Assembly (NCBI RefSeq): GCF_900106785.1
Contig: NZ_LT629845.1
Span: 1 to 64,000 of the forward strand
Direction: 5' to 3'
DNA from: Prevotellamassilia timonensis
GTDB taxonomy: Bacteria > Bacteroidota > Bacteroidia > Bacteroidales > Bacteroidaceae
DNA length: 64,000 bases
Both the position numbers and the translations under genes were made by a program. The notes below the pieces were generated by a model that was not told where the DNA came from, did no database searches, and saw only the letters and a program-made list of their open reading frames with translations. This document shows positions 1 to 64,000 of the stretch, piece after piece; within the stretch, counting starts at the first letter, position 1, and each line of letters starts with the position of its first letter.

Positions 1-37
1 TATAAAATAAACAGATAGCTAAAAAGTAAATTTGAGA

Positions 38-80
38 AAAGCGTAGCGATTCAACTGAAAGAGTGGTCGTTACGCTTTTG
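38..80. other. Inverted repeat upstream of the integrase
   Basis: AAAAGCGTAGCGA (38-50) pairs with TCGTTACGCTTTT (68-80) with one mismatch, around a short spacer. It may be a terminator of a gene left of the window or a recombinase arm/attachment feature. The rest of 1-271 shows no gene. Confidence 0.4.
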
Positions 81-207
81 CTTTTGATGTGGAAAAGGTC
101 GTTTGCAGACATCCAAAAGCCACACAACGCAAGAGTTCAGTTACCACATCATTACTGCCGTAATGTGTGAACTTCCAGAATAAGCATCTGTTTTTCTGCG
201 ATTTGCG

Positions 208-250
208 TAATTTTGCGTAGCTGTTGGTAACTCACGGTAAACTAATTTTG
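208..250 (+). promoter_or_regulatory. Two -7 boxes before the integrase gene
   Basis: TAATTTTG occurs at 208-215 and again at 243-250, both matching the Bacteroidota -7 consensus TAnnTTTG. The second lies 21 bp before the integrase ATG at 272. Neither has a TTTG at the ideal distance, so which one is used is uncertain. Confidence 0.4.
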
Positions 251-271
251 TCACCAAAAAAGAAGTGAGTT

Positions 272-1504
272 ATGCGAAGTACATTCAAGGTCTTATTCTA
301 CGTGAAGAAAGGCAGTGCAAAGCCCAACGGCAACCTGCCACTGATGTGCCGCCTTACGGTGGACGGAGAGATTAAGCAGTTCAGTTGCAAAATGGAAGTT
401 CCACCCCATTTGTGGGATGTGAAGAACAACCGTGCTTCGGGCAAGAGTGCCGAAGCGCAGAGAATCAACCGTGCGGTTGACAAGATGCGGGTGGAGGTGA
501 ACCGCCGCTACCAAGAACTGATGCAGACAGACGGATATGTGACCGCTGCCAAACTGAAAGATGCCTATCTCGGTATCGGTATCAAGCAGGAAACCTTGCT
601 GAAACTCTTTGAGCAGCACAATGCGGAGTTTGCAAAGAAAGTCGGACACAGCCGTGCCAAAGGAACATTCCAACGGTACATAACCGTCTGCAAGCATATT
701 CGGGAGTTCCTGCCCCATACATACAAGCGTGAGGATATTCCCCTCAAAGAGTTAAACCTCACGTTCATCAACGACTTCGAGTATTTCCTGCGCACGGTGA
801 AGAAATGCCGCACTAATACCATTTGGGGCTATATGATTGTGTTGAAGCACATCATTTCCATAGCGAGAAATGACGGTCGTCTGCCGTTCAATCCCTTTGC
901 AGGGTATATCAACTCTCCCGAAAGCGTGGACAGGGGGTATATCACGAAAGAGGAGATACACACCATGATGAATACCGAGATGCCCGACAAGACCCACGAG
1001 CTTGTGAGGGACCTGTTTCTGTTTTCGGTGTTCACGGGGTTGGCATATTCCGATGTCAAGAACCTCACCACCGACAACCTGCAAACTTTCTTTGACGGTA
1101 ACTTATGGATTATCACCCGAAGAAAGAAGACCAACACCGAATCGAATATCCGTCTGTTGGACGTTCCCCGAAAGATTATAGAGAAGTATAAGGGGATGGC
1201 AAAGGACAATAAGGTTTTCCCCATGCCAAGTAATACGACCTGCAACAAAAAGCTGAAAGCCATAGCCGATTTGTGCGGTATAAAGACACATTTAACATAT
1301 CATGTCGCAAGACATTCGGCAGCAACTACCATACTGTTATCCAACGGAGTACCCATTGAAACCGTCAGCCGCCTGTTGGGGCATACCAACATAAAGACCA
1401 CTCAAATCTACGCGAAGATAACCGCCCAAAAGATAAGTCAGGACTTGGAACTGTTGTCCGACAAGTTGGGGGATATGGAGAAAAGCATTTGCAGTGCCAT
1501 TTGA
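272..1504 (+). CDS. int: Tyrosine recombinase / integrase
   Basis: 410-aa site-specific recombinase expected to integrate and excise the element. The N-terminal 100 residues form the arm-binding domain, followed by a SAM-like core-binding domain (about 105-210) and the catalytic domain. Visible catalytic residues are H344-x-x-R347 (HVARH), H371 in LLGH and the nucleophile Y380 in QIYAK. In the Arg I position, TGLAYSDV has Ala258 instead of Arg. The CTnDOT integrase also lacks this arginine (Ser there), so this places the enzyme in the Bacteroides group that tolerates its loss. ATG at 272 follows a -7 box. It is the first gene of the element and reads into it. Confidence 0.95.
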   Translation: MRSTFKVLFYVKKGSAKPNGNLPLMCRLTVDGEIKQFSCKMEVPPHLWDVKNNRASGKSAEAQRINRAVDKMRVEVNRRYQELMQTDGYVTAAKLKDAYLGIGIKQETLLKLFEQHNAEFAKKVGHSRAKGTFQRYITVCKHIREFLPHTYKREDIPLKELNLTFINDFEYFLRTVKKCRTNTIWGYMIVLKHIISIARNDGRLPFNPFAGYINSPESVDRGYITKEEIHTMMNTEMPDKTHELVRDLFLFSVFTGLAYSDVKNLTTDNLQTFFDGNLWIITRRKKTNTESNIRLLDVPRKIIEKYKGMAKDNKVFPMPSNTTCNKKLKAIADLCGIKTHLTYHVARHSAATTILLSNGVPIETVSRLLGHTNIKTTQIYAKITAQKISQDLELLSDKLGDMEKSICSAI

Positions 1505-1526
1505 TAACCCATAAAGAAGAATACAG

Positions 1527-1916
1527 ATGAAAGAGAAACGAAGCATCATCACGATGGACGGACAGGGCAACATCGCCCTGCCGACCGATACAGTCTCCAT
1601 TGCCATGACCGAGTGGGAACTCTGCGAGTTGTTCGGGGTTATCGCCCCAACAATCCGAGCAGGGATAAAGGCTCTTTGTAAAAGCGGTGTTTTGAGGGAA
1701 TATGAGACAAAGCATACCATCAAACTGTCGGACAAACGCAGCATGGAGGTTTACAGTCTTGAAGCCATCATCGCCCTTGCTTTCCGCATCAACACATTCG
1801 GAGCGGAACAGGTTCGCAGAGCCATACTTGAAAGACTGTACTTGCGAAAAGAAAAAACAGGCATCTTCTTTTCGCTGAACATCACTGATACGGCAAATCC
1901 GAAATACTTTGCATAG
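1527..1916 (+). CDS. RhuM-like small protein of mobile elements
   Basis: 129 aa, 22 bp after the integrase and probably co-transcribed. The pattern WELCELFGVIAPTIRAGIKAL resembles a helix-turn-helix. The following YSLEAIIALAFRINTFGAEQVRRAILERL-type segment (about residues 73-105) resembles the core of RhuM/KilA-like virulence proteins. A DNA-binding or excision/regulatory role is inferred from this resemblance and from its place next to the integrase. No catalytic motif is seen. Confidence 0.6.
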   Translation: MKEKRSIITMDGQGNIALPTDTVSIAMTEWELCELFGVIAPTIRAGIKALCKSGVLREYETKHTIKLSDKRSMEVYSLEAIIALAFRINTFGAEQVRRAILERLYLRKEKTGIFFSLNITDTANPKYFA

Positions 1917-2073
1917 GCGTATTGCCATTCACACATACTCACGCACCCGAAGAAGCATCTGTTTTCAGCTCTGTTTCTTCGGATTTTTTGTTTTTACAGC
2001 CCCGAACAGCCCCGAAGTATTTTTTGCTGCGTTCTGCTGTGATTTGCGTATCAACTTATCCGACAGTTGATTA

Positions 2074-2081
2074 TACTTTTG
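2074..2081 (+). promoter_or_regulatory. -7 box before the helicase gene
   Basis: TACTTTTG fits the Bacteroidota -7 box and lies 36 bp before the ATG at 2117. This supports the internal start rather than the longer reading frame that opens at 1922. No clear -33 element is seen at standard spacing. Confidence 0.5.
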
Positions 2082-2116
2082 TAGCTGACATTTTTTCAAA
2101 CTTAAATCATTGGAAT

Positions 2117-3358
2117 ATGGAAGCAAACAAAGTAAATGACAGCCACCGACCGCCCACAGATGGCGGCATGGCAAAGGAAGAGTTTATCCGTGTCGGCACA
2201 ACGCTCTACAAGATTGTGGAGCAGCCAAGACTGAACGGAGGGTATGTAAGGAAGCGCATCGCATGGAACAACGAGACCCTGCGCCAAGACTATGGCAAGG
2301 ACTACATCGGCAGCGTACCCAAGTATGACGGCTTCTGCACCGTACCCGAACACGTCAGCTATCAGCCTGTAATCGGCAAGTTCCTTAACCTCTACGAGCC
2401 GATACCCCACCAACCGCAAGAGGGTGATTTCCCCTCTGTCCGCTCATTGGTGGAACATATCTTCGGGGAGCAATACGAGTTGGGAATGGACTATCTTCAA
2501 CTGCTCTACCTGCAACCCATTCAGAAGTTGCCCATCCTGCTGTTGGTGTCGGAGGAGCGCAACACAGGCAAAAGTACATTCCTCAATTTTCTGAAAGCCC
2601 TGTTTCAGAATAACGTGACATTCAACACCAACGAGGATTTCCGCAGCCAGTTCAATTCCGACTGGGCTGGGAAACTCCTTATCGTGGTGGACGAAGTATT
2701 GCTGAGCCGCCGGGAGGACAGCGAGCGGTTGAAGAACCTGAGCACGGCACTATCCTACAAGGTGGAAGCCAAAGGCAAAGACCGTGACGAAATTGCGTTC
2801 TTCGCCAAATTCGTGCTGTGTTCAAACAACGAGTACCTGCCTGTCATCATTGATGCAGGTGAAACCCGTTATTGGGTGCGCAAGATAGACCGCTTGCAGT
2901 CGGATGATACCGACTTCCTGCAAAAACTGAAAGCGGAGATACCTGCTTTTCTCCACCATTTACAGCATAGGCAGCTATCCACCGAAAAGAAAAGCCGTAT
3001 GTGGTTCACGCCCTCACTACTGCATACCGAAGCCTTGCAGAAGATTATCCGCAGCAACCGCAACAGATTGGAGATAGAGATGCACGAGCTTATCCTTGAC
3101 ATTATGGAAAGTGTAGGCACGGACACTTTCTCTTTTGACTGCAACGATATTTTTCTTTTGTTGCGGTATTCACAGGCAAAAGTGGAGAAACATCAAGTAC
3201 GCAGGGTATTGAAAGAGTGTTGGAAACTTAATCCTGCACCCAACACGCTTACCTATACCACCTATCAGTTGGACTATACCCGTGACTGTCACTATTCGCC
3301 CATGCGGAAGACAGGACGGTTCTACACCGTGACAAAATCGTTTTTGGAAACACTATGA
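2117..3358 (+). CDS. SF3-type / VapE-like helicase
   Basis: 413 aa from the ATG at 2117. The frame is open from 1922, but that part overlaps the promoter and looks non-coding. It is a P-loop ATPase of the virulence-associated E / DUF5906 type: Walker A ERNTGKST (around residues 146-154, K152), Walker B LLIVVDE (D192 E193), and a sensor-like SNNE before a conserved AGETRYW arginine region. Such proteins act with a primase to replicate phage satellites and integrative elements. Here the primase gene follows after a repeat-rich gap, which suggests the excised circle can replicate. Confidence 0.8.
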   Translation: MEANKVNDSHRPPTDGGMAKEEFIRVGTTLYKIVEQPRLNGGYVRKRIAWNNETLRQDYGKDYIGSVPKYDGFCTVPEHVSYQPVIGKFLNLYEPIPHQPQEGDFPSVRSLVEHIFGEQYELGMDYLQLLYLQPIQKLPILLLVSEERNTGKSTFLNFLKALFQNNVTFNTNEDFRSQFNSDWAGKLLIVVDEVLLSRREDSERLKNLSTALSYKVEAKGKDRDEIAFFAKFVLCSNNEYLPVIIDAGETRYWVRKIDRLQSDDTDFLQKLKAEIPAFLHHLQHRQLSTEKKSRMWFTPSLLHTEALQKIIRSNRNRLEIEMHELILDIMESVGTDTFSFDCNDIFLLLRYSQAKVEKHQVRRVLKECWKLNPAPNTLTYTTYQLDYTRDCHYSPMRKTGRFYTVTKSFLETL

Positions 3359-3632
3359 TTATTTTGATGAAATGATGAATAAGTATATAAATATATTGAA
3401 ATATAGATATTTACATTCTCATCAAACATTCATCAAAAGTATCTCACTGATGAAAGGAGAAAACAGGACGGACAGACCATGCCCGACACCGTAAACGATG
3501 AATTTCTCTTTTCGTGAGTGGTTTGATGAATAAATGATGAGATGATATATAGATATAAATCAATGTGTTAAACCATATGTTCATCAAATCATCGCTTTAT
3601 CAACCATCATCAAATCCGTAGGAATATACATT
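3359..3632. other. Iteron-rich AT-rich region, candidate replication origin
   Basis: This 274-bp gap between helicase and primase genes holds about ten copies of TGATGAA / TTTGATGA or their complements (near 3365, 3372, 3420, 3430, 3447, 3496, 3522, 3534, 3580 and 3606). Two ATATAGATAT-like AT-rich tracts lie near 3401 and 3547. Repeated boxes in both orientations next to an AT-rich segment and between two replication genes fit an iteron-type origin. No gene is seen. Confidence 0.55.
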
Positions 3633-4610
3633 ATGACAATACAGGAAGCAAAACAAATCAGAATAGCAGACTATCTGCAAAGTCTGGGGTACACACCCGT
3701 CAAGCGACAAGATAGCAGCCTTTGGTACAAGTCACCGCTGAGAGAGGAAGCCGAAGCCTCGTTCAAGGTAAACACCGAACTCAACCAATGGTATGACTTC
3801 GGCATCGGCAAGGGTGGCAATATCATCGCATTGGCTTCGGAACTCTACCGCTCCGACAACGTGCCGTATCTGTTGGAGTGCATCGCCAAACAGACACCGC
3901 ATCTGCACACCGCCATCCATGTACCATTTTCTTTTGGTCGGCAATCCGTTTCAGAACCGATGTACCGACATCTGCAAGTTTCGGAGTTATCCTCTCCTGT
4001 ACTATTATCCTATTTGCAGGAGCGAGGAATAAGCACCGAACTCGCCAAGAGGGAATGTAAGGAACTGCATTTTGAAAACAAGGGCAGACCATACTTCGCC
4101 ATCGGTTTCCCGAATATGGCAGGTGGTTATGAGGTGCGCAACCGCTATTTCAAAGGTTGTGTCGCTCCAAAGGACATCACCCATATCCGACAAAGTGGAG
4201 AACAGCCGACAACCTGTTATCTTTTCGAGGGCTTCATGGATTACCTCTCGTTCCTTTCCATCCGTGTGAGGAACAATCCGCAATGCCCCCGACTGACCAC
4301 GCAGGATTATATCATCTTGAACTCCGTTTCCAATCTCGCAAAGGCGGAGGGCATATTGGCTGACTATTCCCAAATCGGCTGTTTCCTTGACAACGATACG
4401 GCAGGACGGACAGCCTGTGAGCATCTGCAAGCAAGGTTCGGGGAACGCCTTTCCGACAAGTCCATACACTATAGTGAGTATAAGGACTTGAACGACTACC
4501 TGTGCGGTAAGCCCTTGTCCCAATCGGCAGAGCCGATGAAGCAGGAGAGGCAAGTCCAATCCGCAAGGCGGATGATGCAGCCACCGAAAAAGCGAGGGCT
4601 GAAGATGTAG
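3633..4610 (+). CDS. Toprim-domain primase
   Basis: 325 aa. The N-terminal part (about 1-80) resembles the CHC2 primase zinc-binding domain (SPLREEAEASFKV, YDFGIGKGGNII) but lacks the cysteines, as is common in mobile-element primases. The C-terminal toprim fold shows E199 (LFEGFMDYL) and D253-N-D255 (FLDNDTAG), the metal-binding residues. It resembles the Prm proteins of NBU elements that prime replication of the transferred strand. It sits between the candidate origin and the relaxase. Confidence 0.85.
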   Translation: MTIQEAKQIRIADYLQSLGYTPVKRQDSSLWYKSPLREEAEASFKVNTELNQWYDFGIGKGGNIIALASELYRSDNVPYLLECIAKQTPHLHTAIHVPFSFGRQSVSEPMYRHLQVSELSSPVLLSYLQERGISTELAKRECKELHFENKGRPYFAIGFPNMAGGYEVRNRYFKGCVAPKDITHIRQSGEQPTTCYLFEGFMDYLSFLSIRVRNNPQCPRLTTQDYIILNSVSNLAKAEGILADYSQIGCFLDNDTAGRTACEHLQARFGERLSDKSIHYSEYKDLNDYLCGKPLSQSAEPMKQERQVQSARRMMQPPKKRGLKM

Positions 4611-4662
4611 GGAGTGAGAACGCTTGCAGCCGTGCGGATATTTACAAGCGGAAAATACCATA

Positions 4663-4721
4663 GCTTATTAGGGAATTTTCCGAGCCGCATTGCAAGCAAC
4701 GCTGAAAATTCCCCAATAAGC
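4663..4721. other. oriT: Candidate oriT inverted repeat
   Basis: GCTTATTAGGGAATTTTC (4663-4680) and GAAAATTCCCCAATAAGC (4704-4721) are inverted with one mismatch over 18 bp, around a 23-bp loop. The pair lies about 105 bp before the MobV relaxase start, where MobV-type origins of transfer with a recognition hairpin are normally found. The nick site was not located. 4611-4826 holds no other gene. Confidence 0.6.
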
Positions 4722-4826
4722 CAAAGAGGTTGCACCTCTCTGGACTCTCCCAAGCCAACGGCAGAAGCCGTACAGGAGAATAATCAACCATTGTTTCACA
4801 AGCTAAAAAAGAAAGGAAAACCATAT

Positions 4827-6131
4827 ATGGGATTTGTCGTATTACATATGGAAAAGGCGCACGGTTCCGACAGCGGAACGACCGCCCACATCGAGCGTTT
4901 TATCATACCGAAGAACGCCGATCCAACTCGCACGCATCTTAACCGAAAACTCATCGACTATCCCGATGGAGTGAAAGACCGAACAGCAGCCATCCAACAC
5001 CGTTTGGAAAACGCAGGGTTGACACGCAAAATCGGTAACAACCAAGTACAGGCAATCCGCATCATCGTGTCGGGAACGCATGAGGACATGGAGCGTATCG
5101 AAAAAGAAGGCAGATTGGACGAGTGGTGTGCCGACAACATGAGCTACTTTGCCTTCATGTTCGGTAAGGAGAATATTGTGGCTGCGCACCTTCATCGGGA
5201 CGAGGAAACGCCACACATACACATCACCCTTGTTCCAATCGTAAAGGGGGAACGTAAGCGCAGGAAACGGGAGGAACAGACAAAGAAACGCTACCGCAAG
5301 AAGCCGACCGACACCGTAAGACTGTGTGCCGATGACATTATGACACGGCTGAAATTGAAGACCTACCAAGATACCTACGCCATTGCGATGGCAAAGTACG
5401 GATTGCAGCGTGGCATAGACGGTTCAACGGCACGGCACAAGTCCACGCAGCAGTATTATCGGGACACACAGAAACTTGTCGATAGCCTCAAAGCGGAAGT
5501 GGTAGATTTGCAGGAGCGGAAAGAAGCGGCACGGCAGGAACTCCGCCAAGCCAAGAAAGAGGTGCAGACTGAGAAACTGAAAGGCGCAGCCACGACCGCA
5601 GCGACCAACATAGCCGAGAGTGTCGGTTCTTTTTTCGGCAGCAACAAGGTCAAGACGCTGGAGAGGGAGAACAAGAATCTGCATGAGCGTGTATCAGAAC
5701 TTCAAGAAGAAGCCCGACAAAGGGAACAGCAACAGGCGAAACACATACAGGAGATAACAGACGCTTACGAGCTGCGACACCGCAAATTGTCCGAGTTTAC
5801 AGACTTTGTGAAACGCTACTTCCCATATGTGGAGAAGCTGATACCGACAATAAATTTCCTGCGTGAACGCTTGGGCTTCAATGACGATATTATCCGAAGA
5901 TTATGCACATTCAAGGACGTTCCCATAAAAGGCAAGCTACATTCTTCCGAGTTCAACCAAGGCTTTGAAACCCAACGTGCCGTCTGCTCCATTAAAGAGG
6001 ATGAAAATGGAAAGTTCGATTTCAAGATTGATGGAGTATCACATATAAGCTGGTTCAGAAAGAAGATGAACGAGTTTAGGGAAGCTATCGGAATACCGAA
6101 ACCAAGACAAAACAGAGGTATGCAACTGTAA
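4827..6131 (+). CDS. mobA: MobV-family relaxase
   Basis: 434 aa from the ATG at 4827, where conserved MGFVVLHMEK begins; the frame is open from 4614 but that part overlaps the oriT candidate. The N-terminal Mob/Pre domain carries the MobV signature HRDEETPHIH (H123-H132). These proteins nick oriT and lead the strand into the recipient using a helper conjugation machine. Residues about 205-310 are rich in Glu, Lys and Gln and predicted as coiled coil. A canonical terminator follows at 6144-6178. Confidence 0.92.
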   Translation: MGFVVLHMEKAHGSDSGTTAHIERFIIPKNADPTRTHLNRKLIDYPDGVKDRTAAIQHRLENAGLTRKIGNNQVQAIRIIVSGTHEDMERIEKEGRLDEWCADNMSYFAFMFGKENIVAAHLHRDEETPHIHITLVPIVKGERKRRKREEQTKKRYRKKPTDTVRLCADDIMTRLKLKTYQDTYAIAMAKYGLQRGIDGSTARHKSTQQYYRDTQKLVDSLKAEVVDLQERKEAARQELRQAKKEVQTEKLKGAATTAATNIAESVGSFFGSNKVKTLERENKNLHERVSELQEEARQREQQQAKHIQEITDAYELRHRKLSEFTDFVKRYFPYVEKLIPTINFLRERLGFNDDIIRRLCTFKDVPIKGKLHSSEFNQGFETQRAVCSIKEDENGKFDFKIDGVSHISWFRKKMNEFREAIGIPKPRQNRGMQL

Positions 6132-6143
6132 ATCAAAATAAAG

Positions 6144-6178
6144 TCCGTGATTGTTGAATGACATATCACGGATTTTTT
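6144..6178 (+). terminator. Terminator of the relaxase gene
   Basis: TCCGTGAT (6144-6151) pairs with ATCACGGA (6165-6172), followed directly by a run of six T. It separates the mobilization genes from the beta-lactamase unit. Confidence 0.85.
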
Positions 6179-6187
6179 GTACTTTTG
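6154..6187 (+). promoter_or_regulatory. Promoter of the beta-lactamase gene
   Basis: TTG at 6154-6156 and TACTTTTG at 6180-6187 fit a Bacteroidota promoter. It lies just after the relaxase terminator and 256 bp before the beta-lactamase start, so the transcript would have a long structured leader. Confidence 0.6.
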
Positions 6188-6247
6188 CACTCGGATTGAG
6201 GCAACTCTATCCAAGACATAAGAAAAAGAAGCGTTATGCTTTCTTGT

Positions 6248-6365
6248 AAGTCGAGAACGTAGGAAATTCAAGACACTGCACAAGGATGGCATAGTGGTTC
6301 TCACGCATATAGCGTGGGCTGCTATACTACATTCGTGCATTTAGGTTTCCTACGACCTTCGACTT
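6248..6365 (+). other. Long imperfect hairpin in the beta-lactamase leader
   Basis: Five blocks pair in nested order: AAGTCGA, CGTAGGAAA, TGCAC, ATAG and CACGC on the left (6248 onward) with their complements on the right (ending CTTCGACTT at 6365). They are separated by near-symmetric unpaired segments and an ATAT tip near 6308. In RNA this is one ~118-nt hairpin. It lies between the promoter and the gene and could be a leader regulator or a folded recombination site. Confidence 0.6.
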
Positions 6366-6443
6366 AGAATGTTGCATTGGTAGTCCACGTTTCTGCATTT
6401 GAGCATCCGCTTCTTTGGGCTAAGAAGCAAAAAAGAAAACTAT

Positions 6444-7352
6444 ATGAAACAAAAAGTTCCACTATCAAAAATGAACATGACAAAAACGCTATTATCAGTT
6501 ATGCTTTGTTGCTGTTGCAGCATTATGGCTTTCGGGCAGAACATGACCCAAGAAATTGAAAAGATTATCAAAGGGAAGCAAGCGTCTGTCGGGGTAGCAA
6601 TTATCCATAATGACGATATAATTGCCATTGCCAACGAGGACAAATATCCCACTATGAGTGTATTCAAATTCCATATAGCAGTGACAGCTCTGAAAAAAAT
6701 GGAAGCAGAGAATATTCCGCTGGACAAAATGGTGTATATCAAACAGAAAGAAATGCTGAAAAACACGTATAGCCCGTTAAGGGATAAATATCCCGACCAA
6801 GGGATTCGTATATCTTATAGGGATATAATCAAATACACAGTATCGATTAGCGACAACAACACATGCGATTGGTTAATAAGGTTTGTTGGTGGTATTGATA
6901 AAGTGGACTCCTACATAAAATCTCTTGGGATAAAGGATATGAATTTCACGGAGACAGAGGAAAGCATGCATACGGACATTATGTTATGCTACAACAATTG
7001 GAGCACACCATTAGCTATTGCGCAATTGCTCAAGAAACTTCATACAGAAAATATTTTGACAAAAGAGCATTTTGCGTTTTTAGAGACAGCCATGCTTGAT
7101 TGTGTGTCTGGCAAGAACAAACTAATAGCGGGGTTGCCTACCGATATAAAATTTGGGCATAAAACGGGACGTTCTAACCGAACTGCTGATGGCATACAGA
7201 TAAGCGAGGGAGATGCAGGAGTGATATATCTTCCCAACGGTGAGAAGTGCTACATTGTCGTTTTGATAAAGGATTCTCGTGAGTCTGATGATGATAACGC
7301 CAAAATAATGGCAGATATATCAAATATAGTTTATCGTCATTTGAATAAATAA
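6444..7352 (+). CDS. Class A beta-lactamase, CblA/CepA-like
   Basis: 302 aa from ATG 6444. A signal peptide (TLLSVMLCCCCSIMAFGQ) predicts a periplasmic enzyme. Serine beta-lactamase motifs are all present: S72-V-F-K75, S136-D-N138, the TEESMH omega-loop region around 171-176, and K240-T-G242. Wording around NWSTPLAIAQLL, HKTGRSNR and the C-terminus resembles CblA more than CepA or CfxA. Length fits CblA (about 296 aa). It should hydrolyse penicillins and cephalosporins as an extended A2-subclass enzyme; the substrate range cannot be read from the sequence. It looks AT-richer than the mob genes, which suggests it was acquired as cargo. An earlier in-frame ATG at 6399 is less likely. Confidence 0.93.
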   Translation: MKQKVPLSKMNMTKTLLSVMLCCCCSIMAFGQNMTQEIEKIIKGKQASVGVAIIHNDDIIAIANEDKYPTMSVFKFHIAVTALKKMEAENIPLDKMVYIKQKEMLKNTYSPLRDKYPDQGIRISYRDIIKYTVSISDNNTCDWLIRFVGGIDKVDSYIKSLGIKDMNFTETEESMHTDIMLCYNNWSTPLAIAQLLKKLHTENILTKEHFAFLETAMLDCVSGKNKLIAGLPTDIKFGHKTGRSNRTADGIQISEGDAGVIYLPNGEKCYIVVLIKDSRESDDDNAKIMADISNIVYRHLNK

Positions 7353-7372
7353 AAATCCAATTGTAATGAATC

Positions 7373-7406
7373 AAAGTCTCTAACATATATTTGTTGGAGA
7401 CTTTTT
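7373..7406 (+). terminator. Terminator of the beta-lactamase gene
   Basis: AAAGTCTCTAACA (7373-7385) pairs with TGTTGGAGACTTT (7392-7404), with one wobble, followed by more T. It is placed 20 bp after the stop codon. Confidence 0.85.
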
Positions 7407-7450
7407 GTTAAATTTCATATCGGAAAAGTGTGCGTTTCAATAAAAAGTAA

Positions 7451-7581
7451 TAACTTTGCAAATGAAAGAGTTATTTGACAGTATAGCACCGCAAAACGCT
7501 GAAAATAGCACAGTTGCTAACTCGTTACCACTGTTTCTCAAATACTCAGTTAAATGTTTATTCTTCAAACGGTTATATTAA
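7451..7581 (+). CDS. Possible 39-aa peptide or small RNA after a strong -7 box
   Basis: TAACTTTG (7451-7458) is a good -7 box. An ATG at 7462 opens a 39-codon frame beginning MKELFDSIAPQN and ending at 7581 inside a small hairpin (AACGGTT/AACCGTT near 7569-7587). The ATG is so close to the -7 box that a transcript might start after it, so a small RNA or a gene remnant at the element's right end is equally possible. No family recognised. Confidence 0.25.
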
Positions 7582-7619
7582 ACCGTTGAAAATCTAAAAT
7601 AATACACAAACAACAGAGG

Positions 7620-7874
7620 TGTGTCAAAACCCAATTTGTGCGGGCTGAAAGCCCAATGATTGTCCATAGCCCTGGGCAAGCGAAGCGGCACCCAGGGTTA
7701 TACGTAACGTGATGCAATGACGCCCTGTAAGGGCAAAAGTGAATGATAATCTTTACTTTTGCCCTTACAGGGCGCAACTGTTCCTTCACACGTTAACCCT
7801 GGGTGTCGCTTCGCTTGCCCAGGGCTATGGACAATCATTGGGCTTTCAGCCCGCACAAATTGAGTTTTGACACA
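7620..7874. repeat. F1 nested palindrome, copy 1
   Basis: A 255-bp palindrome running from TGTGTCAAAAC to GTTTTGACACA. Each arm carries three modules that are themselves small hairpins: GGGCTGAAAGCCC, a CCCTGGG...CCCAGGG module around AAGCGAAGCGGCA, and GCCCTGTAAGGGC. Copies 2 and 3 are at 22909-23248 and 42003-42250. The structure resembles REP/BIME-type elements. It may mark the outer flank of the integrated element. Confidence 0.85.
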
Positions 7875-7915
7875 CTCTCGTTGTTTTGAGGCATGATGCA
7901 CTTTCGTGCTGTGTG

Positions 7916-8230
7916 TTATTGTTCGTCAGCCTCTGCGTTATCGTTCGCGTGATTGTTGTTGCTGCTGCTTGTTGTGGCAGTAAAATCGTTGCAAGCCTTC
8001 TCCTTGGTATAATAGTAAACGAAGGTGCACACTGTTGCGGCTGCAAATACGAAAATGGGTGCATTAAACAGCACCGTCATGAGAGGCGTGTTCCAATCAG
8101 CATTACCAGTCCAAAACAAGTCGTTGGCCACTACAAAGTAAAACAAGCCTATAAGGTAGGCGATGCTCCGTACCAATGTGGCGTTGTAGGTATGCTTGAA
8201 AGCGTGTGCCACGCGTTTGATAGCATTCAT
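7916..8230 (-). CDS. Small membrane protein of unknown function
   Basis: 104 aa. Two hydrophobic segments are visible (about 22-38, SIAYLIGLFYFVVAN, and about 52-74, VLFNAPIFVFAAATVCTFVYYY). A hydrophilic tail rich in Ser, Asn, Asp and Glu follows. It resembles the small two-helix inner-membrane proteins common next to cell-wall genes in Bacteroidales, but no family is recognised. It lies 109 bp after murF on the same strand and may share its transcript. Confidence 0.6.
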   Translation of the reverse strand: MNAIKRVAHAFKHTYNATLVRSIAYLIGLFYFVVANDLFWTGNADWNTPLMTVLFNAPIFVFAAATVCTFVYYYTKEKACNDFTATTSSSNNNHANDNAEADEQ

Positions 8231-8339
8231 GTTGATGTGGTGTTAAGGTGGTACTTAATAATCTGTCGGTTTCATAAGCCTTTACAGACTGATAAATTCA
8301 GCAGACACGTCAGAGCAGAGCACGTCAGTGCAGAGCACG

Positions 8340-9635
8340 TCAGAGCAGGGGCGGAAGTTCGAAAAGCCGTGTGCCATTCGACCCTTTGATGAGGATAAGT
8401 CTGCCTGTGGGCATATTGCCCCCTGTGATGGCCGTTTTGACTGCCTCAACATCGGGGAACCAAAAAGCCCCTTCGGCGTACGGCTGAAAGTTTTCGCCAA
8501 CAAGCCAAACTTCCTCGCAACCAGAGGATAATGCCTGTGCTGCCACTTGTTTATGAGCCGAGGCAGATGATAGTCCGAGTTCACGCATCTCGCCCAATAT
8601 GAGCATTTTGTGCGGGGCCGCAATATGGGCAAAATTGTCAAGTGCGGCAGTCATGCTTGTCAGGTTGGCGTTGTATGCGTCAATGATAAGTTCGTTATGT
8701 GCGGTCTTTTTCAGTTCGCTGCGGTTGTTAGTAGGCTCGTAGGCCGCAATAGCCTGTGCGGCAGCCTCGGCAGTAACCCCAAAGTGTTTGCCCACGGCAA
8801 TGGCAGCCAAGGCGTTGGTTACGTTGTACGAACCAATAAGTTTGGTGTGCACCGTATGCCACTCGTCGCCAGCATAGCGGAATTTGAATGTCATGAAAGG
8901 TGTGCATTCCACAAATTCACCTTCAACAGCATATCCCTTATCGGGCAAGCCATACGTCTCGGTGGTGAGGCCCTGTGTCATGGGCATAAGGTATTTGTTG
9001 TCAGCGTCAACAAATACAAACGCTCCAGGTTTCACACGCAAGTAGTCATAAAGCTCACCTTTTGTGCGGATAACGCCCTCAAACGACCCAAAGCCTTCAA
9101 GGTGTGCACAACCCACGTTCGTAATCAGTCCGCAGTCGGCGTCTACAATCTCAGACAGTTGAGCTATTTCGCCAGGGTGGTTTGCACCAGTCTCGATAAC
9201 GGCAATTTCGTGTTCGGGGCGTAAGCGCAGCAACGTCTTGGGCACACCAATATGGTTGTTAAAGTTGCCTTGGGTGTAAAGTACATTATATTTAGTAGAC
9301 AAGACCGCAGACGTGAGCTCCTTGGTGGTAGTTTTGCCATTAGTACCAGTAATCTGTATAATGGGCGTTTCGAGTTGACGGCGGTGATATGTAGCTAATT
9401 GCTGCAAGGTGGTCAGTACGTTGTCAACCTTTATGAGTTTATCGTTTGCGGGTAATTCTGCGTCATCCACTACCGCATAGGCACAACCATTTTCGAGTGC
9501 TTTCAGTGCAAATTTGTTGCCGTCGAAGGTGGTGCCACGCAGCGCAAAGAAAAGAGAACCTGCAGGACAATCGCGTGTGTCGGTTGTAATAACAGGGTGT
9601 TTCAGAAAGATATTGTACAATTCGGGTATTGTCAT
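8340..9635 (-). CDS. murF: UDP-N-acetylmuramoyl-tripeptide--D-alanyl-D-alanine ligase
   Basis: 431 aa, the normal length for MurF, a cytoplasmic enzyme that adds D-Ala-D-Ala to the UDP-MurNAc tripeptide. The N-terminal domain holds DTRDCPAGSLFFALRG (the substrate-binding Mur ligase signature) and the ATP-binding loop is TGTNGKTTTKE (around residues 96-106). The ENTGANHPGEIAQL-like and LGEMRELG segments of the central and C-terminal domains are present. It stands alone rather than in the mur cluster. An F3 repeat lies just upstream at 9656-9714. Confidence 0.96.
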   Translation of the reverse strand: MTIPELYNIFLKHPVITTDTRDCPAGSLFFALRGTTFDGNKFALKALENGCAYAVVDDAELPANDKLIKVDNVLTTLQQLATYHRRQLETPIIQITGTNGKTTTKELTSAVLSTKYNVLYTQGNFNNHIGVPKTLLRLRPEHEIAVIETGANHPGEIAQLSEIVDADCGLITNVGCAHLEGFGSFEGVIRTKGELYDYLRVKPGAFVFVDADNKYLMPMTQGLTTETYGLPDKGYAVEGEFVECTPFMTFKFRYAGDEWHTVHTKLIGSYNVTNALAAIAVGKHFGVTAEAAAQAIAAYEPTNNRSELKKTAHNELIIDAYNANLTSMTAALDNFAHIAAPHKMLILGEMRELGLSSASAHKQVAAQALSSGCEEVWLVGENFQPYAEGAFWFPDVEAVKTAITGGNMPTGRLILIKGSNGTRLFELPPLL

Positions 9636-9655
9636 CGTTCTAAATGTATTTATCT

Positions 9656-9714
9656 TGTTGGTGGAATTGGTAAACTTGTAAACCCGTTAACCAAGAATTC
9701 CGCCAGCAGGCTAT
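9656..9714. repeat. F3 octamer palindrome, short copy
   Basis: TTGGTGGAATTGG ... AATTCCGCCAGC ends enclose RRGTTRAC-type words (AACTTGTAAACCCGTTAACC). It is a shortened member of the F3 family, whose full form is about 160 bp. It lies just upstream of murF. Confidence 0.7.
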
Positions 9715-9783
9715 TTGCTGATGTAGTTTGTCATGCAAAGGTACGTCAAGATGCACGCAATGCAAAACGATTGTGTAAAAACT

Positions 9784-9812
9784 TTTGTTGTCGCCTTTTT
9801 TGTATACCTTTG
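9784..9812 (+). promoter_or_regulatory. folP promoter
   Basis: TTTG (9784-9787), a 17-bp spacer and TACCTTTG (9805-9812) match the Bacteroidota sigma-ABfr consensus. It is about 95 bp before the folP start. Confidence 0.75.
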
Positions 9813-9906
9813 CATAGCGTAATCCCTTGGCGCAATCAGACACAAAAGGGGGCATAAAGACGCCATGGCTTCATGCCAATAGCCACGAATTAAAACATTT
9901 ACAACA

Positions 9907-10746
9907 TTGACACATACACTCAATTTGCGCGGAAGACTCTTAGAGCTGCGCGAACCTCAAATAATGGGCATACTGAATGTAACGCCCGATTCCTTCTACT
10001 CCGACAGCCGAACGCCTGACGAGGCGCACATCACAGATCGTGTGCGTCAGATGATGGACGAGGGTGCCGACATGATAGACGTTGGTGGCTATTCGTCGCG
10101 TCCGGGTGCCGACGATGTAACGCCCGAGGAGGAAATGGACCGTTTGCGTCGTGGCTTGCGCATTGTGCGCAAACTCTATCCCGAAGTGCCTGTGTCGGTT
10201 GACACATTCAGAGCCGATGTGGCACGCATGTGTATTGAAGAGGAAGGGGCCGACATCATTAACGACATATCCGGTGGCATGATGGATCGCCAGATGTTTC
10301 GCACTGTGGCACGCCTTGGCGTACCCTATATATTGATGCACATGCAAGGTACCCCCGACACCATGCAGGTGGCACCACACTATGACAACTTGCGGCGTGA
10401 GGTCATGCTCTATTTTGCCGAACGCATCGACCGCCTTTGCCAGATGGGTGCCAAAGACATTATTGTCGACCCCGGCTTTGGTTTTGGCAAGACGCTCGAG
10501 CATAATTACGAACTGATGAATCACCTTGAGGATTTTGCCGTGTTCAACTTGCCGCTGTTAGTCGGCATCTCACGCAAATCGATGATATACAAATTGACAG
10601 GTGGCACACCACAAACCTCACTCAATGGCACCACAGCGCTCAACACCATATCTTTAGTCAAGGGGGCACACATATTGCGTGTGCATGACGTGAAAGCCGC
10701 AGCTGAGGCCAAGCAAATTTACATGGCGATGAAGCAAAATGCCTGA
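9907..10746 (+). CDS. folP: Dihydropteroate synthase
   Basis: 279 aa, folate-pathway enzyme joining 6-hydroxymethyl-dihydropterin diphosphate and p-aminobenzoate; target of sulfonamides. The diagnostic MGILNVTPDSFYSDS lies at residues 20-34, followed by DVGGYSSRPGA, SVDTFRADVA, NDISGG and DPGFGFGKT. The start is taken as TTG at 9907 because the first in-frame ATG (9964) would remove the strand leading into the barrel. cdaA follows 79 bp later, an order common in Bacteroidota. Confidence 0.95.
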   Translation: MTHTLNLRGRLLELREPQIMGILNVTPDSFYSDSRTPDEAHITDRVRQMMDEGADMIDVGGYSSRPGADDVTPEEEMDRLRRGLRIVRKLYPEVPVSVDTFRADVARMCIEEEGADIINDISGGMMDRQMFRTVARLGVPYILMHMQGTPDTMQVAPHYDNLRREVMLYFAERIDRLCQMGAKDIIVDPGFGFGKTLEHNYELMNHLEDFAVFNLPLLVGISRKSMIYKLTGGTPQTSLNGTTALNTISLVKGAHILRVHDVKAAAEAKQIYMAMKQNA

Positions 10747-10825
10747 GGCCAGAGCGACGATTTTCAGTTGCCGCCAACAGTTGTAACCGCCATATATTCA
10801 GAAAACGCTCAACACATACGAGTCA

Positions 10826-11602
10826 ATGCTAAGTTTTGGGATAAAAGACATCATAGACATCTTTTCGGTAGCCATATTGTTATACTACATCTATCGATTG
10901 ATGAAAGAATCGAGCTCTGCCAATATCTTTGGCGGTATCATCGTCTTTATTGTAGTTTGGATATTTGTGTCGCAAATATTCGAGATGCGTTTGCTTGGCT
11001 CCATTCTCGACAAAGTGGTAAACGTAGGTTCGCTTGCGCTCATCATATTATTTCAAGAGGAAATACGTCATTTCTTCAGCACCATCGGTTCACGTCCGAG
11101 CACCCATTTCCTCACACGCATATTCAAGTCAAAGAAAGACAAGGGCGACAATGTGCATCGCGAGGACATCATGCCCATAGTGATGGCATGTATGAATATG
11201 AGCAAGCAAAAGGTAGGCGCGCTCATCATTATAGAGCGTTATGTGGGTTTGAGCGAGTATATAGCCACGGGCGACATGATCAATGCCAATATCACGCAGC
11301 GACTCATCGAAAACATATTTTTCAAGAACAGCCCTCTGCACGACGGAGCCATGATTATATCACACCAACGCATCAAGGCTGCAGGCTGTATATTGCCCAT
11401 ATCGCACGATACAGACATACCCAAATCGTTAGGCCTGCGCCACCGTGCAGCGCTTGGCATATCTCAAAAGAGTGACTGCCTGGCAGTGGTCGTTTCGGAG
11501 GAAACTGGTGGTATTTCAATAGCCGAAAAAGGCAGTTTCCGCTTGCGTATGTCGGCCGAGGAATTAGAGAGTGCACTCTCAAAAGAGTGGATAAAGGAGT
11601 AA
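10826..11602 (+). CDS. cdaA: Diadenylate cyclase CdaA
   Basis: 258 aa membrane-bound c-di-AMP synthase. Three N-terminal transmembrane helices (residues about 5-75) precede a DisA_N domain with the DGA motif (SPLHDGAMI, about 170-178) and the RHR motif (GLRHRAALG, about 204-212), which bind and cyclise two ATP molecules. c-di-AMP controls potassium, osmotic and wall balance. It is linked to folP upstream. No CdaR or GlmM gene is adjacent here. Confidence 0.95.
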   Translation: MLSFGIKDIIDIFSVAILLYYIYRLMKESSSANIFGGIIVFIVVWIFVSQIFEMRLLGSILDKVVNVGSLALIILFQEEIRHFFSTIGSRPSTHFLTRIFKSKKDKGDNVHREDIMPIVMACMNMSKQKVGALIIIERYVGLSEYIATGDMINANITQRLIENIFFKNSPLHDGAMIISHQRIKAAGCILPISHDTDIPKSLGLRHRAALGISQKSDCLAVVVSEETGGISIAEKGSFRLRMSAEELESALSKEWIKE

Positions 11603-11630
11603 CAAGTGCCTGCTTTTCATTATTTATGCT

Positions 11631-11638
11631 TATCTTTG
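11631..11638 (+). promoter_or_regulatory. -7 box before psd
   Basis: TATCTTTG fits the -7 consensus, 92 bp before the psd start and after the cdaA stop. No well-placed TTTG was found. Confidence 0.4.
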
Positions 11639-11729
11639 CAGTGCTGACGTGTGCGCCATACTGCAAGTGATAGTGTGAAAAGCGCCCCCAAACGTGGCAC
11701 AAACCCCATTATACAGCCAAGTCTATAAC

Positions 11730-12422
11730 ATGACAAAAAATCACAAGATAAAAAAAGTGCGTTTGCACAGTGAAGGCAATGACATACTGCGTAAAAGCCT
11801 GCTGGTCATACTCGTGACGGGTGCGCTCTTATACTACCTTTTGCGTGACGTAACACTGTGGCCTTTCTACGCCTACATGGCCATTTGCATAATATTGTAT
11901 GCCATGGCCGTTAACTTCTTCCGTTGCCCGATACGTATCTTTAATGGTGACAAGGAAGGAACTGTGCTTGCTGCAGCCGATGGCAAGGTGGTGGTGATTG
12001 AAGAGGTAGACGAAAATGAATATTTCCACGACCGCCGGTTGATGATTTCCATATTTATGTCCATCACCAATGTGCATGCTAACTGGTTCCCGGTTGAGGG
12101 ACTTGTAAAAAAAGTAGTGCATCACAAGGGCAATTTTCATAAGGCTTGGCTCCCCAAGGCCAGTACTGAAAACGAACGCTCAACTGTAGTAATCGAAACA
12201 CCCGACGGCAAGGACGTGCTCGTGCGCCAAATAGCTGGGGCCGTAGCCCGCCGTATAGTAACCTATGCCCGTGAGGACGAGGATTGCTACTTCGATGAGC
12301 ACATGGGATTTATCAAGTTCGGCTCACGCGTCGACGTCTATTTGCCTACCGACACCGAAGTGCTGGTAAAGATGGGGCAACGTACAGTTGGCAACCAAAC
12401 AGTGATAGCCAAACTTAAGTAA
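11730..12422 (+). CDS. psd: Phosphatidylserine decarboxylase (short, type II)
   Basis: 230 aa from ATG 11730. It makes phosphatidylethanolamine from phosphatidylserine using a pyruvoyl group formed by self-cleavage. The cleavage motif is FGSR with Ser199, in the [14 protein letters not shown] context of short archaeal-type Psd enzymes. One or two transmembrane helices lie at about 22-60. pssA follows, so two consecutive steps of phospholipid synthesis are encoded side by side. Confidence 0.94.
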
Positions 12423-12462
12423 AGTGACAAACAATACTACTTATCAGTAAAATAACACACTC

Positions 12463-12547
12463 TTGCGAGTTGACAGGTTGATTGATAGTGAGTTAAGCAA
12501 GGGGCTTTATGCGTCCCTCGCCAGCTTACGCAGACTTGTCAACTCGT
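12463..12547. repeat. Divergent F3-like inverted repeat
   Basis: CGAGTTGACA and TGTCAACTCG form the ends of an 80-bp inverted element with other octamer-like words. It lies between psd and pssA and is less complete than other F3 copies. Confidence 0.5.
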
Positions 12548-12581
12548 AATGCTTTATAAACCAAGTAACGCCATAATAACA

Positions 12582-13322
12582 ATGAAAAAGCATATCCCCA
12601 ACACCATCACATGCTGCAACCTCATATCGGGCTGCATTGCCACATACTTTGCCTTCCAAGCAAATTTTCAATTTGCTTTTGCCTTTATAATAATAGGCGC
12701 GGTGTTCGACTTCTTTGATGGTTTCGCAGCACGTTTGCTGCATGTTTCGTCACCAGTGGGCAAGGAACTCGATTCGCTGGCCGACGACATTACATTTGGA
12801 TTTGCCCCGGCCGCCATTGTTTTCTCAATGCTCCGCACCTTGCTCTCAGCATGTGGCGATGGGGCGGCAGTTTGTCCAGTCACCCCCTATGTGCCATACG
12901 TTGCATTTGTCATTGCAGCATTTTCAGCCTTGCGCTTGGCCAAGTTCAACCTCGATGAGCGTCAAACCACCTCTTTCATCGGTCTGCCCACCCCGGCCAA
13001 TGCCTTGTTCTGGGCAGCGTTGAGTGTATCGCTCAGCACAAACAGCTGCCTTGTTTCCGACAATGCGTTGTGGTTATTGCCAGCATTGGTAGTGGGTGCA
13101 CTGTTGTCAAGTTGGTTGCTTGTGGCCGAAATTCCCATGTTCGCGTTAAAGTTCAAGCACTATGGCGTCAAGGGCAACGAGTTGCGTTATGGTTTTGTGC
13201 TATTCAGCATATTGCTGCTTGCCATTCTGGGCTGGGTAGGTTTCTCCGCCATAATAGTGTTATATATTCTTACATCAATAGCCAACAACGTGTTTGGCAC
13301 AAAGATTGCTGATGAGGAGTAG
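12582..13322 (+). CDS. pssA: CDP-diacylglycerol--serine O-phosphatidyltransferase
   Basis: 246 aa from ATG 12582. An integral membrane CDP-alcohol phosphatidyltransferase with the motif DGFAARLLHVSSPVGKELDSLAD (DGxxAR...GxxxDxxxD, about 46-68) and about eight hydrophobic helices. It supplies phosphatidylserine to Psd encoded just upstream. An earlier in-frame ATG at 12549 lies inside the repeat and is less likely. Confidence 0.94.
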   Translation: MKKHIPNTITCCNLISGCIATYFAFQANFQFAFAFIIIGAVFDFFDGFAARLLHVSSPVGKELDSLADDITFGFAPAAIVFSMLRTLLSACGDGAAVCPVTPYVPYVAFVIAAFSALRLAKFNLDERQTTSFIGLPTPANALFWAALSVSLSTNSCLVSDNALWLLPALVVGALLSSWLLVAEIPMFALKFKHYGVKGNELRYGFVLFSILLLAILGWVGFSAIIVLYILTSIANNVFGTKIADEE

Positions 13323-13358
13323 GCAACTCCTTATTATTAACGTAACACATATTGATTG

Positions 13359-13670
13359 ATGCACTTTTTAGGTTGTTTATTTGTCTTCATATTAGGTGGT
13401 ATATTCTTCGTGATAGCCGTCATAAGTTGGGTGTTCCGCACCCTGTTCGGTGTCAACATCTTTGCACCATTCTTTGTCGGGTCACGTCGCAAGGCAAGCG
13501 CTTTCAATAGCGCAGAACGAAATGATAACACTGCCAGCGAGCAGCAACGTACCACTCATTACAACACAGGCAATGCCCACCATGAAGGCGGGCAGGAACG
13601 TCGCGCGTCAGACAAAGGCAAAATATTTGACAAGAGTGAGGGGGAATACGTCGATTTTGAGGAGGTGTGA
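13359..13670 (+). CDS. DUF4834 family membrane protein
   Basis: 103 aa from ATG 13359 (a TTG directly before it is in frame). One long hydrophobic helix (about 3-28) is followed by FRTLFGVNIFAPFF and a polar, low-complexity tail ending in EGEYVDFEEV, the usual make-up of DUF4834. It lies 36 bp after pssA and is probably co-transcribed. Function unknown. Confidence 0.7.
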   Translation: MHFLGCLFVFILGGIFFVIAVISWVFRTLFGVNIFAPFFVGSRRKASAFNSAERNDNTASEQQRTTHYNTGNAHHEGGQERRASDKGKIFDKSEGEYVDFEEV

Positions 13671-13736
13671 GGCATTGGTGCCAAATAACGGCAATTAAAG
13701 GGTGGTTCTAATAATCCCGAAATCACATAGAAGATA

Positions 13737-13799
13737 AAACGGTTGGTGGGTTAAAAAGCAGACAATCCATAAGTATGCTTTTTAACCCACCAACCGTTT
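13737..13799. terminator. Perfect 24-bp hairpin between convergent genes
   Basis: A 24-bp arm starting AAACGGTTGGTGGGTTAAAA (13737-13760) pairs perfectly with 13776-13799 around a 15-nt loop. It sits between the DUF4834 gene and the oppositely directed LuxR-type gene and has T-rich stretches on both strands, so it can end both transcripts. Confidence 0.8.
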
Positions 13800-13836
13800 G
13801 TTGTAATAAAGAGCGTCCGGCTTTTGCTTGCGCGGC

Positions 13837-14460
13837 TCAAATGCGTACAATGCCGTGCATTACAGCAAAGATGGTAAGGGCAGACACACTGCGCGTACCA
13901 AGTTTCTCGGTCAGATTATTGCGGTGCGTGATGACAGTTGCCACGCTCACCCCCATGCGTGCGGCAATCTCTTTGTTGATAAGTCCGTCCACAATGCCCT
14001 TCAGCACTTCGCGCTCGCGTGGTGTGAGGTGTGGCGTGTTGTGGCTACCTGTCTCAGCCTCGGCGCCATTAGGGGTTTGTTGTGCCTCTTTCACCACATC
14101 GGGTTCAGCACCATGTTGGTTGTGCGACTTGCTTGCCAGAGCTATGATTGAAGCTACAAGCGCTTTCTCAGGCAAAAACACATTCAGTGCGTGAAAGCCC
14201 TGAGGCAGATGGCAAGTGTCATTGCCATGCACCAGTATGATGGTCTTGTGTTGCCGTTTCAAAAAGAAAGACGCATTAGCCAGCACCTCGTCCGCCGATA
14301 CAAAATAGTGAAAGAAGGTGTCGGCAGAGTTCTCCTCCGTCATGTCCGCAACGTGTGAAAACAAGTACACCTCAGCCCCCGGCATCATACGGCGTATGAT
14401 GTCGGCCAGCCCCATGCAGGCAAGCGTGTTGGGTGATATGATGGCTATCGAAGGTCGCAT
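13837..14460 (-). CDS. LuxR-type transcriptional regulator
   Basis: 207 aa. The C-terminal HTH is a clear LuxR/GerE domain (LTPREREVLKGIVDGLINKEIAARMGVSVATV, about 142-175). The N-terminal 110 residues have the size and pattern of a response-regulator receiver but show no evident phosphoacceptor aspartate pocket, so activation may not be by phosphorylation. It lies 40 bp after pflA on the same strand and may be co-transcribed with it. Target genes unknown. Confidence 0.8.
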   Translation of the reverse strand: MRPSIAIISPNTLACMGLADIIRRMMPGAEVYLFSHVADMTEENSADTFFHYFVSADEVLANASFFLKRQHKTIILVHGNDTCHLPQGFHALNVFLPEKALVASIIALASKSHNQHGAEPDVVKEAQQTPNGAEAETGSHNTPHLTPREREVLKGIVDGLINKEIAARMGVSVATVITHRNNLTEKLGTRSVSALTIFAVMHGIVRI

Positions 14461-14500
14461 ATAGTATATTTGCTGATAGAGAGGGGTGTAGAGTGGGGGC

Positions 14501-15235
14501 TTAGTTTACAACCAGTTTGTCGTTAAAATAGTGTCGCAGAATTTCCTCTGCATGCTGCTTTTGTTCGGGCGTGTTGACAGGCACGTCCTTTAGTTTGTAC
14601 TCCCACCCAAGGGCTTCGTATTTGTGTACACCGAGTGTGTGGTAAGGCAGCAGTTCGATGCGCTGTAATTGTGTGTAATCCTTAAAGTGCGCTCCCAGTG
14701 CGTGCAAGTCCTCGTCAAAATTGCTCACTCCTGGCACGAGCACATAACGTAGCCAAAAGGGGTGGTTGTTCGCTTCAAACCAAGCCGCCGTCTTAAGCGG
14801 TTGTTCGTTGCTGCGTCCTGTAATGTATTGATGTCTGTCATTATTAAATTCCTTGATGTCAAGCATCACAAGGTCTGTCAGTTTCCAAAGTTCCTCCACG
14901 TCATTGTTCCAGATGGCTCCGTTGCTGTCCACGCAAATGTGAATGCCCTCCTCCTTCAACCGTTTGAACAGTGGAATGAGCGCTTTGGCCTGTACCGTAG
15001 GTTCGCCGCCCGAAAAGGTTATGCCGCCCCGTTTGCCAAAGAAAGGTTTGAACGACACGGCCTGTTTCACAATGTGTTCGGCGTCAGTCAGTGTGCTTTC
15101 ACCCACGGCATCAATCGTGTCGGGGTTGGCACAATACAGACATCTGAACGGACAGCCTTGCAGAAAAACCACGTAGCGCAGTCCCGGCCCATCAAATGTG
15201 CCCATCGACTCATAGCTGTGAACGCGTATTTGCAT
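14501..15235 (-). CDS. pflA: Pyruvate formate-lyase activating enzyme
   Basis: 244 aa from ATG 15235; the in-frame ATG at 15268 lies inside an F6 repeat. A radical SAM enzyme with CPFRCLYC (about 30-37) binding a 4Fe-4S cluster, and GGITFSGGEPTVQ for SAM contacts. It installs the glycyl radical in pyruvate formate-lyase. The matching pflB lies far away at 58.6-60.8 kb, so the pair is split in this genome. Confidence 0.94.
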   Translation of the reverse strand: MQIRVHSYESMGTFDGPGLRYVVFLQGCPFRCLYCANPDTIDAVGESTLTDAEHIVKQAVSFKPFFGKRGGITFSGGEPTVQAKALIPLFKRLKEEGIHICVDSNGAIWNNDVEELWKLTDLVMLDIKEFNNDRHQYITGRSNEQPLKTAAWFEANNHPFWLRYVLVPGVSNFDEDLHALGAHFKDYTQLQRIELLPYHTLGVHKYEALGWEYKLKDVPVNTPEQKQHAEEILRHYFNDKLVVN

Positions 15236-15325
15236 ATTTAAGTAGGTATTCAATATTGGTTTGTACAATCAGCAGGTGTCCGATAAACGCTGTTTCAACG
15301 TAAAAATAAATATGAGCACCTACTT
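15236..15325. repeat. F6 palindrome, short copy
   Basis: TTTAAGTAGGTATTCAATAT (from 15236) and ATATGAGCACCTACTTATT (to about 15327) are imperfect inverted ends matching those of the 55.85-kb element. The pflA start is immediately next to it. The internal stems of the longer copy are missing. Confidence 0.6.
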
Positions 15326-15364
15326 ATTCTTATTGCAAAGTTACGCAAACTTACAAAAAAGCAG

Positions 15365-15372
15365 TACCTTTG
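15365..15372 (+). promoter_or_regulatory. -7 box before trpS
   Basis: TACCTTTG, 149 bp before the trpS start. The -33 element is not clear. Confidence 0.5.
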
Positions 15373-15520
15373 CTGGCAAAATATGCTTATAAGCAGGTGC
15401 ACACAAGCATTTTCATACTGAAATAGCGTTAACGGGCCACACACCTGGCAACGTGCCGTCAAGGTGAAAAACAGCTCCTGCATATTATACAACAAATCAA
15501 AATAAGAACACTGACTAAAT

Positions 15521-16615
15521 ATGGCAAAAGATACCGTAATCCTTACAGGCGACCGTCCCACCGGACGCTTGCACATAGGCCACTATGTTGGCTCACTCCG
15601 TCGTCGCGTAGAGTTGCAGAATGCTGGCGACTTCAAAAAGATGTTTGTGTTTATAGCCGATGCACAGGCTTTGACCGACAATATCGACAATCCCGAAAAG
15701 GTGCGTCAGAATGTAATTGAGGTAGCACTCGATTATTTGGCCTGTGGCCTTGACCCCGAAAAAATCACCATCTTCATTCAGAGCCAGATACCCGAACTCT
15801 GCGAGTTGTCATTCTATTTTATGGACCTCGTCACTGTGAGCCGTTTGCAGCGCAACCCGACCGTCAAAACCGAGATAGGCATGCGTGGCTTCGAGTCAAG
15901 CATACCTGTGGGCTTCTTTACCTACCCTATAAGCCAGGCTGCCGATATCACCGCCTTCCGTGCCACCACAGTGCCGGCGGGTGAAGACCAAAAGCCTATG
16001 CTTGAGCAGGCCACCGAAATTGTGCGCCGTTTCAACCACATATATGGCGACACATTGGTAGAGCCCAACATCTTGTTGCCGCAAAACGCCGTGTGCTGCC
16101 GTCTGCCGGGAACCGATGGCAAAGCCAAAATGTCTAAAAGCCTTGGCAACTGCATCTACTTGTCTGACACAGCCAAGGACGTAGAGAAAAAGGTGAAATC
16201 GATGTACACCGACCCAACCCACTTGCGTGTTGAGGACCCCGGCCACATCGAGGGCAACACAGTGTTCACCTATCTCGATGCTTTCAGCAAGCCCGAGCAC
16301 TTTGCAGCGTACTGGCCTGAATACCAAAACCTTGACGAGGTAAAGGCACACTACCAACGCGGTGGACTGGGCGACATGAAGGTAAAGAAGTTCCTCAACA
16401 AAATACTCCAAGAGGAACTCGAACCCATTCGTCAGCGTCGTGCCGAGTTTGAAAAGGACATTCCCGCTGTGTACGAAATGCTCAAAAAGGGTTGCGAAGA
16501 GGCACGTGCCGTGGCTGCAGAAACCCTTAGCGATGTGCGTCGTGCTATGAAAATCAACTACTTTGACGATGCCGAACTCATAGCCGAACAGGCAAAGAAG
16601 TTTGCTTCAAAGTAA
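15521..16615 (+). CDS. trpS: Tryptophanyl-tRNA synthetase
   Basis: 364 aa class I aminoacyl-tRNA synthetase that charges tRNA-Trp. The HIGH motif is [10 protein letters not shown] (about 16-25) and the KMSKS loop is [10 protein letters not shown] (about 203-212). [12 protein letters not shown] at the N-terminus is the standard TrpRS opening. Single-gene unit with its own -7 box. Length is slightly above the usual 330-350 aa. Confidence 0.96.
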
Positions 16616-16720
16616 GCCGCACAAACGATGGAACTCCTTGGCCGAGCTGCAAACTCGTGCCACAATAACAAGCAAATGGAGCAGAAGATGTATGGGAAAC
16701 ATACATTTTCCGCTGCACAA

Positions 16721-16752
16721 TTTGCTCATTCACAAAAGATTTCCTAACTTTG
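16721..16752 (+). promoter_or_regulatory. rpmH promoter
   Basis: TTTG (16721-16724), a 20-bp spacer and TAACTTTG (16745-16752): a near-perfect Bacteroidota promoter, 122 bp before the L34 start. Confidence 0.8.
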
Positions 16753-16873
16753 CAACCCGAAGCGAGAAGGTGCCTCAAAAAGAACGTGAGGCCGCGAGGT
16801 CTGTAACATGGTAGTGCTGACCTTTCTCGCGCAATGATATGTATATCAAAAACAAAAAAACAGCATAACAAAA

Positions 16874-17032
16874 ATGAAAAGAACATTCCAACCCCACAAC
16901 AGAAAGAGAAATAACAAGCATGGTTTCCGTCAGCGTATGCAGACAGCCAACGGCCGTCGCGTATTGGCATCTCGTCGCGCTAAGGGTCGCAAGAAGTTGA
17001 CCGTGTCTGACGAAGTTCATGGCAAGAAGTAA
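16874..17032 (+). CDS. rpmH: 50S ribosomal protein L34
   Basis: 52 aa, starting [20 protein letters not shown] and continuing [20 protein letters not shown], the unmistakable L34 sequence. The usual length is 44-53 aa. It is preceded by a strong promoter and followed by a terminator, so it is a single-gene unit. dnaA and rnpA, often near rpmH in other bacteria, are not here, as is normal in Bacteroidota. Confidence 0.97.
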
Positions 17033-17048
17033 TAAATTATAAGCTACT

Positions 17049-17085
17049 CCCCAATACCGCACAGCGGTGTTGGGGATTGCTTTTT
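17049..17085 (+). terminator. rpmH terminator
   Basis: CCCCAATACCGC (17049-17060) pairs with GCGGTGTTGGGG (17064-17075), followed by a T-rich tract. A second perfect 14-bp hairpin (GAGAGGCTGACACC / GGTGTCAGCCTCTC, 17091-17140) comes directly after. Confidence 0.85.
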
Positions 17086-17165
17086 CAAGGGAGAGGCTGA
17101 CACCTTTTTGCAGCAAGTGCAATGTGGGTGTCAGCCTCTCTTGCGTGTTTTGTGTTATATTCTGT

Positions 17166-17510
17166 CCGGTGAAACAATTCTGATATTATGGCACACGGAT
17201 CGCACCGATTGCACGGATTTTTTCGCAACGTGCTTTAGCACCACGGAGATGACGGATTTGACGGATTTTGTGAGCATTGCATGCTCACTTCGCTATTGGC
17301 TCGTTGCTGCGGATAGGTACCTTACTACATAATCTGTGCTAACGTATTTCGCCACGGGTACGTTACGGGCCAATAGCGAAGTGAGCATGCAATGCTCACA
17401 AAATTCGTCAAATCCGTCATCTCCGTGGTGTTAAAGCACGTAGCGCGAGCGAAAAAAATCCGTGCAATCGGTGTGATCCATGAGCTACAATATCAGAATG
17501 GTTTTACCGG
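17166..17510. repeat. F4 giant palindrome, 345 bp
   Basis: Left and right halves are inverted copies over about 150 bp each, from CCGGTGAAACAATTCTGATA (17166) to its near-complement ending GGTTTTACCGG (17510). Modules include GATTGCACGGATT, CACGGAGATGACGGATTTGA and the self-complementary GTGAGCATTGCATGCTCAC. The centre (about 17300-17365) is not paired. The arms can fold as one cruciform or RNA hairpin. No gene is seen between rpmH and birA apart from this and the adjoining F2 copy. Confidence 0.8.
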
Positions 17511-17526
17511 GCTGCAATAACTGTTA

Positions 17527-17637
17527 ATCATAGCTGCATATTTTCCCGACGCGAGACGCGTCGCCCCATTAGAGTTAGCGTTTTTGTCTTGAGTCCGTTC
17601 GCATTTTTACGTTTTACCGGACTGCAATAATTGTTTT
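17527..17637. repeat. F2 palindrome, half copy
   Basis: Contains CCCGACGCGAGACGCGTCGC followed by CCCATTAGAGTTAGCGTTT and the extended tail GAGTCCGTTCGCATTTTTAC. It is a single half of the F2 unit and the C-run is one base shorter than in most copies. Confidence 0.75.
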
Positions 17638-17672
17638 ACCAGGCAGAATAAGTTCTGTCTCAATCCACACCT

Positions 17673-18452
17673 TTAAGGTCGTTCATCATGGCAAAAGGCC
17701 ACCTCCTTGAAAGCATAGTTGCAAATAGTGCCATTGCTTTTGCGCAGAGACAATACGCCTAACGGACTAATGCCCTCAATGCTGGCTGCAAACTTGCCAC
17801 TGGCGTCTTCAAACACATGGTTGCCTTTGCCTCGGTATAAGTGCTCCATGTATTCGTTGTGCAGTGTGGCATAATCGTTGCGCAGTATCAGGTGGTAACG
17901 TTTCTCAAACTCACCAACAAGTTTCGACAGCAGTTCGGCGCGGTTGTGATGGTTGCCAGTTATTTTCATGAGCGATATGGGGTTGGGCGCATCGCTTTCA
18001 AAAACAGTCTGGTTCACGTTAACTCCCACCCCCGTCAGCGTAGTGGCTATTTGTGTGCCGCACACATCGTGCTCCAGCAGCATGCCGGCAATCTTGTAGT
18101 CGAGCCAGTACACATCGTTAGGCCATTTCACCGTCACGCCGCCGTCCACGTGTTTCGCCAATGCGGCCCGCACGGCAAGGGCCAGTGCTTCAGACAGTGC
18201 AAACTGATGCGTCACAGGCACCAGGGTGGGGTGGAACAGAAACCCAAATAGCAAGTTCTTACCACGTTCAGCCTCCCAGTGATTGCCGCGTTGGCCGCGT
18301 CCCGCGGTCTGATAGTCGGTCGTAGCAAGTACAAATTCCTTGTCGCTGTGCTGATATTGCGGCAGGCGCAGCAGCAGCATGGTCGAGTCTGTTTCGGGCA
18401 AATGCACATGCTCCCAGTTGTGCGGCAAATCAATGTTTTGTAAGTTCAGCAT
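17673..18452 (-). CDS. birA: Biotin--[acetyl-CoA carboxylase] ligase
   Basis: 259 aa, the short form without an N-terminal DNA-binding domain, so it biotinylates but does not repress. The ATP/biotin loop is AGRGQRGNHW (about residues 51-60) and KWPNDVYW (about 105-112) is the catalytic core lysine motif, followed by AGMLLE. It overlaps the upstream mmcQ-like gene by 23 bp and is the last gene of a four-gene operon running from 19639. Confidence 0.94.
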   Translation of the reverse strand: MLNLQNIDLPHNWEHVHLPETDSTMLLLRLPQYQHSDKEFVLATTDYQTAGRGQRGNHWEAERGKNLLFGFLFHPTLVPVTHQFALSEALALAVRAALAKHVDGGVTVKWPNDVYWLDYKIAGMLLEHDVCGTQIATTLTGVGVNVNQTVFESDAPNPISLMKITGNHHNRAELLSKLVGEFEKRYHLILRNDYATLHNEYMEHLYRGKGNHVFEDASGKFAASIEGISPLGVLSLRKSNGTICNYAFKEVAFCHDERP

Positions 18453-18792
18453 AAGCCATTTGTGTCTTTTTAGGCAATTTCTTAAGCACCTCGCTCAGCG
18501 AGTGGTCAATCAGTTCATACACCAGTTCGTCGGGCACATCTGTGTCAAACATCACCTCGTTCCAATACTTCTTGTTCCAATGCCAAGCCCCGCGTATGCC
18601 GTTATATTTATCACGCAGAGTAATGGCATAGTCGGGGTCGCACTTTGTTACAACCAAATCGGGCCGGTCAAGGTCAATGTAAGCAAAGATCTTGTTGTAC
18701 ACACGGAACAAGATTCCGTCGGGCCCGAAGGCCGAATCCTCTGTGGCCAAGGGCTTGGCCAGGCAGTAATTGCGAATGTCTTCAATGTTCAT
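18430..18792 (-). CDS. MmcQ/YjbR family protein
   Basis: 120 aa. The pattern LATEDSAFGPDGILFRVYNKIFAYIDLDRPD and NKKYWNEVMFDTDVPDELVYELIDHS is characteristic of the YjbR/CyaY-like fold (double-wing DNA-binding-like proteins of unknown role). It overlaps yraN by 4 bp at its start and birA by 23 bp at its end, so the three are translationally coupled. Confidence 0.85.
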   Translation of the reverse strand: MNIEDIRNYCLAKPLATEDSAFGPDGILFRVYNKIFAYIDLDRPDLVVTKCDPDYAITLRDKYNGIRGAWHWNKKYWNEVMFDTDVPDELVYELIDHSLSEVLKKLPKKTQMAYAELTKH

Positions 18793-19193
18793 ACTTCAAA
18801 GTCGCGTTTATGCTGGCGTTGTTTCCACACCGTCTCCTCGTTGTAGGCATGGCGCAGGTGGGTAATGCAAAAAGGCCTTTGCTTGCCAACCACCGTAATG
18901 ATGTCGTAGCTGTAAGGCGAACCAAGCAAATGGTTATGTGCCAGATAGGCGCGGCCGGCGGCAATGATATTGCGCTTTTTGTGCAGCGTCACCGCTTCTG
19001 CAGCCGGTGCAAAATGTTCGTCGCGTCGCGTCTTCACCTCGACAAACACAATTTCGCCGAACCATTCGGCCACGATGTCAATTTCGAGATGTCCGATGCG
19101 CCAGTTGCGTGCCAGTAGCGTATAGCCCTTTTGCGTCAGGTAGAGCAGTGCTTCGTCCTCGCCCTCGCGTCCCAGTTCGTTGTGGTCAGCCAT
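18789..19193 (-). CDS. yraN: YraN family (UPF0102) nuclease-like protein
   Basis: 134 aa. LGREGEDEALLYLTQKGYTLLARNWRIGHLEIDIVAEWFGEIVFVEVKTR matches the YraN/UPF0102 core: a restriction-endonuclease-like fold with E (about 11), D (about 39) and E-x-K (about 53-55). Role unproven, probably DNA processing. The start overlaps the tadA stop by one base. Confidence 0.92.
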   Translation of the reverse strand: MADHNELGREGEDEALLYLTQKGYTLLARNWRIGHLEIDIVAEWFGEIVFVEVKTRRDEHFAPAAEAVTLHKKRNIIAAGRAYLAHNHLLGSPYSYDIITVVGKQRPFCITHLRHAYNEETVWKQRQHKRDFEV

Positions 19194-19639
19194 CAGCGTT
19201 TACGCTTAAAAAAATCCTTCATCAGTTGTGCACACTCCTCTTCAAGCACCCCGCACACCACTTCGGTTTTGGGGTGCATGGCCTTGGGAGCAAACACGCT
19301 GTACCCCCGTTTAGGGTCGCTGGCTCCGTATACCACACGTCCCATCTGTGCCCACCCGATGGCCCCGGCACACATAATGCAAGGTTCCACCGTCACGTAC
19401 AGTGTGCACACATCAAGATATTTACCATTCAGCGCATCGGCGGCAGCAGTGATGGCCTGCATCTCGGCGTGAGCTGTCACATCGTTCAGTGTTTCGGTCA
19501 GGTTGTAGGCACGTGCTATGATGCGGTCGCGGCATACCACCACCGCTCCCACAGGCACCTCGTCCTTGTCGTAGGCCATACGGGCCTGTTCCAGCGCCTT
19601 GCGCATATAATATTCGTCGTTCATAAGTGTAGGTTCCAT
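19193..19639 (-). CDS. tadA: tRNA-specific adenosine deaminase / nucleoside deaminase
   Basis: 148 aa zinc deaminase expected to convert A34 to inosine in tRNA. HAEMQA (about residues 57-62) supplies the zinc His and catalytic Glu, and PCIMCAG (about 87-93) the two zinc Cys. It could start five codons later at 19624 (MNDEYYMRKAL). First gene of the tadA-yraN-mmcQ-birA operon; an F3 repeat lies directly upstream. Confidence 0.93.
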   Translation of the reverse strand: MEPTLMNDEYYMRKALEQARMAYDKDEVPVGAVVVCRDRIIARAYNLTETLNDVTAHAEMQAITAAADALNGKYLDVCTLYVTVEPCIMCAGAIGWAQMGRVVYGASDPKRGYSVFAPKAMHPKTEVVCGVLEEECAQLMKDFFKRKR

Positions 19640-19640
19640 A

Positions 19641-19700
19641 CTTATTTGTCAACCTGTCAACTTGTTACCCCGTCAACAAAGAATTCTGCCAACGGGTTGC
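19641..19700. repeat. F3 octamer palindrome, short copy
   Basis: Words GTCAACCT GTCAACTT GTTACCCC GTCAACAA run in tandem, followed by GAATTCTGCCAACGGG. It is a right half of the F3 unit, upstream of tadA. Confidence 0.7.
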
Positions 19701-19714
19701 TGGTGAGAGATCAG

Positions 19715-21835
19715 TTACCCTTTAATCAGTTGCAATGCCACCCGTCCGCGTTCCTCGTCAATGTCGAGCACCCTGACCATAACCTGTTGCTGAATATGCA
19801 CCACCTCAGCAGGGTCCTTCACATAGTGGTCGGCCATGTGCGATATGTGCACCAGCCCCTTCACCTTTATGCCCATGTCCACAAAGCAACCAAACTTAGT
19901 GATGTTCGTTACCACGCCCGGCACCTCCATACCTTCGCGCAAGTCGTCGAGCGAGTGCAAATTGTCGGCAAAGCTGAACACCTTGGCTGTGCCGCGCGGG
20001 TCGCGTCCCGGTTTGGCCAGTTCGTTCATGATGTCAGTCAGCGTGGGCAGTCCCACCTCGTTGGTACAATAGCGCTTCAAGTCCACCTTGGCACGTGCCT
20101 CGGCCGAGGCTATCAGTGTTGGCACGTCGCAGCCCGCGTCCTTGGCCATTTGCTCAACGAGTGCATAACGCTCGGGGTGTACGGCCGTATTGTCCAACGG
20201 ATTTTCAGCACCAGGAATGCGCAAGAAGCCTGCACATTGCTCGTAGGCCTTGGCCCCCAAGCGTGGCACCTTGAGCAGTGCGCGGCGCGAGGCAAAAGCC
20301 CCGTTAGCCGTACGGTAGTCCACAATGTTCTGTGCAAGGGCCGGCCCCAGTCCCGACACGTAGGTGAGCAAATGCTTCGAGGCCGTGTTGAGGTTCACCC
20401 CCACGGTGTTGACACAACTCTCAACCGTCAGGTCGAGCGACTTTTTCAGTTCCGTTTGGTCCACGTCGTGCTGATATTGTCCCACACCAATAGCCTTAGG
20501 GTCAATTTTGACCAGTTCGGCCAAAGGGTCGGCCAACCGGCGGCCAATGCTTACCGCACCGCGCACCGTTACATCGTAGTCGGGAAACTCCTCGCGCGCC
20601 AATTTCGATGCCGAATAAACCGAAGCCCCGTCCTCGCTCACCAGAAAGACCTCCACCCCCTTAAGGTGCAGACTCTTTACCAACTCCTCAGTTTCGCGTC
20701 CGGCCGTACCGTTGCCAATGGCAATGGCCTCTATGTGGTATTGTTCAACCAGTGAGTGGAGTTTGAAGCCCGCCCTTGCATACTGGTTTTGTGGTTGGTG
20801 TGGAAATATAGTCTCGTTGTGCAGCAAGTTGCCCTGTGCATCGAGGCATACCACCTTGCAGCCAGTGCGAAATCCAGGGTCAATGCCCATGATGCGTTTT
20901 TGCCCGAGAGGGGCTGCAAGCAGCAGTTGTTTCAGATTGTTGGCAAACACGTGTATAGCCTCCTCGTCGGCTTTGCCCTTGCTGGCACCGGCAAATTCCG
21001 TTTCGATGCTTGGTTTCAGCAGTCGCTTGTAAGCATCGGCAATGGCCATTTCAACTTGTGCGGCTGCCGGTGTGCCCGCCTTCACATAGCCGCGTTCCAC
21101 CCGGCTTATGCAGTCATCATCGTCGCTTGGCGAGATGCTCACACGCAAGTAGCCCTCGGCCTCGCCTCGGCGCATGGCCAGCAGACGGTGTGAGGTGCAG
21201 CGCTTCAGTGGCTCGCTCCAGTCAAAGTAGTCGCGGAACTTGCCAGCCTCGGCCTCCTTGCCTTTCACCACTTTGGAGCGTATCATGCCCGTACACTCAA
21301 ACGAGCGGCGTACCGTTTGCCGTGAGCGTTCATTTTCATTCACCCTTTCGGCTATGATGTCACGTGCCCCTTGCAGCGCCTCGTCCGTATTGGCCACCTC
21401 GCCTTTTACAAAAGATTTGGCAGCCGTTTCTGGCTGTTTGAAGGGTTGCAGCATCAGCATGTCGGCCAAAGGTTCAAGTCCCTTTTTGCGTGCCACTTCG
21501 GCCCGAGTCTTGCGCTTGGGCTTGAAGGGCAGGTACATGTCCTCAAGCAGCGTGGCGTCCCAACAGGTTTCGATGCGCTTCTTCAGTTCGTCAGTCAGTT
21601 TGCCTTGTTCCTCAATGGTTGTGATGATGTAGTCGCGTCGGTGTACAAGTTCCTCCAGTTTGTCATTCTGCTCCTTAACCTGTGCCACTTGCACCTCATT
21701 AAGTCCGCCGGTAGCCTCCTTGCGGTAGCGGCTGATAAAAGGTATGGTAGCGCCCGAGGTGAGCAGGTTGATGGTAGCTTCGACCTGCTTTTCGCGCAGT
21801 CCGAGTTGTTTGGCTATTATTTCGGCTATTTTCAT
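19715..21835 (-). CDS. tex: RNA-binding transcription accessory protein Tex
   Basis: 706 aa, close to the usual 720-780. An N-terminal helical region is followed by an YqgF-like fold (GIDPGFRTGCKVVCLD, about 325), the helix-hairpin-helix segment (VNTASKHLLTYVSGLGPALAQNIV, about 500) and a C-terminal S1 domain (PGVVTNITKFGCFVDMGIKVKGLVHIS, about 640-665). Tex binds nucleic acids during transcription; its exact role is debated. Monocistronic, with an F3 repeat directly upstream. Confidence 0.96.
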   Translation of the reverse strand: MKIAEIIAKQLGLREKQVEATINLLTSGATIPFISRYRKEATGGLNEVQVAQVKEQNDKLEELVHRRDYIITTIEEQGKLTDELKKRIETCWDATLLEDMYLPFKPKRKTRAEVARKKGLEPLADMLMLQPFKQPETAAKSFVKGEVANTDEALQGARDIIAERVNENERSRQTVRRSFECTGMIRSKVVKGKEAEAGKFRDYFDWSEPLKRCTSHRLLAMRRGEAEGYLRVSISPSDDDDCISRVERGYVKAGTPAAAQVEMAIADAYKRLLKPSIETEFAGASKGKADEEAIHVFANNLKQLLLAAPLGQKRIMGIDPGFRTGCKVVCLDAQGNLLHNETIFPHQPQNQYARAGFKLHSLVEQYHIEAIAIGNGTAGRETEELVKSLHLKGVEVFLVSEDGASVYSASKLAREEFPDYDVTVRGAVSIGRRLADPLAELVKIDPKAIGVGQYQHDVDQTELKKSLDLTVESCVNTVGVNLNTASKHLLTYVSGLGPALAQNIVDYRTANGAFASRRALLKVPRLGAKAYEQCAGFLRIPGAENPLDNTAVHPERYALVEQMAKDAGCDVPTLIASAEARAKVDLKRYCTNEVGLPTLTDIMNELAKPGRDPRGTAKVFSFADNLHSLDDLREGMEVPGVVTNITKFGCFVDMGIKVKGLVHISHMADHYVKDPAEVVHIQQQVMVRVLDIDEERGRVALQLIKG

Positions 21836-21859
21836 GGGTTGTAATCTGTTGTTTGTGAT

Positions 21860-22021
21860 ATTGGCGGAATTGGTTAACGGGTTGACAAGTTAACGGGTTA
21901 ACAGGTAAGTTTGCCAAGCATTTTAGGTCTCTCGGTAGTCTTACTTTAACATGATAAGTAGTGTATGGCATACTTACCAGTCAACTCGTAACCCCGTTAA
22001 CTTCAAAAAATGCCAATGGGT
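21860..22021. repeat. F3 octamer palindrome, full copy
   Basis: Starts TTGGCGGAATTGG and ends AAAAATGCCAATGGG. The left arm runs through GGTTAACG GGTTGACA AGTTAACG GGTTAACA GGTAAGTT and the right arm through complementary words; the centre contains GGCATACTTACC. It lies between tex and the next intergenic region. Confidence 0.8.
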
Positions 22022-22757
22022 TTATGATGTTTATGCCCCGTCGGCTTGCTGTCTGATTGTAGCCCGCGTGTAGTTGGTGATGTAAATGTACAACAAAGAG
22101 TTGAGATTGACCAACATATTTGGTGCAATTTGCAAATGTGTGCATATCTCGCCGTGGGCTGCACCCCCTATCAATTTATTCTGTGTACATTTGTCTGCAC
22201 TCTGCACTTTTTGTCTGCACCCCGTTGAAAATCATGCGTTTCGTTAGTGTAGACAACGGCTAAAATAACCTGCACACGTGTATGCACTGAGCGGACATGA
22301 AATGTTATATATTGCTGCCACTCCCTCGTTGTCTGCACGTGCATGTTGTGCTGTCTGCCCCGGTGCGTGCACCTGTCAAACCAGTGCCGTGTTACGGCAT
22401 AGGGCGAGCGGATTTTTGGTCGGACGGAATAAAAATCTGCCCTCCCGAAACTGAGAAAACGGCCTCCCTAAACTGATAAATGCACCCCCCTGACATAGAC
22501 AAGCAGGCGTGGCGTGTGCAGACAGCAGTGTAGGCATTATTGAGATTTGTCTACACTGCGTAATGCTCTGACTATCAACGGAGTGCAGACAAAAAGTGCA
22601 GAGTGTAGACAAAAGTGTAAAGAATAAAATGTAGGGGGCGTGGCATTGCAAATTTGAGTGCACGCGGTGTATGGAATGCCCGAGTGGGCAAGTTTGTAAA
22701 ATTATTGCTACCTTTGTCCGAGTAATAGGCGGGTGTTCGAATTCTGTTGATATAAAT
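22022..22757. repeat. F5 inverted repeat in a gene-free region
   Basis: Two 31-bp segments, 22190-22220 and 22583-22613, are inverted copies differing at one base. Both are built from TTTGTCTGCAC / GTGCAGACAAA words. More such words (GTGTAGACAA, GTCTACACTG, GTGTGCAGACAG) lie between them. A TACCTTTG -7 box occurs at 22709-22716. The long open frame on the minus strand here (22376-22885) crosses the repeats and is not convincing. No gene is supported. Confidence 0.6.
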
Positions 22758-22808
22758 CCGTAGGTGGAATTACTTGTCAACGTGTTTACTAATTCCGCCA
22801 ACGCGTGA
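22758..22808. repeat. F3 octamer palindrome, short copy
   Basis: TAGGTGGAATTACTTGTCAA ... TTTACTAATTCCGCCAACGCG, the two ends of an F3 unit with almost no centre. Confidence 0.65.
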
Positions 22809-22908
22809 TACAACCTAACATTGAATATCTGCTTACACAAACAACCCATTACATGTTCGCCGTCATAATTATATGTGTCGGGCAAATATGTTGAATACCT
22901 ATTTACTC

Positions 22909-23248
22909 AAGTTTCTGATTTAGCAAGGGCGGGCTGAAAGCCCAATGGAGCCCATAGCCCAGGGCAAGCGAAGCGGCACCCTGGGTATCGCGTGTTGGAG
23001 CAGTCGCGCCCTGTAAGGGCAAAAGCTTTAGGACATGGCGCAGGTGTGGAACAACATATACATACGATGTTCCACTTTAAGACCGCTAAATCAGCTATCA
23101 AGTAAGAATAACAACATAAAGGGTTAAAGCTTTTGCCCTTACAGGGCGCGTAGACTCTACTATGCGGAAGTCCCAGGGTGCCGCTTCGCTTGCCCTGGGC
23201 TATGTGCTCCATTGGGCTTTCAGCCCGCCCTTGTTAAATCTGAAACTT
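22909..23248. repeat. F1 nested palindrome, copy 2, in a transporter leader
   Basis: 340 bp from AAGTTTCTGATTTAGCAAGG to CCTTGTTAAATCTGAAACTT, with all three F1 modules in each arm and a longer loop (about 23030-23130). It ends 15 bp before the ATG of the sugar permease, so it would be part of that transcript's leader. Confidence 0.85.
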
Positions 23249-23263
23249 CAACCTATTTATAGC

Positions 23264-24481
23264 ATGGCAAATACCAAACCAGGTCTGTTCAGAACGGCAG
23301 ACGGAAAAAATTATTTGTGGCCCTTTGTGTTGGTCACTTCATTATTCTTTTTGTGGGGCTTGGCCCATAGCATATTAGATGTGCTGAACAAGCATTTTCA
23401 GGAAACCATGGATGGCGTGGGCAAGACCGAGTCAGCCTTGGTGCAGGCGGTGATGTATGGTGGCTATTTTGTGATGGCCCTCCCAGCCGGACAGATAATC
23501 AAGCGCTACGGCTACAGGGCCGGTGTGATAACGGGCTTGCTGCTTTATGGCATAGGTGCGTTGCTGTTCATTCCGGGCGGACAACTGTTGTCGTTCCCCT
23601 TCTTTTTGTTTTCACTGTTTGTAATAGGTTGCGGCCTCACGTGCCTTGAAACCTCAGCCAATCCCTACGTAACGGTGCTTGGCAATGCCGAGGGCGCGGC
23701 GCGGCGTATCAATCTGTCGCAATCGTTCAATGGGCTGGGGTGGATAGTCGGTCCGCTCATTGGTGGGCATTTTGCTTTTGCAGTGGGTGCCGACAAGGGC
23801 AGCATAGCCATTCCCTATGCCATAATAGGCGTTGTGGTGCTGTGTGTGGCACTGGTGTTTGCGCAAGTCAAGTTGCCCGAAGTGCAGGCCGACGGAGTGG
23901 CACAGACAGAGTCGGCACACGCCACAGACTCGTTGTGGCAACATCGCAATTTTGTGTATGGATTGATAGCGCTGTTCCTTTATGTGGCAGCGCAGACAGG
24001 CATAAACAGTTTCTTTATCAATTATGTGACCGAACACGCAAGTGTGAGCAATGTCAACGCCTCATTATTGTTAGGCTTCGGCGGTATGGGTTTGTTCATG
24101 GCAGGTCGTATGGGTGGCAGTTGGCTTATGCTGCGTGTGCGTGCCGAGCGTGTGTTGCTCTATTGTGCCGTAGGTGCCACATTGGCCATGGCTGTACTGC
24201 TCAGTGGTGCGGGTGTGGCAGGCGTGGCAGCCTTTATGTTGTGTTATTTGTGCGAGAGCATCATGTTCCCAACCATATTTGCATTGGCCCTGAAGGGAGT
24301 TGGCCAACACACCAAGCGTGCTTCATCGTTCTTGATAATGTCAATTGTGGGCGGTGCCATTGCGCCCGTGCTGATGGGGCTTATAGCTGACCATGCAAGC
24401 ATGGCAATGGCTTTTATCGTGCCATTGTGTTGCTTTGTAGTGATTGCTGCGTATGCTGCGCGCTTTGCTCGCAAGGCATAA
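23264..24481 (+). CDS. MFS sugar permease, FucP/GlcP family
   Basis: 405 aa from ATG 23264; upstream in-frame starts fall inside the F1 palindrome. About twelve transmembrane helices. FFLWGLAHSILDVLNKHFQE and the GLTCLETSANPYVTVLG segment are hallmarks of the fucose:H+ symporter (FHS) family, which imports fucose, glucose, galactose or N-acetylhexosamines. The exact sugar is not readable. No sugar kinase or isomerase gene is adjacent. Confidence 0.9.
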   Translation: MANTKPGLFRTADGKNYLWPFVLVTSLFFLWGLAHSILDVLNKHFQETMDGVGKTESALVQAVMYGGYFVMALPAGQIIKRYGYRAGVITGLLLYGIGALLFIPGGQLLSFPFFLFSLFVIGCGLTCLETSANPYVTVLGNAEGAARRINLSQSFNGLGWIVGPLIGGHFAFAVGADKGSIAIPYAIIGVVVLCVALVFAQVKLPEVQADGVAQTESAHATDSLWQHRNFVYGLIALFLYVAAQTGINSFFINYVTEHASVSNVNASLLLGFGGMGLFMAGRMGGSWLMLRVRAERVLLYCAVGATLAMAVLLSGAGVAGVAAFMLCYLCESIMFPTIFALALKGVGQHTKRASSFLIMSIVGGAIAPVLMGLIADHASMAMAFIVPLCCFVVIAAYAARFARKA

Positions 24482-24488
24482 GTAATAT

Positions 24489-24716
24489 GCGTTGGCGGAA
24501 TTAGTAAACAAGTTGACAAGTTAACAGGTGAACAGGTTGACAGGTAAGTATGCCATACACTACTTGTTATGTTAAAGTCATATTGGTAAGAAGCTTGAAA
24601 AGCTTGGCAAACTTACCCGTTAACCCGTCAACTTATCAACCCATCAACTTATCAACCCATCACCCCATCAACTTATCAACTTATCAACTAACTTGTCAAC
24701 TTATCAACTTCGTACA
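24489..24716. repeat. F3 octamer palindrome with expanded right arm
   Basis: Normal left half (GCGTTGGCGGAATTAGTAAA) and centre (GCCATACACTACTTG), but the right arm is a long series of octamers such as CTTATCAA, CCCATCAA and CTTGTCAA (about 24615-24716, more than ten units). It ends 10 bp before the helicase start. The expansion points to slippage at 8-bp steps. Confidence 0.8.
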
Positions 24717-24726
24717 TTGACCTTCC

Positions 24727-26175
24727 ATGGCTCTTAACGACGAAATATATCAACTCATAGCGCAGGAATTTGCGTTCCCGTTCACCCCCACACAGCAGCG
24801 TGCCGCCACGCTGCTGGCGCATTTTGTTACAACTCCGCGTGCTGATGCCGCGTGCATATTGCGCGGATATGCCGGTACGGGCAAGACCTCGTTGGTTGGC
24901 GCCCTGGTACGCGTGATGCGTCTGCTCAAACGCGAGGTGGTGCTGCTTGCCCCAACAGGCAGGGCTGCCAAGGTGTTTTCGCATCATGCCGGCACACCGG
25001 CCTATACCATACACCGCGTGATATACCGCCAGCAAACCTTTCAGGGCGAAGGCACACGTTTCTCGTTAGGGTTTAACAAGCTGCGCCATGCCCTGTTTGT
25101 GGTGGACGAAGCTTCGATGATAAGCAGTGGTACCGGACAGATGGGCGACAGTCTGTTTGGCTCTGGCGAGCTGATGGACGACCTTGTGCGCTACGTCTAT
25201 TCGGGCGAGGGGTGCCGTTTGTTGTTTGTGGGCGACACCGCTCAGCTGCCGCCAGTGGGCGAGGAGCAAAGTCCGGCGTTGAACAACGATGTGTTGACGC
25301 GCTACGGACTGCTGGTGGGCAGTGCCGACCTGACCGAAGTGGTGCGACAGAGCAAGGACAGCGATGTGCTGTCGGGCGCCACCATGCTGCGGCAGCTGCT
25401 GCAACAAGGCTTTGAAGGCATTCCGCCCATCAACACCGACCCGCATGGCGAGGTGCGTGCCTTGCCGGGCAACGAACTGATAGAGAGCCTTGTAAGCGAC
25501 TATCAAGCCTTTGGGGCCGATAATGTGATAGTGGTGACACGCTCAAACAAGCGTGCCAACATTTACAACAATGGCATACGCTCACGCATATTCGACCGTG
25601 AGGAAGAGTTGACGCGCGGCGATTTGGTGATGGCTGTCAAAAACAACTACTTTTGGACAGAGCAATATGCCAAGACGCTGCCCCGCGACGAACGCATGCC
25701 GTTCGACTTCATAGCCAATGGCGATACGGCCGAGGTGGTGCGCATACGCAATGTGCATGAGCAGTATGGTTTCAGATTTGCCGATGCCACATTGCGCTTT
25801 GCCGACTATGACGGCTACGAGCTGGACTGCCGTGTGCTGTTGTCGACCCTGCAGTCGGAGTCGCCATCGCTCACACGCGATGAGAGTACCCGCCTTTACG
25901 AATCGGTGCTTGAGGACTATCAGCACATTCCGCTTAAAAAGGACCGTATGAAGGCACTGCGCCAGGACCCCTACTATAATGCCTTGCAGATAAAGTATGC
26001 CTATGCCGTAACTTGCCACAAGGCGCAAGGCGGACAGTGGGCCAGAGTGTATGTAGACCAAGGCTATGTGCCCGACGACGCGCTCGGACAACCCTACTTG
26101 CGATGGCTCTACACAGCCTTTACGCGTACCACCGAAAGGGTGTATTTGGTGAATTGGAGCGCGGGGCAGGAGTAA
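24727..26175 (+). CDS. RecD-like SF1B DNA helicase
   Basis: 482 aa. Walker A is RGYAGTGKTS (about 46-54), followed by motif Ia LLAPTGRAAKV, Walker B FVVDEAS (about 125-131), motif III LLFVGDTAQLPPVG and motif VI-type YAVTCHKAQGGQW with the UvrD_C_2 fold near the C-terminus. Length and order fit the stand-alone RecD2/AAA_30 helicases of Bacteroidota with a role in repair. The start at 24727 follows the F3 repeat directly. Confidence 0.92.
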   Translation: MALNDEIYQLIAQEFAFPFTPTQQRAATLLAHFVTTPRADAACILRGYAGTGKTSLVGALVRVMRLLKREVVLLAPTGRAAKVFSHHAGTPAYTIHRVIYRQQTFQGEGTRFSLGFNKLRHALFVVDEASMISSGTGQMGDSLFGSGELMDDLVRYVYSGEGCRLLFVGDTAQLPPVGEEQSPALNNDVLTRYGLLVGSADLTEVVRQSKDSDVLSGATMLRQLLQQGFEGIPPINTDPHGEVRALPGNELIESLVSDYQAFGADNVIVVTRSNKRANIYNNGIRSRIFDREEELTRGDLVMAVKNNYFWTEQYAKTLPRDERMPFDFIANGDTAEVVRIRNVHEQYGFRFADATLRFADYDGYELDCRVLLSTLQSESPSLTRDESTRLYESVLEDYQHIPLKKDRMKALRQDPYYNALQIKYAYAVTCHKAQGGQWARVYVDQGYVPDDALGQPYLRWLYTAFTRTTERVYLVNWSAGQE

Positions 26176-26211
26176 ACGACCGTAATTGTAGGTTTTTCAG
26201 TTGGAAAGACG

Positions 26212-26219
26212 TACTTTTG
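26212..26219 (+). promoter_or_regulatory. -7 box of the DUF4250-vanZ-DUF3822 unit
   Basis: TACTTTTG, 44 bp before the small gene at 26264 and 36 bp after the helicase stop. Confidence 0.55.
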
Positions 26220-26263
26220 CACTGCATAAGAATCGATTGTAAAATTTCAGAACAAATATTGAT

Positions 26264-26440
26264 ATGTCACTACCGCAAGACCCCATGATGCTTTTCAGCT
26301 ACGTTAATACCAAGTTGCGCGACGACTACAGCTCGCTCGACGCACTGTGTGATGACCTCGATGTGGACAAGCAGCAACTCGAACAGAAAATGGCCGATGC
26401 CGGATTTGAGTATAACCCTTCACAAAACAAGTTTTGGTGA
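26264..26440 (+). CDS. DUF4250 family small protein
   Basis: 58 aa: MSLPQDPMMLFSYVNTKLRD, then SSLDALCDDLDVD and the end FEYNPSQNKFW match the DUF4250 pattern (DPxMLxSxxNxKLRD). Function unknown. Its stop overlaps the start of the VanZ-like gene, so they are probably translated together. Confidence 0.85.
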   Translation: MSLPQDPMMLFSYVNTKLRDDYSSLDALCDDLDVDKQQLEQKMADAGFEYNPSQNKFW

Positions 26441-26835
26441 TATTGCAAAAGCTACGAAAATACTTTCCGCTCACATTGGCATGTGTGGCGCTGATATGGT
26501 ATCTGTGTCTGTTCCGTCCGCCTCATGTGCGCACGCTTGACGACATTCCTTATATCGACAAGATTGTGCATCTGTCCATGTATCTTGGCACATGCAGCGT
26601 GTTCTGGTTCGAATACAAGTGCAACGGCTATAAATGGCACAAGTGCCGCTTGGCCTTGATAGGTGTGGTGGCGCCCATTCTGATGAGTGGCGTGATAGAG
26701 TTGGCTCAGGCATATCTGACCACCTACCGCACAGGTGACTGGGCCGACTTTGCCACCAATAGCATGGGGGTGCTGCTCGCTTTGATAGTAAAATATTTTA
26801 TAGACCAAGCTCACGGCAAAATATGCCGCGGCTAA
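26437..26835 (+). CDS. VanZ-like membrane protein
   Basis: 132 aa from GTG 26437 (a TTG one codon earlier is also possible). Four hydrophobic helices; IDKIVHLSMYLGTCSVFW and SGVIELAQAYLTTYRTGDWADFATNSMGVLLA give the VanZ family signature (E and RTGDWxDxxxNxxG). Known VanZ proteins lower teicoplanin susceptibility; here the job is unknown. Overlaps the DUF4250 gene. Confidence 0.88.
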   Translation: MILQKLRKYFPLTLACVALIWYLCLFRPPHVRTLDDIPYIDKIVHLSMYLGTCSVFWFEYKCNGYKWHKCRLALIGVVAPILMSGVIELAQAYLTTYRTGDWADFATNSMGVLLALIVKYFIDQAHGKICRG

Positions 26836-26850
26836 ATCAGACCTACAATT

Positions 26851-27630
26851 TTGACCCTACATATCCGTATATCCGACACCGACATCTGCTTTGCCACCTA
26901 CGAAGCAGGTCAACCGCCGAAATTTGAATTTCACCCCTACCATGTGCGTCCGCAAGTGTCGCTCACGGTCAACCTGCGCATGGCCATGCAACAGGTTGAG
27001 ATGTTGCAGCAACAGTACGACAAGGTTGAGGTGTATGTTAATGCCACCGTCACCCCCGTGCCACTGGCCGAGTTTCAGGAGGAGGACGTTGAAACAACCT
27101 ACAACTTTTGTTTCACGCCCGGCGACAAGCAACGCGTGTTTTACGACACGGTGCCAGCCTCGAACGCCGTATTCCTTTTTGCCCTGCCAGAGGTGACATG
27201 CCGCACCCTCGAGGAGGCTTTTGGCGAGGTGCGCTATACCGCAGCCCTGACCCCCTTGGTGCAGCATTTTGCACAGAAGGGCATCGACACCACGCATGGC
27301 AAGCGTCTGTTCGTTTATACCCATGATGGGGTGATCGACGTGCTGGTGCTCGAAGACAGCCGCCTTGTAATGCTCAACACCTACATGGTGCGCACACTAA
27401 CCGATGTAGACTATTATGTGTTTAATTTGGTGCGCCATTTGGCACTCGATGTGGCCGAAACACCCCTGTTTGTGGCAGGCGCGCCCTTGCTGCGTGACCC
27501 TGTGATAGACGAGTTGCAGAAATATGCCCCCCGCGTGTATCCCGTCAATCCCTCGGCAGAGTTCAACCGCAATGTGGTATCAACCACCGAGGGGGTGCCG
27601 TACGACCTGATGTGTGCACTGCTTAAATAG
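26851..27630 (+). CDS. DUF3822 family protein
   Basis: 259 aa from TTG 26851, 15 bp after the VanZ-like gene. The actin/hexokinase-like outline and segments such as HTHGKRLFVYTHDGVIDVLVLEDSRL-type region (about 148-175) and FVAGAPLLRDPVIDELQKY fit DUF3822, a Bacteroidota family usually encoded just before rsmD and coaD. That order holds here with rsmD next. Function unknown. Confidence 0.85.
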   Translation: MTLHIRISDTDICFATYEAGQPPKFEFHPYHVRPQVSLTVNLRMAMQQVEMLQQQYDKVEVYVNATVTPVPLAEFQEEDVETTYNFCFTPGDKQRVFYDTVPASNAVFLFALPEVTCRTLEEAFGEVRYTAALTPLVQHFAQKGIDTTHGKRLFVYTHDGVIDVLVLEDSRLVMLNTYMVRTLTDVDYYVFNLVRHLALDVAETPLFVAGAPLLRDPVIDELQKYAPRVYPVNPSAEFNRNVVSTTEGVPYDLMCALLK

Positions 27631-27650
27631 CTATATTTACCCATTAACAC

Positions 27651-27704
27651 GCGTTGGCGGAATTCTGAGTTAACAAGTCAACTTGTTTGCTAATTCCGCC
27701 AATG
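27651..27704. repeat. F3 octamer palindrome, short copy
   Basis: GCGTTGGCGGAATTCTGAG ... GCTAATTCCGCCAATG with AGTTAACAAGTCAACTTG between. It ends 15 bp before rsmD. Confidence 0.7.
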
Positions 27705-27719
27705 TTTCTATTAAAGAAT

Positions 27720-28253
27720 ATGCGAATTATAACAGGAATATACAAAGGACGCCATTTTGAAGTGCCACGCACGTTCAAGGCCCGTCCCACAACCGATTTT
27801 GCTAAAGAAAACCTGTTCAATGTGTTGCGTGCATACGTAGACTTTGAAGATACCACCGCGCTCGACCTCTTTGGTGGTACGGGCAGCATATCGCTTGAGT
27901 TGCTATCGCGCGGCTGCCGGCGTGTGATGACCATCGAAAAGGACCGCCGCCACTTTGCTTTCATACAGCAGTGTCAGCGTGCTTTGGGCGATGAGGCGTG
28001 GACACCCATGTGTGGCGACGCCTTGCGCTTTATTGAACGTTGTGGCGAGTCGTTCGACTTGGTGTTTGCCGACCCGCCTTATGCACTGCCCGAACTCGGC
28101 GAATTGCCCGACCGCGTCATGCAGTCGGCTCTGCTGAAAGAGGGAGGCTTGTTCGTGCTTGAGCATGGCAAGAACTACGACTTCAGCAATCGCCCCGACT
28201 TTGTAGAACACCGTGCTTATGGCAGCGTAAACTTTAGTTTCTTCAGAAAATAA
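27720..28253 (+). CDS. rsmD: 16S rRNA (guanine-N2) methyltransferase RsmD
   Basis: 177 aa from ATG 27720 (MRIITGIYKGRHFEVP); the earlier ATG at 27687 is inside the repeat. SAM-binding motif LDLFGGTGSISLE (about 47-59) and catalytic DPPY (FADPPYA, about 117-123). Methylates G966 of 16S rRNA. The next gene begins 8 bp after its stop. Confidence 0.94.
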   Translation: MRIITGIYKGRHFEVPRTFKARPTTDFAKENLFNVLRAYVDFEDTTALDLFGGTGSISLELLSRGCRRVMTIEKDRRHFAFIQQCQRALGDEAWTPMCGDALRFIERCGESFDLVFADPPYALPELGELPDRVMQSALLKEGGLFVLEHGKNYDFSNRPDFVEHRAYGSVNFSFFRK

Positions 28254-28261
28254 GTGTCTTA

Positions 28262-29878
28262 ATGGCATATATAAATAGGATAGCGTTATTATTTGTCTTA
28301 TTGCTCGTGTTGGCTTCGTGTCGGCGCAGCCATGTGGCAGCTATCAAGCAATCCATGAGTCTGGCCGACAGCTTTCCAGACCGTGCATTGAATATTCTTG
28401 ACAGTGTCAGACAGCAAAAGGTGTCAGATGCTGAGCAACCATTATATGCTTTAGCCTATACAATGGCTTTGGGCAAAAAGAGCATTGAAGTGGACGATGA
28501 CAGCCTGTTGCGCATTGCATATAACTATTATAGCAAATTGCCCAACGACAGCCTGTATGGTCGCTGTATGTATTATATGGGAAACTACTTCCACAGAAGC
28601 GACAGCGACGCCAAAGCCATTTATTGTTTGAAAAAGTCGATAAAGGCTTCTATCGCTTTGCGTGATACCAATTATTGGTGCAACGCTTTGCGTGTGCTTT
28701 CTGAGTCAGAGCGTTACACCCATCCAAAACGCTCGTTGGCTTATCTCAACAAGTGTATTGCCATTTACAATTCCTATTCTCATGCCATAGTCTACAACAA
28801 ATTGGCCTTTGCCAATGCCCGGGTGTTGTACTATGCACAGACGAGTCATTACGACAAGGCAAGGGCAGAGATGAACGAGTCGCTAAAATTAGCTGAGGCG
28901 TATGGTGACACAGCGATGTTGGCAGACGGCTACATGTTGATGGCAATTATTGAGACCTGGAGCGAAAATGGCAAGGAGGCCGTAAAATGGGCAGAAAAGT
29001 TGTGGCAGTTGAGGCGGGAAGTTCGTGACCGTATAGTACTTGCCGAGAGTTATAGCTTGTTAGGCGAATACGAAAAGTGTGTGCAATTATTACGCCCTGT
29101 GATGCAGGGTAAAGATCTGGCAGATGCTTACGAGGCATATTCCATTTGCCAGGTTGCAGCAGTCCGCAAGCATGATGAGCAGGCCATATTAGCCTATACA
29201 GATTCGGCCACAAACACATTAGAGGTGCTGTTTCGCAATTCATTAGATGAAAGAAATAAGTATTATTCAGAGCTGATGCAGAAATCGTCAGAAAAGCGTG
29301 ATGCAGACAAACGTATGCTAATATATGTGGCGTCTATTGTTGTCTTGGCGGTGATTATTGTGTTGTTGGTATGTATGTGGCGGTATAAGCGTGCACACAT
29401 GAAGAAAATGCAAGCCATTGAACTCGACAATAAGAACAAAGAATTGGCTTTACAGCAACAATTAGCAGAGAAAGAAACCATGCTCCATAAGGTTGAGATG
29501 CGGCAACAACGTGAGAGGATAGACCTGTTGAAAAAGTATATTACCAATAATATAGACGTCGTAACGATGATAACGCAGAGTGCCAACGGGTTAGGTGCAC
29601 ATATTGAGATAGATGAAAATGGCTGGGAGGCTATAAGCAATTATCTCGAAAACGCTGATGATGGCTTTGTGTCAAAAATCCGACGTCTGCATGCCGATTT
29701 AGGAATTAACGACTTGCGCTTCCTGATGCTTGTGCGTATCGGGTTCTCTACAAAGACGCTTGCCCAAATATATTGCATCAACGAAGGCTCTGTTAAGCAA
29801 CGCCTGCTCAAGTATAAAGCAAAATTGAATATAACGGATTCCAAAATGTCAGTTCGTGAGTACGTGACGTCGTTGTAA
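28262..29878 (+). CDS. Membrane TPR regulator with C-terminal HTH
   Basis: 538 aa. A lipobox-like signal (LLLVLASCRR, Cys20) is followed by a periplasmic helical TPR region (about 30-340), one transmembrane helix (about 356-376, YVASIVVLAVIIVLLVCMW), a cytoplasmic coiled coil (about 380-430) and a C-terminal domain with a LuxR-like HTH (LRFLMLVRIGFSTKTLAQIYCINEGSVKQRLLKYKAKL, about 481-520). This layout is shared by SusR-like and TPR-type one-component sensors of Bacteroidota. It sits directly upstream of the two outer-membrane barrel genes and of four GTATACC boxes, so those are likely targets. Confidence 0.82.
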   Translation: MAYINRIALLFVLLLVLASCRRSHVAAIKQSMSLADSFPDRALNILDSVRQQKVSDAEQPLYALAYTMALGKKSIEVDDDSLLRIAYNYYSKLPNDSLYGRCMYYMGNYFHRSDSDAKAIYCLKKSIKASIALRDTNYWCNALRVLSESERYTHPKRSLAYLNKCIAIYNSYSHAIVYNKLAFANARVLYYAQTSHYDKARAEMNESLKLAEAYGDTAMLADGYMLMAIIETWSENGKEAVKWAEKLWQLRREVRDRIVLAESYSLLGEYEKCVQLLRPVMQGKDLADAYEAYSICQVAAVRKHDEQAILAYTDSATNTLEVLFRNSLDERNKYYSELMQKSSEKRDADKRMLIYVASIVVLAVIIVLLVCMWRYKRAHMKKMQAIELDNKNKELALQQQLAEKETMLHKVEMRQQRERIDLLKKYITNNIDVVTMITQSANGLGAHIEIDENGWEAISNYLENADDGFVSKIRRLHADLGINDLRFLMLVRIGFSTKTLAQIYCINEGSVKQRLLKYKAKLNITDSKMSVREYVTSL

Positions 29879-29885
29879 TGCAAAT

Positions 29886-30012
29886 GTATACCATCTGTAT
29901 ACCTTGCTAAATATGAAAATATATTGATAATCAATAAGTTCGTATAAAACAAGGTATACCCGTGAAGTATACCTGCTTTTTTTGTTATACAGCACCGAAC
30001 TGCGTAATTTTG
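29886..30012 (+). promoter_or_regulatory. Operator (four GTATACC boxes) and promoter of the barrel gene
   Basis: GTATACC occurs at 29886-29892, 29897-29903, within GGTATACC at 29953-29960, and at 29967-29973. The first two are direct repeats 11 bp apart. The last two form the inverted pair AGGTATAC...GTATACCT. TTTG (29981-29984), 20 bp and TAATTTTG (30005-30012) follow at once. Boxes just upstream of the -33 element are placed as for an activator. The leader after it (30013-30171) has a seven-codon frame (MKLKRCI) and a small hairpin ACCCCC...AGGGGT near 30121. Confidence 0.65.
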
Positions 30013-30171
30013 CAACATCAAATCTTAAAACAACATAGTATGAAACTTAAACGATGTATATAGATTTTACAAAGGCTCCTACAAAGTCAGCCAATAGTGA
30101 TATTATTTCCGATTTTATATACCCCCTTTAAGGGGTGCTAATCATTATTTTTTAACTTACTTGATGATATT

Positions 30172-33075
30172 ATGCGTAAGATATTTATAGGTGTAATGAG
30201 TGCGTTGTGTATGAATCTATACGCACAAAAGAATGATTCTATAAACGTGTTGGTACCAGTGGCAGACGCCTTTACAGGCAAAGTGATAGAAAATGGCAAG
30301 GTTGAGGTACTGGCTTTAGATTCAACATTTATAGCAGAGGGACAATGGAGTTATTCTGAAGATAATGGCGTACGTACTGAAACTTGGCTGAATTTACGGG
30401 TTCCGAGTAATGGACGTTATCTGCTGCGTTTAACACAGAATGATTATTTTACAACATATCAGCAAATAGTCATAGAAAGGTCGAAACGTGCTGGAGCTGA
30501 TGGTTACGTTACATTGAAAGATAAAATCAAGATGCGCAAACGTCCAGATGCAATGAAAGATAAGCAACTGGGCGAGGCTGTGGTTACAGCCACAAAAATC
30601 AAGATGGTGATGAAGGGAGATACCATTGTATACAATGCAGATGCTTTTCAACTGTCAAAAGGCTCAATGCTCGATGCACTCATAGAGCAGTTGCCAGGTG
30701 CAGAATTAAAAGATAATGGCGTAATTACGGTTAATGGAAAACAGGTCAGCAGTTTGCTTGTTAATGGTAAAGACTTTTTCCGCGGTGACCCCAAAGTGGC
30801 ACTTGAAAATTTGCCGGCCTATATGGTGAACAAGGTAAAAGTGTATGAGAAGGAAACCGATTTTGAGAAATTCTCAGGCATAAAAGAGCGGGAACGCCCC
30901 TTGGTGATGGATGTAAATCTTAAAAAGCAATATAGCATAGGTTGGATAGCTAATGCCGAGGCAGCCTATGGCACAAAAGATAAATATTTAGGCCGTCTGT
31001 TTGCTTTGCGCTTTACCGACTGTTCGCGTATTGCCATGTATGGCAACATCAACAATACCAACGACACACGTCGTGCAGGTTCAAAGGGCGATTGGACACC
31101 AAGCAGCTTGCCTGAAGGGGTGCAAACGAGTCGTACCGGTGGGGCAGAGTACTATTACGAAAACCGTCAAAAGACTTTACAATGGACCAGTAACCTCACT
31201 GTGAGTGATGTAGATAACAATACGTCTACTTTTACGAACAGCGAGAGCTTTTTGCCGTCAAATAACTTCTACTCTCAGAGCAAGCAAAATGGTAACCATG
31301 ACTTTACTACGTTATCGACAAACCATGAATTTGTGGTAAACAAAGCTGGGCGTCATAAAGGTGGCGTAAACTTTTCTGGCTATAAAAATAGTGCAAACTC
31401 CTTGAAACTATATGGTGGGTTCAATAGCGACCCTTATGCATTGATACAAGCCGGTGCGCTCGATTCATTGTTTATGCCAGGTAACAATAAAATCAAAGAA
31501 ATAGCACAATATCGCCGCCGTGAACAAAGTATGCTCAATGGGAAATATTGGAGTGTAACAGCACCTTACAATTTGTGGCTATTCCCTTTCAAAGATAAAG
31601 GCATATACGATTTCTTCTCGTTAAACGTTGTAGGTAGTTATGACAAATACACACATGATGCTTTTAATACGTATAATTTGCAGTACCTCAATGGCACGTC
31701 AAATGATGAGTACAGAAACCGCTATCAGCCTAAAACAGAGAGACACTATAACTACAGCGCAGATTTAACCTACCTCACAGTGTTTGGCGATTTCCAGCCC
31801 AGCATAATGTACGGGTATTCGCAAGATTATCGCAGTGGACGTGATGAGCTGTATCGTCTTGACAAGTTGGACAACTGGAGCCAGAACAGCAACGCTACGC
31901 TTGGCACCCTGCCTTCTGCCTCTTCAGAGTTGCAGGACGTACTTGACTTGCAGAATAGTGTATATTCATCATTGTGGAAACGTTTGCACCAACTGAATTT
32001 TGAAGTACGTTATCGTAATAAGGCCGCTAATAATACCGAGGTGACTGTTACGTTTCCTGTCAATATTGAACTGGACCACTTGCTATACAATCGCAGTGGA
32101 CGACATTTTGATTTACATCGCACCAAGCCTCTCTTCATGGCCAAAGGTGCAATGCAACAAGTATTTCGTAAAGAAGGTGAATGGGAATTTGTCAGTTTGA
32201 AACTGAACTACAACTTCACACGTCGCCAGCCCGATCTTGTTAAAAACCTCGATGTGGTAGACGATAGCAACCCGCTCTATATACAGAATGGTAATTCGGG
32301 CCTGAAGACTACAGCCATGCACAATGTAATGTTCGAGATATATGTGCGGCAAAAGCGGACTTACAGGTTCAACTTCTCATATAACCGCACGCACAACGCG
32401 TTGGCTACAGAACGCACCTTTGTGCCTACAACAGGTGGTTATATCGTGCGCCCTGTAAATGTTAACGGAAATTGGACTACCGATGGCAAGTTCAATATCA
32501 CGCATAATCTTGGTAAAAAGAAACTCTTTACGCTGAGCAACAGCACCTCTTACACATTTAGCCACAGTGTGGATATGGCAAACATTGCAGGTTCTGTAAA
32601 TAACGCCCTCAGCACTATTAAGAACCTCTATCTGCACGAGCAACTGTCGCTCGATTATAGCAAGAATGGCTGGAATATCGGTGCCAAGGCGCGTGCCAGC
32701 TACAGCCATTTAGCAGGCAACCGTGCCGACTTCAACACCATCAATGCGTGGGATTACAACTATGGCATTACAGCCCGCATACCCATACCGGGCGGTATAG
32801 GTTTGAGCACAGACTTCACCATATTCAGCCGCCGTGGCTACGACGACCCAAGCCTCAATAGCGACGATGTGGTGTGGAACATGCGTCTGGAGCGCAGTGT
32901 GCTGAACGGCAATCTCACCTTTGCCGTTGACGGCTTCGACATTCTGCATAACCTGTCAAAGGTGACGCGCACCGTCAATGCCCAGGGCCGCATAGAAAGC
33001 TACTCAAATGTGCTGCCGTCGTACTTCATGGCGCACGTGATATACAAGCTCAATATTCAGCCAAAGAAGAAGTGA
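30172..33075 (+). CDS. Large outer-membrane beta-barrel protein A
   Basis: 967 aa with a cleavable signal peptide (MRKIFIGVMSALCMNLYAQ). An N-terminal carboxypeptidase-like regulatory fold (about 20-120), then a plug-like segment (KQLGEAVVTATKIKMVMKGD, KDNGVITVNGKQVSSLLVNG, about 135-225) and a long C-terminal barrel of the OMP_b-brl_3 type. It lacks a SusD partner. This is the TonB-dependent-receptor-like group without a known substrate. Strong paralogue of the gene at 33970; the last 450 bp of the two are almost identical at DNA level. Confidence 0.85.
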   Translation: MRKIFIGVMSALCMNLYAQKNDSINVLVPVADAFTGKVIENGKVEVLALDSTFIAEGQWSYSEDNGVRTETWLNLRVPSNGRYLLRLTQNDYFTTYQQIVIERSKRAGADGYVTLKDKIKMRKRPDAMKDKQLGEAVVTATKIKMVMKGDTIVYNADAFQLSKGSMLDALIEQLPGAELKDNGVITVNGKQVSSLLVNGKDFFRGDPKVALENLPAYMVNKVKVYEKETDFEKFSGIKERERPLVMDVNLKKQYSIGWIANAEAAYGTKDKYLGRLFALRFTDCSRIAMYGNINNTNDTRRAGSKGDWTPSSLPEGVQTSRTGGAEYYYENRQKTLQWTSNLTVSDVDNNTSTFTNSESFLPSNNFYSQSKQNGNHDFTTLSTNHEFVVNKAGRHKGGVNFSGYKNSANSLKLYGGFNSDPYALIQAGALDSLFMPGNNKIKEIAQYRRREQSMLNGKYWSVTAPYNLWLFPFKDKGIYDFFSLNVVGSYDKYTHDAFNTYNLQYLNGTSNDEYRNRYQPKTERHYNYSADLTYLTVFGDFQPSIMYGYSQDYRSGRDELYRLDKLDNWSQNSNATLGTLPSASSELQDVLDLQNSVYSSLWKRLHQLNFEVRYRNKAANNTEVTVTFPVNIELDHLLYNRSGRHFDLHRTKPLFMAKGAMQQVFRKEGEWEFVSLKLNYNFTRRQPDLVKNLDVVDDSNPLYIQNGNSGLKTTAMHNVMFEIYVRQKRTYRFNFSYNRTHNALATERTFVPTTGGYIVRPVNVNGNWTTDGKFNITHNLGKKKLFTLSNSTSYTFSHSVDMANIAGSVNNALSTIKNLYLHEQLSLDYSKNGWNIGAKARASYSHLAGNRADFNTINAWDYNYGITARIPIPGGIGLSTDFTIFSRRGYDDPSLNSDDVVWNMRLERSVLNGNLTFAVDGFDILHNLSKVTRTVNAQGRIESYSNVLPSYFMAHVIYKLNIQPKKK

Positions 33076-33149
33076 TGGGTTCAGGTATTGACGTGCCGAA
33101 CAAATAATATAGGGTGATTACAGACTTTCTCTATAAAAATGCAGAAAAG

Positions 33150-33182
33150 TTTGCAATATGTAAAAAAATAAGCCTATATTTG
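33150..33182 (+). promoter_or_regulatory. Promoter of the glycosyltransferase remnant
   Basis: TTTG (33150-33153), a 21-bp spacer and TATATTTG (33175-33182). Confidence 0.65.
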
Positions 33183-33317
33183 CGCGTAAAGTTCAATCGA
33201 GTGCCAAAGACTCAACAATGCTTGACATTCGATAACCGGCTTATAAAGCGGCTCTTTGAAGATGAGCATGTGACTTTAAGTTACTATTACTAACCTTATC
33301 AAATATCCAATCCTATC

Positions 33318-33857
33318 ATGTCAAACTATAGCAAACCTCCTACCGTATCCGTTTGCATGCCCATGTACAATGCTGCGTTACATTTGCAAGAGTGTCTTGA
33401 CAGCATACTCTCGCAAACATTTGGTGATTTTGAACTGTTGATAGTGGATGATGGTTCAACTGATGAGAGTGTGGCCATAGTTGAGGCATGCAACGATACG
33501 CGTGTGCGCTTGATAAAGAATGAACATGACTATATCGCATCGCTTAATTTGTTGCTGGCAGAGGCAAAGGGCAAATATATTGCACGCATGGACGCTGACG
33601 ATGTGATGATGCCATACCGACTCGAAGTGCAACATGGGTATATGGAAAAACACCCAGAGGTGGGTGTGCTTGGTGGTGGCTTGCTTCGTTTTGGCAAGGC
33701 CGAGGGGTGTGTGCAGCCTATTAGCAATGTGACGATGTACGACATGGTGAATGTCTGCTGCATGGCTCACCCTACGGTAATGATGCGTGCCTCGGTGTTG
33801 CGTGAGGGTGGACTTGTGTGGCTTGCTTTAATAACTGCAAGTTGTAGCCGTTGGTGA
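33318..33857 (+). pseudogene. Truncated family 2 glycosyltransferase
   Basis: 179 aa, beginning with a normal GT2 start (VSVCMPMYNAALHLQECLDS), the nucleotide-binding DDGSTDES and the DxD motif MDADD (about residues 92-96). After VMMRASVLREGG (about 159-168) the expected remaining domain of about 100 aa is missing and the frame runs into unrelated WLALITASCSRW. It still has a promoter. It lies between two paralogous barrel genes and was probably cut when that locus was rearranged. Confidence 0.75.
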
Positions 33858-33879
33858 CCACTAACATGACTCTGTTAAG

Positions 33880-33934
33880 AATAATGTGGGCGTTGTTTCC
33901 TCCAGTTTTTGCGTGATTCGCGGCCCACATTATT
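33880..33934. other. 12-bp hairpin before barrel gene B
   Basis: AATAATGTGGGC (33880-33891) pairs perfectly with GCCCACATTATT (33923-33934). There is no T-run after it. It may end the remnant's transcript or mark a rearrangement junction. Confidence 0.5.
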
Positions 33935-33969
33935 CATTAACAAACCGCTAATATTCTTAATTAAGTACC

Positions 33970-36861
33970 ATGAGAAACATATTTATTGCACTATTATTCT
34001 TCCTCCCTTTTTTTGCTCAAGCCCAGCAATCTGATTCGATCATGATCTTGATGCCTGTTGCAGATGCTTTTACCAAAGATATAATATACGATGGTGGGGT
34101 AGAAGTGTTGCGGACTGACTCTACTTATGTGTGTAGGGGAGAATGGGGGGTGCAAAGAAATGATGGTATCCCGGTGACAGCAATGATCGAGTTCAAGGTT
34201 CCATGTAATGGTAACTATCTGTTACGCTTGTCGCATGAAAAATATGAGACGCTTTATTACCCTGTAAAGGTACAAGTTCGGAAGGACGCACAAGCAGCTT
34301 GCTTTGATGATGTGATAAAGATGCGCAAACGTCCAAGGAATCACCAACTTGGAGAGGCTGTAGTAACAGCTACCAAAATAAAAATGGTGATGAAGAATGA
34401 TACGCTTGTTTATAACGCAGATGCGTTTCAATTATCGCAAGGCTCAATGCTTGATGCACTTATTGAACAATTGCCAGGGGTGCAACTCAAGGATAATGGT
34501 GTTATAACCGTTAACGGCAAAATGGTAAGTAGTTTACTTGTAAATGGCAAGGATTTTTTTCGTGGCGACCCCAAAGTGGCACTTGAGAATTTGCCGGCCT
34601 ATATGGTGAATAAAGTGAAAGTGTATGAGCAGGAAAGTGACTTTGAGAAGTTTAGCGGACATAAGGAAGTGGAACGCCCAATTGTGATGGACGTAAACCT
34701 TAAAAAACAATACAGCGTGGGCTGGATAGCCAATGCTGAGGCTGCTTATGGCACTAAGGAAAAATATTTAGGACGTTTGTTTGCCATGCGTTTTACTGCA
34801 TGTTCGCGTTTAGCCATGTATGGCAACATCAATAATACAAACGATACGCGTCGCGCTGGTTCAAAGGGCGAGTGGACACCAAGTAATTTGCCTAATGGCG
34901 TGCAAACGAACCGAACGGCAGGCGCTGAATATTTTTATGAAAACCGCAACAAAACGTTTGAATGGACAAGTGATGTGACGGTTACAGACTTGGACAATCA
35001 CACGGTGACAAACACAAGCAGCGAGAGTTTTTTGCCTTTAGACCATTTTTATACGCAAAGCAGGAGTGATGGCAACCATAGCTTTACGTCATTGCAATCA
35101 AACCACAATTTCAAAGTACAGAAAAAGGCGCATCAAAATGGCGGTGTTAGCGCATACTATTATAAAAGTCGCTATCATTCATTGAGCCGCTATGGTGGCT
35201 TCAACAACGACCCTTACGATTATGTGGTCAAAGGCAAAGTACTTGACACTTTGTTTATGCCCGGCAGTAATAAATTGCTACAAATTGCTCGTTATCGCCG
35301 TGCAGAACAATATCTTATGAAATCGGACTATTGGAGTGTGTCAGCACCTTACAGTTTGTGGATCTCCCCATTCAGAAACAAAGGACGTTTTGACACTTTT
35401 ACTTTTGATATATGCGGCAGTTACGACAAGTACAATTACCATGCGTATGACACTTACGATTTGGAGTATTTCAATACGCAAGCGATTGATGACTATCGCA
35501 ATCGTTACTACGAAAAACCTGCAAGTCATTACAATTATTATGCAAAGGCAGCCTATAGAACAATGTTTGGTGCTTGGCAGCCTAACGTGTCGTACTGCTA
35601 TACGCAGGATTATCGCAGTGGAAGCAACGACTTATACAGGCTTGACCGCCTTGAAGGGTGGGGCAAGGATGGAATGAATGATTTTGCAACCTTGCCTTCA
35701 ACTTCAACCGAACTTCAGGAGGCACTTGACGTGCAGAACAGCACGCATACCGAGCGATGGAAGCGCACACATGACCTCGCATTTGGTTTGGCCTGTCAAT
35801 TCAAAAACAGATCGAGAACGCATTTGTCATTCAGTGTGCCAATAAAAATCGAACTCGAGCATCTGCTCTACAATCGTGACGCCCGCCATTACGATGTGTG
35901 CCGCAGTAAACCAATGGTTAATTTTAACGGCCGATTGCAGCATAATGTGTTTTTCAAGGGTGGAGCTATTAACTTCAAACTTTACTACGATTTGTCGCAC
36001 CAGCAGGCGGATTTGCTCAAGACTATTGAGGTTGTAGACAACTCCAATCCGCTGTATATACAACAAGGCAACGCCTCGTTGCAAACGGCGGTAGTACATA
36101 AACTGACGTTAGATGCTCTTGTGCGGACGGGTGATTTGCCACTTTGCAACGTAAAGATGTCGTACTTGCGTACACACAATGCGTTGGGAACAGAACGCAC
36201 CTTTGTGCCTGTAACGGGCGGTTACATAGTGCGCCCTGTAAATGTAAACGGTAATTGGGGCACAGATGGCTCTGTGGCTATAACGCGTAATGTGGGTAAA
36301 AAGAAATTGTTCACGTTGAGCAATACAGCCTCTTACACGTTTAACCACAGTGTAGACATGGCAAACATAGATGGTGCCACAGACAATGCACTCAGTGTGT
36401 TCAAGAACCTTTACCTGCACGAGCAACTCTCGCTCGATTATAGCAAGAATGGCTGGAATGTCGGTGCCAAGGCGCGTGCCAGCTACAGCCATTTAGCAGG
36501 CAACCGTGCCGACTTCAATACCATCAATGCGTGGGATTACAATTACGGCATTACAGCCCGCATACCCATACCGGGCGGTATAGGTTTGAGCACAGACTTC
36601 ACCATATTCAGCCGCCGTGGCTACGACGACCCAAGCCTCAATAGCGACGATGTGGTGTGGAACATGCGCCTGGAGCGCAGTGTGCTGAACGGCAATCTCA
36701 CCTTTGCTGTTGACGGCTTCGACATTCTGCATAATCTGTCAAAGGTGACGCGCACCGTCAATGCCCAGGGCCGCATAGAAAGCTACTCAAACGTGTTGCC
36801 ATCGTACTTCATGGCACATGTGATATACAAGCTCAATATTCAGCCCAAGAAAAAGAAATAG
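33970..36861 (+). CDS. Large outer-membrane beta-barrel protein B
   Basis: 963 aa, signal peptide MRNIFIALLFFLPFFAQAQ. Same domain order as protein A: regulatory-like N-terminal fold, plug-like segment (LGEAVVTATKIKMVMKND, VNGKMVSSLLVNGKDFF) and long barrel. Divergence from A is marked in the N-terminus and mid-barrel, but the plug and the last 150 residues are nearly the same. It has no GTATACC boxes of its own and no clear promoter, so it may depend on upstream transcription. The hydrophobic signal and paired copies suggest an uptake or export porin for an unknown ligand. Confidence 0.85.
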   Translation: MRNIFIALLFFLPFFAQAQQSDSIMILMPVADAFTKDIIYDGGVEVLRTDSTYVCRGEWGVQRNDGIPVTAMIEFKVPCNGNYLLRLSHEKYETLYYPVKVQVRKDAQAACFDDVIKMRKRPRNHQLGEAVVTATKIKMVMKNDTLVYNADAFQLSQGSMLDALIEQLPGVQLKDNGVITVNGKMVSSLLVNGKDFFRGDPKVALENLPAYMVNKVKVYEQESDFEKFSGHKEVERPIVMDVNLKKQYSVGWIANAEAAYGTKEKYLGRLFAMRFTACSRLAMYGNINNTNDTRRAGSKGEWTPSNLPNGVQTNRTAGAEYFYENRNKTFEWTSDVTVTDLDNHTVTNTSSESFLPLDHFYTQSRSDGNHSFTSLQSNHNFKVQKKAHQNGGVSAYYYKSRYHSLSRYGGFNNDPYDYVVKGKVLDTLFMPGSNKLLQIARYRRAEQYLMKSDYWSVSAPYSLWISPFRNKGRFDTFTFDICGSYDKYNYHAYDTYDLEYFNTQAIDDYRNRYYEKPASHYNYYAKAAYRTMFGAWQPNVSYCYTQDYRSGSNDLYRLDRLEGWGKDGMNDFATLPSTSTELQEALDVQNSTHTERWKRTHDLAFGLACQFKNRSRTHLSFSVPIKIELEHLLYNRDARHYDVCRSKPMVNFNGRLQHNVFFKGGAINFKLYYDLSHQQADLLKTIEVVDNSNPLYIQQGNASLQTAVVHKLTLDALVRTGDLPLCNVKMSYLRTHNALGTERTFVPVTGGYIVRPVNVNGNWGTDGSVAITRNVGKKKLFTLSNTASYTFNHSVDMANIDGATDNALSVFKNLYLHEQLSLDYSKNGWNVGAKARASYSHLAGNRADFNTINAWDYNYGITARIPIPGGIGLSTDFTIFSRRGYDDPSLNSDDVVWNMRLERSVLNGNLTFAVDGFDILHNLSKVTRTVNAQGRIESYSNVLPSYFMAHVIYKLNIQPKKKK

Positions 36862-37045
36862 TAAAAAAGGCTTGCGCGAAGGTGGGTGGAACGAATGTCC
36901 TGCTTACTTTTGTGCAAGTCACACAATTATTGCTGTACGGTAAAACGCCAAAACGCACATTTGATGCTTTTGCCCTTACAAGCAGGGTGTTCAAAATCGG
37001 CATCAAAAGCAAGACCGTTTTAGGAAATTCTATTCGTTGTTATGG

Positions 37046-37402
37046 CTGTTCGGTGAAAAGTAAACATGCGAACGGATTCAAGCACCAAACGCAAGCACTA
37101 ATGGGGACGACGCGTCCCGCGGAAAAAGATTCAGCTATTATTTAGTGTATTTTCCCTTTTAATTTTCCCGACGCGAGACGCGTCGCCCCCATTAGAGGTA
37201 GCGTTTGGTGGTAGCGTTTGGTGGCGGCGTTTGGTGCTTGAAGAAACGCAAGCACTAATGGGGGCGACGCGTCCCGCGTCGGAATAGAGATAGGAGTTAA
37301 ATACGAACACTACTACTGCTAATAATAGCTGCATATTTTTCCGACGCGAGACGCGTCGCCCCCATTAGAGGTGGCGTTTGGTGGTGGCGTTTGGTGCTTT
37401 TG
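37046..37402. repeat. F2 palindromes, two units
   Basis: Two successive units, each GCAAGCACTAATGGGG-CGACGCGTCCCGCG, a spacer with an AT-rich stretch, then CGACGCGAGACGCGTCGC-CCCCATTAGAGGT and GCGTTTGGTGG-type tails. The 36862-37045 stretch before it contains only an ancillary repeat tail (GGTAAAACGCC, TTTTGCCCTTACAAG) and no credible gene. Confidence 0.8.
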
Positions 37403-37416
37403 GCCTTTTATTGACA

Positions 37417-38405
37417 TCATCGGCTGCGGCTCAGCAATTCAAGCAAGCTTGATTGCATTCGCCTTGCACGTTGATTCAGGCCGTTCCCGTCCAAATCCGA
37501 AACTTGAATAATGTAGCCTTGCAACTGCACCAGTTCACGTCCCAGAGCCACGGCAGTGAACTTCTCCTTTGTTCGTTTGGGCGCGCCGTTGCACCTCGGG
37601 CGTGCGGTCAAGCACATTATAGCGAAAGTCGCACAGTTCGTCCATAAGCGCGATGGTTTGTTCCGTCAGACCGCAGTCCGTAGTGCTGCCAGTCGCTTGC
37701 GGTGCGCAGTCAGTGTCGTTGCCCATGCGTTTTTGCGGCTGGGGCGTTTCAGTGTTTTTAGTTTGTGGTTCCGGGCTATGTCCGATAGCGTCTATCAGTT
37801 TGTCAACGCCACGTTTCACAATGGCATCGGCATAGCGCAGCATTTTGTTAAGCATTCGTTTCATGGTAGTTACTACAATTTGGTTTAGTACAAAATTAAA
37901 GTGCTGCAAAGGTAACACCAAGACATTGCACCCCACAAAAAAAGTGTACAATTTGTACACAAATATTTGCCCCCTCCCCGTCATCCCTCTTGTAAAAGAG
38001 TGCGTGCGTTTTTACTGCCATCTTACACTTTTTGCACGTAACAAGTTGATATTCAGAGTTTTCAAGAGTGTAAGATGATTTTAAAGTATCTTACACTCCC
38101 CTGCACACATCTTACACGCCTAACTCCGCTGCCGCGCAGTCGGTTTTGTCGTATGCGGTGGGTTTTACGCCATAGGGACGTAGAAAAATCAGTCGGAGCA
38201 ACAGACTTTTCTGTTCCCCTATGCCGTAATATCCTCCTCCCGTGCTTGTGCCGTGTGGCAGCGTGTGGGTTGTGTAGGTTGTGTGTAGGTGAAAATTGTA
38301 GTATCTTACACTAAACAAAGTGTTGATAATCAATGAGTTGTAGCATGTTTGTGTAAGATGTAAGATACTTGGTGTGTAAGATGTTGTAGTATGGTAAAAG
38401 CCCCC
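37417..38405. repeat. Duplicated iteron unit, copy 1 (inverted relative to copy 2)
   Basis: This ~1-kb unit holds a small minus-strand gene (37864-37535) and, upstream of it, a region with eight TCTTACAC / GTGTAAGA boxes in both orientations (near 38019, 38067, 38086, 38106, 38299, 38352, 38360 and 38371). Between box clusters lies a conserved stretch coding on either strand for GVKPTAY or KSVGATDFS-type peptides. A related unit lies on the other strand at 57250-58110. Confidence 0.75.
37535..37864 (-). CDS. Small hypothetical protein of the duplicated iteron unit (copy 1)
   Basis: 109 aa from ATG 37864 (MKRMLNKMLRYADAIVKRGV). An amphipathic basic N-terminus is followed by a Pro/Gln-rich linker and GLTEQTIALMDELCDFRYNVLDRTPEVQRR, a likely helical segment. 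The twin at 57797 keeps the N-terminus and the LTEQ...MDEL...YNVLDRT helix with mostly conservative changes. This suggests selection on the protein. No family is recognised. A TTACCTTTG-like -7 box precedes both copies. Confidence 0.45.
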   Translation of the reverse strand: MKRMLNKMLRYADAIVKRGVDKLIDAIGHSPEPQTKNTETPQPQKRMGNDTDCAPQATGSTTDCGLTEQTIALMDELCDFRYNVLDRTPEVQRRAQTNKGEVHCRGSGT

Positions 38406-38483
38406 AAGTGCAACTTTTTCGTCTTGGCACTTTTATAAATTATTCAAGTTTCGGCTCGCACAGTCTGAAAGGCGTTGCGAAAA

Positions 38484-38936
38484 TACGCAAGCACTAATGG
38501 GGGCGACGCGTCCCGCGTCGGGATAGAGATAGGAGTTAAATACGAACGCTACTACTGCTAATAATAGCTGCATATTTTCCCGACGCGAGACGCGTCGCCC
38601 CCATTAGAGGTAGCGTTTGGTGGTAGCGTTTGGTGCTTGAAGAAACGCAAGCACTAATGGGGGCGACGCGTCCCTGCGGGATAGAGATAGGAGTTAAATA
38701 CGAACGCTACTACTGCTAATAATAGCTGCATATTTTCCCGACGCGAGACGCGTCGCCCCCATTAGCGGTAGCGTTTGGTGGTAGCGTTTGGTGCTTGAAG
38801 AAACGCAAGCACTAATGGGGGCGACGCGTCCCTGCGGGATAGAGATAGGAGTTAAATACGAACGCTACTATTGCTAATAATAGCTGCATATTTTCCCGAC
38901 GCGAGACGCGTCGCCCCCATTAGAGGTAGCGTTTAT
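38484..38936. repeat. F2 palindromes, tandem array of three
   Basis: Three units start at 38486, 38646 and 38804 (periods 160 and 158 bp). Each has a left half GCAAGCACTAATGGGGGCGA-CGCGTCCC, a shared ~50-bp spacer (ATAGAGATAGGAGTTAAATA) and a right half CCCGACGCGAGACGCGTCGC-CCCCATTAG. Small losses (CCCTGCGGG instead of CCCGCGTCGGG) occur in units 2 and 3. 38937-39068 holds a weak inverted repeat (AACGGCACGCGCTAAC / GTTAGCGCGTGC) and no gene. Confidence 0.85.
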
Positions 38937-39068
38937 TTGTGCTTTATTTTCTCCTAACTTCGTCAATGCGTTTAATGGCACAAAAGCGATGATGTCAGGA
39001 AACGGCACGCGCTAACAGGAATAAGAACTTTCCCGTTAGCGCGTGCTCATTTCTGGTACATGTACAGC

Positions 39069-40808
39069 CTATCTGTGCAATGTGAACAAAAATTCCAGTC
39101 CGCCTCCCTTGCGGTTGCGTACGGATATGTCGCCGTGGTGAAACAACACCGCATTGCGTACAATAGACAGGCCGAGGCCCGTGCCGCCATTGTCGCGTGT
39201 GCGGCCTTCGGTCACGCGGTAAAAACGTTCAAACAAGCGCGGCAGATGTTCTTCGGGCACCCCCTGTCCCGTGTCGCTCACAGAGAAATAGGCAAACTCC
39301 GTCGACAGATTGTAGCATGATATGCAAATGTCCTTGCCGTTGCCGGCATAGCGCAAACTGTTCTCCATGAGGTTGCGGAAGATGGAATAAACCAGCGAGT
39401 AATTGCCGTTGATGGTAAGGTGCTCGGGCAGCGACACGTGCAGTTTCATGCCAGTGCGGTCAAACATCTCGTGCAGGTCCTCCTGTGCATCGGCCACCAC
39501 GCGTGCCATGTCCACCTGTTCGCGTGGCATGAGGTCGGCAGCCTCCTCGGTTTTTGTAATGAGCGCCACATCGCGTATGAGGTCGCTCAATCGCACCACT
39601 TGTGCTTGCGCCTTTTCAAGGAAGTAGTGCTTGCGTTCATCAGAAAGACTGTCGCAGTCGAGTATGGTTTCGATGTAGCCCCTGATGCTGCTCACCGGCG
39701 TGCGCAGCTCGTGCGTGATGTTGTTGCTCATCTGCTGTTTGAGTTTGCGGCTCTTTTCAGCGCGCGTCACGTCAGCCAGCGACAGTTCAAAACTTCCGTC
39801 GCCATAGATGAGCACCTGCACGGCAAATGTGTTGCCGCCCCCCTTGGTGTTGAACTTGAACACGGGCGTCTCGTCGGCAGAGGCAGATTGCGCGCTGTTG
39901 AGTTGTAAAAACTCAAGTGCGGGCTTAAAGGCGTCGGCCTGCCAAATGGTGTTGATGTCGGGGGTGGGGTGGTCGAGCAGCACGTTGACATACTGCATAA
40001 AGCGCGGGTTACAATAGATGCGTGTGCGTGTGGGGCTGAATATGGCAATGCCCTCGTCGTAGTAATGAAAGTGGCGCTTGAGTCGTTCACGTTCAAGGTC
40101 AATTTGTTGTTTCGACTCCTCAAGCTGCTTGTATTTGCGCATGATGCCGCGGCCAATGTCGCCCAGTTCGGAGTGTGGAAAAGTAATGTGGTCGTAGTCC
40201 ACCAGTCCGCGGTCGGCCGATTGCATAAAGTTGCGCAGTCCCGACACAGCCTGTCCAAAACGGTCTGAAATATAGATGAGCAACACCAATGCTATGGGGA
40301 ACAGCATCAGCACAAACCACAAAAACACATTGTCCGCCTTCATGAAAGTTTGCACTGTGGCATCGTAGGGCATTGCCACACGCACAATGTAGCTATTGAA
40401 GGCCTTGGCATAGTAAAAGTATTCGCGGTGGTCGGTCTCAGACAGACGTATATCGCTACCCTCCTCATTCTTCAGTGCGGCTTGCACCTCGGGTCTTGTC
40501 AGGTGGTTGTTCATTTCGTTAATGCTGTGGTGTGTCGATTCAAATTTCACACGTCCCATGCGGCTGATAACGGTCAGTCGCAGGTCGGCAGGCATCACAC
40601 GCAGAATGTAGGTGTAGCGCACCGTGTCACCACTATTTTTGTCTTGGTCAATCGTTTCGGCCACCATGTCGGCATAGCTCCGCAAGCGTGAGTCGAGCAA
40701 GTCGCGCTTGTATTGCTTTTCGCGGTTGTACTGAAACACTACCAGCAATGCCGTAAATACGGCAAACAGCAGTGTAAAGTTTAACAACAGTTTGGTTTTG
40801 TAAGTCAT
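39069..40808 (-). CDS. phoR: Sensor histidine kinase, PhoR-like
   Basis: 579 aa. An N-terminal transmembrane helix (about 7-26) and a second at about 165-185 bracket a periplasmic sensor domain. The cytoplasmic part has a PAS-like region (about 260-360), the HisKA H-box NNITHELRTPVSSIRGY (His about 378) and HATPase boxes NSLRYAG, DTGQGVPEE and GGTGLGLSIV. It should phosphorylate the regulator encoded just upstream at 40973. The PiT and porin genes nearby make phosphate sensing the likely job; the symbol is inferred from context. Confidence 0.85.
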   Translation of the reverse strand: MTYKTKLLLNFTLLFAVFTALLVVFQYNREKQYKRDLLDSRLRSYADMVAETIDQDKNSGDTVRYTYILRVMPADLRLTVISRMGRVKFESTHHSINEMNNHLTRPEVQAALKNEEGSDIRLSETDHREYFYYAKAFNSYIVRVAMPYDATVQTFMKADNVFLWFVLMLFPIALVLLIYISDRFGQAVSGLRNFMQSADRGLVDYDHITFPHSELGDIGRGIMRKYKQLEESKQQIDLERERLKRHFHYYDEGIAIFSPTRTRIYCNPRFMQYVNVLLDHPTPDINTIWQADAFKPALEFLQLNSAQSASADETPVFKFNTKGGGNTFAVQVLIYGDGSFELSLADVTRAEKSRKLKQQMSNNITHELRTPVSSIRGYIETILDCDSLSDERKHYFLEKAQAQVVRLSDLIRDVALITKTEEAADLMPREQVDMARVVADAQEDLHEMFDRTGMKLHVSLPEHLTINGNYSLVYSIFRNLMENSLRYAGNGKDICISCYNLSTEFAYFSVSDTGQGVPEEHLPRLFERFYRVTEGRTRDNGGTGLGLSIVRNAVLFHHGDISVRNRKGGGLEFLFTLHR

Positions 40809-40972
40809 TTAGAGGGTGGTAGAGGGTTAGAGGGTTAGGGAGTGGAGGTAGAGGGGTTGGAGGGGTTAGAGGGTTGGATCGAAAGTTGAGGAGTTAATAA
40901 CTTCGTGAGTTAGGAAACTTAGAATGCAAAGGCAATCTTTTAACCCACTAACCTCCTAACCCTCTAACCCAC
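40809..40972. repeat. F3-like variant with GGGTTAGA octamers
   Basis: Left arm runs of GAGGGTTA / GGGGTTGG and a right arm CCTAACCCTCTAACCC form an inverted pair between the kinase and regulator genes. Same design as F3 (octamer arms) with a different word. Confidence 0.55.
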
Positions 40973-41644
40973 TTACTCTTCAAAGCAATAGCCATATCCC
41001 TGTCGGTTAGTCAGGTGGCAAGCGTCCTCGCCCAGTTTGCGTCGCACACGGGCAATGTGCACATCGATGGTGCGGTCGAGCACATAGCTGTCGCCATGCC
41101 ACACCTCGGCCAGTATTTCCTCGCGCGAGAACACACGGCCCGGTTGCTTGGCCAGCATGCTGAGTATGCCAAACTCCTTGGGCGACAGTTTGATGTCCTC
41201 GCCATTGGTCTTGACCAGTTTCTTTACAAAATCGATAGTCATGCTGCCCACATGCAGTTCGGTGCGCTCGGGTTCGGTCTTGGTGCGTCGCAGCACAGCC
41301 TTGATGCGTGCCAATACCTCGTGCAGCGAAAAAGGCTTTGATATGTAGTCGTCGGCACCGGCCGAGAAACCCGTCAGCAAATCGTTCTCCGTATCTTTCG
41401 CTGTAAGGAAAATGATAGGCGTTTTAAGCTTCAGCTCGTTGCGCAGTTTGTTGGCCATGCGGTAGCCCGACATGCCCCCCATCATCACATCGAGCAATAT
41501 CAAGTTGTGCTCGGGCGACAGTATGTGCAATGCTTCTTCTGCCGATTCAGCCGTGTCAACTTCGTAACCGGCATTCTCGAGGTTGCATTGCAGAATTTCG
41601 CGCAAATCAGGTTCGTCATCTACTACTAAAATCTTGTAGGTCAT
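40973..41644 (-). CDS. phoB: OmpR/PhoB-type response regulator
   Basis: 223 aa from ATG 41644 (MTYKILVVDDEPDLRE); an earlier in-frame ATG at 41689 is in the repeat. The receiver shows the acidic pair DDE (10-12), phosphoacceptor LLDVMM (Asp about 54), Thr in LTAKD and Lys in SKPF. The C-terminal winged helix ends with RTIDVHIARVRRKLG and GYGYCF. Partner of the kinase that follows. Phosphate-starvation response is inferred from the neighbours. Confidence 0.88.
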   Translation of the reverse strand: MTYKILVVDDEPDLREILQCNLENAGYEVDTAESAEEALHILSPEHNLILLDVMMGGMSGYRMANKLRNELKLKTPIIFLTAKDTENDLLTGFSAGADDYISKPFSLHEVLARIKAVLRRTKTEPERTELHVGSMTIDFVKKLVKTNGEDIKLSPKEFGILSMLAKQPGRVFSREEILAEVWHGDSYVLDRTIDVHIARVRRKLGEDACHLTNRQGYGYCFEE

Positions 41645-41666
41645 AATATATATAATATAGGTGTAT

Positions 41667-41828
41667 GCGTTGGTGGAATTAGTAAACAAGTTGACAAGTT
41701 GACGGGTTCACAGGTAAGTTTGCCCGGTTTTTTAAGCTTCCTGCCATTCTGATTTTAACATAATAAGTGATGTATAGCATACTTACTTGTAAACCTGTCA
41801 ACCCCTTAAATCAGCCAACTGGCAAATG
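41667..41828. repeat. F3 octamer palindrome, full copy
   Basis: GCGTTGGTGGAATTAGTAAA at the left, octamers AAGTTGAC, AAGTTGAC and GGGTTCAC, centre GTATAGCATACTTAC, right arm through CAACCCCTTAAATC. It lies in the divergent region between phoB and the PiT gene. Confidence 0.8.
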
Positions 41829-41971
41829 GTGCTGCAATATTACGCCTTTTATCTGTACTATGTGCGCAAGGCGCTGTTAAAATTGTGTGAAGATGCGCCA
41901 CCACCTGTCGCGCAATCAGTGCCTTCACACTTTCTTAACCACATTGTCACAACCTCCCAACATCGTGCCCT

Positions 41972-41979
41972 TACTTTTG
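41972..41979 (+). promoter_or_regulatory. -7 box of the PiT gene
   Basis: TACTTTTG, 308 bp before the transporter start and directly before F1 copy 3, so the whole palindrome would be transcribed as leader. Confidence 0.5.
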
Positions 41980-42002
41980 CACTCGTAAACAAACAACTAC
42001 TG

Positions 42003-42250
42003 AAGTTCCGGATTTAGCAAGTGCGGGCTGAAGGCCCAAGTATTTACTTAGCCCAGGGTAAGCGAAGCGGCACCCTGGGTTGATATGAACGCAAAAGTTA
42101 CGCCCTGTAAGGGCAGAAGTAACAGAGCTTTTACTTTTGCCCTTACAGGGCGCGACTGCTTCAACACGCGATACCCAGGGTGCCGCTTCGCTTGCCCTGG
42201 GCTATAAAGAACATTGGGCTTTCAGCCCGCCCTTGCTAAATCCGAAACTT
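42003..42250. repeat. F1 nested palindrome, copy 3, in a transporter leader
   Basis: 248 bp from AAGTTCCGGATTTAGCAAG to CTTGCTAAATCCGAAACTTG, with all three module pairs. The loop side carries a TACTTTTG word at about 42136-42143 that could act as a promoter. It ends 36 bp before the PiT start codon. Confidence 0.85.
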
Positions 42251-42286
42251 GAAATAACTATTTAATTCACAAAACAACAAATCTGT

Positions 42287-44551
42287 ATGGAATGGATGTA
42301 TTTGGGAATGGTCATTTTCCTCTTCATTCTTGCCGCGTTCGACCTTTGGGTAGGTGTGAGCAACGATGCGGTGAACTTTTTGAATTCGGCCATAGGGTCG
42401 AGGGCTGCCAAGTTCCGCTCGCTGGTATTTATTGCCGGCACGGGCGTGTTCTGCGGTTGCGTGCTCAGCAATGGCATGATGGACATTGCGCGTCATGGCA
42501 TCTTTACACCGCAGTACTTCAGTTTTGAGGACGTGATGTACATCTACCTGGCGGTGATGGTAACCGACATTGTGTTGCTCGACATCTTCAACTCATTTGG
42601 TATGCCCACCTCCACCACCGTATCGATGGTGTTCGAACTGTTGGGTGCAGCTTTTGCCTTTACCATGCTCAAAATGGCAGGTGGCGACGGCACACTGCTT
42701 ATGGGCGATTACCTCAACACCTCTAAAGCACTTGAGGTGATATTGGGTATATTCCTGAGTGTGCCAATAGCTTTTGTGTTCGGTTCGCTCATTCAGTATA
42801 TCACGCGTATCATATTCAGCTTCAGCATAACCAAGAACCTGCGCTTCAAGATTGGCATTTTCGGTGGTGTAGCCATCACAGCCATACTTTACTTCATGCT
42901 GTTCAAGGGCTTGAAGGACCTCTCCTTCATGAATGCCGATGTAAAGGCTTTCCTCAACGAACACATCTTGGCCATATTGGGCATGACGTTTGTAATTGCC
43001 ACCATCGTGATGCAGATATTGCATGTGTTCAAGGTCAATGTGTTCCGCGTCATTGTGCTGATTGGTACATTTGCCCTGGCCACAGCCTTTGCAGGCAATG
43101 ACCTTGTAAACTTTATTGGTGTGCCTCTGGCAGGTTTTAGCGCCTACACCGACTTCTCGGCCAACGCCGCTGGTGCCTCGCCCGACTCGTTCATGATGAC
43201 ATCGCTCGGCAGTTCGGCCCACACCCCCGTTTACTTCCTGGTAGCCGCCGGCGCCATCATGGTGTTTGCCCTTGCCACCTCAAAGAAGGCACGCAAGGTG
43301 ACCGAGACCGAGGTTGGTCTCTCGCGCAAAAACGAGGGTGACGAAATGTTTGGCTCGTCAAAGGTGGCCCGCAGCCTGGTGCGTTGGGGCAACTCAATAG
43401 GCAATGCCGTGGCTAACGTAACCCCACCCAGTGTGGCACGCTACATTGACCGCCGTTTTCAAGTGCCCGCCGAGGCCGTTGACAATCAGGCCGCATACGA
43501 CATGTGCCGTGCTTCGGTCAACCTCGTTGTGTCGTCGTTGCTCATAGCACTTGGCACCTCGCTCAAGTTGCCCCTGTCAACCACGTTCGTCACCTTCATG
43601 GTAGCCATGGGTTCGTCATTGGCCGACCGTGCTTGGGGACGCGAAACAGCCGTGTTCCGCATTACAGGTGTGCTCACCGTTATTGGTGGTTGGTTCATCA
43701 CCGCAGGTGTGGCATTCACCGCTTGTTTCCTTGTGGCCATGGCCATGAACTTTGGCGGTGTGGTGGCAGTAGTCATTATTGTAGCAGCTGGCATTTACAG
43801 CATTATTCACAGCCAGCAGCGTTTTGCCCGCAAGCAAAAGGAGGTGACCGAGGGCGATGTGCTCTTCCAACAGATGATCAGCACCACCGACCATACAGCC
43901 ATTGTGCCCATGCTCTCGCGCCACATTGGTATGAGCACTGCCGACATGCTGCACAAGTATGCCGAGGCACTTACCACATCAACCGACGGACTCTTTGCCG
44001 AGCAATTACGCCCCATGCGCACAGCATTGCGCAGACTGGCCAAGATCAAGCGCGAACTGAAGAGCCTGCGCCGTCGCGAAACCATCTGCTTGCGTCGTGT
44101 GGAGCCGCCTGTGTCGGCTGTGCGCCTGAGCACCAATTTCCACCTCATTCACAACTCGCTGCGCCAGATGCTTTATGGCATAATACGCATAGCCGAACCA
44201 GCTCACGAGCATGTTGATAACAACTTCAGCCCGGTTGACGCCATCATGGCTGAGCGTTTTTGCAAACTGCGCAACGAGGTGACCAACTTGATGCTCGTAG
44301 TGGCTGACAACCTGCGCAACCAGCGTGGCGGTGATAACGATGCCCTTGTGCCGCAGTGCAATAAACTCGAGGCAGAGGCTTGTGCCTACAACGAATATGT
44401 GGGTGTGGCCATGCAGACCGAAGGCTACAATCTTAACTCGCTCACGCTCATGTTACACCTTGGACAGGAAATGCAGCAAATCATGGTCGAACTCCGACAA
44501 ATGATTGAGAGTGGCAAAGCTTATCGCGAAATGACAAATATCAAGGCATAA
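42287..44551 (+). CDS. pit: PiT-family inorganic phosphate transporter
   Basis: 754 aa. Two PiT half-signatures are visible: GVSNDAVNFLNSAIGSRAAKFR (about 24-45) with FGMPTSTTVSM (about 104-115) in the first half, and GNDLVNFIGVPLAGFSAY (about 268-285) with LKLPLSTTFVTFMVAMGSSL (about 425-445) in the second. About ten transmembrane helices, then a cytoplasmic PhoU-like helical tail from about 530 onward (HIGMSTADMLHKYAEAL, FHLIHNSLRQMLYGI). The tail makes it much longer than enterobacterial PitA (about 500 aa) but is normal in Bacteroidota. Proton- or sodium-coupled phosphate uptake. Confidence 0.95.
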   Translation: MEWMYLGMVIFLFILAAFDLWVGVSNDAVNFLNSAIGSRAAKFRSLVFIAGTGVFCGCVLSNGMMDIARHGIFTPQYFSFEDVMYIYLAVMVTDIVLLDIFNSFGMPTSTTVSMVFELLGAAFAFTMLKMAGGDGTLLMGDYLNTSKALEVILGIFLSVPIAFVFGSLIQYITRIIFSFSITKNLRFKIGIFGGVAITAILYFMLFKGLKDLSFMNADVKAFLNEHILAILGMTFVIATIVMQILHVFKVNVFRVIVLIGTFALATAFAGNDLVNFIGVPLAGFSAYTDFSANAAGASPDSFMMTSLGSSAHTPVYFLVAAGAIMVFALATSKKARKVTETEVGLSRKNEGDEMFGSSKVARSLVRWGNSIGNAVANVTPPSVARYIDRRFQVPAEAVDNQAAYDMCRASVNLVVSSLLIALGTSLKLPLSTTFVTFMVAMGSSLADRAWGRETAVFRITGVLTVIGGWFITAGVAFTACFLVAMAMNFGGVVAVVIIVAAGIYSIIHSQQRFARKQKEVTEGDVLFQQMISTTDHTAIVPMLSRHIGMSTADMLHKYAEALTTSTDGLFAEQLRPMRTALRRLAKIKRELKSLRRRETICLRRVEPPVSAVRLSTNFHLIHNSLRQMLYGIIRIAEPAHEHVDNNFSPVDAIMAERFCKLRNEVTNLMLVVADNLRNQRGGDNDALVPQCNKLEAEACAYNEYVGVAMQTEGYNLNSLTLMLHLGQEMQQIMVELRQMIESGKAYREMTNIKA

Positions 44552-44558
44552 CGTATAT

Positions 44559-45578
44559 ATGAAACGCTTACAACTCCTGGCCGCAGCCTGTGTCATGACA
44601 GTGGGCATGGCGGCTCAAACAGACTCAACCAAAGTGGGCCGCAAATCGTGGCTGCCGCACGTGAGCGGAACGATACGCGGCAAGGTGGAATATCAAACCA
44701 ACGAAAAGGAAAGTCGCTTTGAGGTGCGCACCGCACGTGTGGCCCTGGATGGCTTCATTACCCCAATGGTTGATTACAAGGCTGAGATTGACCTCTCCGA
44801 TGAGGGGCAAATCAAGATGCTCGATGCTTATGCAGGCGTGTTGCCTTGCCAGGGGCTCGATTTGCGCATCGGACAGATGCGTGTGCCCTTCAGCATTGAT
44901 GCGCACCGCTCACCGCACAAACAGTATTTTGCCAACCGCTCTTTCATAGCCAAGCAGGTGGGCAATGTGCGCGATGTGGGTTTTTATGTGGGTTACACGT
45001 TGCCCAATGTGCCATTGGTTGTTGAGGTAGGAGCCTTTAACGGTTCGGGACTGACCAACCAAAAGAATTATTGGACAAAGGAGTTTAACTTCTCGGCCAA
45101 GGCACAGTATACCTTGCCGTTCGGCCTGACGCTGCAAGCCTCGGTGCAAAAGATATCACCCAACGGCATCAAAACGTATTTGTACGACGGCGGCGCCACG
45201 CTGCAAAGCGGGCGTTTCATGCTCGAGGCAGAATATCTGTGCAAGCATTATGAGCATAAGGCTTTTAACGATGTGAACGCTTTCGATGCCTTTGTGTGCT
45301 ACGACCAGCCATTGCCAAAGGTGTTCCGCAAGATGAGTTTCCTCTGTCGCTACGACATGATGGACAACCATTCAGACGGCACACTGACTGATGAGGGTAA
45401 ACTAAAACTGACTGATGCGCACCGTCACCGCGTGACAGGCGGCATCACCTTGAGCATGGCCAAAAAGATGAATGCCGACATCAGACTGAACTACGAGAAG
45501 TATTTCTATGATGACATCTCGTTGGCAAAGACCTCAGAGCGTGACAAGGTGGTGGCCGAATTGGTTGTACACTTTTGA
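44559..45578 (+). CDS. Phosphate-selective porin-like outer-membrane protein
   Basis: 339 aa, 7 bp after the PiT gene. Signal peptide MKRLQLLAAACVMTVGMAAQ. VSGTIRGKVEYQTNEKESRFEVRTARVALDG, DYKAEIDLSDEG and DLRIGQMRVPFS fit the OprO/OprP porin family: 16-stranded trimeric channels for phosphate or polyphosphate, ending in aromatic-terminated strands (VVAELVVHF). Direct coupling to PiT supports outer-membrane phosphate entry. Confidence 0.9.
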   Translation: MKRLQLLAAACVMTVGMAAQTDSTKVGRKSWLPHVSGTIRGKVEYQTNEKESRFEVRTARVALDGFITPMVDYKAEIDLSDEGQIKMLDAYAGVLPCQGLDLRIGQMRVPFSIDAHRSPHKQYFANRSFIAKQVGNVRDVGFYVGYTLPNVPLVVEVGAFNGSGLTNQKNYWTKEFNFSAKAQYTLPFGLTLQASVQKISPNGIKTYLYDGGATLQSGRFMLEAEYLCKHYEHKAFNDVNAFDAFVCYDQPLPKVFRKMSFLCRYDMMDNHSDGTLTDEGKLKLTDAHRHRVTGGITLSMAKKMNADIRLNYEKYFYDDISLAKTSERDKVVAELVVHF

Positions 45579-45898
45579 TGCGGCGGTTATTTGTATAGCT
45601 GTTACTAACGGCACGGTGTAAACGAGTGCAGACAAAATGCAATGGAAGATGGGAGTGCATACAGCACACCACATCTTTTCAAAGCATTTTGTCTGCACTT
45701 TGTCTTTTTATTATTGTTGCTTGGTAAAACGTAAAAATGCGAACAAACTCAAGCATCAAACGCTAACACTAATGGGGGCGACGCGTCCCGCGTCGGGATA
45801 TTTTCAGCAGCCTCGTCCCGCGTTCAAGGCATTTCTTAGCAGCCTCGTCCCCATTAGAGCGTAATGCTTTGGCACAACAGTTCTTTACCCCACACACC
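45579..45898. repeat. Intergenic F5 pair and F2 copy
   Basis: GTGCAGACAAAATGC (45626-45640) and GCATTTTGTCTGCAC (45684-45698) form a perfect 15-bp inverted pair of the F5 type. An F2 unit follows (45725-45862: GTAAAACGTAAAAATGCGAA, CACTAATGGGGGCGACGCG, TCCCGCGTCGGG) with a shortened right half. No gene. Confidence 0.75.
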
Positions 45899-47974
45899 TC
45901 AAAATTGCTCGTCGCGGAATGTAGAGGCCGGCAACCCTGCGTCATTTACAAGATTGGCGCGTGTGAAAGGTTGCCAACCATAGCGCACGGCTTTGATTTG
46001 TTTCACCTCGGGGCAGTTTAGCACGATGCACTCCTCGCCCTGTGGTTTGGCCTTGGCCTTGTGGTAGATGCCATCGGCACCGGCAACTTCAAACCCCATG
46101 AGTGTAGTGCCGTTGGCGGGGTGCATGTTTTCGGCATCGGCAAAGCGCAGTGTGGCCTGGCTGCCGTTGGCTGTAAACGACAGATAGCGTGGGCCGCTGC
46201 CGGTAAGGTGGTAGTTGTAGGTGTGGCAGAGTGCAGACAATGCCAGGCGCTGTGCCACTTCAAATTTACGTGTGGGGTGCACATCGAGCGAATCGCCCAA
46301 GTCGGAACTTACTGCCATGTAGGTGTGGGGCAGGGTTTCGGACATGCGGCGCTGGCTGTCGCGGAAGTATGGCCACGAGGGGCGTGTGCCGATTGACGAG
46401 AGTTGCACGAAGTAGAAGGGGAGGTCGGTGCGGCCGAAAAATTTGCGCCAGCTCTTTTCTAACAATGGGAAAAGGCGTTCGTGCACCTCTACATTGTCGG
46501 CGTTCGACTCGCCCTGGTACCACAATACACCGCGCAGCCCGTAGCCTTGCAGTGGCAATATGCCACTCTCAAACAAATAGGCCGGCTCGTAGGGGTGACG
46601 CTGCAGTGCAGATGTTGCCTTGCTCGTGTTGGTAGTGGCGCGTTCGCGCACCCAGCGCATGATGTTGTCGTTCTGTTTCCAGTTGCGCAATATGGCAGGG
46701 AAATCCTCCTCGAGTGTGCTGCGGTCAATCCAGTCCTCGCAGCCCGAACCGCCCACCGCATTCGAGATAATGCCCACATGGCACCCCAGGTTGTAGGCCA
46801 ATATGCGCCCGTAGTTGTAGGCTATTGACGAGAAATTGCGCACAAGTTGTGCGTTGGAGCGTTCCCAATGTCCAGGTTGTATGTAAAGCAGTTTGTTGAC
46901 AGAGTCAAGTCGTGCAGAGTCCCAAGCCATGTTGTAGGTAGGTACGATGCTTGCCATGTTGTACAGGTGCAGAAGCGAGCAAGTGTCGGCGGCGGCCAGG
47001 TCGGCTTTGGCCGTGCTTGTGCGGGGTACGACAAGCTCCATGTTTGACTGTCCGGAGCAAAGCCATACCTCACCCACCCAAACATCATTGAATGTGTGCT
47101 TGCCGCTTGGGGCTTTGATGCTGAGGGTGTAGGGGCCGCCAGCCTGTTCGGCAGGCAGTGAGACGGCCCATTTGCCAAACTGGTTGGCTATGGCCTCGGC
47201 TTTTGTGCCATGAAAGTTGATGCTGATGTGTTCGCCAGCATTGGCGGTGCCTTGCAGATTGATGGGCTGCTGGCGCTGAATGACCATGCCGTTGCCGTAG
47301 GTGGGGGGCAGCTGCAGTCCGCCATAGTTGCCGGTGATGCCGCTGTAAACGGTGCGGGCCAGAATGTGGGCACCTTCGGGGTCGGGGTGTAAGGCGTCGG
47401 GAAATAGGTTGGGAAATTTGTGCAGGGGCGTGTAGAGGTCGATGAGCCCAACATTATAGGTGCTGGCAATTTGGCGTATGCGTTGCTGAATGTAGCTGTG
47501 CCACAACCTGGTGCCGCTGTCAAAGCGAGGGTGGTCGTGAAAGATGGGCGTCATCAGGCATATCCAGATTTTGGCTTTGGGGTTGGCCACACGGAATGAG
47601 TCAATCAGGGCACGGTAGTCGGACACGAAGTCGTCGCCATGCTGGGGCCAATCGCGTGGGTCGGTATCGTTGAGGCCAAGGTGGATTACCACCATGTCGG
47701 GTTTGAAGGCCAAGGCGTCTTTGAACTCGGACAACTGCATGTAGGGGTTATGCCCTTTGTTGAGCAGCGTGGCACCACTGTGCCCAAAGTTGCGCACATC
47801 GTAGCCGTTGCCCAACATCTGTTGCAGGCGCACGGGGTAGGCTTGCGTCTTACGGTCGGGCAGTTTGTAGCCAAATGTCACACTGTTGCCCACACAGGCC
47901 ACCTTGATGGGCGTGAGGCTGAACAGCGGTAGTGAAATAAAAAGTAGTAGTAAGGAAAGAAGTGGGTTTTTCAT
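45899..47974 (-). CDS. Two-domain SGNH esterase: GDSL lipase-like plus sialate O-acetylesterase
   Basis: 691 aa with a signal peptide (about 1-20). The first domain (about 25-215) is an SGNH hydrolase: GNSVTFGY (Ser nucleophile about 31), HLGLND and DALHPDPEG. The second (about 220-680) has the sialate O-acetylesterase signature: WLCSGQSNMELVV (Ser), GVLWYQGESNADN and SSDLGDSLDVHP. Together they could remove two kinds of O-acetyl group, most likely from sialic acids or other host glycans, in the periplasm. Two-domain enzymes of this sort (NanS/EstA type) occur in Bacteroides and Tannerella. No other nan gene is nearby. Confidence 0.88.
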   Translation of the reverse strand: MKNPLLSLLLLFISLPLFSLTPIKVACVGNSVTFGYKLPDRKTQAYPVRLQQMLGNGYDVRNFGHSGATLLNKGHNPYMQLSEFKDALAFKPDMVVIHLGLNDTDPRDWPQHGDDFVSDYRALIDSFRVANPKAKIWICLMTPIFHDHPRFDSGTRLWHSYIQQRIRQIASTYNVGLIDLYTPLHKFPNLFPDALHPDPEGAHILARTVYSGITGNYGGLQLPPTYGNGMVIQRQQPINLQGTANAGEHISINFHGTKAEAIANQFGKWAVSLPAEQAGGPYTLSIKAPSGKHTFNDVWVGEVWLCSGQSNMELVVPRTSTAKADLAAADTCSLLHLYNMASIVPTYNMAWDSARLDSVNKLLYIQPGHWERSNAQLVRNFSSIAYNYGRILAYNLGCHVGIISNAVGGSGCEDWIDRSTLEEDFPAILRNWKQNDNIMRWVRERATTNTSKATSALQRHPYEPAYLFESGILPLQGYGLRGVLWYQGESNADNVEVHERLFPLLEKSWRKFFGRTDLPFYFVQLSSIGTRPSWPYFRDSQRRMSETLPHTYMAVSSDLGDSLDVHPTRKFEVAQRLALSALCHTYNYHLTGSGPRYLSFTANGSQATLRFADAENMHPANGTTLMGFEVAGADGIYHKAKAKPQGEECIVLNCPEVKQIKAVRYGWQPFTRANLVNDAGLPASTFRDEQF

Positions 47975-47989
47975 AAGTCTGTTGTATAT

Positions 47990-48127
47990 TGGCGGGTTGA
48001 CTGGTTGGCGGGTTGACTGGTTGACGAGTTAACGGGTAAGTTTGCCCTATATATCTATTGTGCTAAAGATTGTATGAGCTTGACAAACTTACTCGTCAAC
48101 CTGTTAACCTGTCACCCCGTCAACCAG
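47990..48127. repeat. F3 octamer palindrome, full copy
   Basis: TATTGGCGGGTTGACTGGTT-GGCGGGTTG at the left; right arm through TACTCGTC AACCTGTT AACCTGTC ACCCCGTC AACCAG. Its right end touches the stop codon of the lysO C-terminal gene. Confidence 0.75.
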
Positions 48128-48128
48128 T

Positions 48129-48749
48129 TTACAATTCGCACAAAAATGGTACGAGCAGTGGCACGCTCATGTCTATCAGCATGCCGTGGAAAAGGGCTAT
48201 TGGCACCATATCCTTGCCACACGTGCGGGTTATGGCCGGCAGGCATACGTCGACCGAGGTAACCCCCGCAGCAGTCACTGTGGCAAGCGGCCCGAATATT
48301 TTGTGAATGAGCGGGGCGCAGATGAGAGCTGTCATTTCGCGACAGATGTTGGCCAACAGTGCAATGGTGCCCAGCTCCGCTGCTACTTGCTGGCCAAGGG
48401 TAGGCACTTTGAGCTGTGTGATGAGTATGGACGAGAGTGAATAGTAGCCCATGCCGCTGCCCACAGCCATGCAGTCTGTCACGCGCCATTGCACGAGTGC
48501 CACACTAATGATGGCCGAGAACAACAGGGTGCCGCTGATGGTGGCCAGTGGCAACAGCAGCATTTTGGGTTTGAAGTTGCGCAATATGGCTTTGAGATTG
48601 GGACTACAACCTATGCTCAGTCCCACTTGGAACATGAGGGCATAGAGTATCATCATCGACACGTTGTGAAGGTCCCAGTTTAGGGCGTATATGTCGCCAA
48701 TGATGCACCCCAGCACAAACATCATGATTACGATAATGCTTTGTTTCAT
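48129..48749 (-). CDS. lysO: LysO-type lysine exporter, C-terminal subunit
   Basis: 206 aa, about six transmembrane helices. SGMGYYSLSSILITQLKVP, ELGTIALLANICREMTALI and GKDMVPIALFHGMLIDMSVPLLVPF match the C-terminal half of LysO/DUF340 proteins, which export lysine. Its start overlaps the N-terminal half gene by 4 bp. In E. coli LysO is one chain; the two-gene form is common in Bacteroidales. Confidence 0.85.
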   Translation of the reverse strand: MKQSIIVIMMFVLGCIIGDIYALNWDLHNVSMMILYALMFQVGLSIGCSPNLKAILRNFKPKMLLLPLATISGTLLFSAIISVALVQWRVTDCMAVGSGMGYYSLSSILITQLKVPTLGQQVAAELGTIALLANICREMTALICAPLIHKIFGPLATVTAAGVTSVDVCLPAITRTCGKDMVPIALFHGMLIDMSVPLLVPFLCEL

Positions 48750-49033
48750 GCGGCGCGTTCCTCCTGTTTTGACTTTAAGACATATTTGTATAGCGCCCAG
48801 CCGCTAATGGCGCTTCCCAATATGCTGGCAAGGCTGATGAGTAGTGCCTGGCTGCCGTAGCTCCACAGGTTGCTGACGATGAGGCGGTTTTCGCCCACGG
48901 AGAGTCCGAGTACAAAGAGCATGAAGCAAATGGTGATGGTAATGGTGCTGTTGACGTGTTGCAATCCTTTCCAACGTCGTAACCCAAATCCGGCTACGAC
49001 GCCGCAAAGGGCTATCATTATAATTGAAAACAT
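48746..49033 (-). CDS. LysO-type lysine exporter, N-terminal subunit
   Basis: 95 aa from ATG 49033 (MFSIIMIALCGVVAGFGLRR). Three transmembrane helices; STITITICFMLFVLGLSVGENRLIVSNL matches the N-terminal part of LysO. Overlaps the next gene by 4 bp and starts 41 bp after the ABC permease gene. Confidence 0.82.
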   Translation of the reverse strand: MFSIIMIALCGVVAGFGLRRWKGLQHVNSTITITICFMLFVLGLSVGENRLIVSNLWSYGSQALLISLASILGSAISGWALYKYVLKSKQEERAA

Positions 49034-49074
49034 ACGTTTGTTAATGTGTTGTGCTAATGTGCTAATGTGGCGCG

Positions 49075-50391
49075 CTATTTGTACCGCATCCACTTAATCA
49101 TCTCCTTGATGCTTGGCTTTTTGCCGTACATCAAGATGCCGACGCGGTAAATGCGTGCGCTGCACCAGATGAAGAACAACGCCGTGGCGTAGAGAATGAC
49201 GAGCGAAAGTACCTCCTCCCAAAGTGGTACGTTGAAGGGTATGCGCACCATCATGACGATGGGCGAGGTAAGGGGGAATACTGACGCCCAGAAGGCCAGG
49301 GGACCATTGGTGTTTTCGGCTGAACCCATGGCGGCGTACAAGCCAAATACCATGATGAGGACAATGGGCATCATGAATTGTGATGAGTCCTCTTGCTCAT
49401 TGACCGATGCGCCAATGGCGGCAAAGAACGAGGCATAGAGCAGATAGCCGCCAATGAAGTAGAGAACAAAGCAAACTCCCAATTCGGCGTATGGCAGATT
49501 GAGCAGTGCTGTGAGCATCTCTTGTGTCTCGCTTGGCGCGGCACTCATGGCTTGTGCTGACGGTGTGGCCATGGCCATGCTCGATGTTTGCATCATGTCG
49601 GCATTTGACACACCAAAGGCCATGCTGGCACCGGTGAGAATGACCGCCAACATGACGCCCCAAATGGCGAGTTGTACAAAGCCGACGAGCGAGATGCCTA
49701 CAATCTTGCCCATCATGAGCTGGAAGGGCTTGACACTCGACACCATCAGTTCGACTATGCGGTTGGTTTTCTCCTCCATCACACTCTGCATGACCATGCC
49801 GCCATACGACATGACAAACATGTAGATGAGGAAGGTGAACACAAAACCGGCAGCAATGGCAAAGGCTGTGTTTGACGATGAGGTGTCGCCATCAGCATTG
49901 CGCTTCATGGTGTTGATGGTGATTTGACTCTGCACATCGTCGATGATTTTGTCGAGGCCGGTGATGCCTGTGGCTTCGAGCTTGTCGTGGCGCACTTGCT
50001 CGTTGATGACATTCTCAACATACGACAACAAGCCAGCAGGCACCTCGTTGCGAGAGTAGATGGTGGCAGCTTTGGGGTTGGTAGCCAAATCGGCACGAAT
50101 GTCAACCACTGCCTCGTAGCTGGTGGTGTCGGCATATAGCGTGCGGTCGTCGGCATTGGCTATGGGTACGAAACGGTAGGTTTGGTCGTTCTTGAACAGT
50201 CCCACATATTTGCCCGTTTTGTCGGCCACGGCCACGGTCTTTTGATTGTTGTCCTTGATGCTTGCCAGCCAAATTGGCACAAATACCAATGCTGCGAATA
50301 TGAAGGGCATGAGTATGGTGAGAATGACGAAAGACTTTTTCTTGACGCGCGTCATAAACTCACGCTGTACAACGAGTAGAAATTTATTCAT
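49075..50391 (-). CDS. ABC-2 type transporter permease
   Basis: 438 aa from ATG 50391. A first helix (KKKSFVILTILMPFIFAALVFVPIWLA, about 18-44), a large extracytoplasmic domain (about 45-165) and a cluster of five or six helices (about 175-415), including MVMQSVMEEKTNRIVELMVSSVKPFQLMMGKI, the NatB/YhaP signature. It forms an exporter with the ATPase encoded just upstream, whose gene it overlaps by 8 bp. The substrate is unknown; NatAB relatives extrude sodium. Confidence 0.88.
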   Translation of the reverse strand: MNKFLLVVQREFMTRVKKKSFVILTILMPFIFAALVFVPIWLASIKDNNQKTVAVADKTGKYVGLFKNDQTYRFVPIANADDRTLYADTTSYEAVVDIRADLATNPKAATIYSRNEVPAGLLSYVENVINEQVRHDKLEATGITGLDKIIDDVQSQITINTMKRNADGDTSSSNTAFAIAAGFVFTFLIYMFVMSYGGMVMQSVMEEKTNRIVELMVSSVKPFQLMMGKIVGISLVGFVQLAIWGVMLAVILTGASMAFGVSNADMMQTSSMAMATPSAQAMSAAPSETQEMLTALLNLPYAELGVCFVLYFIGGYLLYASFFAAIGASVNEQEDSSQFMMPIVLIMVFGLYAAMGSAENTNGPLAFWASVFPLTSPIVMMVRIPFNVPLWEEVLSLVILYATALFFIWCSARIYRVGILMYGKKPSIKEMIKWMRYK

Positions 50392-51316
50392 GATGGACGG
50401 GAGGTGTGGCGGGTTGAACGGTCTGTAAAAATATCTCTTGCATCGTGGGCATTTGCTCGCTGATGGAGCGCGGGCTGATTTGTGCGGCCACGGCAGCAAA
50501 CAGTTGGCTGTTGTCGGCATCGGCGGTCTTGCTCAGTGTGTAGTGGTGCAGACCAGCGTGCTGTGTGTGCGCGTTGATGGTGAAGATGTTGGGCGTGTTG
50601 TGAAGTGTGGCGTCGCGTGAGGTGACTTCGTACACCCCTGTGCGGAAACGCTCCTTGATGCTGTGTACATCGCCCGACAACACTACTTGTGAGTGATTGA
50701 TCAAGGCTATTTCGTCGCACACCTCTTCAACCGAGGCCATGTTGTGTGTGCTGAATATGACGGTATGTCCTTTGTCGCGCAGAGCCAATATCTCATTTTT
50801 GAGCATTTCGGCATTTACGGGGTCGAAGCCCGAAAATGGTTCGTCGAATATGAGCAATGGCGGCTCGTGCAGCACGGTAATGATAAATTGCACTTTTTGC
50901 TGCATGCCCTTTGACAGTTCTTCGAGCTTTTTGTTCCACCACGGCATGATGCCGAATTTCTCGAACCATGTTTTGAGGCGTACTATGGCTTCGCTCTTAG
51001 GTAAGCCTTTGAGCTGGGCCAGATAGATGGCTTGCTCGCCGACTTTCATCTTTTTGTAAAGGCCGCGTTCCTCGGGCAGGTAGCCAATGCGCATGACATC
51101 ATCGGCACTGAAGGTGTGGCCGTCAAACAACACCTCGCCGCTGTCGGGTGCTGTGATGCGGTTGATAATGCGTATAAGAGTGGTCTTGCCCGCACCATTG
51201 GGGCCTAACAGTCCGAACACTTTGCCGTGTGGCACACTGATGCTCACATCGTTGAGGGCGGTGTGGGCAGCATAGCGTTTGACAATGTGGTTGGCTTGCA
51301 GAAAGAAGTCGTTCAT
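50384..51316 (-). CDS. ABC transporter ATP-binding protein
   Basis: 310 aa. Walker A GPNGAGKTTL (about 38-47), Q-loop region GYLPEERGLY, signature LSKGMQQKVQF (about 139-149), Walker B LLIFDEPFSGFDP (about 158-170) and H-loop STHNM. The C-terminal extension of about 90 aa and close fit to NatA/YhaQ suggest a sodium- or drug-type exporter. First gene of the unit ABC ATPase - permease - lysO halves. Confidence 0.92.
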   Translation of the reverse strand: MNDFFLQANHIVKRYAAHTALNDVSISVPHGKVFGLLGPNGAGKTTLIRIINRITAPDSGEVLFDGHTFSADDVMRIGYLPEERGLYKKMKVGEQAIYLAQLKGLPKSEAIVRLKTWFEKFGIMPWWNKKLEELSKGMQQKVQFIITVLHEPPLLIFDEPFSGFDPVNAEMLKNEILALRDKGHTVIFSTHNMASVEEVCDEIALINHSQVVLSGDVHSIKERFRTGVYEVTSRDATLHNTPNIFTINAHTQHAGLHHYTLSKTADADNSQLFAAVAAQISPRSISEQMPTMQEIFLQTVQPATPPVHHE

Positions 51317-51329
51317 GTTTGTGTGAGTG

Positions 51330-51497
51330 TATGGGGGTGATCGGTTGACGCGTTAACAAGTTGACGGGCTGACGGGGTGAGAGGTTGACGGGTAAGTTAA
51401 ATATATTCTTTCCGACCTTCAGCACAATATGATAGGCCAGAACAAACTTACCCGTTAACCCGTTAACCCGTTAACCTGTCAACTTGTAACCCCGAGT
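51330..51497. repeat. F3 octamer palindrome, full copy
   Basis: Left arm GGTTGACG CGTTAACA AGTTGACG GGCTGACG; right arm TTACCCGTTAACCCGTTAAC and onward to GTAACCCCGAGTC. It lies between the ABC ATPase start and the TraB-like gene's stop. Confidence 0.75.
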
Positions 51498-51501
51498 CCT
51501 G

Positions 51502-52401
51502 TTATTTACTGATAGGGGTGACGGTATAACCGGCGTCCTTGAGTAGTTGTAGCAAGCCGCGTGGACCTGGCAGGTGGGCTGCGCCTACGGCAACCAGTGT
51601 GCTGCGCTGTGACATGATATTGGGTAGCGCTTTGGCCCAGTTGGCATTGCGTGTGTAAATCAGTGCGTTCTCCTCGGCAGGCGTCATGTCGCAAGTGTTG
51701 TGCAATTTCTCCTCGTAGATTTGTTGTATCGCATTCATGTCCTCGGCATAAAACGCCTTGATGGTGCGTTTGAGCAATTCGGTTTGGTAGTCGTAGTTGT
51801 CTACCAGACACATGAGCTGCTCAATCTGTCGTGGCATGGGTGTGCTGAACAGCACTTTCATCTGATAGTCGAGCGTCTCGAGTCCGCCTACCGCCTTGTT
51901 TTGCTTTTTTGCTTCGTTTTGGAAATATGTGTCGAACTGTTCGTTGGGATTAAAGCCCTCTTCCAGCTTCATGCACATCAGCACTTGAATTTGTGTGTTG
52001 AGAGCGGCCGGCGTCATCTGTTTCATGGGTTCAAGAAACGGATTGCTGAGGTCTGCGCCCAGTAACTTCGTCATAAAAGCATTGAGCCTTGCCAGTTGGT
52101 CGGCAGTAAGCAGGCTGTCGAGTGTTTGGCCTTTTGGCAGCATCATGGTGCTTTGCATGCCCTGCATGGCTTGTGTGTCGAGTTGGCTCATGTTGAGTTC
52201 GCCATACACCTGCTCGCAGGCATTGAGGGCGTCGTGCAACCCTTTGACGGAGTTGGCGAAACTGGTGTTGGCCAGGTGGTACGTGCCCATTATGTATGAT
52301 GGTTTGGCAAGGTCGTTGCCGGTAACCTTCCATAGTAGTTGTGCCTGAACGTTGACAAAAGCTGCCAGGCAGGCCATCAGTGCGATGAGTGTGCGTTTCA
52401 T
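51502..52401 (-). CDS. TraB/GumN family protein
   Basis: 299 aa with a signal peptide (MKRTLIALMACLAAFVNVQAQ). LWKVTGNDLAKPSYIMGTYHLAN (about 23-45), YGELNMSQ and the C-terminal STLVAVGAAHLPGPRGLLQLLKDAGYTV carry the GTxH and GxxH motifs of the TraB/PrgY/GumN family, thought to be metalloproteases or hydrolases. It is probably periplasmic or lipidated; target unknown. Confidence 0.9.
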   Translation of the reverse strand: MKRTLIALMACLAAFVNVQAQLLWKVTGNDLAKPSYIMGTYHLANTSFANSVKGLHDALNACEQVYGELNMSQLDTQAMQGMQSTMMLPKGQTLDSLLTADQLARLNAFMTKLLGADLSNPFLEPMKQMTPAALNTQIQVLMCMKLEEGFNPNEQFDTYFQNEAKKQNKAVGGLETLDYQMKVLFSTPMPRQIEQLMCLVDNYDYQTELLKRTIKAFYAEDMNAIQQIYEEKLHNTCDMTPAEENALIYTRNANWAKALPNIMSQRSTLVAVGAAHLPGPRGLLQLLKDAGYTVTPISK

Positions 52402-52420
52402 GTCTATGTTTGTTCTTTAT

Positions 52421-52583
52421 ACGCGTTGGCGGAATTAGTAAACAAGTTGACAAGTTAACGGGTTAACAGGTAAGTTTGTCAAACTTTTTAAGCTTCTTAC
52501 CATTATGACTTTAATATAATAAATAGAGTATAGCATACTTACTTGTTAACCTGTCAACTTGTTAACTCGTTAACCTGAAATTC
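52421..52583. repeat. F3 octamer palindrome, full copy
   Basis: GCGTTGGCGGAATTAGTAAA, then CAAGTTGACAAGTTAACGGG, centre GAGTATAGCATACTTACTTG, right arm of GTTAACCT GTCAACTT GTTAACTC GTTAACCT. It lies between TraB/GumN and lpxH genes. Confidence 0.82.
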
Positions 52584-52615
52584 TTTGCCGTTTATTGATT
52601 TTGCTGTGTGGAAGG

Positions 52616-53398
52616 TCAGTTGATGGTTTCGCCTTCCATAAAATTCTCCATGAACATGTGTTCGCCATCAAACACGGCGTATGAGAATAGTGTAATCCAA
52701 TCGCCAAGAATGAGCAGACGGCTTGTTCGTGAGAGCATGAGGTCGAGCTCGATGTGGCGGTGGCCAAACACGAAGTAGTTGATGTCGGGGTGGGTTTTGA
52801 GATAGTCTTTGGCAAATAATACCAATGACTCGTTGTTTTCGCCTTGGTAGGGTGGCTCTTTTCCGTCCTCGCGTTTCAGGCGTGAGCGTCGTGCCCATTC
52901 CAAGCCAAAGGCCATGCCCCAGCGTGGGTGCAGAGCCGAGAACAAGCGCTGGCATGTGGCATTGTGAAAGATGGCACGCAGAAACTTGAACTTCTTGTCG
53001 TCTGTGCCCAGTCCGTCGCCGTGTGACAGATAAAATGTTTGTCCGTGCAGTTCAACCACCTCGCTGTGGGGGTGAAGTATCATGCCGCATTCTTTTTCAA
53101 AATAGTCGTGCTGCCACAAGTCGTGGTTGCCATAAAAGAAGTGCACCTCCACACCAAGGTCGGTCAGTTCGCTGATTTTTCCTAACAAGCGTGTGTAGCC
53201 CTTGGGTACGGCGGTTTTGTATTCGTACCAAAAGTCGAAGATGTCGCCCAACAGGTAGACGGCCTCGGCCTTGTGCTTGATGCTGTCGAGGAAATTGACC
53301 AATCGGCGCTCCTGCATGCGTGGGTGTGCAATGGCCAGACTGCCCAGATGTGCGTCTGACAGGAAGTAGATGTTATGTGGTTTCGTGTCGTTGCTCAT
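52616..53398 (-). CDS. lpxH: UDP-2,3-diacylglucosamine diphosphatase
   Basis: 260 aa calcineurin-type metallophosphatase of lipid A synthesis. Metal-binding motifs: FLSDAHLG (about 13-20), LLGDIFDFW (about 49-57), YGNHDLW (about 89-95), SHGDGLG (about 124-130) and FGHRH (about 202-206). Length matches the Bacteroidota LpxH form. It makes lipid X at the inner membrane. The DUF59 gene lies 43 bp upstream on the same strand. Confidence 0.92.
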   Translation of the reverse strand: MSNDTKPHNIYFLSDAHLGSLAIAHPRMQERRLVNFLDSIKHKAEAVYLLGDIFDFWYEYKTAVPKGYTRLLGKISELTDLGVEVHFFYGNHDLWQHDYFEKECGMILHPHSEVVELHGQTFYLSHGDGLGTDDKKFKFLRAIFHNATCQRLFSALHPRWGMAFGLEWARRSRLKREDGKEPPYQGENNESLVLFAKDYLKTHPDINYFVFGHRHIELDLMLSRTSRLLILGDWITLFSYAVFDGEHMFMENFMEGETIN

Positions 53399-53441
53399 AA
53401 GTAAAAATCAGGTTGGAAAAACAAAAGCGTGCCCTGGGGGG

Positions 53442-53762
53442 TTACATAAACCCTAACTCGAGTTTGGCCTCTTCGGTCATCATGTCCTTGTCCCATTCGG
53501 GCTCGAACACCAAATTTACCTTGGCGTCTTTGATGCCTGTTATGCCATCGAGCTTGGTGCGCACGTCCTCCACAATAAAGTCGGCTGCGGGGCAGTTGGG
53601 GGCGGTGAGTGTCATGTCAAGCTCGAGTATGCCGTCGTCGTGCAGGTCGATGCGGTATATCAGGCCCAGATTGTAGATGTCGACGGGAATTTCGGGGTCG
53701 TAAACCGTTTTGAGCACTTCGACAATGCGCTCCTCTATTTTAAGCTTTTCTTCGGGTGTCAT
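53442..53762 (-). CDS. DUF59 / SufT-type iron-sulfur assembly protein
   Basis: 106 aa from ATG 53762 (MTPEEKLKIEERIVEVLKTV). The MIP18/DUF59 signature is VYDPEIPVDIYNLGLIY and MTLTAPNCPAADFIVEDV, with the reactive Cys in PNCPA. These proteins help mature Fe-S clusters. An upstream in-frame ATG at 53807 lies in the F3 repeat. No suf genes are adjacent. Confidence 0.9.
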   Translation of the reverse strand: MTPEEKLKIEERIVEVLKTVYDPEIPVDIYNLGLIYRIDLHDDGILELDMTLTAPNCPAADFIVEDVRTKLDGITGIKDAKVNLVFEPEWDKDMMTEEAKLELGFM

Positions 53763-53784
53763 ATTTTGTAGTTGTGTTGTTAAT

Positions 53785-53951
53785 GCGTTGGCGGAATTAG
53801 TAAACAAGTAAACAAGTTGACAAGTTAACGGGTTAACAGGTAAGTTTGCCAGCTTCTCAGCAGTCTTACTTATAATAAGTAGTGTATGGCATACTTACCT
53901 GTTGACTTGTAAACTTGTTACCCTGTTAACCAAGAAATCCACCAGCGGGTG
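53785..53951. repeat. F3 octamer palindrome, full copy
   Basis: GCGTTGGCGGAATTAGTAAA at the left; TGGCATACTTACCTGTTGAC in the centre-right; ends AAGAAATCCACCAGCGGG. It fills the gap between radC and the DUF59 gene. Confidence 0.82.
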
Positions 53952-53974
53952 TCGTTATGTTTGTTCAGTTCAGT

Positions 53975-54658
53975 CTAAAGGCGTCCCTCGTCCTGGTAAC
54001 TATAATAGCCATCGTTGGTCACAATAACGTGGTCGATGAGCGTAATGTCCAGCAGTTTGGCAGCCTGTTTTACCTTGTCGGTCAGTCGGTCATCTTCGCG
54101 GCTGGGGCGTAAATTGCCCGAGGGGTGATTGTGGGCAAGGGCAATGTTAGTGGCATTGGCCAGAAGCGCCTCTTTCAACACCATGCGTATGTCAACTACA
54201 GTGCCTGTTATGCCGCCGCGGCTCATTAAGCGTGAGCCTAATATTTGCAACCGTTGGTTGAGCAACAGTATGTGACTCTCCTCGTGTGGCAGGTCGCACA
54301 TGATAGGGCGCATATAGGCGTAGATGTCGTTGGCGCTGTTAACAATCTTCCGTTGGTCGGGTTCGGCAGCCCGCCGTTTGCCCACCTCGCACGCTGCCAG
54401 TATGGTAATGGCTTTGGCTGGCCCTACGCCTTTGTATTGGCACAATTCGGCAATGGACTTGCGGCCGAGCAGTGTGAGACTTCCGTTGCAGTCGCCCAAA
54501 ATGCGTTGCATCAGTGTTACGGCATTCTCGTTTGTATTGCCCGACCCTATGAGTATGGCCAATAGTTCGGAGGTGGAGAGCGCTGAAGCGCCTTGTGCCT
54601 CGAACTTTTCGCGTGGCCGGTCGTCAAGGGCCAAATCGGTGATGTTGAGCTTTGCCAT
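53975..54658 (-). CDS. radC: RadC family JAB-domain protein
   Basis: 227 aa. An N-terminal helix-hairpin-helix region (LCQYKGVGPAKAITILAACEVGKR, about 67-90) and a C-terminal JAMM metalloprotease-like domain with HNHPSGNLRPSREDDRLT (about 173-190) and ITLIDHVIV. The standard RadC length and motifs are present. Despite its name, its repair role is unproven. Confidence 0.95.
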   Translation of the reverse strand: MAKLNITDLALDDRPREKFEAQGASALSTSELLAILIGSGNTNENAVTLMQRILGDCNGSLTLLGRKSIAELCQYKGVGPAKAITILAACEVGKRRAAEPDQRKIVNSANDIYAYMRPIMCDLPHEESHILLLNQRLQILGSRLMSRGGITGTVVDIRMVLKEALLANATNIALAHNHPSGNLRPSREDDRLTDKVKQAAKLLDITLIDHVIVTNDGYYSYQDEGRL

Positions 54659-54805
54659 GAAGTGGGGTAGAAGTGTGTGAAAGGGAGATTTATGCGGCGA
54701 AGAAGGCTCGAAGCATGATGGAGCCTATTATTAAAAATGCGCCCTTTTCCTGCGTTGCCTGTTGCTGCTGGCTATGCAGGTTTGAGCCTCCTGCTTGATA
54801 AAAAT

Positions 54806-55819
54806 CTATTTGTAGAAGTTGTTTCGGAATGCGTCAAACTCGCCTTTGCCCAACACGCAGCGGCGCCACCATGCGCGCCAAAAGCCTGAGCCATAGCCCC
54901 AAAGTTGGATAAAGGAAGCTGCCACGGCACGAATCCCTACGCCAAAACTGCGTTCTGCGCGTGTGGCATCGGCGCAGATGATGATGGCAAACAGTGCAAA
55001 GGGCAGCAGCATGACCCACCAATGTGGACAGCCACAAATGGCTGCGATGACGGCCAGCACAATAAGCAGGGCACAACCGGCTGTGAATATGGCCGGCAGA
55101 GTGTGTACCAGCTTGAGTGTGCCGGGGTGGCGTTTTGACAGATTGATGCGTGCAATGCCCGAGTTGTGTACTTGCTTGAAAAACTTTTTCAGGTCTGTGC
55201 GGCGCTTGTGCCACACCCATGCCTCGGGGAACAGACGGCAACTGTGGCCGCCCTCGAATATGCGGGTGGAGAAGTCAATGTCTTCGCCAAAACGCATCTC
55301 GCTAAAGCCGTTGAGCGCATTGTATACCTCGCGGCGCACGCCCATGTTGAATGAGCGCGGGTAGAATTTGTCCATCTTCTTTTTGCCCCCACGTATGCCG
55401 CCTGTGGTAAAGAACGATGTCATGGCGTAGTTGATGGCCTTTTGTGTGGGGCTGAAATCCTTGTGGGCACGGTCGGGCCCGCCAAAGGCATCGCATGGGT
55501 TGGCAGTGAGCTCGGCATCGACTGCGGCCAGATAGCCGGGGGGCAGCACCACGTCGGAGTCGAGTATCAGTACATATTCACCCGTGGCGCGTTGCACGCC
55601 ATAGTTGCGTGTCTGTCCTGGGCCAGAGTTGGGCTTGTTATAATAATGTATGGCCAGTTGGCTGGCATAGCGTGCCACCACGTCTTGACAGGGTAGGGTA
55701 GACCCGTCCTCTACCACCAACACATCAAAATCTTTCAGTGTTTGTGTGGTAAGGCTTTGCAAAAGTTCGTCCACCTCGTTGGGGCGGTTGAATACGGGTA
55801 TGATAAATGAGTACTTCAT
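54806..55819 (-). CDS. Family 2 glycosyltransferase
   Basis: 337 aa from ATG 55819 (MKYSFIIPVFNRPNEVDELL). GT2 motifs: VVEDGSTLPCQDV, the DxD-type LILDSDVVLPPGY (about 89-101) and FGEDIDFSTRIFEGG (about 181-195). Two transmembrane helices near the C-terminus (about 250-290) suggest membrane attachment and a lipid-linked acceptor. The in-frame ATG at 55861 is inside the F6 repeat. No polysaccharide cluster is near. Confidence 0.9.
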   Translation of the reverse strand: MKYSFIIPVFNRPNEVDELLQSLTTQTLKDFDVLVVEDGSTLPCQDVVARYASQLAIHYYNKPNSGPGQTRNYGVQRATGEYVLILDSDVVLPPGYLAAVDAELTANPCDAFGGPDRAHKDFSPTQKAINYAMTSFFTTGGIRGGKKKMDKFYPRSFNMGVRREVYNALNGFSEMRFGEDIDFSTRIFEGGHSCRLFPEAWVWHKRRTDLKKFFKQVHNSGIARINLSKRHPGTLKLVHTLPAIFTAGCALLIVLAVIAAICGCPHWWVMLLPFALFAIIICADATRAERSFGVGIRAVAASFIQLWGYGSGFWRAWWRRCVLGKGEFDAFRNNFYK

Positions 55820-55847
55820 GTAGGCAAAGGTAATAAAATTAAATGAT

Positions 55848-56032
55848 AAGTAGGTGTTCAAAATTATTTTTACATTGAAAGTGCGTTATCGGGGTGCAGA
55901 TGTTTCCTTCGGATGAGGGAGCATAGCGGGCTATGTGACCGAGGCCGAAGGGAACAGATGTACCTCGAGAATGTGCTTTCAATGTGAAAATGACACCTAC
56001 TGATTATATAAAATAATTTTGAACACCTACTT
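55848..56032. repeat. F6 palindromic element with 23-bp inverted ends
   Basis: A 185-bp element whose ends (AAGTAGGTGTTCAAAATTAT..., 55848-55870, and 56010-56032) are perfect 23-bp inverted repeats. Inside are further nested pairs: CATTGAAAG / CTTTCAATG and TGTTTCCTTCGG / CCGAAGGGAACA. This looks like a MITE or a folded RNA. A shorter relative lies at 15236. The rest of 55820-56216 has no gene. Confidence 0.8.
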
Positions 56033-56216
56033 AATATGTACTTTTGTGCTGCAAATGTCACCATGCCTCCTCCTACAGTGCCCGGTTGTGCGTCTGCTCC
56101 TCGACCGCCTTGTTGTAAATTGCTCCAGCCATGTTGGGTGATGGTGATAGTGATGGAGATAGATATTGCGGGCCATTTTAAGTGACGTAAAGAAGTGCTT
56201 TATCAAAAAAAAGTCG

Positions 56217-56224
56217 TAATTTTG
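56217..56224 (+). promoter_or_regulatory. -7 box of efp
   Basis: TAATTTTG, 43 bp before the efp ATG. Confidence 0.6.
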
Positions 56225-56267
56225 CCGTCAAAATCATAAGATAAAACGAAATACAACATTTACTCCA

Positions 56268-56834
56268 ATGATTAAATCACAAGACATCAAGAAGGGTACT
56301 TGCATTCGCCTTGACGGCAAGCTCTACTTCTGCATCGATTTTCTTCATGTAAAGCCCGGTAAGGGTAACACCATTATGCGCACCACTTTGAAGGACGTAG
56401 TGTCAGGCCGTGTGCTTGAGCGTCGTTTCAACATTGGTGAAGCTCTTGAGGACGTGCGCGTAGAGCGTCGCCCCTACCAATACTCATACGCTGAGGGCGA
56501 TCAGTACCACTTCCTCAATCAGGAGACTTGGGACGATGTAATCATCGAGAAGGACCTTATCACAGGTGTGGACTTTATGAAGGAAGGTGATGTATGCGAA
56601 GTTGTAAGCGATGCTTCAACTGAAACTATCCTTTTCGCCGAAATGCCTGTTAAGACTCATCTCAAGATTACATACACTGAGCCGGGCTTGAAGGGTGATA
56701 CTGCAACCAACGCTACTAAGCCTGCAACGCTTGAAACAGGTGTTGAGGTGCGTGTGCCTCTCTTCATCAACGAAGGCGAAATTATCGAAGTTGATACACG
56801 CGACGGTTCATACCTTAACCGCGTTAAAGCATAA
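56268..56834 (+). CDS. efp: Elongation factor P
   Basis: 188 aa, the usual length. Relieves ribosomes stalled at polyproline. The N-terminal KOW-like domain has DIKKGTCIRLDGKLYF; residues 30-36 (KPGKGNT) hold the lysine that is modified in many EF-Ps. The C-terminal OB domains include the EF-P signature GLKGDTATNATKPATLETG (about 143-161). Single gene with its own -7 box and terminator. Confidence 0.97.
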   Translation: MIKSQDIKKGTCIRLDGKLYFCIDFLHVKPGKGNTIMRTTLKDVVSGRVLERRFNIGEALEDVRVERRPYQYSYAEGDQYHFLNQETWDDVIIEKDLITGVDFMKEGDVCEVVSDASTETILFAEMPVKTHLKITYTEPGLKGDTATNATKPATLETGVEVRVPLFINEGEIIEVDTRDGSYLNRVKA

Positions 56835-56837
56835 GAC

Positions 56838-56888
56838 TAACAACAGACAGCAGGGTGGCATGAAGCGCTCTGCTGTTGTTTTTTTATC
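56838..56888 (+). terminator. efp terminator
   Basis: AACAACAG...CAGCAG pairs with CTGCTGTTGTT and is followed by seven T, starting four bases after the efp stop. Confidence 0.75.
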
Positions 56889-56892
56889 TTTA

Positions 56893-56959
56893 CCCCACAA
56901 CGAGGCAACCTCTGACTGATGCGATAACCGCATCTGCCAGAGGTTGCCTCGTTGTGGGG
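56893..56959. other. Perfect 22-bp hairpin after efp
   Basis: A 22-bp arm beginning CCCCACAACGAGGCAACCTC (56893-56914) pairs perfectly with 56938-56959. The loop itself contains GATGCG/CGCATC, so the fold continues. Either a second terminator or a processing/structural site. Confidence 0.7.
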
Positions 56960-57015
56960 TTATAAGGAAAGCATAGGCTGGCTCGCTTTTGTTTGATAGT
57001 GTAAAACAAATATAG

Positions 57016-57043
57016 CGCCAGTGGCTATGTGAGGCCACTGGCG
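57016..57043 (-). terminator. Terminator-like hairpin, copy related to that of pflB
   Basis: CGCCAGTGGC (57016-57025) pairs with GCCACTGGCG (57034-57043) around TATGTGAG-type loop. On the minus strand it is followed by a T-rich stretch. The pflB terminator at 58478-58506 has the same loop and flanks but a compensating T-A for A-T change in the stem. Confidence 0.6.
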
Positions 57044-57055
57044 GTAATTATGTGA

Positions 57056-57246
57056 GTGGTGGCGCTTGGTGCTTGAAGAAACGCTACCACTAATGGGGGC
57101 GACGCGTCCCGCGTCGGGCATGAAGGCAAAGGTTCGCAAACAGGGGCATAATTAGTGTTGTCTGTGAGCTTTTGCTTTCATGCCCGATGACGCGGGACGC
57201 GTCGCCCCCATTAGAGCTTGCGTTTGTTGGTAGTGTTTTGTGCTTG
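57056..57246. repeat. F2 palindrome, one unit with an intact IS110 target
   Basis: Left half ACGCTACCACTAATGGGGGC-GACGCGTCCCGCG and right half GACGCGGGACGCGTCGCCCC-CATTAGAGCTTGCG, around a spacer unlike that of the other copies. The right half keeps uninterrupted the site that the IS110 element occupies at 61.7 kb. Confidence 0.8.
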
Positions 57247-57249
57247 CGT

Positions 57250-58110
57250 TTAGTGCTTGCGGGGCCTTTACTATGCTACCAAAACTTTACATGCAGAGTA
57301 TCTTACATCTTACACAAACACGCTTCAACTCATTGGATATCAACACTTTACGCAGTGTAAGATACTGCCAAATCCACCTACACGCATCCTACACAACCTA
57401 CATACTGCCACACGGCACAAGCACGGGAGGACAATGCCACGGCATAGGGGAGCAGAAAAGTCTGTTGCTCCGACTGATTTTTCTACGTCCCTGTGGCGTA
57501 AAACCCACCGCATACGTCCAAAACGACTGCGAGGCAGCGGGGTGGGGTGTGTAAGATGTATGCAGGGGAGTGTAAGATGCTTTGAAATCATCTTACACTC
57601 TTGAAATATCTGATTATCAACTTGTTATGTACAAAAAGTGTAAGATGGCAGTAAAAACACACACTCTCTTTTACAAGAGGGATGACGGGGAGGGCGCAAT
57701 TATTTGTGTACAAATTGTACACTTTTTTTGTTGGGTGCAATGCCTCGGTGTTACCTTTGCAGCACTTTTATATCAAACCAAATTGTATTGACTACCATGA
57801 AACGAATGCTTAACAGATTGTTGCGCTATGCCGATGCCATTGTGAAACGTGTCGTTGACAAATTGATAGACGCTATCGGACATACCCCGGAACCACAAAC
57901 TAAAAACGCTGAAACGCCCCAGCCGCAAAAACGCATGGGCAACGACACGGACTGCGCACCGCAAACAACTGGCAACCCCACAAGCTGCGGGTTGACAGAA
58001 CAGGCCATTACGCTTATGGACGAACTGTACGACATTAGCTATAATGTGCTTGACCGCACACTCGAAGTGCAATGGCGCAACCAGGCGAACAGCCCTTAAA
58101 AGCACCAAAG
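57250..58110. repeat. Duplicated iteron unit, copy 2
   Basis: Related to 37417-38405 but on the opposite strand. Seven TCTTACA(C) / GTGTAAGA boxes (near 57298, 57306, 57354, 57546, 57569, 57590, 57638) surround a conserved non-genic stretch. A small gene at 57797 follows with a TTACCTTTG box near 57749. Confidence 0.75.
57797..58099 (+). CDS. Small hypothetical protein of the duplicated iteron unit (copy 2)
   Basis: 100 aa, MKRMLNRLLRYADAIVKRVV..., twin of the gene at 37864-37535. Conserved pieces are the basic amphipathic start, DKLIDAIGH, the Pro-rich linker and GLTEQAITLMDELYDISYNVLDRT. The C-termini differ in length and sequence. The repeated occurrence beside iteron-like boxes suggests a DNA-binding or maintenance role, which is only inference. 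Confidence 0.45.
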   Translation: MKRMLNRLLRYADAIVKRVVDKLIDAIGHTPEPQTKNAETPQPQKRMGNDTDCAPQTTGNPTSCGLTEQAITLMDELYDISYNVLDRTLEVQWRNQANSP

Positions 58111-58302
58111 TCGGAAGATATATATACCCAATTATTGCTTCTATATAACAAAGTTCAAATATCATCTTTGTTATTATCTCAACTTGTTTGCCATTCTGGC
58201 AAAGGGAACTGTACGGTAAAACTCCAAAGCACATTGTAATGCTTTTGCCCTTACAGGTAGGGTGTTCAAAATCGGCATCAAAAATGAGACTGGTTTTGTT
58301 GC

Positions 58303-58445
58303 ATAAAACGCAAGCACTAATGGGGGCGACGCGTCTCGCGTCGGGATAGAGAAAGGAGGGATGATACGAACTCTACTAAATAATAGCTGTATCTTTTCCG
58401 ACGCGAGACGCGTCGCCCCCATTAGAGGTAGCGTTTGGTGCTTGA
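58303..58445. repeat. F2 palindrome, one unit
   Basis: CGCAAGCACTAATGGGGGCG-ACGCGTCTCGCGTC, the AT-rich spacer, then CCGACGCGAGACGCGTCGCC-CCCATTAGAGGTAGCG. 58111-58302 before it holds only a repeat tail (GGTAAAACTCC, TTTTGCCCTTACAGG) shared with 36934-37020; no gene. Confidence 0.8.
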
Positions 58446-58470
58446 GATTTGGGTGACGCACGATGTCAAA

Positions 58471-58506
58471 AAAATAGCACCTGTGGCTATGTGAGGCCAC
58501 AGGCGC
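58471..58506 (-). terminator. pflB terminator
   Basis: On the minus strand GCCTGTGGC...GCCACAGG(T)GC folds into a hairpin followed by TATTTTTTT, 93 bp after the pflB stop. Stem changes relative to the copy at 57016 are compensatory (CCTGTGG/CCACAGG versus CCAGTGG/CCACTGG). Confidence 0.75.
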
Positions 58507-58598
58507 TAATATGTGAGTGGTAAGAGAGGCGGCATTGTGCAACACAAGCGGGGCGTTACACAACACGCCTCATGTCATTACATGCGTTCGTGTTGTTA

Positions 58599-60815
<2,217 letters not shown>

Positions 60816-61002
60816 TTGTTTATAGGGTTTAGAGTTAAAAGTAAATTGAACATTGGCTACACCCCGCAGTTGTCTCAATGTCTTTTCCTTGAGCTTGTTG
60901 CATGGTGTAGGCACGTTGTCCAAAATTGTTTCTTTTCAAAAAGTAGAGTCGTTGTAGATAATAAAAGCTTGCTATAGTCTTGTAAGCTTGTTCTTGTGTG
61001 GC

Positions 61003-61160
61003 AAGGTAGTGCAAGGTGAGTGCAGAATGTCAAACTTTGTTTGAATATTTTGCCGAACCGCGGCCTTACCTTCTGCAAAGGTAGTGCAAGGTGAGTGCAG
61101 AATGTCAAACCTTGTTTGAATATTATGCCGAACCGCGGCCTTACCTTGTGCAAAGGTAGT
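61003..61160. repeat. 75-bp tandem repeat carrying the pflB promoter
   Basis: Units begin at 61003, 61078 and 61153 (AAGGTAGTGCAAGGTGAGTG), two complete and one partial. They differ at only a few positions. 61161-61294 between this and the next F2 half holds no gene. Confidence 0.8.
61077..61109 (-). promoter_or_regulatory. pflB promoter (minus strand)
   Basis: Read on the minus strand: TTTG (61109-61106), 21 bp, TACCTTTG (61084-61077). A second TACCTTTG at 61158-61151 in the next repeat unit lacks a well-placed TTTG. The transcript leader would be about 255 nt. Confidence 0.65.
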
Positions 61161-61294
61161 GCAAAAAGTACAATAACTGCAACATTTCTGCTACTTTTAT
61201 TAACCGAATTGTAATAACTACAATTTTTGATTACTGTGCATGACAGATACAACTAATTTTGCAATGATGCAATCTGTTAATTAAAATGATTGTT

Positions 61295-61728
61295 GTTCAG
61301 TAAAACATAAACATGCGAACGGACTCAAGCACCAAACTCAAGCACTAATGGGGGCGACGCGTCTCGCGTCGGGAAAATATGCAGTTCTTGACTTAGCTAA
61401 TGTACCGTCCGGTTGATGGGGTAAATGACATTGTGGGTAATGAACCTCGTTCTGTGTTTTCAAGGGCTATCCGCCCTTGCGCCGCTTACCGCGGTAGACA
61501 TAAGTACATAAGCTACATAAGTGACATAAGGCTGACGCCGTGATTTTTTACATAAGTAGAGGCAGGGCGACCAGCCCTGCCTGTAAGATACATAAGGCTG
61601 ACGCCGTGCTCGCAGACTCAAGCACCAAACGCAAGCACTAATGGGGGCGACGCGTCCCGCGTCGGGAAAATATTCAGCTATTATTTAGTGTATCTTTCCT
61701 TTTAATTATTCCGACGCGGGACGCGTCG
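61295..61728. repeat. F2 copies and structured repeats left of the IS110 element
   Basis: An F2 half at 61295-61378 (GTAAAACATAAACATGCGAA ... GACGCGTCTCGCGTCGGG), then a non-genic stretch with TACATAAG words (61498-61610) and a hairpin AGGCAGGGC/GCCCTGCCT (61560-61581), then an F2 unit at 61617-61728 whose right half stops at GACGCGTCG where the IS110 element begins. No gene is supported. Confidence 0.75.
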
Positions 61729-61789
61729 CTCTAAGTTTGCAGCAGTTAAGCGGCGCAGCCGCTAACCTGTAAACATTGTTAAATAAGAC

Positions 61790-61821
61790 TTTGTAGTTAG
61801 AAGCTTTTTCTATTACTTTTG
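61790..61821 (+). promoter_or_regulatory. Promoter of the bridge RNA / IS110 transposase
   Basis: TTTG (61790-61793), a 20-bp spacer and TACTTTTG (61814-61821): a near-ideal Bacteroidota promoter inside the IS left end. Transcription would begin near 61828. Confidence 0.75.
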
Positions 61822-61827
61822 TCGTAG

Positions 61828-61975
61828 TAAAGTAAAGGAATAGCTGGTTGGGAGGAAAAATACACCGTCGCCAGTCCGTAGAGACTATTGGGGGCATTAA
61901 GACCCCTCCCAACCAAGCTGCAAAGACTAAATAGAATGCTCATAAAAATAGTTAGAGTGGCAGTCATCACAGCTT
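61828..61975 (+). ncRNA. IS110 bridge RNA
   Basis: Two successive stem-loops. The first (stem GGTTGGGAGG 61846-61855 with CCTCCCAACC 61905-61914) is the target loop. CGTCGCC (61866-61872) equals the left target plus core; an AGTC...GACT hairpin (61873-61886) follows; CTATTGGGGG (61885-61894) is the complement of CCCCCATTAG, the core plus right target, with one mismatch. The second (GCTG and GACT, 61917-61928, with AGTC and CAGC, 61962-61973) is the donor loop. ATAGAATGCT (61931-61940) equals the right end of the IS plus core, and TTAGAG (61952-61957) is the complement of core plus its left end (CTCTAA). This is the architecture described for IS621 bridge RNAs. Confidence 0.85.
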
Positions 61976-62004
61976 TCGCTACCTTTAAAAAACCATACAA
62001 AGAT

Positions 62005-63057
62005 ATGAAAAAGTTCATTATTGGAATCGATTTTTCCAAAGAAACAGTAGATGCTAGTATCGTACAGAAAGAACAACCAGAAACTCTCATTGCGTACAAG
62101 AAGTTTAGAAACAACCTGAAAGGAGTTGATGGACTGATTGCTTGGGCCAAGTCAAAGGTTGCACAAGACGGAGAAATCATCTTCTGTGGTGAAAACACTG
62201 GTACATATAGCACACTCTTCAGTGATGAATTGACAGATCGTGGCTTTATCATATGGATTGAGCATAGCATGAATATCGTACGTGGCATGGGTGATGTAAG
62301 AGGGAAAGACGACAAGACAGACTCTCTGCGTATTGCCTCTTACGCTGCACGTTTCTATGATAAGATGAAACCTTACGTACGTCCCAAGGACGAAACGCGT
62401 GTACTTAAGACACTCCTTGCTAAGCGAGATAGACTCAAATCCTTCTTAAAAGCGGAAATTACTAACACAAAGGAGAATCCTTTAATGCTGCAGGACTCCA
62501 ACATAGCAAGTAGCATAAACGAGTTTTTCAAACGCCTAGAAGAATCCTTACGGAAAGAACTCAAGGAACTTGAGCGAATGATTCTCGATGTTGTCATGAG
62601 CTGCTCTGAATACGCAAAAAACTTCAATATCCTGACTTCCATGAAAGGTATCGGTTTGATTAATGCAGTCGCGCTCATAGTCTATACAGACAACTTCACC
62701 AAGTTCAACTTTAACCACCGCAAGATTGCTACATATTGGGGGGTTGTTCCCTTTAAGAACGAATCTGGTACTTCCGTCAGGAGAGGTACACATGTAAGCC
62801 CCAAATGCAACTCTTGGCTGAAAGCGCTTTTGACCGAAGCCACGCTTTGTGCAATTAGGTATAACTCACGCATAAAAGCTTATCATGATAGGCTTATGGC
62901 ACGAGGGAAAGCGATCGGTATAGTACTTAACAATTGCAAGAACAAAATGCTCAAGATTCTTGTTGCAATGGTACGTGACTCCAAAATCTATTCAGATATG
63001 GACGTATCAAAGGATCCTCATACGACCACAACTACTAGCTCAATAGTTGTATGCTAA
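62005..63057 (+). CDS. IS110-family transposase (bridge-RNA-guided recombinase)
   Basis: 350 aa from ATG 62005 (MKKFIIGIDFSKETVDASIV); longer in-frame starts to 61888 overlap the bridge RNA. The N-terminal DEDD RuvC-like domain shows D8 (GIDFSKE), E60 region (FCGENTGTYS) and DDKTDS (about 100-105). The C-terminal transposase_20 domain has the helix-hairpin-like LTSMKGIGLINAVALIVYTD (about 210) and the Ser-containing NESGTSVRRGTHVSPKCNSWLK (about 253-275), where the catalytic serine lies in IS110 enzymes. Intact, so it may be active. Confidence 0.93.
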   Translation: MKKFIIGIDFSKETVDASIVQKEQPETLIAYKKFRNNLKGVDGLIAWAKSKVAQDGEIIFCGENTGTYSTLFSDELTDRGFIIWIEHSMNIVRGMGDVRGKDDKTDSLRIASYAARFYDKMKPYVRPKDETRVLKTLLAKRDRLKSFLKAEITNTKENPLMLQDSNIASSINEFFKRLEESLRKELKELERMILDVVMSCSEYAKNFNILTSMKGIGLINAVALIVYTDNFTKFNFNHRKIATYWGVVPFKNESGTSVRRGTHVSPKCNSWLKALLTEATLCAIRYNSRIKAYHDRLMARGKAIGIVLNNCKNKMLKILVAMVRDSKIYSDMDVSKDPHTTTTTSSIVVC

Positions 63058-63124
63058 CATCGGTATCCAACAGATCCTTTAACAAAAAAACTTGCCAAAA
63101 ATTTGGTCAATAACATAGAATGCC

Positions 63125-63228
63125 CCCATTAGTGCTTGCGTTTTTTTGCAGCACGTTTCAGGCAACAAAAAAGGTTGGAAAGAGCCAAGGCCCTTTCCAA
63201 CCAAACCTATTATTACTTGCTAGCAATA
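63125..63228. other. F2 remnant and terminator-like hairpin
   Basis: CCCATTAGTGCTTGCGTTTT (from 63125) is the displaced right flank of the split F2 palindrome. GGTTGGAAAG (63171-63180) and CTTTCCAACC (63192-63201) then form a 10-bp hairpin that can end the minus-strand gene downstream. Confidence 0.65.
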
Positions 63229-64000
63229 TTACTTGCTAAGCACCTTTTTACCCCCAATGATATTGGGAAGTCCTTTTTGTGGGGCGGCCATGCGGCGTCC
63301 CGACATGTCGTAGATAGTTGCGTCAGTATTGACGAAAGGCGTGTTAACTTTGCCTATCTCGGTCACGGTAGAATCAAAGTTGAAGTCGCCATTGTCAACA
63401 CCCTCAAATACGAATACGCTTGAGGCAGGGAACTGGAAGGTGATTTCTTGATCAATGTCAATGGGTTCACCCACGTTGATGCCTTTCAAACCGCCATCAA
63501 CACCAATCTTCTGGTCGTCAAACGAGCTGTTCAGAGCGATGGTTGTCTTGAACGCTTCGGGTATGTCAAACACCTTTCGCAATGTTGTGGTCAAGGTACG
63601 TTCTTGCACATCGGGGTTACGCAGGGTGAGGGTAGTCTTCTTACCATTCCATGCAGCCCAACCATATACATTAACCTTGCTTCCGTCCCATGGGTTGCCG
63701 CCTACCCAGTGAATGTCGGGCAGCACGTCCACGTTGCGGTTTTGCCAATCCATGCAGTCAGACAAGTCTTTCCACAATGCACCGGCCTTGCCACTGGCGT
63801 CCTTAATTTCGTCCATAAGGGCATAGTCAGCATACAATTCTACCATGCCCGAACCACAACCAAAGGCACAACGCAGCTCACGCAAAGCACCATCATAATC
63901 GTAGTTGCTCGGTGTGTAAGGTTTGCCGTGTTTGCTCAGAATAAACCCGTGCGTCATGAGCGTATTGATGGGGCAGAGTGGTGAATCTTGGATAAAGATT
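63229..64000 (-). CDS. Secreted glycan-active protein, C-terminal part (partial)
   Basis: The frame is open from 63229 to the window edge (about 257 aa seen) and continues beyond it; the ATG at 63957 is internal. It ends in TIYDMSGRRMAAPQKGLPNI and a basic GGKKVLSK tail, typical of C-terminal sorting domains of Prevotella/Bacteroides exported proteins. The mid part (MTHGFILSKHGKPY, DYALMDEI, ALWKDLSDCMDW, DIHWVGGNPWDG, WAAWNGKKTTLTLRNPD) is like the end of a glycoside hydrolase with its C-terminal beta domain. The family could not be fixed from this fragment. Confidence 0.6.
   Translation of the reverse strand, partial: IFIQDSPLCPINTLMTHGFILSKHGKPYTPSNYDYDGALRELRCAFGCGSGMVELYADYALMDEIKDASGKAGALWKDLSDCMDWQNRNVDVLPDIHWVGGNPWDGSKVNVYGWAAWNGKKTTLTLRNPDVQERTLTTTLRKVFDIPEAFKTTIALNSSFDDQKIGVDGGLKGINVGEPIDIDQEITFQFPASSVFVFEGVDNGDFNFDSTVTEIGKVNTPFVNTDATIYDMSGRRMAAPQKGLPNIIGGKKVLSK

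What the first reader, a model, noticed from the sequence alone, without database searches (positions are those of the whole stretch)
61729..63124. Readable bridge RNA: an IS110 element whose RNA matches both its insertion site and its own ends
Seen directly: the F2 palindrome is cut between GACGCGTCG (ends 61728) and CCCATTAG (starts 63125). In the leader, CGTCGCC (61866-61872) equals left target plus core, and CTATTGGGGG (61885-61894) is the complement of core plus right target with one mismatch. ATAGAATGCT (61931-61940) equals right IS end plus core, and TTAGAG (61952-61957) is the complement of core plus left IS end. All four guides are in the order and strand sense described for IS621. 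The stems around both loops, and a promoter placed to make this RNA, are also visible. This gives a natural, complete guide-target-donor set for a Bacteroidota IS110.
Basis: partly seen in the sequence, partly recalled or inferred. Interest (0 to 1): 0.93.

Follow-up and report, generated by a model that had tools for sequence, protein, structure and literature searches.

The report
RNA-guided IS110 element inside REP repeats
This is a small jumping gene that carries its own two-loop guide RNA, one loop matching the genomic repeat it jumps into and the other matching its own ends; it is a clear natural example of the already known bridge-RNA system of IS110 elements.

Summary
The element (61730-63121 plus a GC core, 1,394 bp) encodes an IS110 recombinase and has a long left end with a two-loop RNA. 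Four identical genomic copies split the same palindromic repeat at the same point; the site has 507 matches (up to 2 mismatches) here and none in 57 other genomes of the genus. Seventeen relatives (32-43% identity) share the leader. In a fixed register, target guides follow each element's own site (left 102 of 120 nt, right 61 of 80; permutation means 63 and 25; 0 of 100,000 as good). Donor guides follow the ends (85 of 85; 128 of 128, partly built in). A 'handshake' base tracks the target in 15 of 17. Circularisation would join TTTG to TAAGTTTG at 20 bp, a Bacteroides-type promoter. The repeat flanks a RAYT-like gene, so it is probably a REP, as for IS621 in E. coli. It is therefore a new member of a known kind. 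Two oddities: the core ends in C, not T, and the four sites that fit the right guide worst repeat the element's own left tip.

The parts
61730..63121 (+). IS110-group insertion sequence, 1,392 bp without core (1,394 bp with one core copy)
   Evidence: four identical genomic copies; empty site with 2-nt overlap
61728..61729 (+). left copy of core dinucleotide GC
   Evidence: overlap of flank and element
63122..63123 (+). right copy of core dinucleotide GC
61705..61729 (+). left part of the interrupted palindromic repeat (REP-like arm)
   Evidence: inverted repeat I11 with 61647-61671; site count
63122..63144 (+). right part of the interrupted arm
   Evidence: repeats D3, I10, I14
61627..61671 (-). 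partner arm of the same inverted pair
61732..61739 (+). TAAGTTTG, -7 type box at the left tip
   Evidence: consensus from PMC7366714 passage. The same box was used as the motif to find the left tips of relatives, so its presence there is no evidence
63102..63105 (+). TTTG, -33 type box in the right end; 20 bp from TAAGTTTG after circularisation
   Evidence: 8 of 15 elements have TTTG at 19-21 bp; shuffle mean 0.18, maximum 3
61790..61793 (+). TTTG, possible -33 box of an internal promoter
   Evidence: 20 bp from 61814; not tested across relatives
61814..61821 (+). TACTTTTG, -7 type box of the possible internal promoter
   Evidence: TACnTTTG in 17 of 18 leaders, L031 reads AACCTTTG
61833..61987 (+). 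bridge RNA as predicted (outer stem 61833-61838 with 61982-61987)
   Evidence: outer stem matched by 12 of 100 shuffles
61845..61855 (+). target-binding loop stem, 5' arm (pairs 61905-61915)
   Evidence: 1 of 100 shuffles as good
61905..61915 (+). target-binding loop stem, 3' arm
61866..61871 (+). left target guide CGUCGC (last two = core)
61885..61895 (+). right target guide CUAUUGGGGGC (last two pair with core); one mismatch to the site
61896..61898 (+). handshake guide AUU of the target loop, complement of donor AAT before the core
61916..61920 (+). donor-binding loop stem, 5' arm (pairs 61970-61974)
   Evidence: 1 of 100 shuffles as good
61970..61974 (+). donor-binding loop stem, 3' arm
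61931..61939 (+). left donor guide AUAGAAUGC, identical to the right end plus core
61952..61958 (+). right donor guide UUAGA plus core-pairing GU, complement of core plus left end (one wobble)
61959..61961 (+). handshake guide GGC of the donor loop, pairs target GTC before the core (one wobble)
62005..63057 (+). IS110 recombinase, 350 aa; D9, E63, D103, D106 and S254 invariant in 19 of 19 aligned proteins

Best explanation
An IS110-group insertion sequence that works by bridge-RNA-guided recombination. Shown by sequence: recombinase, element ends, GC core, two-loop leader, guide matches. Inferred: the element excises as a circle; joining its ends makes a promoter (TTTG-N20-TAAGTTTG) that drives the leader RNA (an internal promoter may also do so); the RNA binds the recombinase. 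Its first loop pairs with both strands of the repeat arm (CGTC-GC-CCCCA), its second with both strands of the circle junction (ATAGAAT-GC-TCTAA). The recombinase cuts at the core with an active site of D9, E63, D103, D106 and S254 and exchanges strands, helped by handshake bases in both loops. The circle lands between the repeat's hairpin and its CCCCATTAG tail. The genome holds 468 exact copies of that 11-bp site, so the element has a large and probably mostly harmless landing area.
For: Recombinase: PF01548 and PF02371 over their cut-offs, NCBIfam NF033542 over its cut-off, IS621 and ISCro4 as the two PDB matches (E 2.7e-22 and 3.1e-20). Four identical copies at one site. Register-limited tests: left target guide 102 of 120 over 15 elements (permutation mean 62.9, sd 4.25), right target guide 61 of 80 over 16 (25.1, sd 4.68), 0 of 100,000 permutations as good in either. 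Right donor guide 85 of 85 over 17 elements, left donor guide 128 of 128 over 16, 0 of 100,000 each. Donor-loop handshake base against target position 7: 15 of 17, 0 of 100,000. Later, separate elements from an order-level search: left guide 8, 7, 8 and 8 of 8 in L079, L080, L091, L092 (the last three are copies in one genome). Target-loop stem: at most 5 of 100 shuffles as good in 16 of 18 elements. Junction TTTG box in 8 of 15, shuffle mean 0.18. Exact 11-bp sites.
Against: No RNA, circle or transposition was measured. This element's left target guide pairs at 6 positions only, the next three mismatch; the right guide has one mismatch, and no site in the genome matches CGTCGCCCCCAATAG exactly. 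In the minimum-energy fold parts of the two target guides pair with each other. RNAalifold on the MAFFT alignment was weak (-3.01 kcal/mol, 16 pairs, 10 with changes on both sides). Outer stem, donor-loop stem and donor-loop hairpin reach the 5-of-100 mark in only 10, 9 and 7 of 18 elements; in this element 12, 1 and 75 of 100 shuffles do as well. Poor fits: left L026 and L054 4 of 8 (L054 is cut off by the search range), L073 5 of 8; right L024 1 of 5, L026 2 of 5, and among extra copies L056 2 and L063 1 of 5. Target-loop handshake base 12 of 16, with 380 of 100,000 permutations as good. Left tips were found with a motif that fixes 2 of the 5 tip bases counted, and right ends with a loose motif resembling the donor guide, so the 85 and 128 are partly built in; the ends of own, L054, L058 and L061 come from copy comparison.
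Confidence: 0.93

Rival explanations
1. The recombinase protein itself recognises the repeat's hairpin, and the leader is only an mRNA 5' region; the matches are coincidence or captured flank.
For: REP targeting is described for elements of other IS families too (PMC1525189 passages), and one side of the target is a hairpin.
Against: Relatives with the same leader sit at different sites that their own loops match. Donor guides follow variants of the ends.
Confidence: 0.03
2. The leader is a bridge RNA but this copy set is no longer active, with decayed guides.
For: Left guide 6 of 8; no perfect site in the genome; weak inner donor-loop hairpin.
Against: Four copies identical over 1,392 bp suggest recent spread. 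The 11-bp contiguous match is the length the IS621 screen treats as its target (figure legend passage), and natural IS621 sites also carry a guide mismatch (PMC11208160 section 9). The frame and catalytic residues are intact.
Confidence: 0.1
3. The four copies spread by duplication of a larger segment rather than by four insertions.
For: The copies are identical.
Against: Flanks outside the repeat differ in all four, on two contigs and both strands.
Confidence: 0.02

Closest known systems
IS621 of E. coli (IS110 group) and its bridge RNA (PMC11208160, PMC11208158)
   Same: DEDD recombinase with a serine in the second domain; long left end with a two-loop RNA; order and strand sense of the four guides; 11-bp target; handshake guides; promoter at the circle junction; insertion into REPs
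   Different: distant protein (phmmer E 2.7e-22, residues 5-324); core GC here and C at the end of 17 of 17 left junctions, instead of CT with near-invariant T; boxes of Bacteroides type; longer right target guide
ISPa11, ISPpu9, ISPpu10, ISRm19 (IS110 elements listed with REPs in a table of PMC1525189, passage seen)
   Same: all copies of an IS110 element sit in the REPs of its genome (6/6, 7/7, 7/7, 4/4)
   Different: Pseudomonas and Sinorhizobium; in the passages seen no guide RNA is discussed
IS1111 group (PMC11208160 section 12; PMC11187229 passages)
   Same: RNA-guided DEDD recombinase
   Different: there the RNA lies in the right end and subterminal inverted repeats are 7-17 bp; here the RNA lies in the left end (275 bp non-coding against 64 bp on the right)

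Membership tests
IS110 family, IS110 group | DEDD RuvC-like domain PF01548 plus PF02371 with conserved serine | tested here: met
   residues matched to IS621 by reading the alignment
IS110 family, IS110 group | left non-coding end longer than right, RNA in the left end | tested here: met
   275 bp against 64 bp
IS110 family, IS110 group | short shared core, site-specific insertion | tested here: met
   2-nt GC overlap; 4 of 4 copies at one site
IS110 family, IS110 group | circular intermediate | not testable with these tools
   needs junction PCR or reads
bridge RNA | two stem-loops with internal loops, target loop first | tested here: met
   for the two basal stems of this element; its donor-loop inner hairpin and outer stem are weak, and only 9 of 18 elements pass for the donor-loop stem
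bridge RNA | 5' side of each loop equals the top strand, 3' side complements it, for target and donor | tested here: met
bridge RNA | handshake guides after RTG and RDG | tested here: met
   donor loop 15 of 17; target loop 12 of 16, weaker
bridge RNA | promoter reconstituted at the circle junction | tested here: met
   boxes at 20 bp in this element; TTTG at 19-21 bp in 8 of 15 elements; activity not tested
IS621-like core | CT core with near-invariant T | tested here: not met
   GC here; 17 of 17 left junctions end in C
bridge RNA | RNA expressed and bound by the recombinase | not testable with these tools
   no expression or binding data
REP of a RAYT (for the target repeat) | short palindromic repeat in many copies flanking a Y1 (RAYT) gene | tested here: met
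   507 matches; 11 arms on both sides of the one PF01797 gene found; mobility not tested

The most novel reading that the evidence does not exclude
In this clade the machinery also accepts hybrid sites whose left half fits the target guide but whose right half copies the element's own left tip, so that the right donor guide could read it. Such a site looks like the left junction of an inserted element, which must be recognised for excision. Together with a core in which often only one base (C) is shared by target and donor, and U opposite the other core base in 13 of 16 right target guides and 18 of 18 right donor guides, this would mean looser pairing rules than those stated for IS621.
Probability: 0.35. 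Interest if true: 0.55.

Novelty: new member of a known kind. Interest (0 to 1): 0.4.

Why it matters
It gives a complete guide-target-donor set for a bridge-RNA element with Bacteroides-type promoter boxes, and natural evidence, in a clade only distantly related to IS621, for all four guides and for the donor-loop handshake base. Two elements in one genome, 91% identical but with different target loops (L064, L065), are a ready natural reprogramming experiment. The C-ending core and the hybrid sites bear on how strict pairing must be, and on how excision is recognised, which the structural paper leaves open (PMC11208158 legend passage). It also repeats the IS621-REP partnership with a repeat that, in the genus sample searched, occurs in one species only.

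Tried and rejected
Rfam gave no bridge-RNA match; its only hits (mir-9261, 34.3 and 30.9 bits against a gathering score of 86) lie on the repeat's inverted pair. The genome-contig scan found one contig-edge relative (L021) that holds only the gene's end, and viral contigs none. Plasmid relatives (20 records, 25-33% identity) were not used. A first unrestricted guide test supported the left guide (93 against 69.9, 0 of 100,000) and the right only weakly (58 against 52.2, 488 of 100,000 as good); the register-limited test replaced it. Its search range stops one position short of the guide of L054 (scored 4; 6 by eye). MAFFT plus RNAalifold was too weak for structure evidence; arms were searched per element, and that search picked, for this element's target-loop inner stem, a pairing between the two guides. 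The translation was in the wrong frame and is not used. A one-base core C was considered: it is the only base shared in most relatives, but this element, L032, L059, L060, L061 and L063 share GC, so GC is given here. Structure prediction was not run.

Rows left out of the guide counts: of the hits, L035, L037, L039-L042, L045-L049, L070 and L071 (27-34% identity), partial or contig-edge loci L034, L043, L044, and further copies of elements already counted (those copies are listed), L074, L081-L090 (seen, not scored). L073, L023 count only on the left, L031 only on the right. L026 and L027 are near-identical yet both are counted on the right and for the handshake base; without L027 that base scores 14 of 16, with 2 of 100,000 as good.

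Changed after a second check: the extra copies and a separate order-level set were added, the hybrid-site reading replaced the core alone as the most novel case, and interest was raised by 0.02 for it.

Full report
What is there. Near its end the window has a palindromic repeat pair whose right arm is split by a 1,392-bp insert (61730-63121). The insert has GC on both sides; removing it with one GC restores GACGCGTCGCCCCCATTAG, the uninterrupted arm. The genome holds four copies of the insert, identical over 1,392 bp, on two contigs and both strands, with different outer flanks but the same split point. At an empty site the two flank halves overlap by exactly 2 nt.

The protein. The frame 62005-63057 (350 aa) matches DEDD_Tnp_IS110 and Transposase_20 and NCBI's IS110 RNA-guided transposase model just over its cut-off (141.5 against 140 bits). 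Its PDB matches are IS621 and ISCro4. D9, E63, D103, D106 and S254 are invariant in 19 of 19 aligned proteins. I match them to IS621 D11, E60, D102, D105 and S241 by reading the alignment (shifted by three residues at the third and fourth acid) and passages of PMC11208158.

Relatives. Of 399 genomes of the family 28 matched at E 1e-30 or better (own included), of 58 of the genus 4 at 1e-40 (own included), of 393 of the order 13 at 1e-40 (own included). Identity is 27-43%; nothing closer was found in these samples. Eighteen leaders including our own (relatives 32-43% identical) were aligned. They share a plan: outer stem, target loop, donor loop, gene, and TACnTTTG before it in 17 of 18.

Target guides. 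With the register held, the 8 nt of left flank ending in the core match the guide at 102 of 120 positions over 15 elements, against 62.9 (sd 4.25) when flanks are dealt to other elements. The first 5 nt of right flank match at 61 of 80 over 16 elements, against 25.1 (sd 4.68). No permutation of 100,000 reached either. This element scores 6 of 8 and 5 of 5. In genome G092, L064 and L065 (91% identical proteins, 313 of 345) sit at AAAGTAAC and AGAATGAC with guides AAAGUAAC and AGAAUGAC. Poor cases: left L026 and L054 4 of 8, L073 5 of 8; right L024 1 of 5, L026 2 of 5, and L032, L058, L061 3 of 5. In elements found afterwards in the order search, the left guide fits 8, 7, 8 and 8 of 8 (L079, L080, L091, L092; the last three are copies in one genome). 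Other loci of that search (L081-L090) were not scored.

Donor guides. The right donor guide complements the first 5 nt of the left end at 85 of 85 positions over 17 elements. The left donor guide equals 8 nt of the right end at 128 of 128 over 16 elements (0 of 100,000 permutations each). The motifs used to find the ends fix 2 of the 5 tip bases and resemble the donor guide at the right, so these totals are partly built in. The variable bases still follow: tips TCTAA, ACTAA, TTTAA, CCTAA, CTTAC and right ends ATAGAATG, ATAGAAAG, ATAGATTG, ATAGGAAG, TTAGGAAG each have their own guide. Ends of own, L054, L058 and L061 come from copy comparison.

Handshake bases. PMC11208158 (passages) describes bases after RTG and RDG that pair with the other DNA after strand exchange. 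Here the first such base of the donor loop complements target position 7 in 15 of 17 elements (one wobble, one miss; permutation mean 6.4, 0 of 100,000; without L027 14 of 16, 2 of 100,000). The target-loop base complements donor position 7 in 12 of 16 (380 of 100,000). This element has AUU against donor AAT, and GGC against target GTC (one wobble).

Fold. The leader 61828-61990 folds to -46.7 kcal/mol, z -3.45, 0 of 200 shuffles as good; in that fold parts of the two target guides pair with each other. In a restricted search the target-loop stem passes (at most 5 of 100 shuffles as good) in 16 of 18 elements, the outer stem in 10, the donor-loop stem in 9, the donor-loop hairpin in 7. In this element the counts are 1, 12, 1 and 75 of 100. 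Whole-leader z-scores of the 18 range from -0.2 to -4.9.

Promoters. In the circle, TTTG (63102-63105) would lie 20 bp before TAAGTTTG (61732-61739). PMC7366714 (passage) gives TTTG at about -33 and TAnnTTTG at -7 for B. fragilis, and adds that the -33 motif was not found in Flavobacterium. Eight of 15 elements have TTTG at 19-21 bp, against a shuffle mean of 0.18 and a maximum of 3 in 20,000 runs. Of the other 7, L030 and L058 have TTG at 20 bp, L064 and L065 at 23 bp, and L024, L025, L061 none. An internal pair with 20-bp spacing (61790-61793, 61814-61821) could serve the inserted element.

The target repeat. The 19-nt site has 507 matches with up to 2 mismatches (252 plus 255), against 0 for the reversed pattern, and none in the 57 other genomes of the genus. 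The 11-bp contiguous guide match CGTCGCCCCCA occurs 468 times exactly. Arms often come in inverted pairs about 80-120 bp apart. The one Y1 transposase match in the genome (PF01797, 33.1 bits, cut-off 23) has arms on both sides, 11 within 3.2 kb. I read the repeat as the REP of a RAYT; mobility was not tested.

Hybrid sites. Over 27 right junctions, copies included, the four lowest right-guide scores are L024 and L063 (1 of 5), L026 and L056 (2 of 5). In these four the right flank repeats the element's own left tip at 4, 5, 5 and 5 of 5 bases. Of 26 junctions with a known tip, 3 match it 5 of 5 and 4 at least 4 of 5; further to the right, 12 of 7,610 five-mers match 5 of 5 and 143 at least 4. 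The likeness ends after 5-7 nt, so these are not tandem copies. PMC11208160 section 9 reports that some rare IS621 off-target insertions resemble the donor. I read these as sites whose right half may be read by the donor guide; the sample is small, and none of the 4 later junctions (L079, L080, L091, L092) is of this kind.

Comparison. IS110 elements are known to enter REPs (PMC1525189 passages; PMC11208160 passage and section 9), and bridge RNAs were predicted in 85.7% of catalogued IS110 elements (section 12). The element is a new member. Differences: the core is GC, and 17 of 17 left junctions end in C, where IS621 has CT with near-invariant T. The base before C on the left is A in 12, G in 4 and T in 1 of 17 elements, while on the right it is G in 27 of 27 junctions (the search motif allowed G or A). 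U stands opposite it in 13 of 16 right target guides and 18 of 18 right donor guides. Searches of the open-paper library for bridge RNA with IS110, IS110 with REP and Prevotella, seekRNA, bridge recombinases, IS110 with Bacteroides and palindromic, and handshake guide listed no title on a Bacteroidota bridge RNA; subscription papers and preprints were not searched. That the host is a Bacteroidota is inferred from its promoter boxes and from the named relatives; its genome record is unnamed.

Noticed in passing
L077 1402-2031 (-) (own genome, C15 about 260.8-261.4 kb): A Y1 (RAYT-like) transposase gene has 11 arms of the repeat the IS targets on its two sides within 3.2 kb; the repeat has 507 matches here and none in 57 other genomes of the genus, so it looks like a recently expanded REP family.
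   Followed up: partly
L024, L026, L056, L063 right junctions: Insertion sites whose right flank repeats the element's own left tip instead of fitting the right target guide.
   Followed up: partly
window 61644-61732: Rfam mir-9261 hits on both strands, far under the gathering score, lie on the repeat's inverted pair and are not a microRNA.
   Followed up: yes
L058-L060 (genome G064), right end: The right end of this relative holds at least 35 nt that recur as the right flank of copy L058, as if the element had taken up host DNA.
   Followed up: no
L066-L068 (genome G092): Three identical segments, longer than the element on the left side fetched, with an IS110 gene cut to a 259-aa frame but the leader still present.
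   Followed up: no
window 61003-61152: Two 96% identical 75-bp tandem units on the 5' side of the minus-strand 774-aa frame 58599-60923; that frame looks like a pyruvate formate-lyase from memory, not from a call.
   Followed up: no
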